Virus record (IMG/VR): IMGVR_UViG_3300027739_000025
Location: 1 to 31,168 of that record
From: a virus
DNA length: 31,168 nucleotides
Direction: 5' to 3' (one strand)
Shown: positions 1-31,168 of the stretch, piece by piece
Position numbering within the stretch: position 1 is the stretch's first letter
How the letters are laid out: every line of letters starts with the position of its first letter
The notes under the pieces: generated by a model
What the model was told of the DNA's origin: nothing
The model's database searches: none
The model's input: only the letters and a program-made list of their open reading frames with translations
Position numbers and translations under genes: made by a program

Positions 1-1530
1 TTCGCCCAGACGGTGCTCGACCACATCGGCGGCAACCTCTACCTGAGCCGCTTCGACGGCACCTTCCACCTGACCCTGGTGCGCGACGACTACGACGCCG
101 AGACGCTGCCGCTGTTCGACGAGGACAGCGGCCTGCTCGGCATCGACGAGGACGATAACGCCGCCACCGCAGGCGCCGCCAACGAGCTGATCGTCAAATG
201 GCACGACCCGATCAAGGACGAGGACCGCCAGTGGCGCGAACGCAACCTGGCGGCGGTGCAGTCGGACGGGCAGGTGCTCTCCAGCAGCATGGACTTCCCC
301 GGCCTGCCGACCGCCGAACTGGCCGGGCGGGTGGCGGTACGCGAGCTGCGTCAGCGCGCCGGCAGCCTCAAGCGCTTCAAGGTCCGCCTGGACCGGCGCG
401 GCTACACGATAGAGCCTGGCCAGCCGTTTCGCCTTCGCAGCCTCAAGCGCGGCATCGTCGACCTGGTGGTGCGCGCCGGACGCATCGAGGACGGCACCCT
501 GGACAGCGGAACGATCACCATCACCGCCGTGCAGGACGTCTTCGGCCTGCCGTCCGGCAGCATGGCCAGCGTGCAGCCCTCCGGGTGGACACCGCCGGAT
601 CGCACGCCGACCGCCATCGCCGTGCGCCGGCTGATCGAACGGACCTGGCGCGACCTGGCCCGGACCACCGACCCGGCCAACCTGCAGCTGCTCGACGCCA
701 CGGCCTGCTACCTGAGCGCCCTGGCGGCCAAGCCCACGGCGCTGTCGCTCAGCTACGCGCTGGAAAGCCGGGTCGGCGCGGCGGCCTTCGCCGAGCGGGA
801 CGACAGCGGCAGCTTCTGCCCGAGCGGACTGCTGGCGAGCGCACTGGGACCGCAGGACACCGCCTTTACCCTGACCGCCGGGATCGACCTGGACTTCGTC
901 GACGTGGGTGGCGCCGCGCTGCTCGACGACGAGATCGTGCGGATCGACGCCTTCGACCCGGCGACCCTGAGCGGCACCCTGGCCCGCGGCTGCGTCGACA
1001 CGGTGCCGGCCAGCCACGCCGCCGGCGCCCGGCTGTGGTTCCTGGACGACGAAACCGCCATCGACCCGACCGAGTACGCGCCAAGCGTCACCGTGCAGGC
1101 CCGGCTGCTGACCCAGACCAGCGAGGGCCAGCTCGATCCGGCACTGGCCGCGGTCGACAGCCTGCTCACCGCCCAGCGGCAGGGCCGGCCCTATCCGCCC
1201 GGACTGTTCCGGATCGGCGGCGCGAGCTATCCGGCCAGCGTGACCGGCGACGTGGTGCTGAGCTGGGCGCACCGCGACCGGCTGCTGCAGGCCGACCAGC
1301 TGATCGACACCGCCCAGGGCAGCATCGGCCCGGAAAGCGGCACCACCTACAGCGCCCGGCTGCTGCGCGCCGACACCCTGGCCGAACTGACCAGCCAGAC
1401 CGGGATCGCCGGCACGACAGCGACCCTGAGCACGACCTACGTCGGCGAGGTGATCGCCGAGTTGTGGAGCGTGCGCGACGGCCTGGACAGCTGGCAGCGC
1501 TGGCGGCACAGCTTCACCCACGCCATCTGA
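1..1530 (+). CDS. Phage tail tip / host-specificity protein, 3' part
   Basis: The reading frame is open at the left edge, so this is the C-terminal 509 residues of a larger protein. Its place directly before the endolysin, and its acidic, beta-rich sequence without membrane segments, fit the large baseplate or tail-tip protein that ends the tail operon in lambda-like and D3-like siphophages. The assignment rests on position and general resemblance to phage tail proteins of Pseudomonas siphophages; I see no catalytic motif. It should sit at the distal end of the tail and help form the tail tip that contacts the host. It ends 6 bases before a strong intrinsic terminator. The start lies outside the window. 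Confidence 0.7.
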   Translation, partial: FAQTVLDHIGGNLYLSRFDGTFHLTLVRDDYDAETLPLFDEDSGLLGIDEDDNAATAGAANELIVKWHDPIKDEDRQWRERNLAAVQSDGQVLSSSMDFPGLPTAELAGRVAVRELRQRAGSLKRFKVRLDRRGYTIEPGQPFRLRSLKRGIVDLVVRAGRIEDGTLDSGTITITAVQDVFGLPSGSMASVQPSGWTPPDRTPTAIAVRRLIERTWRDLARTTDPANLQLLDATACYLSALAAKPTALSLSYALESRVGAAAFAERDDSGSFCPSGLLASALGPQDTAFTLTAGIDLDFVDVGGAALLDDEIVRIDAFDPATLSGTLARGCVDTVPASHAAGARLWFLDDETAIDPTEYAPSVTVQARLLTQTSEGQLDPALAAVDSLLTAQRQGRPYPPGLFRIGGASYPASVTGDVVLSWAHRDRLLQADQLIDTAQGSIGPESGTTYSARLLRADTLAELTSQTGIAGTTATLSTTYVGEVIAELWSVRDGLDSWQRWRHSFTHAI

Positions 1531-1535
1531 TACCC

Positions 1536-1556
1536 GCCCGCGCAAAGCGGGCTTTT
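1536..1556 (+). terminator. Intrinsic terminator after the tail tip gene
   Basis: GCCCGC and GCGGGC form a perfect 6-bp stem around the loop GCAAA, followed by TTTT. It sits between the tail tip gene and the endolysin, inside what should be one late operon, so some read-through or antitermination would be needed for lysis gene expression from upstream. Confidence 0.75.
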
Positions 1557-1572
1557 CGTTTCTGGAGATCAC

Positions 1573-2061
1573 ATGTTGCTATCCGAAATCCGCGCCGCGG
1601 CCATCGCTCCGGCGCTCGCGCTGCTGCCTGCGCGCATGAACACCCCCCGGGCCGAGGCCATGTTGCTGGCCATCGGCTTGCAGGAGTCCGGCTTTATCCA
1701 TCGCCGGCAGATCGGCGGGCGTGCCCGTGGCTTCTGGCAGTTCGAACTGGGCGGCGTGCGCGGCGTGCTACAGCATCCGCTGAGCCGGCCGTATGCGCTG
1801 GCGATCTGCGACGCGCGGGGCGTCTTTCCGGCAGCCCCTGCCGTGTATGCCGCGCTCGAGCACGACGACACCCTCGCCGCGGCCTTCGCCCGCCTGCTGC
1901 TGTGGACCGATCCGGCGCCGTTGCCGGCGGTGGGCGAGGTCGGCGCCGCCTGGGACCTCTACGTGCGGACGTGGCGTCCCGGAAAACCGCATCGCGACCG
2001 CTGGGACGGCTGTTATGCGCGGGCCATGGATGCGTTGAAGGAGGCCGCCGATGCTCGCTAG
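1573..2061 (+). CDS. Lytic transglycosylase-like endolysin
   Basis: This 162-residue protein has the layout of a small lysozyme or transglycosylase fold found in Pseudomonas phages: a helix ending in LQES, where the Glu is the likely acid catalyst, then GFWQFE about 17 residues on, and a conserved-looking WRPGKP segment near the C-terminus. It should cut peptidoglycan at the end of infection. I see no signal peptide, so export would depend on a holin; a holin candidate lies far away at 21719 but in the same direction on a circular map. The start follows a clear TGGAG ribosome binding site. The 3' end overlaps the next small gene by 11 bases. A structural, tail-associated muramidase is the alternative. 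Confidence 0.65.
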   Translation: MLLSEIRAAAIAPALALLPARMNTPRAEAMLLAIGLQESGFIHRRQIGGRARGFWQFELGGVRGVLQHPLSRPYALAICDARGVFPAAPAVYAALEHDDTLAAAFARLLLWTDPAPLPAVGEVGAAWDLYVRTWRPGKPHRDRWDGCYARAMDALKEAADAR

Positions 2062-2230
2062 CGCACTGGCTTCGCTGTTGATCAAGGCCCTGACGGCCGA
2101 CGTGGTCGCCCAGATCCTGCTCAAGCTGGCCAAGTATCTGGCCGGCAGGACTGACAACACGCTTGACGATGAGATCGTCCAGATCCTTGAGGATGCCATC
2201 GCCAAGAGCAAACAGTTATCACTCCAATGA
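2051..2230 (+). CDS. Small hypothetical protein after the endolysin
   Basis: A 59-residue ORF starting ATG inside the end of the endolysin gene, with a GGAGG-like stretch just upstream (2039-2044). The first 32 residues are Ala/Leu-rich and could be an amphipathic or weakly membrane-seeking helix; the second half is acidic and then basic. I do not recognise a family. Overlap with the endolysin suggests translational coupling and a role in lysis or late assembly, but that is inference from place only. It is the last rightward gene before the direction of transcription reverses. Confidence 0.55.
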   Translation: MLASALASLLIKALTADVVAQILLKLAKYLAGRTDNTLDDEIVQILEDAIAKSKQLSLQ

Positions 2231-2239
2231 GCGGCAGTC

Positions 2240-2254
2240 CGTTACCCGTCACGC
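2240..2254 (-). repeat. Stop-associated repeat, copy 1
   Basis: On the minus strand this reads GCGTGACGGGTAACG. The TGA at 2251-2249 is the stop codon of the leftward gene 2249-2659. It is one of a family of 15-16 bp imperfect palindromes spread over the window (other copies near 6442, 7710, 10418, 12171, 14885, 19626, 21456, 27259). Confidence 0.75.
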
Positions 2255-2659
2255 CATATACGCCAAGACGGGCAGTACGTCCTGCGGGGCGCGGCCGGTC
2301 ATGACCAGGAATGCTCGCCAGACGCCATAGGGAACCTTTCTTGCTCCTTCCTTGAACTCCCGTACGCGCCGGTCACCGCTGAGCCCAAGCAGCGCGGCCA
2401 GCTTCTTGTCGGTGTTGTACTCGGGGAAGTGCTGCTGAAAGTACCGGAAGTAGGCACCGACGATGTCCTGGTGGGGTGCCTCCCAGCCCTCGCGCTCACG
2501 CAGCAGGTGGGCGCGGGAATAGGCGCTCTCGTCCAGCTCGGTCTGCGGAGCAATATGTGGCGCCTGCAGGTTGGCCTGTAGCTGTGCGATGGCTTCTCGG
2601 GTGGCTTGCTCGAACACAAAGGCCTGCTGCTGCTCGATGCTGGGTAGGTCGATCTTCAT
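2249..2659 (-). CDS. HTH-like accessory protein
   Basis: A 136-residue leftward gene. The N-terminal 50 residues are Gln/Ala-rich and helical. From about residue 70 the pattern (NTDKKLAALLGL, then GDRRVREFKEG, then VPYGVWRAFL) resembles a helix-turn-helix with a recognition helix followed by a supporting helix, as in XRE-like regulators. I do not recognise the family. It is the second gene of a leftward pair with 2712-2999, opposite in direction to both flanking modules, which is the usual arrangement of accessory (moron) genes. Its stop codon lies inside the dispersed repeat at 2240-2254. A DNA-binding regulator of the pair is the simplest reading. Confidence 0.6.
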   Translation of the reverse strand: MKIDLPSIEQQQAFVFEQATREAIAQLQANLQAPHIAPQTELDESAYSRAHLLREREGWEAPHQDIVGAYFRYFQQHFPEYNTDKKLAALLGLSGDRRVREFKEGARKVPYGVWRAFLVMTGRAPQDVLPVLAYMA

Positions 2660-2711
2660 GTGTGCTCCCTAGGGCGATTGTCGAGATCCGGGGGCCTTTC
2701 GGCCCCCCGAC

Positions 2712-2999
2712 TCACCGTGGTGACAGCTCGATGGTGAGGATGTCTGAAACACGGATGTTGACCAGATTCAGGGTTCCCCTCGCCAGCCTCTTCCAGTGTC
2801 CGCTCTGATGGATGTGCATCATCACGTAGTAGAGGTAGTCAGGGAGGAGGATGTCAGTTCGGGTTACCCGGATGCCGATGTGCTCAGGATTGAACACTCG
2901 AACCGGCTCGCCGCATCGCTCCGCTGAGCCCCGCCGGACAAGCCAGAAGTGAGCTTCTGGGTCGTTCGTGCGGATGGTCGCCACATCTGAAAGTCTCAT
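2712..2999 (-). CDS. Small HsdS-like (single target-recognition half) protein
   Basis: A 95-residue leftward gene. The start MRLSDVATI, followed by a mid-protein stretch IRVTRTDILLPDYLYYVM and a closing VNIRVSDILTIEL, follows the pattern of one target-recognition domain of type I restriction specificity subunits (HsdS). Those subunits are normally about 400 residues with two such domains, so this would be one domain standing alone. No HsdM or HsdR gene is present in the window. It may mimic or redirect a host type I system, or serve an unrelated binding role. The ATG at 2999 is preceded on the minus strand by GGGGATCGAG. The family call is from pattern only. Confidence 0.5.
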   Translation of the reverse strand: MRLSDVATIRTNDPEAHFWLVRRGSAERCGEPVRVFNPEHIGIRVTRTDILLPDYLYYVMMHIHQSGHWKRLARGTLNLVNIRVSDILTIELSPR

Positions 3000-3073
3000 C
3001 TCGATCCCCGGTGGCAACGGCTAGCCCCCTCGGTTCGAGTGGCTCTCTGCGTGCCACCAACGGGAAATATAGT

Positions 3074-3121
3074 AGGCGCAATGCGCCTAAATGAAAAGGA
3101 TTATTTAGGCGCATTGCGCCT
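3074..3121. promoter_or_regulatory. Large inverted-repeat operator
   Basis: Two 19-bp arms (3074-3092 and 3103-3121) are perfect inverse complements separated by 10 bp. Each arm itself contains a 13-bp palindrome, GGCGCAATGCGCC or its complement. It lies in the intergenic region between the leftward accessory pair and the rightward gene at 3251, so it looks like a tandem operator for a dimeric repressor, possibly the HTH-like protein at 2249. Confidence 0.7.
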
Positions 3122-3250
3122 TATTCTGAAAGCGTGGGAAGCCCGGAAAAATGCCTCACATCAAATAGCCATACTGAATGTATATCCAGTTATTTGGGGC
3201 ATGGGTAGAATGTGACACGCTCGTCTATGCGCAGAAGGAGAAGGACCGGC

Positions 3251-3454
3251 ATGAGCGACAGCCAGCCCCCACACCAAGGAAACCCTTTGATCGGCCTGAC
3301 CAACGGGGATACCATCGAAAGTCTTTACAACTACGTAGAATATCTGTGTCTGTCCGCTGACGGCGACGGCACGACACACCCAGGCATGGGCCTATCGCTG
3401 CAACTGGTGCTCGGTGCAGTCGATAGCCTGAAGGGGGGAGAGAGGACTGAGTGA
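3251..3454 (+). CDS. Small hypothetical protein
   Basis: A 67-residue ORF whose ATG follows GAAGGAGAAGGA, a good ribosome binding site. The protein is acidic, with a predicted helix around IESLYNYVEYLCL and a second near LSLQLVLGAVDSL. No family is recognised. Similar short two-helix proteins are common in Pseudomonas phages and plasmids, but I cannot tie this one to a function. It stands alone between the operator at 3074-3121 and the replication control region, and may be controlled from that operator. Confidence 0.5.
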   Translation: MSDSQPPHQGNPLIGLTNGDTIESLYNYVEYLCLSADGDGTTHPGMGLSLQLVLGAVDSLKGGERTE

Positions 3455-3545
3455 CACTTTTGGTGGACTTTTTATTCCGAGGTGTTAGGATTTCACTCGG
3501 CAGCGCCCTGACGGGCGTTAAGAACTTAGCAAAAACAACGGCTTA

Positions 3546-3579
3546 GAAAAAAGAAAACCCCGAGCTGGCAGGCCCGGGG
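3546..3579 (-). terminator. Leftward intrinsic terminator
   Basis: CCCCG (3558-3562) pairs with CGGGG (3575-3579). Read on the minus strand the stem is followed by TTTTCTTTTTT. It would stop transcripts coming leftward out of the replication control region, away from the gene at 3251. Confidence 0.65.
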
Positions 3580-3600
3580 CTTTCGGAGATCGACCGAAGC

Positions 3601-3637
3601 AAAAAAACTCGAATCGACCCGCGACAGGTCAGAGTTT
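3601..3637 (-). terminator. Leftward terminator of the putative antisense RNA
   Basis: Arms AAACTC (3605-3610) and GAGTTT (3632-3637) enclose GACC (3616-3619) and GGTC (3627-3630). On the minus strand the structure is followed by seven T residues (3607-3601). This is a Rho-independent terminator placed just beyond the leader hairpin of repA, where an antisense RNA should end. Confidence 0.6.
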
Positions 3638-3645
3638 AACGGTCG

Positions 3646-3677
3646 GTCCCCTTCGAAGCAAGCGTTGCAAAGGGGAC
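3646..3677 (+). promoter_or_regulatory. Hairpin covering the leader-peptide ribosome binding site
   Basis: GTCCCCTT (3646-3653) is perfectly complementary to AAGGGGAC (3670-3677). The second arm contains the AAGGGGA ribosome binding site of the leader ORF at 3681. Inside the loop, GCAA and TTGC (3658-3668) can add a further stem. Folding would block translation of the leader and hence of repA. Confidence 0.65.
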
Positions 3678-3680
3678 AGC

Positions 3681-3764
3681 ATGCTGAAGGAATCGGCCGC
3701 GCGCACGCGCCGTCCTGCGATTGCGCAGGCTCTGACATTTTCCGGGGTGACGTCATGGCAATGA
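3681..3764 (+). CDS. repA leader peptide (Tap-like)
   Basis: A 27-residue ORF (starts MLKESAARTRR, ends SGVTSWQ) with AAGGGGA eight bases upstream of ATG. Its TGA stop (3762-3764) lies just inside the start of repA (ATG at 3755), so the two overlap by 10 bases. In IncFII and IncB/I replicons a leader peptide placed like this couples its own translation to initiation of the replication protein by ribosome re-initiation; an antisense RNA acts on the leader. The sequence of the peptide itself is not conserved in those systems, so the claim rests on geometry: the sequestered ribosome binding site, the overlap, and the neighbouring antisense terminator. Confidence 0.65.
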   Translation: MLKESAARTRRPAIAQALTFSGVTSWQ

Positions 3765-4615
3765 CTGTCTATCCCCGCCAGCTCGGGAGCGTGGCCTCCG
3801 GCGTTTATGCCGGTCTGACCGACCATCCGCCGGCGCCGGCCTTCAAATCCGTTGCCGGGCATGCCGCCGACAACCAGCCCCGCCAGCTCACCGAGAAGCA
3901 GCGCAAGATCCCCCTGCTCGGCCTGGCTGCCGACCGCATCGCCGAGGAAGTCCGCAAGCGCGAGCAGCGCTGGCTGCGCCGCCTTGACACCATCCATGCC
4001 TCCGGCTGCCGCACCAAGCAACAGCGCTGGGACGCCCTCGGCGCTCTCGCCGAGACGATCCTGGCGCGCATCGACCTATCCAACCTGTGCCTGGGCTGGT
4101 ACGCCGAAGACGGCCGTTTTTGCCTCAACAGGCAGCGCCGGCTCGCCCAGAGCGGCAACCTCTCCGAATGCCGCGTCTCGCGCACACTGTCCGCGCTCGA
4201 AGACGCCGGCTACGTGTATCGCCGCTTCAGCCGCATCTACAAGCATGGCCAGCACTGGATCACCCGCGTGACTATTCACATGCGCCGGCAGTTCTTCGTC
4301 GACCTCGGCCTCGGCCACCTGCTGGCCGAGACGGTCGCCCGCGCCAAGGCCAAGCGCGACGTCAAGCTGCGTGCTATCCAGGCCAAGCAGCAGCAGGAGG
4401 CCATGCAGGATCTGGCTGCCGCCCAGCAGCGCAAGCAGTCGCACCATCAGGCTCAGTCGGCACGCAAGGCCAAGGTCGTGCAGCTCGACCAGCAGCGCGA
4501 ACAGGTCCGCCGGCGAGACGAATACGACTTGGCGCAGCAGATCGCCATCGAGCATGCCGAGCTTTCGCCCGCCCAACAGCTCGAGCTGCTCAAGAAGCTG
4601 CTCAACCGCACCTGA
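3755..4615 (+). CDS. repA: RepA replication initiator, IncFII-like
   Basis: At 286 residues this is the size of IncFII RepA. It begins plasmid replication by binding the origin. A winged-helix-like region at about residues 125-180 (LARIDLSNLCLGWY, then SECRVSRTLSALEDAGYVYRR) is followed by IHMRRQFFVDLGLGHLL and a long basic, Gln-rich helical tail, matching the RepA family order. Initiation of translation appears coupled to the leader peptide, with GGGGTGA upstream of ATG at 3755 lying within the leader ORF. The region downstream carries a DnaA box, as in R1. Weak point: I recognise the family by pattern and context and cannot run a profile search. A Pseudomonas-specific RepA family with similar layout is equally possible. 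Confidence 0.75.
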   Translation: MAMTVYPRQLGSVASGVYAGLTDHPPAPAFKSVAGHAADNQPRQLTEKQRKIPLLGLAADRIAEEVRKREQRWLRRLDTIHASGCRTKQQRWDALGALAETILARIDLSNLCLGWYAEDGRFCLNRQRRLAQSGNLSECRVSRTLSALEDAGYVYRRFSRIYKHGQHWITRVTIHMRRQFFVDLGLGHLLAETVARAKAKRDVKLRAIQAKQQQEAMQDLAAAQQRKQSHHQAQSARKAKVVQLDQQREQVRRRDEYDLAQQIAIEHAELSPAQQLELLKKLLNRT

Positions 4616-5435
4616 TAATCCCCGCCACCCGCAGCCGCCCAGCGGCCGCTTCCGCTCGCCCGCATGCTGGAAAACGCTCTCCAGCGCCCTCCCGACGCCG
4701 CAACTCCCCCCGTTTTACGCCCCGCAACCCCCTCGTTCGACCACTTATCCACAGACCGATGCTCCGATTGGGACAACCGCCCCGGATGCCCTTCCCTTTG
4801 CTGCAAATTTAGGCGTCCAGTGGTACCAGCCTATGGCTGTAAAACAGAGCCTTTACCCCGCTGTTTACCCACAACCCCCGTGCAGTCCTCTAGATGATGG
4901 CCCCTCACTTCGCGCCTTTCGGCGCGGAGGGTACCCGGTCGAGGCCATCGCACCGACGGTGACAGACCGAACCCGGCCCCTTCCAGTCGCTGTGATCCGC
5001 CAAGCACCGAGCACAAACACGATCGTGCAACGGATCTTCGCTCCTTCACGGGCCAGCCTTCGGCGGCGTCGCTGCGCTCCGGGTAATCAGTCGAGGGGTA
5101 GGGTCTTGGCTCTTTCGCCTTGCCTGCGGCCTCCGAGGGGCCTCCGGCGCGAAAAGCGAGCAGACGCAGGATCAGCGCACAGCGAAGCGGAAGCGCTGCA
5201 TGCCGGGCCGCTGGCGGGCTTTGGCTATGGGGTGCCGGGCAGCAGCGCTGTGCTCGGTGGCAGGTCCTGCGGGAAGTCAGGCGAATATGGTTCTGGGCAG
5301 CGTCCCGGAGGTGGCCGAGGTGGTTTCGTCGAGCCGTCCGGCGGGTGTCCTGGGCGATCTGCTGCGGCCGGCGCCGGCGGCCCGAGGGCCTGGGCGTTGC
5401 CTCGGCGGGGCAATTCGCGGTGTTGAATAGTTTAT
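4616..5435. other. Candidate replication origin region (CIS and oriR-like)
   Basis: About 820 bases without a convincing gene. It follows repA directly, as CIS and oriR follow repA in R1. Visible elements are a perfect DnaA box at 4745-4753, an AT-richer stretch around 4800-4870 within otherwise GC-rich DNA, and a hairpin CGCGCC-TTTC-GGCGCG at 4911-4926. Long open frames here have the low-complexity, Pro/Arg-rich look of shadows. I saw no clean array of iterons, which agrees with an IncFII-type rather than an iteron-type origin. Confidence 0.55.
4745..4753 (+). promoter_or_regulatory. DnaA box
   Basis: TTATCCACA, a perfect consensus DnaA box, 130 bases after the repA stop. In R1 a single box of this sequence marks the start of oriR. 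Confidence 0.75.
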
Positions 5436-5464
5436 TTGTTAGTTTGTTAGTTTGTTGTTATGCT
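5436..5464 (+). promoter_or_regulatory. kfrA promoter with three tandem 8-bp repeats
   Basis: TTGTTA (5436-5441), a 17-base spacer and TATGCT (5459-5464) form a good sigma70 promoter. Three tandem units TTTGTTAG, TTTGTTAG, TTTGTTGT (5435-5458) fill the -35 and the spacer. KfrA of RK2 represses its own promoter by binding a repeat-rich operator there, so these are candidate KfrA sites. Confidence 0.65.
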
Positions 5465-5499
5465 CTCCGAAACAAACCCGCTCATGGAGAGACCCCCGC

Positions 5500-6447
5500 A
5501 TGCGCCCCGCCGACATCGCCCCGGAACAGATCATCGAAGCTGGCCAAGCCCTGCAGGCGGCCGGCCGCAACATCACCGGCTTCGCCCTTCGCCAGCGCCT
5601 GGGCGGCGGCAACGCAAACCGGCTCAAGCAAATCTGGGAAGAGTTCGTTGCCAGTCAGGCCATCGCCCAGGCAGAGCCGGTAGCCGAGCTACCAATTGAG
5701 GTCGCCGAGCAGCTCAAGGCCACCAGCGAGGCTCTGGTCGAGCGTCTGTCCCGGCTGGCGGTCGAGCTGAATGATCGCGCGGTGAAGACCGCCGAGCGCC
5801 GCGTCGCCGATCTGGTACGCACCACCGGCGAGCAGCGTGAGCAGATGGAGCGGGAGCTGGCCGATGCCTCCACGGCCGTCGACGAGATGGAAACCCAGCT
5901 GGCCGCCGCCCAGACCCTGTACCGGGAGCAGAACGCGAAGCTGGCCGAGGAGAAGGCGCGTAGCCAGGCACTGGCCGTCGAGCTGGCCCAGGTCAAGGAG
6001 CGTGCTGCTGCCGGCGAGAAGGCCGCGAAGAAAGCGGCCGAAGCCGCTGCCCGCCGCGAGACCGAGCTGCTCAAGCAACTGCAGCAGGCCCGGCAGGCCG
6101 AGCAGGATGCCCGCGCCCGCGAGGCCGCCGTCAACGGCCAGCTACAGGCTGCCGCGCAGCGCCGCGAGGACGATGCCCGACTCGCTGCTGAGCTACGTGC
6201 CGAGCTGGACAAGGCTCGCGCCGAGGTCGAGACCGGCCGCGCCCAGCTGCAGGCCGCCCTGGCCCGCCTTGACGGTGCCGGCTGCGATCTTGAGGAGGCC
6301 CGTAAGCAGGTGCGCGAGGCTCGCGAGGAGGCGAAGCAGGAGGCCGGAAACGCCGCGGAGTTGCGCGGGGAGTTGCGGGCACAGCAGCAGGAGCTGGCCA
6401 GGCTGCTGGTGGCGCAGGAGCGGCAGGCTGGCGAGCCGTCAGCGTGA
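5500..6447 (+). CDS. kfrA: KfrA-like plasmid DNA-binding coiled-coil protein
   Basis: A 315-residue protein close in size to RK2 KfrA (308). Residues 1-60 form the KfrA N-terminal DNA-binding domain: IIEAGQALQAAGRNITG then ALRQRLGGGNANRLKQIWEEF. Residues from about 70 to 310 are a very long Ala/Glu/Arg/Gln coiled coil. KfrA proteins are autoregulatory plasmid-borne, nucleoid-associated-type proteins linked with stable maintenance. The ATG at 5500 follows GGAGAG and lies about 36 bases after the predicted -10. The gene closes with a GCG codon and a TGA that is embedded in the dispersed repeat at 6442-6457. The presence of KfrA argues strongly for a plasmid lifestyle. An alternative is a KfrA-domain protein of an integrative element. 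Confidence 0.85.
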   Translation: MRPADIAPEQIIEAGQALQAAGRNITGFALRQRLGGGNANRLKQIWEEFVASQAIAQAEPVAELPIEVAEQLKATSEALVERLSRLAVELNDRAVKTAERRVADLVRTTGEQREQMERELADASTAVDEMETQLAAAQTLYREQNAKLAEEKARSQALAVELAQVKERAAAGEKAAKKAAEAAARRETELLKQLQQARQAEQDARAREAAVNGQLQAAAQRREDDARLAAELRAELDKARAEVETGRAQLQAALARLDGAGCDLEEARKQVREAREEAKQEAGNAAELRGELRAQQQELARLLVAQERQAGEPSA

Positions 6448-6457
6448 CGGGTAACGC
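6442..6457 (+). repeat. Stop-associated repeat, copy 2
   Basis: GCGTGACGGGTAACGC, the full 16-bp form. TGA at 6445-6447 is the stop codon of kfrA. Confidence 0.8.
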
Positions 6458-6513
6458 TGCTCTTTCCGAGGCTGCGCCCGCTCAGGATGGAGGGCGTGGG
6501 GGTGGCTGCCAGT

Positions 6514-6561
6514 AAAGAATTAACGAATTCAAGAATTCTTGAGTTAAAGAATTCTTGAATC
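6514..6561. repeat. 8-bp repeat array A
   Basis: Six consecutive 8-bp units: AAAGAATT, AACGAATT, CAAGAATT, CTTGAGTT, AAAGAATT, CTTGAATC. Units occur in both orientations. The first 28 bases, including the flank AGT, are identical to array D before parA (13196-13223). The array lies between kfrA and the promoter of the antirepressor operon, so it may be a binding site for the ParG-like protein that controls that promoter. Confidence 0.8.
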
Positions 6562-6605
6562 TGGTAGAGTACGCCCTGCGCGCGGTGGTGCGGCTCCATT
6601 GCGCG

Positions 6606-6635
6606 TTGACAGGCATTTTGACATCGGCGTAGAGT
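6606..6635 (+). promoter_or_regulatory. Promoter of the c4/icd/antirepressor operon
   Basis: TTGACA (6606-6611), 18-base spacer, TAGAGT (6630-6635). A second TTGACA at 6618-6623 lies inside the spacer. Repeat array A ends 45 bases upstream. Confidence 0.65.
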
Positions 6636-6639
6636 CCGT

Positions 6640-6741
6640 CCGCTGCCGCTCATCGGCAGCCGGGTCTGCAAGCCCGAGCAAGCAAAGACTCATAGCGCTA
6701 ACCCTTCACGGCGCGCTTTTTGGTGTCTGTGAAATCCTGTT
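6640..6741 (+). ncRNA. Putative c4-like antisense leader RNA
   Basis: The leader between the promoter and the Icd-like ORF contains a hairpin (GCTGCCG, CTCAT, CGGCAGC, about 6642-6660) and the 11-base segment GGGTCTGCAAG (6662-6672). That segment is perfectly complementary to CTTGCAGACCC at 6796-6806 within the Icd-like ORF, shortly before the antirepressor start at 6881. In P1 and P7, c4 RNA is made from the same operon as its target, and pairs by short segments with the icd/ant message to block it. Promoter, RNA, Icd-like ORF and antirepressor are in the same order here. Ends are approximate. Confidence 0.5.
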
Positions 6742-7023
6742 ATGGCGGGCCGCGTAGGGAGACCTTCGGGTCTGCCGGGTCCCTTTGCTCCCGGTCTTGC
6801 AGACCCTGCGCGGTTCGCCACCATTTCCCCGTCTGCAAGCGGTCAGTGGCGAACTCATCAACCAGCAAAGGAGTTCCGCCATGTCTCAGTCGCGCCCTAC
6901 CCAGAATCCGTCTGCCGCTCGTGCAGAAGGCTCCGATGTGAATCCAGAAAACATGCCGGTAATCACCCATGCGGGGTGCCGTGTCGTGACCACGGCGTTA
7001 CTGGCGAAGCTGTACGGGACTGA
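6742..7023 (+). CDS. Icd-like (cell-division-inhibitor-like) leader ORF
   Basis: A 93-residue ORF overlapping the start of the antirepressor gene in another frame, as icd overlaps ant in P1 immI. The N-terminal part (MAGRVGRPSGLPGPFAPG, then LADPARF) resembles the Icd/Ash-like leader proteins annotated upstream of phage antirepressors and P4-like genes, which share a Gly/Pro-rich start of the same spacing. The downstream half, where it overlaps the antirepressor gene, may be non-functional shadow. There is no strong ribosome binding site. P1 Icd interferes with host cell division; whether this protein does, or whether translation of the ORF only serves to couple antirepressor expression, cannot be decided from sequence. 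Confidence 0.45.
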   Translation: MAGRVGRPSGLPGPFAPGLADPARFATISPSASGQWRTHQPAKEFRHVSVAPYPESVCRSCRRLRCESRKHAGNHPCGVPCRDHGVTGEAVRD

Positions 7024-8056
7024 AGCGAAGTATGTACAGAAAAACTTCACTCGCAATGCTGCCCGGTTCGAGGAAGGCAAGCACTTCTATAGGCTGGAGG
7101 GCGCTGAACTCAAGGCTTTCAAGAACAGACCCGATAATATCGGGTCTGTTGATGACAGACCATCTTTAAGATGGTCTGTTGGTGTAAACGCTAGGAGCCT
7201 GACGCTCTGGACCGAGCACGGCGCCGCCCGCCATGCCAAGATGCTCGACACCGACCAGGCCTGGGATGTGTTCGGGAAGCTGGAGGACTGCTACTTCAGC
7301 CAAGTCGAGCAGGAAGTCCACCGACCCTCCTCTTCCCCCGCGCCGGCAGAGCAGGAAGATCCAGACACCGACGCCGACTTCGTCGTGCTGCGCTACCAGG
7401 GCATCAAGATCAGGGTCATGCACATGGAGGGCGGCTACTGGTACGGGGCGGCGGCCCTGGCCCGTGCGCTGGGTCGGCGCGACGCCTACGTCATCACCGG
7501 GTTTCTCCAGCCCTGGCAGCTCTCCTGCGTGCCGTGCGGCGGCCGGCATATCCAGATGGTCAGCCATACCGGCATGCTCGATCTGTCCGCCCGCTTCCGT
7601 GAGGGCAGCGAACTCCTCGTCTGGCTGGAGCGGAAAATCCCGCATGTGTTCTCCGCCGTCTCGGCTCCCCAGTCGGCCCCAACGCCGGAGCCGGCCAATC
7701 CGCTCGCTAGCGTGACGGGTGACGCTCGGCAACTGGCCATGGATTACTTCGGCAACTGCCGAAAGGCGGTGCTCGATGCCGGTGGCCAGGTGCCGAGCTG
7801 GGACGCCACGACCGAGCAGCGGATCGCCGATGGCGTTGCCGCCCTGCTGCTGGAGCGGCACCGCTATGTGTTGACCTTCGGCGAGGGCGGCGCACCGAAG
7901 ATGGAGGCCGTGCCGTTCGGCTCGGTGGTGGTCGATCCGGCGGACGGCGACCGCCTGGCCCGGTTGGTGTGGGAGCGGGTCCCGGTCGAGGCCCTTCCCA
8001 TTCTGATGGAGGCGGCCTGCCGGCGGCTGGCCCGGCTGGTCGAGGGCAGCCGGTAG
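6881..8056 (+). CDS. ORF6N-domain phage antirepressor
   Basis: A 391-residue protein. Residues 28-135 match the ORF6N/KilA-N-type DNA-binding domain of phage antirepressors: VVTTALLAKLYGTEAKYVQKNF, written in two parts VVTTALLAKLYGTE and AKYVQKNFTRN, then EGKHFYRLEGAELKAF and LWTEHGAARHAKMLDTDQAW. The middle (about 165-250) is a second domain with WYGAAALARALGRRDAYV, also BRO/antirepressor-like. The C-terminal 120 residues are unrecognised. It should antagonise the lysogenic repressor to allow induction. The ATG at 6881 follows AAAGGAG; a longer in-frame extension lacks such a site. Codons 82-100 are built from two perfect palindromes, discussed separately. A variant stop-associated repeat lies in frame at 7710. 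Confidence 0.75.
   Translation: MSQSRPTQNPSAARAEGSDVNPENMPVITHAGCRVVTTALLAKLYGTEAKYVQKNFTRNAARFEEGKHFYRLEGAELKAFKNRPDNIGSVDDRPSLRWSVGVNARSLTLWTEHGAARHAKMLDTDQAWDVFGKLEDCYFSQVEQEVHRPSSSPAPAEQEDPDTDADFVVLRYQGIKIRVMHMEGGYWYGAAALARALGRRDAYVITGFLQPWQLSCVPCGGRHIQMVSHTGMLDLSARFREGSELLVWLERKIPHVFSAVSAPQSAPTPEPANPLASVTGDARQLAMDYFGNCRKAVLDAGGQVPSWDATTEQRIADGVAALLLERHRYVLTFGEGGAPKMEAVPFGSVVVDPADGDRLARLVWERVPVEALPILMEAACRRLARLVEGSR
7124..7150. repeat. 27-bp perfect palindrome inside the antirepressor gene
   Basis: AACAGACCCGATA, a central A, then TATCGGGTCTGTT. It lies between the two conserved blocks of the ORF6N domain. Confidence 0.85.
7155..7179. repeat. 25-bp perfect palindrome inside the antirepressor gene
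   Basis: ACAGACCATCTT, a central T, then AAGATGGTCTGT. The outer seven bases are shared with the palindrome at 7124-7150; the inner bases differ but still pair. Confidence 0.85.
7710..7725 (+). repeat. Stop-associated repeat, in-frame variant
   Basis: GCGTGACGGGTGACGC, one base off the full form, inside the antirepressor coding sequence and read as Ser-Val-Thr-Gly-Asp-Ala, so here it does not provide a stop. Confidence 0.55.
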
Positions 8057-8064
8057 CGTAGACC

Positions 8065-8133
8065 TTGACCCTTAAATTGAGGGTCAATGGAAATCTCGTG
8101 GCGTGACGCGTCACATTCCCCGCGTCTGCGGGG
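8065..8133 (+). terminator. Stem-loops after the antirepressor gene
   Basis: TTGACCCT (8065-8072) pairs with AGGGTCAA (8080-8087), and CCCCGC (8118-8123) pairs with GCGGGG (8128-8133). Neither has a clear T tract. Between them, GTGACGCGTCAC (8103-8114) is a perfect palindrome sharing GCGTGACG with the dispersed repeat. Likely transcript end, but weak as an intrinsic terminator. Confidence 0.4.
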
Positions 8134-8215
8134 ATTCCCCCTTCCTTTATATGCATGACGAACAGGCGCGCGCCCATCCCAATGTGCGGCGCCCTCCTCT
8201 ACCTGTTCGTCGAGT

Positions 8216-8279
8216 AAAGAATTCTTTAATTCTTTAATTCAAGAATTCTTGATTGCTAGAATTCTTGAATTCTTTACTA
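8216..8279. repeat. 8-bp repeat array B
   Basis: Eight consecutive 8-bp units: AAAGAATT, CTTTAATT, CTTTAATT, CAAGAATT, CTTGATTG, CTAGAATT, CTTGAATT, CTTTACTA. It opens with AGTAAAG and closes with CTTTACT, its inverse complement. It is the longest of the four arrays and lies 160 bases before the gene at 8442, in an otherwise gene-free stretch (8057-8441). Confidence 0.8.
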
Positions 8280-8390
8280 TGATCGAGGTAGGCGCCGCGA
8301 GCATGCGGGCACGCCCTGGCCGTCTGGCCAGGGGTGTTCGGGAGGGTTTCGGGGCGTCACAGGAGGCCGCCAGCAGGCGGCAGAAAGATG

Positions 8391-8419
8391 AACGCCGGGG
8401 CATTGCAGGCCCCGGCGTT
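8391..8419 (+). promoter_or_regulatory. GC-rich hairpin in the leader of gene 8442
   Basis: AACGCCGGGGC (8391-8401) and GCCCCGGCGTT (8409-8419) form a perfect 11-bp stem with a 7-base loop, 22 bases before the ATG at 8442. No T tract follows, so it is more likely an attenuator, mRNA-stabilising or protein-binding element than a simple terminator. Confidence 0.55.
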
Positions 8420-8441
8420 CGGCGGACAAATGGAGATACCC

Positions 8442-9524
8442 ATGTCCTGTACCAATACTATCACCTTCGCCCGGCCGACGGCCTGGGCGTTCCGGTCCAT
8501 CGCCCTGGTGCTGTCCAGCGTCACCGCCGTGTCGGTCGGCCTGGCCATGTTCGTCCTGGTCGAGGATCGCCGGCTGGCTCTGCTGTTCGCCGTGGCGGCG
8601 GTACTGCTCGATGTCTTCAAGTACCTGGCCTGGCCGTTCGCGGCCGCGTTGCTGGGCGCCGGCCGGCGGCTGTGCGCGGTGCTGCTGGTGGTTTGTGCCC
8701 TGCTGCTGGCCGGGGTGTCGTGCTGGGCGACCTATGACCGGCTGATGACCTCCATCGTCGGCAGCCGTGCCGAGCAGCAGGCCGTCCAGTCGCAGCGCAT
8801 CGCCGATCTGGAAGCCGCCCGCGCGGACGATATCCGGCTGCTCGCCGGCCTGGATGCTGAGGCCGAATCGGTGCACGCCCAGGCGCTGGCCCTGCGGGAC
8901 CGCGGCATGGCGAGCAAGGCCACCGAACTAGAGGCTACTGCTCTACCCCGCATCGCCGATCAGCGCGAGCAGGCCCGCGCGCGGCTCGACCGCCAGTCCA
9001 TGGAGCTGACCGCGCTGCGCGCCAAGATGCCCAAGGGCGCCGGCCTGCCGCTGGAGGTGGCCACTCTGCTCTGCCTGGGCTTCGCCTTCGCTCTGGAGGT
9101 GGTCCCGGCGTTGATCCTGACCGCGCTGCGCCAGGTGCCGTCCCGTGTTCGGGTGGCCGATCTGGCTGCCCTGGAAACCGTCGAGGCCGTGCCGGCAACG
9201 CTGCTCCCGGCCCCGGAAGCGCGGCCGGAAACACCGACAACACCAGCAACGCTCCCCGGCAGCGGCCCGGCAGTGCTGGGCGACAACGCTGAGCTGCTAC
9301 AGAAACTGCTCCAGCACACCGCGGAAGCGGGGGCAGGCGCACTGGTCACGCTGCGCGAGTTCGCGAAAACGGCCGGCATCGGCAACCTGCGCGCCGGGCA
9401 GATTTTCCGCATGGCGGTTGAGGCGGGCGCGCTGGCCAAGACGGCGGGCGGGCGCTATGCGGTCTGCCGGGATGCAAGAATTCAAGAATTAAAGAATTCT
9501 TTACTCGTTGTGCAGGAGGCTTGA
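8442..9524 (+). CDS. Four-helix membrane protein with coiled coil and C-terminal winged-helix-like region
   Basis: A 360-residue protein not assigned to a family. Hydrophobic segments lie at about residues 12-34, 37-62 and 67-87, then a periplasmic or cytoplasmic coiled coil at about 95-190, then a fourth membrane segment at about 200-222 (ATLLCLGFAFALEVVPAL). After a Pro-rich linker, residues 300-345 (GALVTLREFAKTAGIGNL, then GQIFRMAVEAGAL) look like a winged helix. A membrane protein with a cytosolic DNA-binding tail could anchor DNA or sense envelope state. The ATG follows GGAGATA. It lies downstream of repeat array B, and its own 3' end contains array C, so it looks like part of the plasmid-maintenance regulon. 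Function unknown. Confidence 0.65.
   Translation: MSCTNTITFARPTAWAFRSIALVLSSVTAVSVGLAMFVLVEDRRLALLFAVAAVLLDVFKYLAWPFAAALLGAGRRLCAVLLVVCALLLAGVSCWATYDRLMTSIVGSRAEQQAVQSQRIADLEAARADDIRLLAGLDAEAESVHAQALALRDRGMASKATELEATALPRIADQREQARARLDRQSMELTALRAKMPKGAGLPLEVATLLCLGFAFALEVVPALILTALRQVPSRVRVADLAALETVEAVPATLLPAPEARPETPTTPATLPGSGPAVLGDNAELLQKLLQHTAEAGAGALVTLREFAKTAGIGNLRAGQIFRMAVEAGALAKTAGGRYAVCRDARIQELKNSLLVVQEA
9475..9506. repeat. 8-bp repeat array C
   Basis: Four units CAAGAATT, CAAGAATT, AAAGAATT, CTTTACTC, closing with CTTTACT as in array B. It lies inside the last codons of gene 8442 and 24 bases before the start of gene 9530, and is therefore both coding and a possible operator. Confidence 0.75.
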
Positions 9525-9529
9525 CGGCG

Positions 9530-10423
9530 ATGAGAGATCCCCACGACACCGCGACCCTTGACCTTGTCGAGGCTGCCCGCCAGCCGCTGAGCGCCGCCGA
9601 GCGGCAGCGCCGGCACCGGCAGAAGAGGAGGCGCGAGCGGGAGGAGGGCAGGCGCGTCGAACTGGAGTTCACCAGCGACGAGCTGATGCTCCTTCGGTAT
9701 CTGGCGGGCAAGGAGAGCCAGTATTGCAGTGAGCAGCATCCTGGAAGCCAGAATGAGCAGGCCTATACCAGCCTGCAGCGGCGCCTGTCCGTCGCCAGTG
9801 TGGGGCATGACTCTCCGGGCGACGCGCGCTGGTCGCGCGAGGCGCTGGAGCAGGGCGCAGCCGAGGCGCGGTGTTTTCTGGAGCGGCAGCGCCTGGAGGT
9901 TGAGGCTCTGCGAGCGCGAGTCGAGCAGCTGGAGCAGGAGAATGCCCAGTTGGTGGCCGAGCGCGACAGTCTGCTCGGGGGCGGTGACGATCTGCAGGAG
10001 GCCGAAGGCCTGCGCGAGTTCCGGCTGAGTGATAGCGACCTGGCATTTCTGCTGTGGTGCATCGACGGTCACCTGACGATCCGCAGCGACCTGGAGCACC
10101 TCAAGGCCCAGAGCGTTCGCGATCTGATCGACAGGCTGTTCAAGGATTCCCGCTGGAGTGCCTGCGTCGACACGATGGGCAATGACCAGGGCATTCGGAA
10201 CATCATCAAGCGCCACACGGAGGAGGCCAGCCGTGCGCATCGTAACTATCAGGAGGAGTTCAAGGCGCGGCGCAAGGATGGGGAGCGGTACACGCAGAGC
10301 CTTCGCAGCCTAGAGCGGGAGAACTCCATGGTGGTGGCCGAGCGGACCCAGGCCTTCGAGGTGGTCGCGGTGCTGCAGAAGCGACTGCGGGAGGCTGGGC
10401 TGAGCGATGACTACCGGGCGTGA
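9530..10423 (+). CDS. Basic N-terminus, coiled-coil hypothetical protein
   Basis: A 297-residue protein. Residues 20-42 are strongly basic (SAAERQRRHRQKRRRERE), followed by a segment RVELEFTSDELMLLRYLAG that resembles a beta-strand plus helix of ribbon-helix-helix type. Coiled coils follow at about 105-150 and 225-285. I do not recognise the family; the layout suggests a DNA-binding, oligomeric plasmid protein. AGGAGG at 9514-9519 favours ATG 9530 over the in-frame TTG at 9521. The start is six bases after the stop of gene 8442, so they are probably one operon under array C. It ends GCG-TGA within the dispersed repeat at 10418-10432. Confidence 0.6.
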   Translation: MRDPHDTATLDLVEAARQPLSAAERQRRHRQKRRREREEGRRVELEFTSDELMLLRYLAGKESQYCSEQHPGSQNEQAYTSLQRRLSVASVGHDSPGDARWSREALEQGAAEARCFLERQRLEVEALRARVEQLEQENAQLVAERDSLLGGGDDLQEAEGLREFRLSDSDLAFLLWCIDGHLTIRSDLEHLKAQSVRDLIDRLFKDSRWSACVDTMGNDQGIRNIIKRHTEEASRAHRNYQEEFKARRKDGERYTQSLRSLERENSMVVAERTQAFEVVAVLQKRLREAGLSDDYRA

Positions 10424-10432
10424 CGGTAACGC
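10418..10432 (+). repeat. Stop-associated repeat, copy 3
   Basis: GCGTGACGGTAACGC, the 15-bp form with one G fewer in the centre. TGA at 10421-10423 is the stop codon of gene 9530. Confidence 0.75.
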
Positions 10433-10547
10433 ATTGACCGCAGGAGATCCCATGAAATACATCAAAGGAGCATGACCTATTTACCATGAAGTGCGAGAGC
10501 TAAGCCGGCAAGTTCAGGTAAAATGGGCGCTTATCAAGGAGACCAGC

Positions 10548-11096
10548 GTGGCCGAACAGCAGTATTTTCCCGAGTTGGTCATCGCTGGTGAGCGCATCGA
10601 TCTCTCGCATCTCGAGCCTTTCACCTTCGTCGTCTATAGTCAGACGGCCAAGCGTGACCTGCGTGTGCACGTCACCTTTTCCAACCACTGTTTCAGCCAT
10701 GGCTATGACCAAGCGAGCCACCCTGCCAGCGAGCCGATCATCGATGCAGGATCACTCAGGCCCAGGACGTTCTGCCCGATCCGCTACCGCCTCTCTCAGC
10801 AGTTGCCTGCCCTGATCCAAACGCTGAATCATCCCAAGGCAAAAGTCTGGGAAACGACGGCGGAGCGCAACTGGTGTTATTCGATCACCATCGATGATCC
10901 GGAAGGCCCCTACCACGTCTTCTTTGAGGTACGCCGCGCTTCCAGAGATCGGCGGCAATGGCAGGATCTGCACCTGGTGGTGGAAAGTGCTTATCACCAA
11001 GATGAGGGTGGCGGGCCCAGCCTGAAGGGCTCGATGGCCTTCATCCTGCTGTGCGGCAAGGTCTATCTCGGCGAGCCGACCGCGACCAAACGCTGA
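10548..11096 (+). CDS. Hypothetical protein, candidate moron
   Basis: A 182-residue protein starting at GTG 10548 behind CAAGGAGACC; the upstream in-frame extension lacks such a site. Visible segments are FTFVVYSQTAKRDLRVHVTF, then PIRYRLSQQLPALI, WCYSITID and GPYHVFFEVRRASRD, suggesting a mixed alpha/beta fold rich in His and aromatic residues. I do not recognise a function; relatives of this kind on Pseudomonas plasmids and islands are annotated only as hypothetical or growth-adaptation proteins. It stands alone between a 124-base non-coding gap and its own terminator and appears lower in GC than its neighbours, the usual signature of an independently expressed cargo gene. Confidence 0.55.
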   Translation: MAEQQYFPELVIAGERIDLSHLEPFTFVVYSQTAKRDLRVHVTFSNHCFSHGYDQASHPASEPIIDAGSLRPRTFCPIRYRLSQQLPALIQTLNHPKAKVWETTAERNWCYSITIDDPEGPYHVFFEVRRASRDRRQWQDLHLVVESAYHQDEGGGPSLKGSMAFILLCGKVYLGEPTATKR

Positions 11097-11117
11097 GCTG
11101 AAAGGCAGAGACGAAAA

Positions 11118-11136
11118 AAGGCGCCATAGGCGCCTT
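11118..11136 (+). terminator. Terminator after gene 10548
   Basis: AAGGCGCC and GGCGCCTT form a perfect 8-bp stem around ATA, with an A tract before and CTTCTTC after. It can work on either strand. Confidence 0.6.
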
Positions 11137-11516
11137 CTTCGTATTCGTTAAAGCAGATCCGGACACCACTTCGGCTTACGCCTCGGTTCGCCTTGCGCGA
11201 ACACCCTTTCAGGCTAGGGAACGCTCAATCTCATCCGGTCAGTCGTTCCGCAGTTGCGGGATTATTATTCCACTATCAGTTGAATAGCGCAAAGCTAATT
11301 GATCATTTTCGATCATCGGAAATCACGCTGAATAACTCCGGATCACGCTACATCATCGCTGCGCGCAACGGACGCTATGTTCAATCGCCCCCACCAGATG
11401 AGCCCGCTCCGGCGGGATTTTTCATGGGCTCTGGCTGCCAGAGGGTAGGGGGGTGGCGTACCATAACCCCAGTATATGGTTTTACGCCGACCCCGCCCCT
11501 ATGGAGAGCCCAAGCT
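11137..11516. other. Gene-free stretch with one terminator and small inverted repeats
   Basis: No convincing gene. It is AT-richer in the middle (11250-11340). Visible elements are TGATC-ATTTTC-GATCA at 11300-11315, a terminator hairpin at 11403-11422, and ACCATA (11460-11465) with TATGGT (11475-11480) just before gene 11517, which could be an operator. An open frame running in from 11193 has no recognisable protein before residue 108. Confidence 0.5.
11403..11422 (+). terminator. Short intrinsic terminator
   Basis: CCCGC and GCGGG pair around TCCG and are followed by ATTTTT. It isolates the NinX-like gene from upstream transcription. Confidence 0.65.
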
Positions 11517-11933
11517 ATGCCCTCGACTGCTGACCCGTTCTTTGCCGCGCCGCCCATGGTCGAGGTGGCGGCCGGCGAGCTGGCCGGCGCTGCCCTGGCC
11601 TGGGCGGTGGCCGAGGCCGAGGGCCGCAAGCCGATCCTGCTGCCGCCAACCTACGGCTTGCCCGCGCGGGTGGCCGTGCGCGAGGCTGGCCGGCTGATCG
11701 CCTGGCGCCCCGAGCGCGACTGGTCGCAGGCTGGGCCGCTACTCGACCAGTGGTGCAAGGGCTTTGGCATGGTGCAAGACCCCGCCCACAAGGGGTTCCG
11801 CGCGTTCGCCTATGGCCGCGAGCCATTCCAGCGCCTGCAGGGCGGCCCGACGCTGCTGGTCGCCGCCTGCCGCGCGCGGGTGGTGGTCATGCTGGGCGAC
11901 GTGGTGCGGGTACCGGCCGAGCTGGTGGCCTGA
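11517..11933 (+). CDS. NinX-like phage protein (DUF2591)
   Basis: A 138-residue protein with the pattern of DUF2591 (phage NinX): an N-terminal VEVAAGELAGAALAWAVAEAEG, seen here as VEVAAGELAGAA and LAWAVAEAEG, a central YGLPARV region, and the C-terminal block GPTLLVAACRARVVVMLGD followed by VRVPAEL, close to the family signature of a Thr-Leu-hydrophobic-Ala-Ala core and a final Val-Pro-x-Glu-Leu. The biochemical role of NinX is unknown; in lambdoid phages it belongs to the nin region. Here it sits beside partition genes and overlaps the next gene by one base (TGATG), indicating coupled translation. Confidence 0.65.
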   Translation: MPSTADPFFAAPPMVEVAAGELAGAALAWAVAEAEGRKPILLPPTYGLPARVAVREAGRLIAWRPERDWSQAGPLLDQWCKGFGMVQDPAHKGFRAFAYGREPFQRLQGGPTLLVAACRARVVVMLGDVVRVPAELVA

Positions 11934-12169
11934 TGCGCCAGGCAATCAGCGAGGAGGCCCTGCAGCTGATGATCGCCCAGGGCGCAGCGCGCGAGTTTCT
12001 CGCCCGGCGCACAGCCGATGGGCAATGGTGGACCTTTAACGTGCGGATCGGGGTGAACTGGCTGCCGGTGCGGTCAAGGCGCGAGCCGCTGCGTAAGTGG
12101 GCCAGCCTGACCGCGGTCGAGCGCTTCGCCCAGGGGATGGGAGTGCGGTCCTTCCTGGTCGAGCTGTAG
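11933..12169 (+). CDS. ParC-family partition-associated-like protein
   Basis: A 78-residue protein. The order ISEEALQLMIAQGAAREFLARR, read as ISEEALQLM plus a Gly-Ala turn, then a central strand pair around WWTFNVRIG, then SRREPLRKWASL and a C-terminal GVRSFLVEL follows the short proteins annotated as ParC-family partition-associated or KorA-adjacent in Pseudomonas plasmids and integrative elements. Its role in those elements is not established. It overlaps the NinX-like gene and runs towards the leftward parA/parG-like pair, with a two-way terminator between them. Its TAG stop lies two bases before a minus-oriented stop-associated repeat. Confidence 0.55.
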   Translation: MRQAISEEALQLMIAQGAAREFLARRTADGQWWTFNVRIGVNWLPVRSRREPLRKWASLTAVERFAQGMGVRSFLVEL

Positions 12170-12170
12170 G

Positions 12171-12186
12171 GCGTTACCCGTCACGC
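12171..12186 (-). repeat. Stop-associated repeat, copy 4
   Basis: The full 16-bp form in minus orientation (plus strand GCGTTACCCGTCACGC), two bases after the stop of gene 11933. It is not in a coding sequence and provides no stop to the leftward genes. Confidence 0.75.
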
Positions 12187-12193
12187 ACGCAAG

Positions 12194-12219
12194 AAAAAGC
12201 CCTGCCATGTGCGGGGCTT
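12194..12219 (-). terminator. Terminator of the leftward par operon
   Basis: AAGCCC (12197-12202) pairs with GGGCTT (12214-12219), with inner pairs, and on the minus strand is followed by TTTTTC. It also can stop rightward transcripts from the NinX-like operon. Confidence 0.7.
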
Positions 12220-12239
12220 GTCGTTTGGGCGGCCGGTGC

Positions 12240-12515
12240 TTACTTGCTCGGTGTCCAGCCCTTTTTCTTCATGTAGTCGATCAGGGCCTCCTTGAATGCG
12301 GAGACCTGTGAGACTTCGTGCGTGGCGCAGAACAGGCGGAAGTCTTTGCGCAGCTCTGCCGGGATCTTGAAATTGATGTCGACCAGTTGGCTGTCGCTGC
12401 CGGTGCGGGTGTTGTTGCCAACCACGACGGTGTCGGCGGCCGATTGCGGCGGCTCGCCCTTGTTGAGGCGGTGGGGTTTTGGCGCACTGATGCGAGGGGT
12501 TTTTGCTTCGGTCAT
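12240..12515 (-). CDS. parG: ParG-like ribbon-helix-helix centromere-binding protein
   Basis: A 91-residue protein with a flexible, basic and polar N-terminal 43 residues and a C-terminal ribbon-helix-helix: strand LVDINFKIP (44-52), helix ELRKDFRLFCATHE (54-67), turn at VSQ, and helix SAFKEALIDYMKKKGW (72-87). This is the layout of ParG of TP228, whose mobile tail stimulates the ParF ATPase and whose RHH dimer binds the centromere and represses the par promoter. The gene follows parA by 19 bases on the same strand, the classical type Ib order. Its likely DNA sites are the 8-bp repeat arrays, one of which lies directly before parA. The symbol reflects resemblance, not proven orthology. Confidence 0.7.
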   Translation of the reverse strand: MTEAKTPRISAPKPHRLNKGEPPQSAADTVVVGNNTRTGSDSQLVDINFKIPAELRKDFRLFCATHEVSQVSAFKEALIDYMKKKGWTPSK

Positions 12516-12534
12516 GGCGTTCTCCAGAGGGCGT

Positions 12535-13185
12535 TCAGGCGCTGGCGATCAGGTGTTCAAAGCGCGCGATGGCAGCCTGGATGACCTGCAGGGCCTGTTC
12601 GCGCGGGGCTTTGTAGGGGGTTTCGATCACCGACAGGCCGGCGTCCATGGCGCGGCTGAAGGCGGGTTTCTGCGGGATCTCGCCCTCAAGGGTGGCGAAC
12701 CGGGTCTTGCTCAGGTAGGTGCGCGCTTCGACCAGTTCGGCGGTGCTGCTGCCGGTCTTGCACAGGACGAAGGCCAGGCGCTCGAGCGGGATGGCATGCT
12801 GGTCGGTCAGGGTGTTGGCTAGGGTCACCGCCGGTTCGAGGTCGTCGAGGGACAGCCCAGTGGGGATCAGCAGCAAGTTGGCGGCCTTGGCGATCGCCAC
12901 AGTTTCTGCGCTGGCGTGCGGTGCGCCGTCGACGATCAGGATGTCTGCGTCGCCGGCCTTGCGCACAGCACCGGCTACGTTGCCGAACATCTGCACCGGA
13001 ACCTCTGGACTGACACCAGCACGCAGGCGGCGCTGTTGCCATGCGGTGGCGGTTCCTTGTTTGGTGTCGAGGTCGGCCAGTAGCACAGACCAATCGTTGA
13101 GGGCGAAGGCAGTGCCCAAGGCGCGGGCGAGGGTGGACTTGCCGGGGCCGCCTTTTTGCGAAACGCATCCGATGACGTAGGGCAT
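12535..13185 (-). CDS. parA: ParA partition ATPase, type Ib
   Basis: A 216-residue deviant Walker ATPase without an N-terminal HTH, the size and form of ParF/type Ib ParA proteins. The Walker A box is KGGPGKSTLA (residues 11-20) with signature Lys11 and catalytic Lys16; Pro replaces the usual Val. Walker A' is LLADLDTKQGTAT (35-47), and Walker B is ILIVDGAP (82-89). The protein should form nucleoid-bound gradients that segregate plasmid copies. The ATG at 13185 has a weak ribosome binding site, and the repeat array starting at 13199 lies only 14 bases upstream, so repression by the ParG-like protein at that array is likely. A half copy of the stop-associated repeat (GCGTTACC) sits in the 5' leader. 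Confidence 0.9.
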   Translation of the reverse strand: MPYVIGCVSQKGGPGKSTLARALGTAFALNDWSVLLADLDTKQGTATAWQQRRLRAGVSPEVPVQMFGNVAGAVRKAGDADILIVDGAPHASAETVAIAKAANLLLIPTGLSLDDLEPAVTLANTLTDQHAIPLERLAFVLCKTGSSTAELVEARTYLSKTRFATLEGEIPQKPAFSRAMDAGLSVIETPYKAPREQALQVIQAAIARFEHLIASA

Positions 13186-13198
13186 GGCGTTACCTAGT

Positions 13199-13238
13199 AA
13201 AGAATTAACGAATTCAAGAATTCAAGAATTCGTTAATT
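13199..13238. repeat. 8-bp repeat array D, candidate par operator/centromere
   Basis: Five units AAAGAATT, AACGAATT, CAAGAATT, CAAGAATT, CGTTAATT directly before parA. The ends are inverse complements (GAATTAACG and CGTTAATTC). In ParF/ParG and omega-delta systems the RHH protein binds such short repeat arrays at the par promoter, which can double as centromere. Confidence 0.8.
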
Positions 13239-13366
13239 CTAGCAGGGTTGTTACCGGTGCTGCCGGCGCTGAGAGGTGTTTGTGATGTGCTATCGGCGTG
13301 GCACGGAGCGGCTTTTTGTCGACGTTGAAGGGGCATTAGCTGTTGCTGTGCCAGGGCTTCTTCGTT

Positions 13367-13537
13367 TCAGGCTTCGGTTTGTTTCTTCAGCATTTCTCGC
13401 AACTTGAATCCATCCTCGATCAGTAGCTCAAGCTCGGTGTTCATGCTGTGTCTGTTTAGCTCGGCCTCTCTCTTGGCGCGTGCTTTCAGTGGCGGTTGCA
13501 AGCGCAGTCCAAACGGCATGATGTCGCGTTTTTTCAT
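13367..13537 (-). CDS. Arc/Mnt-like ribbon-helix-helix regulator, leftward
   Basis: A 56-residue protein matching the Arc fold: strand DIMPFGLRLQP (5-15), helix PLKARAKREAELNR (16-29), turn HSMN, helix TELELLIEDGF (34-44). The start at 13537 was chosen because it mirrors the start of the divergent Arc-like gene and lies outside the shared operator; a longer frame to 13594 would run through that operator. Arc-like dimers bind operators as tetramers. It faces away from the gene at 13639, giving an immI-like divergent pair. Confidence 0.7.
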   Translation of the reverse strand: MKKRDIMPFGLRLQPPLKARAKREAELNRHSMNTELELLIEDGFKLREMLKKQTEA

Positions 13538-13550
13538 GACGATCTCCCAG

Positions 13551-13619
13551 TGAGTCACGGTGGCTATGGTTTCACCGTGACTCATTGAAGTCAATTTGTC
13601 GTGAAGCTATGGTGACTCA
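13551..13619. promoter_or_regulatory. Operator region between the divergent Arc-like genes
   Basis: TGAGTCACGGTG (13551-13562) and CACCGTGACTCA (13573-13584) are perfect 12-bp inverted repeats with a 10-bp spacer; a third half-site GTGACTCA lies at 13612-13619. The sites fill the gap between the two Arc-like starts. They contain CACGGTG-like cores that recall the Mnt operator of P22, which may be chance. Confidence 0.7.
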
Positions 13620-13638
13620 CGTTTTTTGTGAGGCGCAG

Positions 13639-13896
13639 ATGAGCCGAGACATCACCCCGTTTGCGCTCCGTATGCCGCCAGAGTTGCGCGCAAAGGTGGA
13701 GCATGCAGCCAAAGAAAGCCGCCGCTCCCTGAACTCGGAGATCGTCGCCCGCCTGGATGAGAGCTTTGGTCAGGGCCTGCCGGTTGTCTCGGTGAACGAG
13801 TGCCGCAGATCCCCCTCGTCGGTAGCCAATGCCCTTGAGATGATCGACCGCCTCCGGGATGAGTTGCTGGCCATTGCGGCCAGCCCCAAGGAATAG
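13639..13896 (+). CDS. Arc/Mnt-like ribbon-helix-helix regulator, rightward
   Basis: An 85-residue protein. Residues 4-43 (strand DITPFALRMP, helix PELRAKVEHAAKESRRS, then LNSEIVARLDESF) follow P22 Arc almost position by position, including the Arg-Ser-x-Asn-Ser-Glu turn. Residues 44-85 add a linker and a helix (SSVANALEMIDRLRDELLA) that could form the tetramerising coiled coil, as in Mnt. The ATG at 13639 follows GTGAGGCGCAG. It should bind the operator at 13551-13619 and regulate itself and its divergent neighbour; in P22 such a pair controls antirepressor synthesis, and an antirepressor is present here at 6881. Confidence 0.8.
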   Translation: MSRDITPFALRMPPELRAKVEHAAKESRRSLNSEIVARLDESFGQGLPVVSVNECRRSPSSVANALEMIDRLRDELLAIAASPKE

Positions 13897-13918
13897 CCCC
13901 GGCAAGGGCCGGAGTTGC

Positions 13919-14377
13919 TCACGCCATGGGGCAGTGTTTGGCTGAGGAAATCCCCGAATACCCGACCGACTGCACGAACAGCGGGCCTGTGCCATCTGCG
14001 CCATGGCGGCTGTCTTTCTTGACGAGGCGACTTTGACTGGCGATCCGGCTGCGCTTCGGTGCACGCTGCCGCATACCGTCGACGTCGAGGGATTCCAGTG
14101 CGCCGAGCAGTGCCAGCAGCAGGCACAGGGCGCGAGGGATCAACACGCCGAGCGTAAAACCGCGCGTGATCATGTGCGGGTGGGTCTTGGCGCCGAGCTT
14201 GGCCTTGATGCTGGCCTCGATGCGGCGCAGGGTGCTGGCATCAGTCTGGATGTCTGCCGCGACGGTGCTGGGGGCATGGCCATCGGCGAGGCCGACGAGC
14301 ACGCGCAATTCGGTGGGGGTAAGGTTCTGGCCGGGCAGGCCGATCACGTCGTCGCCCTGGATCTGTTCTGCGTACAT
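13919..14377 (-). CDS. LuxR-type HTH protein with possible membrane segment
   Basis: A 152-residue protein. Residues 18-63 fit a LuxR/GerE-type HTH: LTPTELRVLVGLADGHAPS, then TVAADIQTDASTLRRIEASI and KAKLGAKT. A hydrophobic stretch follows at about 73-94 (LGVLIPRALCLLLALLGAL), so the protein may be membrane-linked. There is no receiver or autoinducer domain. The last 50 residues are basic and low in order, and may be extra sequence read beyond an ancestral stop. Similar HTH-plus-hydrophobic proteins occur in Pseudomonas mobile elements. It is the last gene of the leftward repressor operon (14626, 14377), convergent with 13639-13896. Target unknown. Confidence 0.6.
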   Translation of the reverse strand: MYAEQIQGDDVIGLPGQNLTPTELRVLVGLADGHAPSTVAADIQTDASTLRRIEASIKAKLGAKTHPHMITRGFTLGVLIPRALCLLLALLGALESLDVDGMRQRAPKRSRIASQSRLVKKDSRHGADGTGPLFVQSVGYSGISSAKHCPMA

Positions 14378-14395
14378 GGTCTTCCCTGGCTTGAT

Positions 14396-14626
14396 TCAGA
14401 CCTTGGCGGCCTTGAGCTGGAGGATGTTGCTGGCCAGTTGGGCGAGTTCGTCTTTCAGGGCGCCGGCGATGTCGGCGATGTGCTCAAGCGGTGCCTGCTC
14501 GCCGGTTTCGATAGCCCGCAAGGCGAGTGCTTCGATGCCGGCGGCAAAGGCCGCCTTGCGGTGCAGTCCGGTATAGATGCTGGTTTGCGATTCCTCGGTG
14601 AGGAGGATCAGTGTTCTTGTGCTCAT
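14396..14626 (-). CDS. Small helical hypothetical protein
   Basis: A 76-residue, largely helical protein (MSTRTLILLTEESQTSIY, then AAGIEALALRAIETGEQ and LEHIADIAGALKDELAQL). No family recognised. It lies 18 bases before the LuxR-type gene on the same strand. A perfect 11-bp palindrome CACTTTAAGTG at 14656-14666, upstream of its start, resembles the half-sites in the CI operator region, so the gene may be under repressor control. Confidence 0.5.
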   Translation of the reverse strand: MSTRTLILLTEESQTSIYTGLHRKAAFAAGIEALALRAIETGEQAPLEHIADIAGALKDELAQLASNILQLKAAKV

Positions 14627-14655
14627 TATTACTGCCTTGTTTAGGTGTATCTGGC

Positions 14656-14666
14656 CACTTTAAGTG
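14656..14666. promoter_or_regulatory. Candidate outlying CI operator
   Basis: CACTTTAAGTG, a perfect palindrome with half-sites CACT and AGTG, as in the sites at 15404-15430. It lies 30 bases before the leftward gene starting at 14626. Confidence 0.45.
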
Positions 14667-14709
14667 TAAAGCGCGGGCGTGGAAAGCCCCGCGAGGCTCT
14701 CCGAAAGGG

Positions 14710-15369
14710 TTAGCGGGTGTGGATGATGGCTGCAGCGCGGCCGATGATGGTCAGTTTGCTGAGTCCCTCGGCGGTCATGTCAGCCTTTTCCTTGCCGCTT
14801 TCGTCCTGAACCGTGTAGCCGCCCGTCAAGGCGTGGCGTATCCAGCGAAAGCGCACACGGCTATTGATCAGCAGGGCGAAAATGTCGTCACGGGTAACGC
14901 TGGTCGAGCCCATATCGATCAGCACGCGGTCGCCTTTCTCGATCACGCCGGCCATGTTGTCATCTTCCGCACGAACCATCGCTAGCCGATTTCGGTTGAG
15001 GCCGAGGCTGTCGATCAGCTCGAGGCTGATCGCGAAGGAGTCGTCTATCTGCTCCAGGGCCATCGGTCCTGCCGGGGTGGTGATGGCGGCCGGGGTCGGG
15101 ACGGTGTAGCGAGAGGCTTCGGGGGAGCTGCCGTCGTCTCCGGAGATGCCGGCGATGTAGGCGGGGGCCACGCCGAACAGTGCGCCAAGTTCGACAAACT
15201 GCTCCAGGCGCGGGGCGCGGATGCCCTGTTCCCAGTTGCCGTAGCGGCTTGGGTTGATGGTTTCGCTGGAGAGTGCAGACAGTCGCCGTGTGGTTTCTTC
15301 GACCGTCCATTCCCTGGCGTGTCTCAGTTGGCGGAGCCGCGTGGAAATGATCTTGCGCAGGTCTGACAT
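14710..15369 (-). CDS. CI-like phage repressor with inactive S24 domain
   Basis: A 219-residue protein. Residues 7-66 are an XRE-type HTH (LRQLRHAREWTVEETTRRL, then RYGNWEQGIRAPRLEQ). The C-terminal half has the LexA/CI peptidase fold pattern. The motif that normally carries the nucleophile as Asp-Ser-Met reads DDNM (136-139), with Asn138 in place of Ser. The segment that usually carries the general-base Lys reads VRFRWIRHA (172-180), with Arg but no Lys. An Ala-Gly pair (100-101) lies in the linker where CI and LexA are cut. It should dimerise and repress the divergent Cro-like operon but probably cannot cleave itself. A copy-like variant of the dispersed repeat lies within the gene at 14885-14900. 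Confidence 0.85.
   Translation of the reverse strand: MSDLRKIISTRLRQLRHAREWTVEETTRRLSALSSETINPSRYGNWEQGIRAPRLEQFVELGALFGVAPAYIAGISGDDGSSPEASRYTVPTPAAITTPAGPMALEQIDDSFAISLELIDSLGLNRNRLAMVRAEDDNMAGVIEKGDRVLIDMGSTSVTRDDIFALLINSRVRFRWIRHALTGGYTVQDESGKEKADMTAEGLSKLTIIGRAAAIIHTR
14885..14900 (+). repeat. Stop-associated repeat-like sequence in the repressor gene
   Basis: TCGTCACGGGTAACGC differs from the full 16-bp form at two positions. It is coding on the minus strand (Ser-Val-Thr-Arg-Asp-Asp). May be chance. Confidence 0.35.
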
Positions 15370-15403
15370 GTGTATCCCTTACAAGGTGCTTCGTTGTTTA
15401 TTT

Positions 15404-15430
15404 AGTGTGTGAATATACACTCAGAGTGTA
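15404..15430. promoter_or_regulatory. CI/Cro operator region
   Basis: TACACTCAGAGTGTA (15416-15430) is a perfect 15-bp palindrome. An overlapping 18-bp site (15404-15421, AGTGT ... ACACT) pairs at six of nine positions. They lie between the divergent repressor (start 15369) and Cro-like gene (start 15508), the expected place of the lysogeny switch operators. I could not place unambiguous -35/-10 boxes. Confidence 0.7.
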
Positions 15431-15507
15431 AATCTAGACAAAAAAGCCTTGTCTTGGCGATAGGTCGCGGGTAATGTCTCCACAAATAGTGGAGAGGTTT
15501 TCTTTAG

Positions 15508-15738
15508 GTGGAGCTAAAGCCCTGGATTTACGCTCTGGACGAGCACGACCCGATTTCCGTGGCCGCCGAGAAGCTCGGCGAGAAGCCCCGGACGATCTTG
15601 TCATGGGCGCGATTCGAGCGTTCTCCGTCGATTCGCGCGGCGATCAATATCGTTCGCGTGTCGGGTGGCGTGGTCGATTTCAACGGCATCTATGGTCCGG
15701 TCATGCAGGCCGTCGAGGCTGGAAATGCGCGGCTTTAG
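15508..15738 (+). CDS. Cro-like regulator
   Basis: A 76-residue protein starting at GTG, ten bases after GGAGAGG. The pattern VAAEKLGEKPRTILSWARFE (19-38) is a helix-turn-helix, and SIRAAINIVRVSGG followed by VDFNGIYGPV is the typical tail of small Cro/YdaS-like phage regulators. It is divergent from the repressor with palindromic operators between them, and is the first gene of the early rightward operon. It should repress the repressor promoter on entering lytic growth. It overlaps the next gene by 14 bases. Confidence 0.7.
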   Translation: MELKPWIYALDEHDPISVAAEKLGEKPRTILSWARFERSPSIRAAINIVRVSGGVVDFNGIYGPVMQAVEAGNARL

Positions 15739-16315
15739 GGTGCCCGGCGGGCTTTCTGCCCTGGTGATCGCGCGCAAGCTCGAGCAGCGTTTCGGCCTGG
15801 TGGGGTTTGCCCGGCTGTTCAAGCTGGTCGAGCTTGTGGCCGATGCCGCGACCGTTCCGGCGCCCGCGTCGGCGGTACTTGCCTGGGGCGATGTGCTGCA
15901 GGGGCTGGGCTGCGGCCAGGACGATGCCGCTGAATTCCTGACCTACTGCGAGCACGCCCAGGTTCTTGATCGTGCCTCTGAAGACGGCCGGCTGCGCCTG
16001 AAACTGCGCGGCGATCTGGCGGCGATGCTGATTGATCCTCCGGCAGTTGCTGTTCCGACCGTGCCGGTGCTGTTCACCCATGAGCAGCAGTGGATCGACT
16101 GGTTTCTCGCCGAGTGGAGCTGCCCGCCGTACCTCGCCGCCGATCCTGGCTCTCGTCAGCTGTATCGCCGCTGGATCGCTTCAAACGTGACTGTGGATGA
16201 GGCCGAGGGCGCCTCCGCGCGGGTGATGGCTGCCCGTGAGGTGCCGGTGCCGGCGGTGTTGCATGACCACCTGATGGCCGTGCGCAAGGAAAAGATCGAG
16301 CGTGCCCGCGCCTGA
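15725..16315 (+). CDS. Putative phage replication-associated protein (Lin1244-like N-terminus)
   Basis: A 196-residue protein beginning MRGFRVPGGLSALVIARKL. The first 100 residues (helix with RKLEQRFGLVGFARLFKLVELVA, read as RKLEQRFGLVGFARLF then KLVELVA; later DDAAEFLTYCEHAQVLD) follow the winged-helix domain seen at the start of Lin1244/DUF4373-like and replication-O-like phage proteins. The C-terminal half is basic near its end. Early-operon position right after Cro fits a replication role. The start at 15725 lies inside the Cro-like gene and follows GAGGCTGGA. No helicase-loader motif is visible, so the role is uncertain. Confidence 0.5.
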   Translation: MRGFRVPGGLSALVIARKLEQRFGLVGFARLFKLVELVADAATVPAPASAVLAWGDVLQGLGCGQDDAAEFLTYCEHAQVLDRASEDGRLRLKLRGDLAAMLIDPPAVAVPTVPVLFTHEQQWIDWFLAEWSCPPYLAADPGSRQLYRRWIASNVTVDEAEGASARVMAAREVPVPAVLHDHLMAVRKEKIERARA

Positions 16316-16331
16316 TCGGGCCGGGCTTTTT
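16304..16331 (+). terminator. Weak terminator overlapping the stop of gene 15725
   Basis: GCCCG (16304-16308) can pair with CGGGC (16322-16326), followed by TTTTTA. The stem overlaps the TGA stop. It could attenuate the early operon. Confidence 0.4.
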
Positions 16332-16361
16332 ATCCGGCACGGCCGGTGGGTGAGGGTGAGC

Positions 16362-16766
16362 ATGCTGGTGATTGGATTATCGGGCGGCACGTTGGGGAGG
16401 CGCGAAGCCATCGCTCGCCGCCTGGAGCAACTGGACGAGCAGCAGCTGAAGGCCTTTCCAATCTTGGGGAGCCGGGTCAGCGACGGTCGCGCCCGAACCG
16501 TGGAACGTGCCCTGGAAGGCGCCGCCACAGGCCGCCGCCCCATACGGGGTGTTGTGTTTACCCATCTGCTGACCGCTGCGGAGGCCGCGGTTGTGCGCCG
16601 GCATGGTGGCCATGTCTGGCACCTGACCGGGCCGGTTTCCGGGGTGGTGGCCATCGAGCGCGGCGAGCTGCTGGTGACGGATCGCGAGGGCGGCAATGGC
16701 CTCCAGTTCGACCCGCTGGAGGCGCTGTCCGAGGTGCTGCTGAGGGCGAAAGGAGGCAGGTCATGA
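16362..16766 (+). CDS. dNMP-kinase-like protein with degenerate P-loop
   Basis: A 134-residue protein. The start MLVIGLSGGTLGRREAIARR has the form of a phage deoxynucleoside monophosphate kinase P-loop, but the Gly-Lys-Ser/Thr end is replaced by Gly-Arg-Arg. Later, RGVVFTHLLTAAEAAVVRRHGG matches the region where these kinases have a conserved Asp-x-Arg-Phe-x-x-Glu-Ala and a Gly-Gly; Asp and Arg are missing, read here as GVVFTHLLTAAEAAV and RRHGGHVW. The lid and base-binding middle are shortened (family members are usually about 200 or more residues). It is therefore likely a non-catalytic relative. ATG 16362 follows GAGGGTGAG. The GTG at 16350 is an alternative start. Confidence 0.45.
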   Translation: MLVIGLSGGTLGRREAIARRLEQLDEQQLKAFPILGSRVSDGRARTVERALEGAATGRRPIRGVVFTHLLTAAEAAVVRRHGGHVWHLTGPVSGVVAIERGELLVTDREGGNGLQFDPLEALSEVLLRAKGGRS

Positions 16767-16960
16767 CGCTGCCGATCTGGGCCTATGCCGATCCGGCGCG
16801 AATCGTCGAGGCCAACGAGATCCGCCTCAAGGGTTGCGCGGTGTGCGAGCGGGCGGTGTTCCTCGGTGATCGGGCTATGTGCGGCGCGGGGCTGTCGCTG
16901 CCGACTTGCAAGCGCGACAAGAAAAACGGATTCAAGTTGGCGGCCGAGTGCGGCGGCTGA
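16763..16960 (+). CDS. Small four-cysteine protein
   Basis: A 65-residue protein with Cys25, Cys28, Cys40 and Cys49 (CAVC ... C ... C), a possible zinc-binding set. AGGAGGCAGG is a strong ribosome binding site before ATG 16763, which overlaps the end of the previous gene by four bases (ATGA). Short Cys-rich proteins of this kind are common in Pseudomonas phage early regions; no function is known to me. Confidence 0.6.
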   Translation: MTLPIWAYADPARIVEANEIRLKGCAVCERAVFLGDRAMCGAGLSLPTCKRDKKNGFKLAAECGG

Positions 16961-17004
16961 TTCGTGCAACCTGCTGCCGGCTGGCGGCCTCTTCGGACCT
17001 TTCT

Positions 17005-17760
17005 ATGAAGTATCTCGCTCGCGTCAATCCGCGCTATTTCGCGGCTGTGCATCTGTTCGCCGCGGAGAATGATGCCCGCTACTACCTCAACGGGGTCTGC
17101 CTCCAGCGGCATCACGAGAAAGGCGTGGTGCTGGTCGCCACCAACGGCCATGTGCTGGGGGCTATCCATGATCCGGAGGGGTGGATGGACCCCGCTTGGA
17201 GCGAGGTCATACTCGATGCCGCTCCCCGGCGCCTGCTGAAGGTCTGCCAGGCGGTCGCGCCGAAGAAGCGCCCCGATCTGGAGGCACAGTCGCTGTGGGT
17301 TGGCGAGTGCGGTGCGGTTGTGATGGCGGCGGGGCATTCGGTCACGCCGGACCCATTCTCAGGCGATGCCCTTGCGGCCGAGCGCATCAGACAGCTGGTC
17401 GGGGTGTTCCCCGACTGGCGTCGCCTGGTGCGCGATGAGCGGGTGGTCGAGCCGGGGGCGCAGCCGGCTATCGCCGCGCATTGCTTGGGGGTGTTCGACC
17501 AAGCTCTGGGCATTCTTTGCCAGAGCGATGGCGATTGGTCTCCCTCTCTGCGCCTAGATGTGTCGAACGATTCCAGCGGGGTGTTTGTTCGCGTGCATCA
17601 GGGCGACCTCGAGGAGCGTTTCTTCGGGATCGTCATGCCGACGCGGCAGAGCCCGATCCTGTCGACGGTACCGGAGTGGATCGCTCCGACAGCAAAGCTG
17701 GCCAAGCCGCGTGTACGGGCGGCCGATGGCGGTTTTGTGCCTGTGGATCGGAGCGCCTGA
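17005..17760 (+). CDS. DNA polymerase sliding-clamp-like protein
   Basis: A 251-residue protein. VVLVATNGHVLGAIHD (41-56) matches the signature of the bacterial beta clamp around its Thr-Asp-Gly-His-Arg-Leu motif (Asn replaces Asp). Upstream, YYLNGVCLQRHH fits the strand that precedes it, and near the C-terminus FFGIVMPTR corresponds to the last strand of a clamp, which ends Val-Met-Pro-Met-Arg. Beta clamps have about 366 residues in three domains; this protein could hold two, so a ring would need a different number of subunits. It may recruit or replace the host clamp during phage replication, or act as a decoy. Family assignment is by motif only. Confidence 0.55.
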   Translation: MKYLARVNPRYFAAVHLFAAENDARYYLNGVCLQRHHEKGVVLVATNGHVLGAIHDPEGWMDPAWSEVILDAAPRRLLKVCQAVAPKKRPDLEAQSLWVGECGAVVMAAGHSVTPDPFSGDALAAERIRQLVGVFPDWRRLVRDERVVEPGAQPAIAAHCLGVFDQALGILCQSDGDWSPSLRLDVSNDSSGVFVRVHQGDLEERFFGIVMPTRQSPILSTVPEWIAPTAKLAKPRVRAADGGFVPVDRSA

Positions 17761-17762
17761 GC

Positions 17763-18107
17763 ATGTGCCGGATACCAAGCCATCAGCGTGAGCAGGACTC
17801 GATAGATGAGCGGGTGGCGGACTTCCTGCGCCATGGCGGTGCTATCCAGCGGCTGGATAACCACGGCGAGGCGGTCGGCGTGGCTACCGAGGATCTGCCG
17901 TGCCTGCCTGAGCCTTCCCCAGAGCTGGTGGAAGAGTCGCCCATTCTCGTTCCCGAGGTGGTGCCTGCTGTGGCGTCCGATTCTCCGCCGCCGCCTGCTC
18001 TTGCTCTCGACTATGCAGGCCTTGTCGCTGAGCTGCGGGCCGTTAGGCAATCAGCCGTCGAGCGCCTGCAGATGCTGGAGCAGGCGTTCGAGAGGTTTTG
18101 CGCATGA
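17763..18107 (+). CDS. Hypothetical protein of the early operon
   Basis: A 114-residue acidic protein. Residues 15-45 are mixed (RVADFLRHGGAIQRLDNHG), residues 50-82 are Pro/Glu-rich and probably unstructured, and residues 86-113 form an amphipathic helix (ALDYAGLVAELRAVRQSA, then VERLQMLEQAFERF) able to form a coiled coil. No family recognised. It starts two bases after the clamp-like gene and overlaps the next by four bases, so it is part of the same translational chain. Confidence 0.55.
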   Translation: MCRIPSHQREQDSIDERVADFLRHGGAIQRLDNHGEAVGVATEDLPCLPEPSPELVEESPILVPEVVPAVASDSPPPPALALDYAGLVAELRAVRQSAVERLQMLEQAFERFCA

Positions 18108-18559
18108 GTGGAGGGCGTCGGCGCGCTGGTGACTTCGATTTGCTTCTGGATGCATGGGCACGCTGGTTGGCCGACACGCGCTGCTCGATGGGCGCCGGTG
18201 GAGGATCGCTGCTGGCTCGCTGGATGGATGCCGAGGGACATCTGATTTTCAGCGGAGGCGGTGGCAGCCATGAGCCGGTCGACACTATCGAGGCGAGCAT
18301 CGAGATTGCGGTGGTTGAAATGGGAAAGAACTGTCAGCTGCGCGAGGACGTGTTGCGCCTTGAGTATGCCGCTGGTTTCTCGCGGGTCGTTATGCGTCGG
18401 GCACTGGTTGGATGGGAGCCTGGAGGAACTCAGATGCAGAACGCTCTGGCAATGGGCGTAGGGCTGAGGACGTACAAGTTGCGCCTAGCTGAGGCGCGGG
18501 CTTATGTGGCCAAGAGGCTGGGGAAGAAGATTGAAAAAACGAAGGAGTTCGAACAGTAA
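18104..18559 (+). CDS. Candidate late regulator (antiterminator Q-like)
   Basis: A 151-residue protein. After a Gly-rich N-terminal half, a helical region (CQLREDVLRLEYAAGFSR) leads to a sigma-like HTH at about 105-140 (QNALAMGVGLRTYKLRLAEARAYVAKRL, i.e. a helix, a GVGLRTY turn and a recognition helix), the pattern of phage Q-type and sigma-like late regulators. It is near the end of the early operon, where Q lies in lambdoid phages. The late promoter at 21531 is followed at once by a terminator, the arrangement Q acts on. It overlaps both neighbours by a few bases. No zinc motif is visible, so a sigma-like activator is also possible. Confidence 0.5.
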   Translation: MSGGRRRAGDFDLLLDAWARWLADTRCSMGAGGGSLLARWMDAEGHLIFSGGGGSHEPVDTIEASIEIAVVEMGKNCQLREDVLRLEYAAGFSRVVMRRALVGWEPGGTQMQNALAMGVGLRTYKLRLAEARAYVAKRLGKKIEKTKEFEQ

Positions 18560-19317
18560 TGACCAGCGAAATGAAAAAGCCCTTTGCCAACCTGGCCGAA
18601 GAGATTCAGTCCGCCTTGGACTACTCCCGCAACTTCACCACGGCCAAACCGAATATCGGCAACACCGAGAAGGAGCACATTCTTGGCCTGTGCAATCTGC
18701 TGGAGCGGTTGCATGCAGATCGCGATCAGTATTTTCGGATGTTTCATTGGGCAACGCACGACTTGGCGAGCGTGGGTGAAGCGCTGGGCATTCCAGGTGA
18801 GGAGCAGGAGGGCGGTTCGGGCGAGTTCATTGATGTGATCGAGAAGCTGAAGCAGACCGCCATGAGCCATCCAACGCTGGAGCAGAACGACTATCCGCCA
18901 TGCGATTACTGTGGTGCGTCAATGGATTACATGCCGTGGCATGGCAGCGGAATACTGAACGGAATCGAGTCCCGCCACATCCACGCATGTGACAACTGTC
19001 GCAGCTTGTTGCCTGGGAATAACACTGAACAGTCTGCACCAGAGCAGATCAAGCAGGCCGCCGTGAAGCTGCCAGAGCTTACGCCGGACCTAGCCGACAT
19101 CCTGGGGCGCCCGAATTTCAGGTGCTATCACATTGCACAGGCCTTGCGCCTAGTCGGCCACCAGATCGAGAAACGGTCAGAAACCGAGCAGGCAGCGGTG
19201 ATCCATTGGCTACTCAGCCTCTACTTGAAGCACGGATCGGCCTGGAAAGAGGAGGCAGATAAAGAACTGAAGCACATGGCTGACAAGGCCCGCGCACTGC
19301 TGGAGGGCGTGGAGTGA
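18559..19317 (+). CDS. Zinc-ribbon-like hypothetical protein
   Basis: A 252-residue protein with two Cys pairs (Cys115/118 and Cys144/147) about 26 residues apart, suggesting a zinc ribbon in the middle of an otherwise helical, acidic protein. The N-terminal 90 residues include an Asn/Leu-rich helix (EKEHILGLCNLLERLHADRD); the C-terminal 60 residues are helical. No family recognised. Composition is less GC-rich than the genes around it. The ATG overlaps the upstream stop (TAATG), and the next gene starts within its own stop. Confidence 0.55.
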   Translation: MTSEMKKPFANLAEEIQSALDYSRNFTTAKPNIGNTEKEHILGLCNLLERLHADRDQYFRMFHWATHDLASVGEALGIPGEEQEGGSGEFIDVIEKLKQTAMSHPTLEQNDYPPCDYCGASMDYMPWHGSGILNGIESRHIHACDNCRSLLPGNNTEQSAPEQIKQAAVKLPELTPDLADILGRPNFRCYHIAQALRLVGHQIEKRSETEQAAVIHWLLSLYLKHGSAWKEEADKELKHMADKARALLEGVE

Positions 19318-19631
19318 GCAAACACGAACCGATACTTGGCTTGGCTCGCCAGGCAAAGCGGATGCACATGGAGATGCAGTGCGATCCTCAGTGGGTTCTG
19401 GACTTGTCCGCCGAGCGCGACACCCTGCGTGCCGAGGTCGATCAGCTGCGTGCAGTCCAGCAACAAGATGCCTTGGTGGCCGTGCAGGACGGATTTTATG
19501 CCGCGGTAGCTGATGCAGAGCGAGCGGCGATAGAAGTGTTTCGCGATTCTTGCGACCACACCCGCCAAGCAATTGAGTACATGGCAGCGCACATGCTCGC
19601 CGCTGCGCCGACCTCTGCCACTACTGCGTGA
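19314..19631 (+). CDS. Hypothetical coiled-coil protein
   Basis: A 105-residue protein starting at GTG that overlaps the upstream stop (GTGA), with GGAG upstream. SAERDTLRAEVDQLRAVQQQ (32-51) is a coiled coil; the remainder is helical. Proteins of this kind with a Leu-Ala-Ala-Glu-Arg-Asp-type helix are common as small phage early proteins without known function. It ends Ala(GCG)-TGA within the dispersed repeat at 19626-19640, and is the last gene of the early operon. Confidence 0.55.
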   Translation: MSKHEPILGLARQAKRMHMEMQCDPQWVLDLSAERDTLRAEVDQLRAVQQQDALVAVQDGFYAAVADAERAAIEVFRDSCDHTRQAIEYMAAHMLAAAPTSATTA

Positions 19632-19640
19632 CCGTAACGC
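19626..19640 (+). repeat. Stop-associated repeat, copy 5
   Basis: GCGTGACCGTAACGC (15-bp form, central C). TGA at 19629-19631 is the stop of gene 19314. Confidence 0.75.
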
Positions 19641-19788
19641 GCCGCCATGCCGGCGCTTTCCTCGAATGATCTTCGCCGCTATCCCCCTTTCACAGTCTGT
19701 GCCCATTTGCGTGGGTAGGGGATGGCTGCGCCTTCAACGCGGCCCGGCAGCCTGATCGGCACCTGGCCGCCCTGACCGGGAGCCAGGT

Positions 19789-21078
19789 ATGACCGACCCA
19801 GCGAGCAAGACCCTGCATATCAAGTTCAGCGAGGCCGAGATCCGTCGGCACGCCGAGCAGCCCCATATCCGCCAACTGCGCGACCTCCGTTATCCCCCTC
19901 TGCTGCTGCGCTTCGCCACTGGCCGCGCCCGGGCTTCCTGGCTGATCGTCCGTCATGCCCAGGGCCGCAGCACCTCGATCAAGTTGGGAAACTGGCCCGA
20001 TTTGCCGGTGCGCGCCGCCGTCGACCTTCTGCCGGGCAAGCTGGCCGAGCTGACTGCCGACCCGTCCGCCGCCGTGCGAGTGTCGGGCTGGCTGACCGTG
20101 GCCGATCTGCTGGACTGGTATGCCGGGCGGGTGGCCGCGGATCGCAACCTGTCCGGCAAGCGCAGGGGCACCGTGCAGTCGCTGATCAAACGTCAATTGC
20201 GACCTCGGGTCGGTGCGCTGCGGCTGCTCGAGGTCGACCGTGCCGCCCTTGACGAGCAGATGATCTGGCCCATGCAGGCGACCTGCAGCCTGGCCTACAC
20301 CCGCCAGGCCTTCGGGCTGCTCAAGCTCTCCTTTCGGCAGGCCTTCAAGCTCAAGAAGCTGACGGTCGATCCGCTGGCCGGCATGGTCTTTACCGACTTC
20401 ACCGAGGCGGCGATCCGCCCAAAGCCCTGCGCCCTGCGCCCGCAGCAACTGCCCGCCTTGCTCGAGCGGCTGGCCGGTCTATGGGAGAAGCGCCCGGCCG
20501 AGGTGCTGCTGGCGTTGATGATGCTCTGCCACGGCACCCGCCTCGGCGAAACCCGCCAGGCCCGCTGGGTCAATGTCGACCTGAGTGAGGTTGGCGAGTG
20601 GTTCATCCCGGCGGCCGACACCAAGACCGGGGCCGAGCACCGCCTGCCGATCACCCGTCCGGTGTCCGCGCTGCTGGGCGCCTATCGGGACCGGCAACAG
20701 GCCAGGGGTTATGACGGCGCCTGGCTGTTCCCGCGCGGCGACGGCCGGCCCTGGACCGACCGCCAGGCCTCGGCAGTGTTCGAGCGTCTGGGCGGCGGCG
20801 AGTGGACCAGCCATGACCTGCGCAAGCTGGCCCGCTCGACCTGGGCTGACCTGGGCGTCGACTACCTGATCGGCGAGCTGTTGCTCAATCACGCCCTCGA
20901 TGACCTCGACGCCGCCTACATCCATACCCACGCGATGGCCCTCAAGCGTGACGCCCTGGAGCGCTGGCACCTGTGGCTCGAAGCGCGCGGCCTCTCTTTT
21001 TTTGCCGCCGGGACGACACCGGGACGCGCTGAGCAGGCGACCCCGGTGCAGGCTGCGAACGCCGGCGGCTGGCTCTAG
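19789..21078 (+). CDS. int: Tyrosine recombinase (integrase or resolvase)
   Basis: A 429-residue phage integrase with all catalytic residues visible: Arg251 in HGTRLGE, Lys279 in DTKTGAEH, His342-x-x-Arg345 in SHDLRK, His368 in LLLNH, and nucleophile Tyr377 in AAYIHTH. An arm-binding-like N-terminal region (1-95) and a core-binding domain (98-195) precede it, as in P4/DUF4102-type integrases. In a plasmid-like lysogen it could integrate the element or resolve multimers, as Cre does in P1. I found no tRNA fragment or obvious att core beside it. ATG 19789 follows GGGAGCCAGGT. It is the first gene after the early operon and precedes a zinc-ribbon gene. Confidence 0.9.
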   Translation: MTDPASKTLHIKFSEAEIRRHAEQPHIRQLRDLRYPPLLLRFATGRARASWLIVRHAQGRSTSIKLGNWPDLPVRAAVDLLPGKLAELTADPSAAVRVSGWLTVADLLDWYAGRVAADRNLSGKRRGTVQSLIKRQLRPRVGALRLLEVDRAALDEQMIWPMQATCSLAYTRQAFGLLKLSFRQAFKLKKLTVDPLAGMVFTDFTEAAIRPKPCALRPQQLPALLERLAGLWEKRPAEVLLALMMLCHGTRLGETRQARWVNVDLSEVGEWFIPAADTKTGAEHRLPITRPVSALLGAYRDRQQARGYDGAWLFPRGDGRPWTDRQASAVFERLGGGEWTSHDLRKLARSTWADLGVDYLIGELLLNHALDDLDAAYIHTHAMALKRDALERWHLWLEARGLSFFAAGTTPGRAEQATPVQAANAGGWL

Positions 21079-21113
21079 AAACGAACATCCATTGCAAAGG
21101 AGGAAGTTAGGAT

Positions 21114-21461
21114 ATGACGAGCAAAGCGATGACAATGGACGCCGCCACCAGCGCCCGCCTGCATAATCAGCTGGTCAAGCTCGGCGACATGATGGGTGAC
21201 GGCTTGCACCATGAGCCGGGCGGGAAATGGATCGTCACAGAGTACCGCCGCACGATGCGCGCCTTGGGGCATTCCCTGCCGCGGTGCAATAACGGCGATG
21301 CGATCAACCGGGCGATGGCTGAGCGGCTCAAGACGATGTCCTGTCCGAAGTGCGGCGGCGCGCTCAAGCAAACCCGGTCGGGCAGCAAGCGGGCGAAGTG
21401 CGGGAGTTGCGCCGCGCTGTTCCAGTTCGTTCGGAAGGCGAAAGGGAGGGCGCAAGCGTGA
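21114..21461 (+). CDS. Zinc-ribbon protein
   Basis: A 115-residue protein ending in a clear zinc ribbon: Cys77/Cys80 in CPKCGG and Cys96/Cys99 in CGSCAALF. The N-terminal part is helical (LHNQLVKLGDMMGDG) with a short aromatic strand around GKWIVTEYRR. Function unknown; proteins of this form occur near the start of late regions in Pseudomonas siphophages and may bind DNA or RNA polymerase. AAAGGAGGAAG lies upstream of ATG 21114. It ends Gln-Ala(GCG)-TGA inside the dispersed repeat at 21456-21471. Confidence 0.6.
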   Translation: MTSKAMTMDAATSARLHNQLVKLGDMMGDGLHHEPGGKWIVTEYRRTMRALGHSLPRCNNGDAINRAMAERLKTMSCPKCGGALKQTRSGSKRAKCGSCAALFQFVRKAKGRAQA

Positions 21462-21471
21462 CGGGTAACGC
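21456..21471 (+). repeat. Stop-associated repeat, copy 6
   Basis: GCGTGACGGGTAACGC, identical to the kfrA copy. TGA at 21459-21461 is the stop of gene 21114. Confidence 0.8.
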
Positions 21472-21497
21472 AGGAGGAGGATTTTGCGGGTCCAAAT

Positions 21498-21532
21498 AAC
21501 ACCTTTAGGTTGTTAATACATCTAAAGGTGTT
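21498..21532. promoter_or_regulatory. Inverted-repeat operator at the late promoter
   Basis: AACACCTTTAG (21498-21508) and CTAAAGGTGTT (21522-21532) are perfect 11-bp inverse complements with a 13-bp spacer. The right arm runs into the -35 box of the promoter at 21531, so a bound protein would either block or recruit polymerase. Confidence 0.7.
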
Positions 21533-21559
21533 TACATGCGCTGCACTTTACCCTAGTAT
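21531..21559 (+). promoter_or_regulatory. Late promoter (pR'-like)
   Basis: TTTACA (21531-21536), a 17-base spacer and TAGTAT (21554-21559). It points towards the holin and all virion genes. The intrinsic terminator at 21608-21636 lies about 45 bases after the expected transcription start. Confidence 0.7.
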
Positions 21560-21607
21560 TTTTCATATCGTGGCGTGTTTGCGGTCACGGCTCAGACAAT
21601 AAACCTC

Positions 21608-21636
21608 AAGACCCTCGGCCAAGGCCGGGGGTTTTT
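21608..21636 (+). terminator. Terminator just downstream of the late promoter
   Basis: A 10-bp stem (ACCCTCGGCC with GGCCGGGGGT, one G-T pair) is followed by TTTTT. It precedes the holin gene and would stop late transcription unless antitermination occurs, as with the lambda tR' site. Confidence 0.85.
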
Positions 21637-21718
21637 CGTTTCTGGCCCCTCCATCCCTTTGCTCCCCGGCGGGGATGCCGCAGGGGCCGCCAGTTACCCC
21701 GTGCGGGGATATCGAGAC

Positions 21719-22039
21719 ATGAAGATGCCCGAGAAGTCTCCCGAGTTCTGGGCCGGTGTCCTGCTTGCCCTGCGCGAGCACGGCCTGGCCATGATGCTGA
21801 CCTTCATCCTGTCCTACATCCGCATCCAGCTGTACGGGGATCAGCCGAGTATCGTGCGCGCGCTACTCGAGGCGGCGGCCGGCGCGTTACTGGTGATGAT
21901 CGTCGGCCTGGCTGTGAATCAGGCGGGCCTCAATCTCGCTTGGACGCTGCTCGCCGCAGGCTTTGTCGGTGTCCTTGGCATCGAGCAGGTGCGTGTGCTG
22001 AGCAAGCGATGGGCAGCGCGGAAGGTTGAGGGGCTTTAG
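21719..22039 (+). CDS. Phage holin (LydA / superfamily III-like)
   Basis: A 106-residue membrane protein. Hydrophobic segments lie at about 22-40 (GLAMMLTFILSYIRI), 48-66 (LLEAAAGALLVMIVGLAV) and 72-90 (LAWTLLAAGFVGVLG), flanked by charged ends with a basic C-terminus (KRWAARKVEGL). Length, three segments and the start MKMPEKSPEFWAGVL match LydA-type holins of Pseudomonas phages. It should form the membrane lesion that lets the endolysin reach the wall. It is the first gene after the late promoter. ATG 21719 was chosen because GCGGGGATATCGAG lies before it; ATG 21725 is an alternative. Confidence 0.75.
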   Translation: MKMPEKSPEFWAGVLLALREHGLAMMLTFILSYIRIQLYGDQPSIVRALLEAAAGALLVMIVGLAVNQAGLNLAWTLLAAGFVGVLGIEQVRVLSKRWAARKVEGL

Positions 22040-22041
22040 CC

Positions 22042-22791
22042 ATGATCAAGATTACGACTGATGGCTTGGACGGGAAGGTCGCCGAGCTGGCCGAGATAGC
22101 ACGGCAGATGCCGTTCGCCCTCGCCCTGGCTGCCACGCGGATGGCTCAGAGAGTCAAGGATGGTGAGCTGAGCGTGATGCGCAAGCGCCTCGACAAGCCC
22201 ACGCGCACGACCATGAATAGCCTCTTTGTGAAGCCGGCAACCAAGGCTAAGCCCGAGGCCAGGGTCTGGCTGAAAGATGCCTGGAACTCTGGAGTCCCGG
22301 CCGACCGCTACATGCAGGCGGCGGTCTATGGTGGCGTCCGTGGGCACAAGCGATTCGAGAAAGCGCTGATCGCGCGCGGCTTGATGAGCGGCAATCAGTA
22401 CGCTGTCCCCAATGCTGCATTCATGGACGACAACGGCAACATCAAGGGTCAGCTGTCCATGAAGATCCTGTCGGGTCTGGGTGCAGCCGAGACGGTCGCT
22501 GGGGCGCAGGCAAACGCAACCGGAAGCCGCAGGAGTCGTAAGAAAGGCAACGCCGACCGCTATTTTGTCGGCGAGATAGACGGCCTGCGCGGTGTCTGGG
22601 AGCGGCGCCGCATGGCGATGGGTGACGCAGTCCGGCCGGTGTTCGTGTTCGTCGACGGAGCGCCGCGCTACAGAGTCCGCGTCCCGTTCTTCGCCATCGC
22701 CGAGAACATGGTCAAGGCGAACTTTCAGCGTGAGTTCGGCAGCGCCCTCGAGCGTGCCCTCGCTAGTGCTCGCCAGCGGTCTGGGCGGTGA
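22042..22791 (+). CDS. Putative virion morphogenesis / minor tail protein
   Basis: A 249-residue basic protein. The N-terminal third (LALAATRMAQRVKDGELSVM, then LDKPTRTTMNSLFVKPA) and the block AAVYGGVRGHKRFEKAL resemble phage proteins that complete heads or tails, such as gpZ-like minor tail or virion morphogenesis proteins, which share a helix with Arg/Ala repeats and a Thr-x-x-Ser-Leu strand. The C-terminal half ends in a basic helix. Its place between holin and small terminase is shared by D3-like Pseudomonas phages. It starts three bases after the holin stop. Role assigned by position and general pattern only. Confidence 0.45.
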   Translation: MIKITTDGLDGKVAELAEIARQMPFALALAATRMAQRVKDGELSVMRKRLDKPTRTTMNSLFVKPATKAKPEARVWLKDAWNSGVPADRYMQAAVYGGVRGHKRFEKALIARGLMSGNQYAVPNAAFMDDNGNIKGQLSMKILSGLGAAETVAGAQANATGSRRSRKKGNADRYFVGEIDGLRGVWERRRMAMGDAVRPVFVFVDGAPRYRVRVPFFAIAENMVKANFQREFGSALERALASARQRSGR

Positions 22792-23038
22792 TAGCTGGTG
22801 ACATCGGCATCCGGATTATTTGCACGGGTCCTCCCGGGCCGTACCCCCAGTGCGGGTAATTCGCGCCCCGCTCGGTCACTACATATGACTTTTTTTCGGG
22901 GGGTTGTTGTTGTTTTGTCGAATCGATGCAGCCCGCGCCGCCTGCGGATTCGGCTGTTCAAATACATCAACTTGACCCCCTATCCGCGCGGCTGCGCCCG
23001 CCAGCGAGGTGATCCGCCCCCTTCAACCGAGGCCGACC
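22792..23038. other. Candidate cos region upstream of the small terminase
   Basis: A 247-base gap directly before the Nu1-type terminase gene, where cos lies in lambda-like phages. It contains GGGTCCTCCCGGGCC (22827-22841) followed by GTACCCC, which together form an imperfect dyad, and a striking tract of seven T, C, then six G (22888-22901). No gene is convincing here; open frames through it have shadow composition. Confidence 0.45.
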
Positions 23039-23575
23039 ATGGACAGACAAGCCCATTGGCTCAACAAGAGCGAGATGGCGGCCAGCCTCGGCATCAGCGT
23101 GCAGGCCTTCGACCGATGGGGCGTGACGCCAGTTGCCCGCATCGGCCGCGAGGCGTTTTTCGATGTCCGGTCGGTACTGGACAACCGACTGGCCCAGGCC
23201 TCGCGCAAGTACGCGCCGTCCGGCGAAGCTGAGGGCGAGGAAGGCCTCGACCCGCTGGCCGAGAAGAAGCTGCTGCAGGAAAAGCTGCGCCTGACGGCCG
23301 AGCTGGCCGACACCCAGGCGATCAAAAACGAGGTCAAGCGTCGCACTCTGGTGCCGGTCGACTTCGCACTGTTCGCCTTTTCGCGGATCGCCGCGCAGAT
23401 CGGCTCGGTGCTCGACACCATTCCGCTGCAGCTGCGCCGCCGAAACCCCGACCTCGATGCCCGCCATGTCGAGGCGATGCAGCGGGAAATTGCCCTTGCG
23501 CGCAACCTCGCCGCCGGCCTCGGCGACCAGCTGCCGGACCTCGTCAATGAGTATTTCGAAACCCTGGATGAATGA
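23039..23575 (+). CDS. Terminase small subunit, Nu1-like
   Basis: A 178-residue protein, close to lambda Nu1 (181). Residues 8-30 (LNKSEMAASLGISVQAFDRW) form the MerR-like winged HTH that binds cosB. A helical region with LLQEKLRLTAELADTQAIKN and the block RRTLVPVDFALFAFSRIAAQ match the Nu1 middle and C-terminal parts, where contact with the large subunit is made. The N-terminus has no obvious ATPase Walker A. It recognises the packaging site and activates the large subunit. ATG 23039 follows CGAGGCCGACC. It overlaps the large subunit gene by eight bases. Confidence 0.85.
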   Translation: MDRQAHWLNKSEMAASLGISVQAFDRWGVTPVARIGREAFFDVRSVLDNRLAQASRKYAPSGEAEGEEGLDPLAEKKLLQEKLRLTAELADTQAIKNEVKRRTLVPVDFALFAFSRIAAQIGSVLDTIPLQLRRRNPDLDARHVEAMQREIALARNLAAGLGDQLPDLVNEYFETLDE

Positions 23576-25547
23576 CCTGGGCAAGGCCATCCGCCTGGGG
23601 CTTCAGTCGCTGTACAAGGAACCGCCACTGACCGCGGTCGAGTGGGCTGACAAGCATTTCTATTTGTCGAGCGAGTCGAGCTATCAGGAAGGCAAGTGGG
23701 AAACCGCCCCCTTCCAGCGCGCAATCCTCAATGCGATGGGCAACGACCTAATCGCGGTGGTGAATTTCACCAAGTCGGCGCGGGTCGGTTACACCAAACT
23801 GCTGATGGCGAATGTCGGCTACAAGATCCAGCACAAGCGCCGCAACGTGCTGGCCTACAGCCCGACCGATTCGGATGCCGAAGGCATTATGAAGCGGCAC
23901 GTCGAAACTATGATCCGCGACGTTCCGGTGGTGTTGGCTCTGGCTCCCTGGTTTGGGCGCAAGCACCGCGACGCGACCCTGACCGAGAAATGCTTTTCCA
24001 ACCGGAAAATGCTCTGGTGGTTGGGGGGTAAGGCCTCGGGCAACTATCGGGAAAAAAGCCCCGACGAGGTGATCTACGACGAGCTGAGCAATTTCGACAC
24101 GGATATCGGTGGAGAGGGCTCGCCGACCTTTTTGGGCGATAAGCGTCTGGAAGGGTCGACGTACAAGAAGTCGATTCGCGGCTCTACACCCAAGAAAGCC
24201 GAATCGTGCCAGATCACCAAGGCCGCCGAAGAGTCGCCGCACCTGCTGCGCTATCACATCCCGTGCCCGCATTGCGGGCGCGAGCAGTACCTGAAGTGGG
24301 GGGGCAAGGACTGCGCCTACGGCATCAAGTGGGAAGTCAACGCCTTGGGCGAAGCCGAGCAGGCCTGGTACATCTGCGAGCACTGTACTTGCGTGATTCG
24401 GTATCACGAGGCAGTCGAGGCGGCCAAGGAGGGGCGCTGGATCTGCGAGCGTACCGACATCTGGACGCGCGATGCCATGGACTGGTTCGACGCGGCCGGC
24501 GAGTCCATCACGACGCCGCGCAGCATGAGCTTCCACATCTGGACGGCCTACAGCCTTTTTTGCACCTGGCTGGACATCGTCGCCGACTGGCTGAAGATCA
24601 AGGGCGACCGCGAGAAGCTGATCACCTTCACCAACACCACCCTGGGCGAGGTCTGGGAAGACGATCAGGGCGAGCGCCTCGACCATGAGGTGCTGCACGC
24701 TCGCCGCGAGGTCTGGCAGGGCGAGGTGCCTGGCCGGGCCGTTGCCCTCACTGGTGGGGTCGACACTCAGGACGACCGCCTTGAGGGCCGGGTCTGGGCC
24801 TGGGGCGCCGGCGAGGAGTGCTGGCTGGTGCGCCGCTGGATTCTCACCGGCGACCCAGCCAGTGAGGAGCTACAGAAAAAGGCGGCCATCGAATTACACC
24901 GCCAGTTCACCCGCGTCGACGGCTTGGTGATGCGCGTCGAGCGCTGGTGCTGGGACTCGGGCGGCAGCTACACCGATGAGGTCTATGCGGCCAGCCGCAA
25001 GCTGGGCGTACATTGGGTCATCCCGATTCAGGGGGCCAACGTCTATGGCAAGCCCATCGCCAGCTTTCCGAAAAAGCGCAACAAGCACCGGGTCTACCTG
25101 ACCGAGGTCGGCACAGATAACGCTAAGGAGCTGATCTATGCCCGCCTCAAGCTGGCCGTCGACTATGGCAAGACCCAGGCCGGCGAAGCGCAGCCGGGCG
25201 TCGTCCACCTGCCGGCGAATGACGAGCTGTGCGACGAGGATGAGCTCAAGCAACTGACCTCCGAAAGCAAGGTTCCCAAGATCGTCAAGGGGCGGCGGGT
25301 CTATCGCTGGGATGCCAAGGGCCGCCGCAACGAGGCCCTGGACTGTTTCGTCTACGCACTGGCCGCCTTGCGCATCAGCCAGCAGCGCTTCGGCCTCGAT
25401 CTGGAGGCGCTGGCCTGCGCTGCCGCCACGCCGGTAGACGGCGAGGTGGTCGCGCGGAATCCATCGCCGGTCCCGCCGGCTGCCCCGCAACCCGCCCCGC
25501 CGGCCGACGGCGGCTGGCTCAAGATTGGAAACGACCCATGGCTCTAA
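23568..25547 (+). CDS. Terminase large subunit, gpA-like
   Basis: A 659-residue protein of the lambda gpA family (gpA has 641). KSARVGYTK (69-77) matches the deviant Walker A of lambda gpA almost exactly; Walker B is VIYDE (168-172). A zinc-type pair CPHC and CEHC follows at about 235-270. The nuclease region begins around TGGVDTQDDRLEGRVW, with the metal-binding Asp in VDTQDD. It cuts cos and drives DNA into the prohead. The start ATG 23568 overlaps the small-subunit stop. The C-terminal 35 residues are Pro/Ala-rich and should hold the portal contact. It overlaps the gpW-like gene by ten bases. Confidence 0.95.
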   Translation: MNDLGKAIRLGLQSLYKEPPLTAVEWADKHFYLSSESSYQEGKWETAPFQRAILNAMGNDLIAVVNFTKSARVGYTKLLMANVGYKIQHKRRNVLAYSPTDSDAEGIMKRHVETMIRDVPVVLALAPWFGRKHRDATLTEKCFSNRKMLWWLGGKASGNYREKSPDEVIYDELSNFDTDIGGEGSPTFLGDKRLEGSTYKKSIRGSTPKKAESCQITKAAEESPHLLRYHIPCPHCGREQYLKWGGKDCAYGIKWEVNALGEAEQAWYICEHCTCVIRYHEAVEAAKEGRWICERTDIWTRDAMDWFDAAGESITTPRSMSFHIWTAYSLFCTWLDIVADWLKIKGDREKLITFTNTTLGEVWEDDQGERLDHEVLHARREVWQGEVPGRAVALTGGVDTQDDRLEGRVWAWGAGEECWLVRRWILTGDPASEELQKKAAIELHRQFTRVDGLVMRVERWCWDSGGSYTDEVYAASRKLGVHWVIPIQGANVYGKPIASFPKKRNKHRVYLTEVGTDNAKELIYARLKLAVDYGKTQAGEAQPGVVHLPANDELCDEDELKQLTSESKVPKIVKGRRVYRWDAKGRRNEALDCFVYALAALRISQQRFGLDLEALACAAATPVDGEVVARNPSPVPPAAPQPAPPADGGWLKIGNDPWL

Positions 25548-25753
25548 CTGCTCAACAGATGGTCGACAAGTATCTGGAGGCCGAGGTCGCCGTGCTCGAC
25601 GGGCGCAGCGTCACCTTTGGAGGTCGAACCCTGACCATGGAAAACCTGGCCGAGATCCGCGCGGGCCGCCTGGAGTGGGAGCGCCGTCTCGCCGCCGAGC
25701 GAGCCCGCGTCGCCGGCCAGCCGAGCGGCTTTTCCCTGGCGGACTTCCTATGA
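25538..25753 (+). CDS. gpW-like head-tail joining protein
   Basis: A 71-residue protein, near the 68 residues of lambda gpW, placed between large terminase and portal exactly as in lambda. A helix AQQMVDKYLEAEVAVLDG leads to a strand pair (SVTFGGRTLTM), then a helix ENLAEIRAGRLEWERRLAA and a flexible end, the alpha-beta-beta-alpha order of gpW. It should seal the filled head and connect it to the tail. ATG 25538 lies inside the end of the terminase gene and its own stop overlaps the portal start. Confidence 0.85.
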   Translation: MALTAQQMVDKYLEAEVAVLDGRSVTFGGRTLTMENLAEIRAGRLEWERRLAAERARVAGQPSGFSLADFL

Positions 25754-27243
25754 ATCTATTCGACAAGCTGCTCGCGCCCTTCGCGCCCGGCCTGGTCGTT
25801 CAGCGTCTGGCTGCCCGGCAGGTCATCCGGGCCTATGAAGCGGCCAGACCCAGTCGCACCCATAAGGCCAAGGGACAGCAGCGCAGTGCCGATGCCGCCC
25901 TACAGCAGGACGCCCGCTCGCTACGCGCCCAGTGCCGTAAGCTCGACGAGGATCACGACATCGTCACCGGGCTGTTCGACCGCCTGGAGGAGCGTGTCGT
26001 CGGAGGGGATGGCATCGGGGTCGAGCCGCTGCCGCTGACCCATGCCGGCGATGTGCAGGTCGAGTTCGCCGCAGCGATCAAGGCCGCCTGGTCCGAATGG
26101 TCGCTGTGTCCGGAAACCTCGGGCGAGCTGACCCGACCGCAGGTCGAGCGGATGGTCTGCCGGACCTGGCTGCGCGACGGCGAGGCCCTGGCCCAGAAGC
26201 TGCGCGGGCGGGTGGCCAATTACAGCTACCTGACAGATGTTCCCTTCGCCCTCGAATTGCTGGAGCCCGATCAGTTGCCCTGGGAACTGATCGACGAGAG
26301 CAGGGGGATCGTGCAAGGCATCGAACGCGACGCCTGGCGGCGCAAGCGTGCCTATCACCTGCTGATGCAACACCCCGGCGGTCTCGGCTACCGCCTGGGA
26401 AGCCAGACAAAGCGGGTCGAGGCCGACCGGATCATCCATATCGCCTACCGCAAGCGGATCGGGCAAAACCGCGGCGTGCCGCTGCTGCATGCCGCGTTGA
26501 TCCGCCTGGCCGACCTCAAGGACTACGAAGAGAGCGAGCGCGTCGCCGCACGGATTTCCGCCGCGCTGGCCATGTATATCAAGAAAGGCAACCCCGATAG
26601 CTACGCGCCGACCACCGGGTCCGCCGAGCCGCGTAGCTTTCCGATTGCCCCCGGCATGGTCATCGACAGCCTGCTACCGGGCGAGGAGGTCGGAACCATC
26701 GCCAGCAACCGGCCCAACACCTTTCTGGAGGGCTTCCGCAACGGCCAGTTGCGGGCCATCGCAGCCTCCGGGCGCATCGGCTACTCGACCGTCTCGCGCA
26801 GCTACGACGGCAACTACAGCGCCCAGCGTCAGGAGCTGGTCGAGGCCCAGCTCGGCTATGACCTGGTCCAGCACGAGTTCATCGACTACTGGTGCCGCCC
26901 GGTCTATCGCGAGTGGCTGGCCATGGCCCTGGCGAGCGGGGCGCTCAAGTTGCCGCGCGATGTCGCCCCGGCCACCGTCTATGCCGCGGTCTATCAGGGG
27001 CCGGTTATGCCCTGGATCGATCCGGTCAAGGAGGCGAACGCCTGGGAGACGCTGGTCAAGGCCGGCTTTGCAGACGAGGCCGAGGTCGCCCGCGCCCGTG
27101 GGCGCAACCCGCAGGAACTCAAGCGCTCCCGCGAGGCGGAAATCCGCGTCAACCGGGAAAAGGGGCTGGTCTTCAGCTCCGACGCCTATCACGAGCTGAG
27201 CGGCAGCGCCGCTGCCGAACCGCTGCCGGCGGGGCAGGACTGA
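25750..27243 (+). CDS. Portal protein, gpB-like
   Basis: A 497-residue protein of the lambda portal family (gpB has 533). Recognisable stretches are DHDIVTGLFDRLEERVVGG near residue 80, the DGEALAQKLRG and LELLEPDQLPWEL region, then RIIHIAYRKRIGQNRGVPLL and NGQLRAIAASGRIGYSTVSRSY, which in this family forms the wing and stem. It builds the dodecameric DNA gate of the head. The start at 25750 overlaps the gpW stop (ATGA). No scaffold or protease function is part of this chain; the C-terminal 30 residues are polar. Two bases-rich gap of 49 follows before the protease-capsid gene. Confidence 0.93.
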   Translation: MNLFDKLLAPFAPGLVVQRLAARQVIRAYEAARPSRTHKAKGQQRSADAALQQDARSLRAQCRKLDEDHDIVTGLFDRLEERVVGGDGIGVEPLPLTHAGDVQVEFAAAIKAAWSEWSLCPETSGELTRPQVERMVCRTWLRDGEALAQKLRGRVANYSYLTDVPFALELLEPDQLPWELIDESRGIVQGIERDAWRRKRAYHLLMQHPGGLGYRLGSQTKRVEADRIIHIAYRKRIGQNRGVPLLHAALIRLADLKDYEESERVAARISAALAMYIKKGNPDSYAPTTGSAEPRSFPIAPGMVIDSLLPGEEVGTIASNRPNTFLEGFRNGQLRAIAASGRIGYSTVSRSYDGNYSAQRQELVEAQLGYDLVQHEFIDYWCRPVYREWLAMALASGALKLPRDVAPATVYAAVYQGPVMPWIDPVKEANAWETLVKAGFADEAEVARARGRNPQELKRSREAEIRVNREKGLVFSSDAYHELSGSAAAEPLPAGQD

Positions 27244-27258
27244 TCCGCCCGCCGCTGT

Positions 27259-27272
27259 CGTTACTGTCACGC
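27259..27272 (-). repeat. Stop-associated repeat-like sequence before the capsid gene
   Basis: On the minus strand GCGTGACAGTAACG, the 15-bp form with central A and one missing end base. It lies between the portal stop (27243) and the ribosome binding site of the capsid gene. Confidence 0.5.
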
Positions 27273-27292
27273 ACGCAACCAAGGAGGCCCCC

Positions 27293-29368
27293 ATGGGGAG
27301 CCATCAGAAACTGCCGGCCCTACTGGCCCCGGTGGCCAGGGCCATTGCCGGCATCAACAACGACACCAAGCCCCAAGGCAGCTGGTACAGCATCAAGGCC
27401 TTGGCCAGGGGCCGCGCCGAGATCCTGCTCTACGACGAAATCGGCGGTTGGGGCATCACCGCCCAGCAGTTCGCCCGCGACCTCAAGGCCCTGGGCGATC
27501 TGAGCCAGATCGACCTGCGGGTGCATTCTCCGGGCGGCGACGTGTTCGAGGGCATGGCCATCTACAACCTGCTGCGCAACCACCCGGCCAACGTAGACGG
27601 CTATGTCGACGGCCTGGCGGCCTCAATGGGCAGTGTGGTGCTGATGGCGGCCAACGCCATCCACATCCCCGAAAACGCCATGATCATGGTGCATAAGCCC
27701 TGGGGCATTCAGGGCGGTGACGCCGACGATATACGCCGTTATGCCGAGCTGCTCGACAAGATCGAAAACTCCTTGGTCATGGCCTACGTCGCCAAGACCG
27801 GCAAGAGCGAGGACGAAATCAAGGCCCTGCTCAAGGAAGAAACCTGGATGAACGGCCGAGAGGCCGTTGCCGCCGGCTTTGCCGACCATCTGACCGAGCC
27901 GCTGGCCACGGCCGCACAACTTACCTCGAATCGCCTGCAGGAGTTCGCCCACATGCCCCAAGCAATGCAAAACCTGATCAATCCGCGTGCCCAGGGCATC
28001 AACCCGCCGGCTCCCGCGCCGGCGCCGGCCCCGTCTCCGGCTCCTTCCCCGACACCTGCACCGGCGCCCGCCGATCCGCTGGCGGCCGCCCGCGCCCAGG
28101 TGATCGCCGAGGAGACCGCCCGCCGTGCCGCCATCAGTGCCGTTTTCCAGCCGTTCGCCGCCACCCAGGGCGAGCTGCTGCAGACTTGCCTGGGCGATAT
28201 GACCATCACCGCCGAGCAGGCCCAAGCCAGGCTGTTGGCTCGGCTGGGAGAGGGCACTACCCCGACCGCCCCGGCCCATGTCTATGCCGGAAACGGAAAT
28301 CTGGTCGGCGACTCGGTACGCGCCTCGATCCTCGCCCGTGCCGGCCTGGCCGCCATCGAGGCCAGCAACAACTACAACCATATGACCCTGCGCGAGCTGG
28401 CCCGCGCGTCGCTGGCCGACCGCGGCATCGGGGTGGCGTCGTACAACCCCATGCAGATGGTCGGCATGGCCTTCACCCACGGCAGCAGCGACTTCGGCAA
28501 CATCCTGCTGGACGTGGCCAACAAGTCGGTGCTGCTGGGCTGGAACGAGTCCGAAGAAACCTTCGAGCTGTGGACCAAAGAGGGCGAGTTGGCCGACTTC
28601 AAGATCGCCCATCGCGTCGGCCTGGGCGAGTTCGCGTCTCTGCGCCAGGTGCGGCCAGGCGCCGAATACAAGCAGGTCACGGTGGGCGACCGCGGCGAGC
28701 CTATCGCCCTGGCGACCTACGGCGAGATTTTCAGCATCAACCGCCAGGCGATCATCAACGACGACCTGAGCCAGCTGACCGACATTCCGCGCAAGATGGG
28801 CATGGCTGCCAAGGCCACCATCGGCGATCTGGTTTATGCCGTGCTGACCGCCAACGCGGCCATGCGCGACACCGTCGCGCTGTTCCATGCCGATCATGGC
28901 AACCTGCTGACCGGCGCCGGATCGGCGCTGAGCATTGATGCCCTGAGCAAGGCCCGCCAGGCCATGCGCACCCAGAAGACCCAGACCGAAGGCGGCCAGG
29001 CGCGGACCCTGAATATCCGCCCGGCCTTCGTGCTGACCCCCATCGCCCTGGAGGACAAGGCTCGCCAGTTGATCGCCTCGGGCTCGGTGCCGGGGGCCGA
29101 CTCCAACTCGGCCATCGTCAACCCGCTCAAGGACTTCGCCCAGGTGATCGGCGAGCCGCGCCTCGACGACGCCTCGGCGGCGGCCTGGTATCTGGCTGCC
29201 GCCAAGGGCACCGACACCATCGAGGTGGCCTACCTCAATGGCATCAAGGTGCCCTATGTCGAGCAGCAGGAAGGCTTCACCGTCGACGGGGCGGCTACCA
29301 AGGTACGCATCGACGCCGGGGTCGCGCCGCTCGACTTCCGTGGCATGACCAAGTCCGCCGGCGCCTAA
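27293..29368 (+). CDS. ClpP-like prohead protease fused to major capsid protein
   Basis: A 691-residue fusion. Residues 30-215 are a ClpP-type S14 protease: HSPGGDVFEGMAIYN, catalytic Ser111 in AASMGS, and His134 in MVHKPW. Residues 238-265 are a Pro/Ala linker. Residues 268-330 look like a scaffold-like helical region, and the capsid domain runs from about 340 to the end (MTLRELARASLADRGIGV, LLGWNESEETFELWTKEG, TIEVAYLNGIKVPYVEQQ). In this family the protease is thought to cut itself from the capsid during prohead maturation. AAGGAGG precedes ATG 27293. Fusions of this kind are known in Pseudomonas and related phages, so a frameshift or sequencing error is not needed to explain it. Confidence 0.93.
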   Translation: MGSHQKLPALLAPVARAIAGINNDTKPQGSWYSIKALARGRAEILLYDEIGGWGITAQQFARDLKALGDLSQIDLRVHSPGGDVFEGMAIYNLLRNHPANVDGYVDGLAASMGSVVLMAANAIHIPENAMIMVHKPWGIQGGDADDIRRYAELLDKIENSLVMAYVAKTGKSEDEIKALLKEETWMNGREAVAAGFADHLTEPLATAAQLTSNRLQEFAHMPQAMQNLINPRAQGINPPAPAPAPAPSPAPSPTPAPAPADPLAAARAQVIAEETARRAAISAVFQPFAATQGELLQTCLGDMTITAEQAQARLLARLGEGTTPTAPAHVYAGNGNLVGDSVRASILARAGLAAIEASNNYNHMTLRELARASLADRGIGVASYNPMQMVGMAFTHGSSDFGNILLDVANKSVLLGWNESEETFELWTKEGELADFKIAHRVGLGEFASLRQVRPGAEYKQVTVGDRGEPIALATYGEIFSINRQAIINDDLSQLTDIPRKMGMAAKATIGDLVYAVLTANAAMRDTVALFHADHGNLLTGAGSALSIDALSKARQAMRTQKTQTEGGQARTLNIRPAFVLTPIALEDKARQLIASGSVPGADSNSAIVNPLKDFAQVIGEPRLDDASAAAWYLAAAKGTDTIEVAYLNGIKVPYVEQQEGFTVDGAATKVRIDAGVAPLDFRGMTKSAGA

Positions 29369-29387
29369 ACGCCCCCGGATGTTTCTT

Positions 29388-29410
29388 GCCCCGCCCTGTG
29401 CGGGGCTTTT
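29388..29410 (+). terminator. Intrinsic terminator after the capsid gene
   Basis: GCCCCGC and GCGGGGC form a 7-bp stem around CCTGT, followed by TTTT. It lies inside the head operon; partial read-through would give more capsid message than tail message, or late antitermination may override it. Confidence 0.8.
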
Positions 29411-29437
29411 CACTTCCGCCCAATGAGGATTGATCCC

Positions 29438-29752
29438 ATGGCCAAGAATTTCGTACAGGACGGCGACGTCCTGAGCCTAATCGCCCCCACCGGCGGTGTC
29501 GTTTCCGGCAGTGCCTATGCCATTGGTCAGCTGGTAGTGGTAGCCCACGAGGATGCCGCCGAGGGCCAGCCCTTCCAGGGGCACGCAGTCGGCGTCTGGC
29601 AGCTGCCCTGCGCCACAGGCCTGACCGCCGGCGCCAAGGTCAGCCTGTTGGACGGTGGCCTGGTCGCGGATGGCACCGCCTCGTCTGTGCCCTGCGGCAA
29701 GCTGGTCACTGCTGTATCCGGCGGCTTCGCCAACGTGCGGTTGAGCAACTGA
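29438..29752 (+). CDS. Head decoration / capsid-stabilising protein (DUF2190-like)
   Basis: A 104-residue beta-rich protein (MAKNFVQDGDVLSLIAPTGG, later GQPFQGHAVGVWQLPCATG and KVSLLDGGLVADG), the pattern of DUF2190 capsid-associated proteins, small SH3-like trimers that clamp mature capsids in the place of lambda gpD. It follows the capsid gene and its terminator. GAGGATTGA is its ribosome binding site. It overlaps the next gene by one base. Confidence 0.75.
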   Translation: MAKNFVQDGDVLSLIAPTGGVVSGSAYAIGQLVVVAHEDAAEGQPFQGHAVGVWQLPCATGLTAGAKVSLLDGGLVADGTASSVPCGKLVTAVSGGFANVRLSN

Positions 29753-30072
29753 TGGACGGCCGATTCGGCCGGGCACTGGGGCGCCTGCACGGCGTATCGG
29801 CTGCCCGGCTATCTGACTCCACTGGAAGCTACGCCTATGGCCCCGACGTGACAGTCACGGGCATTGACCTGATGGTGGACCGCAACCTGCAGCGCGAGGG
29901 GCCGGACGGCATGTTCATCTCCGGCGTGATTGGCATCAGCTGGCCCGCCGCGCAGCTGGCTACGGCAGACCGTGGCGGCATCTTCACCATCGGCAGCGAG
30001 CGCTTCACGGTGGAAATGCTGATCGCCAATGACGGCCACTACATCACCGCGGCCTGCATGAGGAAGTCATGA
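29752..30072 (+). CDS. Head-tail connector (gpFII-like)
   Basis: A 106-residue protein with a basic N-terminal helix (GRFGRALGRLHG) followed by strands around VTVTGIDLMVDRNLQ and GGIFTIGSERFTVEML. Size, fold type and place (after the decoration protein, before the tail terminator) match lambda gpFII and its relatives, which attach to gpW to form the tail-docking surface. Overlaps the previous stop (TGATG type) and the next start by four bases. Confidence 0.65.
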   Translation: MDGRFGRALGRLHGVSAARLSDSTGSYAYGPDVTVTGIDLMVDRNLQREGPDGMFISGVIGISWPAAQLATADRGGIFTIGSERFTVEMLIANDGHYITAACMRKS

Positions 30073-30530
30073 GCAACCCACTGACCCTCGGTCGCCAGGC
30101 GCTGTTGCAGCGCCTGCAGACCATCACCAAGGCCAACGGTTACCTGACCGACACCGGCCTGAACGTGCGCACGGGCTGGTTCAACGAAGTGCTGCAAAGC
30201 GCTGCCCTGACCTTTCCGGTGATCGTTCTGCAGAAGGGCAAGGATCTTGACCCTGAGCCAGGGCCGCGTGGGCTCAGGGCATTGCGCGGCTTCTTCGTCA
30301 TTGGTGCGGTGGATACCGGCCTTGACGACTACGAAGATGCTCTCGATGCCCTCGAGCTGGACCTGCTGCGCTGCCTGCGCCCGGAGCAGGGCAGGCCGCT
30401 TCCCTGGGCGCCGGCCGGCATCCAGAACATCGCCCTGGGCGGTGCCGAGCAGTTTCCGCCCGGCAACGGCGAGCGCGCGGCCAGCGTGCTGATCCCGGTC
30501 CACCTGCACACCTTCATCACTGGCCTCTGA
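30069..30530 (+). CDS. Tail terminator / minor tail protein (gpU-like)
   Basis: A 153-residue protein starting MSNPLTLGRQALLQRLQTI. The N-terminal helix, a central strand around FPVIVLQKGKD, the ALRGFFVIGAVDTG strand and the helix DYEDALDALELDLLRCL follow the alpha/beta layout of gpU-like tail terminators, which cap the tail tube at its head end. It lies directly before the tail tube gene, as gpU precedes gpV in lambda. No zinc or catalytic motif is seen. It overlaps the preceding gene by four bases. Confidence 0.65.
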   Translation: MSNPLTLGRQALLQRLQTITKANGYLTDTGLNVRTGWFNEVLQSAALTFPVIVLQKGKDLDPEPGPRGLRALRGFFVIGAVDTGLDDYEDALDALELDLLRCLRPEQGRPLPWAPAGIQNIALGGAEQFPPGNGERAASVLIPVHLHTFITGL

Positions 30531-30543
30531 CCCGGAGAACCCC

Positions 30544-31168
30544 ATGAGCGAACTCTATTCCCTGCAGGGCAGCTTCTTCAGTGCCGTCCGCAACGCCACC
30601 ACCGGCAAGCCCGGCAAGCGCACCTGGCTCGGCAACGCCTCGGCCGCCAGTCTGGCGATTTCCGCCAACAAGTCCGACAAGAACGAATCGTTCGGCGGCT
30701 CGCGCGGCCTCTATGGCTCGCTGATCACCGGCAAGAGCGGCACCCTGAACATCACCCTCGACGAGTTCCTGGTCGAGAACCTGGCACTGGCCCTGCATTC
30801 CAGCCCGGTCGCCATCGCCTCCGGCACGGTATCGGCCGAGGAGTTGCCGACCGGGTTGGTGGCCGGCGACGAGGTGCAACTGGACCAGCGCTTCGTCTCC
30901 AGCCTGGTGCTGACCGACGGCAATGCCAGTCCGGTCACGCTGGTCGAAGGCACCCACTACGAGATCGTCTCGCTCGCCGGTGGCATCGTCAAAGTCCTCA
31001 GCCCGGCCAGCCTGACCCAGCCCTTCGAGGCGGCCTACAGCTACGCCGCTGCCGACAGCCTGGCGATCTTCGCCAACAGCACGCCGCCCGAGCGCTGGAT
31101 CTTCTTCGACGGCATCAACACCGTGACCGGCGACAAGGTGATCCTCGACCTGTTCCGCGTGCAGTTCG
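30544..31168 (+). CDS. Major tail tube protein, 5' part
   Basis: The ORF starts at ATG 30544 after CCGGAGAAC and is open to the right edge, so 208 residues are visible. The sequence is beta-rich with Thr/Ser/Gly strands (LYSLQGSFFSAVRNATTG, SGTLNITLDEFLVENLALAL, WIFFDGINTVTGD), the pattern of siphophage tail tube proteins (gpV-like), which stack as hexameric rings. Its position after the tail terminator supports this. The stop and any C-terminal Ig-like domain lie outside the window. Confidence 0.75.
   Translation, partial: MSELYSLQGSFFSAVRNATTGKPGKRTWLGNASAASLAISANKSDKNESFGGSRGLYGSLITGKSGTLNITLDEFLVENLALALHSSPVAIASGTVSAEELPTGLVAGDEVQLDQRFVSSLVLTDGNASPVTLVEGTHYEIVSLAGGIVKVLSPASLTQPFEAAYSYAAADSLAIFANSTPPERWIFFDGINTVTGDKVILDLFRVQF

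What the first reader, a model, noticed from the sequence alone, without database searches (positions are those of the whole stretch)
6514..13238. Four arrays of an 8-bp repeat: candidate ParG centromere and regulon
Arrays at 6514-6561 (6 units), 8216-8279 (8), 9475-9506 (4) and 13199-13238 (5) consist of uninterrupted 8-bp units near CAAGAATT or its inverse CTTGAATT/CTTTAATT. All are bounded by AGTAAAG or CTTTACT. Arrays A and D share 28 identical bases although nearly 7 kb apart. One lies directly before parA; the others lie before the antirepressor operon, gene 8442 and gene 9530. In pSM19035 the RHH protein omega binds 7-bp repeats at several promoters, acting both as centromere protein and global regulator. 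A similar dual role with an 8-bp period is proposed for the ParG-like protein, linking segregation to lytic induction.
Basis: partly seen in the sequence, partly recalled or inferred. Interest (0 to 1): 0.85.

Follow-up and report, generated by a model that had tools for sequence, protein, structure and literature searches.

The report
Dispersed partition-protein sites in phage-plasmids
Four short-repeat arrays on this viral DNA fragment are probably landing sites for the small protein that helps the element segregate as a plasmid, and similar sites lie in front of other genes in dozens of related phage-plasmids, which suggests that one protein handles both inheritance and gene control.

Summary
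Four arrays (6, 8, 4 and 5 units) of a 4-bp box plus AATT lie at 6514-6561, 8216-8279, 9475-9506 and 13199-13238, far beyond chance. The window is a linear phage-plasmid fragment. Array D overlaps the parA promoter region; A lies 178 bp before a C4 antisense RNA and ORF6N antirepressor gene; B and C lie before genes 8442 and 9530.

In 45 non-redundant relatives carrying ParA plus this small RHH protein, par-flanking DNA shows 8-bp periodicity in 39, against none of the shuffles. Fifty-one remote arrays match their own element's par dialect and lie mostly in gaps before gene starts. The dialect co-varies with RHH beta-strand residues (R50 with C5, 5/5; D46 with G2, 12/14). Relatives of gene 8442 lacking the RHH gene have no arrays. 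KfrA, Arc-like proteins and Rep are poor candidates.

Best reading: a type Ib, ParFG/omega-like centromere-binding protein with autoregulatory and dispersed operator/centromere arrays. The kind is known (pSM19035 omega, TP228 ParG, pP62BP1, N15 SopB); the breadth across phage-plasmids, the targets and the readable protein-DNA code appear new in the literature searched. Binding and regulation are untested. The window's own dialect breaks the D46 rule, unexplained.

The parts
6514..6561 (.). Array A: 6 units of 8 bp, 178 bp before the C4 RNA / ORF6N antirepressor unit
   Evidence: matches own par dialect
8216..8279 (.). Array B: 8 units, in the gap before gene 8442
9475..9506 (.). Array C: 4 units, inside the end of gene 8442 and 24 bp before gene 9530
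13199..13238 (.). Array D: 5 units, about 14-53 bp before the parA start; putative centromere and autoregulatory operator
12535..13185 (-). parA, 216 aa, small ParA with deviant Walker A (SQKGGPGKST), no N-terminal HTH
   Evidence: Pfam CbiA; closest solved relatives 5u1g ParA and ParF 4dzz
12240..12515 (-). ParG-like RHH protein, 91 aa, with a low-confidence (probably disordered) N-tail; putative reader of arrays A-D
6738..6825 (+). C4 antisense RNA (RF01695), 79.9 bits
6881..8056 (+). ORF6N-domain protein, likely antirepressor, downstream of C4
   Evidence: PF10543 E=1.8e-18
6606..6635 (+). Candidate sigma-70 promoter TTGACA-N18-TAGAGT between array A and C4
   Evidence: consensus match only
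8442..9524 (+). Gene after array B; product with hydrophobic and coiled-coil-like stretches, function unknown
   Evidence: homologs in 43 loci without the RHH gene and without arrays
9530..10423 (+). Gene after array C; coiled-coil protein with weak homologs in 14 of 48 related loci
5422..5462 (.). Fifth period-8 array (AACAAACT units) before the KfrA-like gene; not of the par dialect, probably KfrA's own operator
5452..6447 (+). KfrA-like protein (KfrA_N PF11740); start codon may be at 5500
13556..13579 (.). CACGGTG...CACCGTG inverted repeat between the divergent RHH gene 13367-13534 and Arc-like gene 13585-13896; probably their own operator

Best explanation
The element is a phage-plasmid whose partition system is type Ib-like: a small ParA and a small RHH centromere-binding protein. 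Inferred mechanism: dimers of the RHH protein line up on contiguous 8-bp units (4-bp box read by the beta-ribbon, AATT spacer). On array D they form the centromere complex that ParA moves and repress the parA-parG promoter. On arrays A, B and C the same protein occupies promoter-proximal gaps of other units (C4/ORF6N antirepressor, gene 8442, gene 9530) and modulates them, most simply as a repressor; these arrays may also serve as extra centromere sites, since each has at least 4 units. Shown here: the arrays, their conserved link to par, the shared dialect within an element, the intergenic placement, and the co-variation of unit and beta-strand. Inferred: binding, repression, and the link to phage induction.
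For: Period 8 (or 16) is the best period at 41.5 of 45 non-redundant par loci; 39/45 reach 17/24 matches at period 8, against 0 for shuffles and 0-4 for other periods from 4 to 15. Where resolved, par arrays flank or overlap the predicted -35/-10 of parA. Remote period-8 arrays: 51 in 1.01 Mb of 48 par loci, against 0-13 for other periods, and 0 in 589 kb of 43 gene-8442 relatives lacking the RHH gene. Remote units match the element's own par unit (0.599 against a permutation mean of 0.510, maximum 0.546 in 300). Unit similarity follows RHH beta-strand residues beyond overall ParG identity (partial Mantel r=0.48, p=0.001, n=37); R50 with C5 in 5/5 and 0/32 otherwise, D46 with G2 in 12/14 and 0/23 otherwise. 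78% of remote arrays are noncoding and within 250 bp before a gene start, against 13% of random positions. The genomes of two isolated Vibrio phages carry 6 arrays each, every one close before a gene start.
Against: No binding or expression data exist. The window and its near-identical relative L007 have D46/N48/K50 but CAAG/AAAG/AACG boxes, against the family rule. The gene-start enrichment is partly a by-product of arrays lying in intergenic gaps, so it does not separate regulation from spare centromeres. The R50 and D46 correlations rest on few independent lineages. Array C lies in the coding end of gene 8442, and no good sigma-70 promoter was seen between it and gene 9530. Remote arrays were not found in about half of the loci examined, many of which are partial.
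Confidence: 0.72

Rival explanations
1. The remote arrays are only extra centromere sites placed in tolerated intergenic gaps, with no regulatory role. This is like the dispersed SopB sites of N15 seen purely as partition sites.
For: All four arrays have at least 4 contiguous units, the minimum for full ParA activation in pSM19035 (PMC9499535). In isolated Vibrio phages some arrays sit 3-18 bp before late genes inside operons. Intergenic placement alone explains much of the gene-start enrichment.
Against: The array-to-start distance is nearly constant for given gene families across elements with different dialects: 57-61 bp for many members of the ~108-aa family, 39-121 bp for 8 integrase genes. 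RHH partition proteins of this class are known to repress promoters at their sites.
Confidence: 0.2
2. In this lineage the arrays are read by the Arc-like RHH protein encoded just before parA (13367-13534), which would explain the unusual dialect.
For: Among the 49 par loci compared, its gene was found only in the window and L007, the two with the CAAG dialect.
Against: Two other phages with homologs (L332, L333; 62-66% identical) have no period-8 array and have ACACCGTG-type repeats beside the gene; the window has a comparable CACGGTG..CACCGTG palindrome at 13556-13579. Arrays occur in dozens of elements where this gene was not found.
Confidence: 0.07
3. The KfrA-like protein (5452-6447) binds the arrays.
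For: Plasmid-type DNA-binding protein encoded next to array A; in L016, L334 and L335 an array also follows the kfrA-like gene.
Against: KfrA_N was found in only 4 of 42 related records, while arrays are present in most. The array before kfrA has a different unit, unlike A-D.
Confidence: 0.04
4. The arrays are replication iterons bound by the Rep protein.
For: Remote arrays often lie within about 2 kb of the rep-like gene.
Against: An 8-bp unit is short for iterons (20 bp in pP62BP1). The arrays are tied to par across elements in which no Rep3665 homolog was found (11 of 49 loci have one), and they flank or overlap the parA promoter.
Confidence: 0.03

Closest known systems
TP228 parFGH (ParF/ParG, type Ib)
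   Same: Small ParA plus small RHH protein with a flexible N-tail; centromere of degenerate tetramer boxes with AT-rich spacers; ParG also represses its own operator (PMC7308502). ParF is among the two closest solved relatives of the ParA.
   Different: The RHH protein is not detectably related to ParG by sequence search (ParG 1p94 appears only as a weak fold match). Boxes here alternate with AATT spacers, and arrays are dispersed to other genes.
pSM19035 delta/omega
   Same: RHH protein binds iterated short repeats at several promoters (copS, delta, omega) and serves both partition and regulation (PMC9499535).
   Different: 7-bp WATCACW units and separate promoters for each gene; here 8-bp units in a phage-plasmid, with integrase and C4/antirepressor among the putative targets.
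Psychrobacter plasmid pP62BP1 par
   Same: Seventeen 8-bp direct repeats before parA of a ParG-type system, and eight similar repeats elsewhere in the plasmid (PMC3346939).
   Different: A plasmid described as a single case, binding unknown; repeats AATACTCA; ParG family PF09274.
N15 sop with dispersed centromeres
   Same: Phage-plasmid with four separate centromere sites (PMC7205306); a cited paper title says that the sop system facilitates late gene expression.
   Different: Type Ia SopA/SopB, HTH protein and palindromic sites; no RHH protein and no tandem 8-bp arrays.
P1-type C4/antirepressor (immI) region
   Same: C4 antisense RNA upstream of an antirepressor gene (RF01695); the P1 comparison is from own knowledge.
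   Different: An 8-bp array precedes the unit here; not part of the known P1 arrangement as far as I know.

Membership tests
Type Ib (RHH) partition system | Small ParA without N-terminal HTH, deviant Walker A with signature lysine | tested here: met
   216 aa, SQKGGPGKST at the N-terminus, conserved in all relatives aligned; PF01656; closest to 5u1g/4dzz
Type Ib (RHH) partition system | Small RHH centromere-binding protein encoded directly after parA | tested here: met
   Gene order in window and relatives; two helices at 53-66 and 70-84 in a modest model (mean pLDDT 69), best fold matches are RHH proteins but none below E=0.1; sequence profile hit 2kel E=1.3e-5
Type Ib (RHH) partition system | Iterated short repeats at or before the par operon | tested here: met
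   39 of 45 non-redundant loci
Type Ib (RHH) partition system | N-terminal tail with arginine finger that activates ParA | tested here: inconclusive
   Low-confidence, probably disordered tail (pLDDT about 52-63); conserved G and PP motif but no invariant arginine in the alignment
Type Ib (RHH) partition system | Protein binds repeats, represses the operon and stabilises plasmids | not testable with these tools
   Needs bench work
ParG (TP228) protein family | Sequence homology to ParG | tested here: not met
   Profile search of PDB sequences did not return ParG 1p94 at E<=10
pSM19035 omega regulon | 7-bp WATCACW repeats | tested here: not met
   Period is 8, none at 7
C4 antisense RNA | Covariance model match above gathering score, upstream of an antirepressor gene | tested here: met
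   79.9 bits against 45; ORF6N gene follows

The most novel reading that the evidence does not exclude
A large group of phage-plasmids (Pseudomonas, Halomonas, Vibrio, Aeromonas, Edwardsiella and uncultured relatives) uses its type Ib-like centromere-binding protein as a global regulator. It would read dialect-specific 8-bp arrays at par, integrase, antirepressor and other promoters, so that plasmid segregation and the choice between plasmid, integrated and lytic states are tied to one protein. Its specificity would follow a simple code of beta-strand residues to box bases, which diverges between elements and would set incompatibility.
Probability: 0.4. Interest if true: 0.8.

Novelty: new variant of a known kind. 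Interest (0 to 1): 0.66.

Why it matters
Partition proteins that also act as regulators are known from single plasmids. If the pattern here holds, it is a rule in a widespread group of phage-plasmids. It would link stable inheritance with phage gene control, predict which co-resident elements are incompatible, and offer a natural data set of about 40 protein-DNA pairs for working out how RHH proteins choose their sites. The isolated Vibrio phage VPHZ6 makes it testable.

Tried and rejected
An early periodicity count was spoiled by N spacers joining regions and was redone. DNA similarity searches gave no close relative of the 6-16 kb region. A DNA pattern scan for the window's dialect gave 110 stretches, essentially chance hits apart from one on the same contig as L007, so it adds nothing independent. 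KfrA, Arc-like RHH and Rep as readers: weighed and rejected. A general link of arrays to C4: only one weak parallel. The AlphaFold monomer is of modest confidence (mean pLDDT 69, pTM 0.37) and lacks the beta-strand, which I take as expected for a fold that needs a dimer; the best Foldseek hits are RHH proteins but not significant. The N15 late-expression paper was not held, so it is cited by title only.
Full report
What is there. The window is a linear 31,168-bp virus record with terminase, portal and capsid-type genes, a LexA/S24-type repressor, an integrase, and plasmid-type genes: a KfrA-like protein, a weak rep-like match, and parA with a small RHH gene. Each unit is a 4-bp box (AAAG, CAAG, AACG, CTTG, CTTT, CGTT, CTAG) followed by AATT or a near match. 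AATT pairs at spacing 8 number 12, against a mean of 0.065 and a maximum of 2 in 200 first-order Markov shuffles. Array D lies between the RHH gene 13367-13534 and parA, overlapping the region where the parA promoter should be. Array A lies 178 bp before a C4 antisense RNA (79.9 bits), followed by an ORF6N-domain protein, the arrangement of a P1-type antirepressor unit (own knowledge). Array B precedes gene 8442. Array C lies in the last codons of 8442 and 24 bp before gene 9530.

The link to par is conserved. Relatives of the ParA and RHH proteins occur in phage-plasmids and plasmids of Pseudomonas, Halomonas, Aeromonas, Vibrio and Edwardsiella and in many viral contigs. A profile of ten RHH proteins finds the partner gene directly after parA in most of them. 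In 45 non-redundant loci the best period of the par-flanking DNA is 8 or its double in 41.5 cases; 39 reach 17/24 matches at period 8, with none among shuffles. Where a promoter can be placed, the boxes flank or overlap its -35/-10. The unit differs between elements: AGCTAATT, AGCGAATT, AACGAATT, AAAGAATT, AACGCAAT and others.

Remote arrays. Outside par, 48 loci (1.01 Mb) hold 51 strong period-8 arrays, against 0-13 at other periods. Their unit resembles that of the same element's par array more than any of 300 random assignments allows. They are mostly intergenic (71% against 20% of random positions) and mostly lie shortly before a gene start (78% against 13%). The second number follows in part from the first. 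Gene calls for the viral contigs came from a simple codon-usage caller that I wrote, not from a standard one. Recurrent neighbours are the integrase gene in eight elements (39-121 bp) and a ~108-aa protein family, many members of which have the array 57-61 bp upstream. The genomes of two isolated Vibrio phages with this par system carry six arrays each, all close before gene starts, including capsid and tail genes. As a control, 43 viral loci with a relative of gene 8442 but without the RHH gene hold no period-8 array in 589 kb.

Who reads the arrays. Candidates were judged by co-occurrence. KfrA_N was found in 4 of 42 related records, and the period-8 array before the window's kfrA has another dialect. 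The Arc-like pair 13367-13534 / 13585-13896 was found only in the window and L007 among the loci compared; homologs of the first elsewhere lack 8-bp arrays and have their own palindrome-like repeats. The RHH protein after parA is the constant companion. Its beta-strand co-varies with the unit: arginine at position 50 goes with C at unit position 5 in 5 of 5 cases and never otherwise; aspartate at position 46 goes with G at unit position 2 in 12 of 14 and never otherwise. The correlation remains after allowing for identity in the rest of the protein (partial r=0.48, p=0.001, n=37). The two exceptions to the aspartate rule are the window itself and L007. I cannot explain this and count it against full confidence.

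Mechanism. I propose that RHH dimers coat contiguous boxes. At par this makes the centromere complex and represses parA-parG. At the remote arrays it modulates the neighbouring gene, and the array may also act as an auxiliary centromere; each of A-D has at least four units, the minimum for full ParA activation in pSM19035 (PMC9499535). Everything from binding onward is inference. The idea that segregation is coupled to lytic induction rests on array A before C4/ORF6N, which is clear only here; a weak parallel exists in L125. Because C4 itself silences the antirepressor (own knowledge of P1), even the sign of the effect cannot be predicted.

Comparison. Multi-promoter RHH partition proteins are known from pSM19035 (omega, 7-bp units). 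TP228 ParG uses tetramer boxes with AT-rich spacers and represses its own operon. pP62BP1 has 8-bp repeats before parA and a second set elsewhere, of unknown function. N15 has dispersed centromere sites of another class, and the title of a paper I could not read says that its sop system facilitates late gene expression. This is therefore a new variant of a known kind. I found no report of it in phage-plasmids in the papers I could search, but the library is limited.

Noticed in passing
5422-5462: A period-8 array of AACAAACT units directly before the KfrA-like gene, different in dialect from A-D; probably KfrA's own operator.
   Followed up: partly
6738-6825: C4 antisense RNA before an ORF6N antirepressor gene; five further phage-plasmid records of this par family also carry C4.
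   Followed up: yes
13556-13579: CACGGTG/CACCGTG palindrome in the divergent promoter of two Arc-type RHH genes; similar repeats stand beside a homolog in L332 and L333.
   Followed up: partly
L146:15898-16318 and similar places in L130, L147, L109, L112, L127, L137: Small genes of about 104-109 aa, several of one family (LTNAQQVAATILDQLGARRF...), with an array 57-61 bp before the start; function unknown.
   Followed up: partly
L104, L105, L107, L130, L133, L134, L137, L146: An array of the element's own par dialect 39-121 bp before the integrase gene; the window's integrase (19789-21078) has none.
   Followed up: partly
10535-11315: About 780 bp, 76-77% identical to conjugative plasmids of the Pseudomonas syringae group, covering most of gene 10491-11096.
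   Followed up: no
L104 and L105 (contig IMGVR_UViG_3300044878_000205, 76.6 kb): One viral contig holds two diverged copies of the par locus; possibly two related elements joined.
   Followed up: no
L016, L334, L335: An array follows directly after the kfrA-like gene, as array A does in the window.
   Followed up: partly
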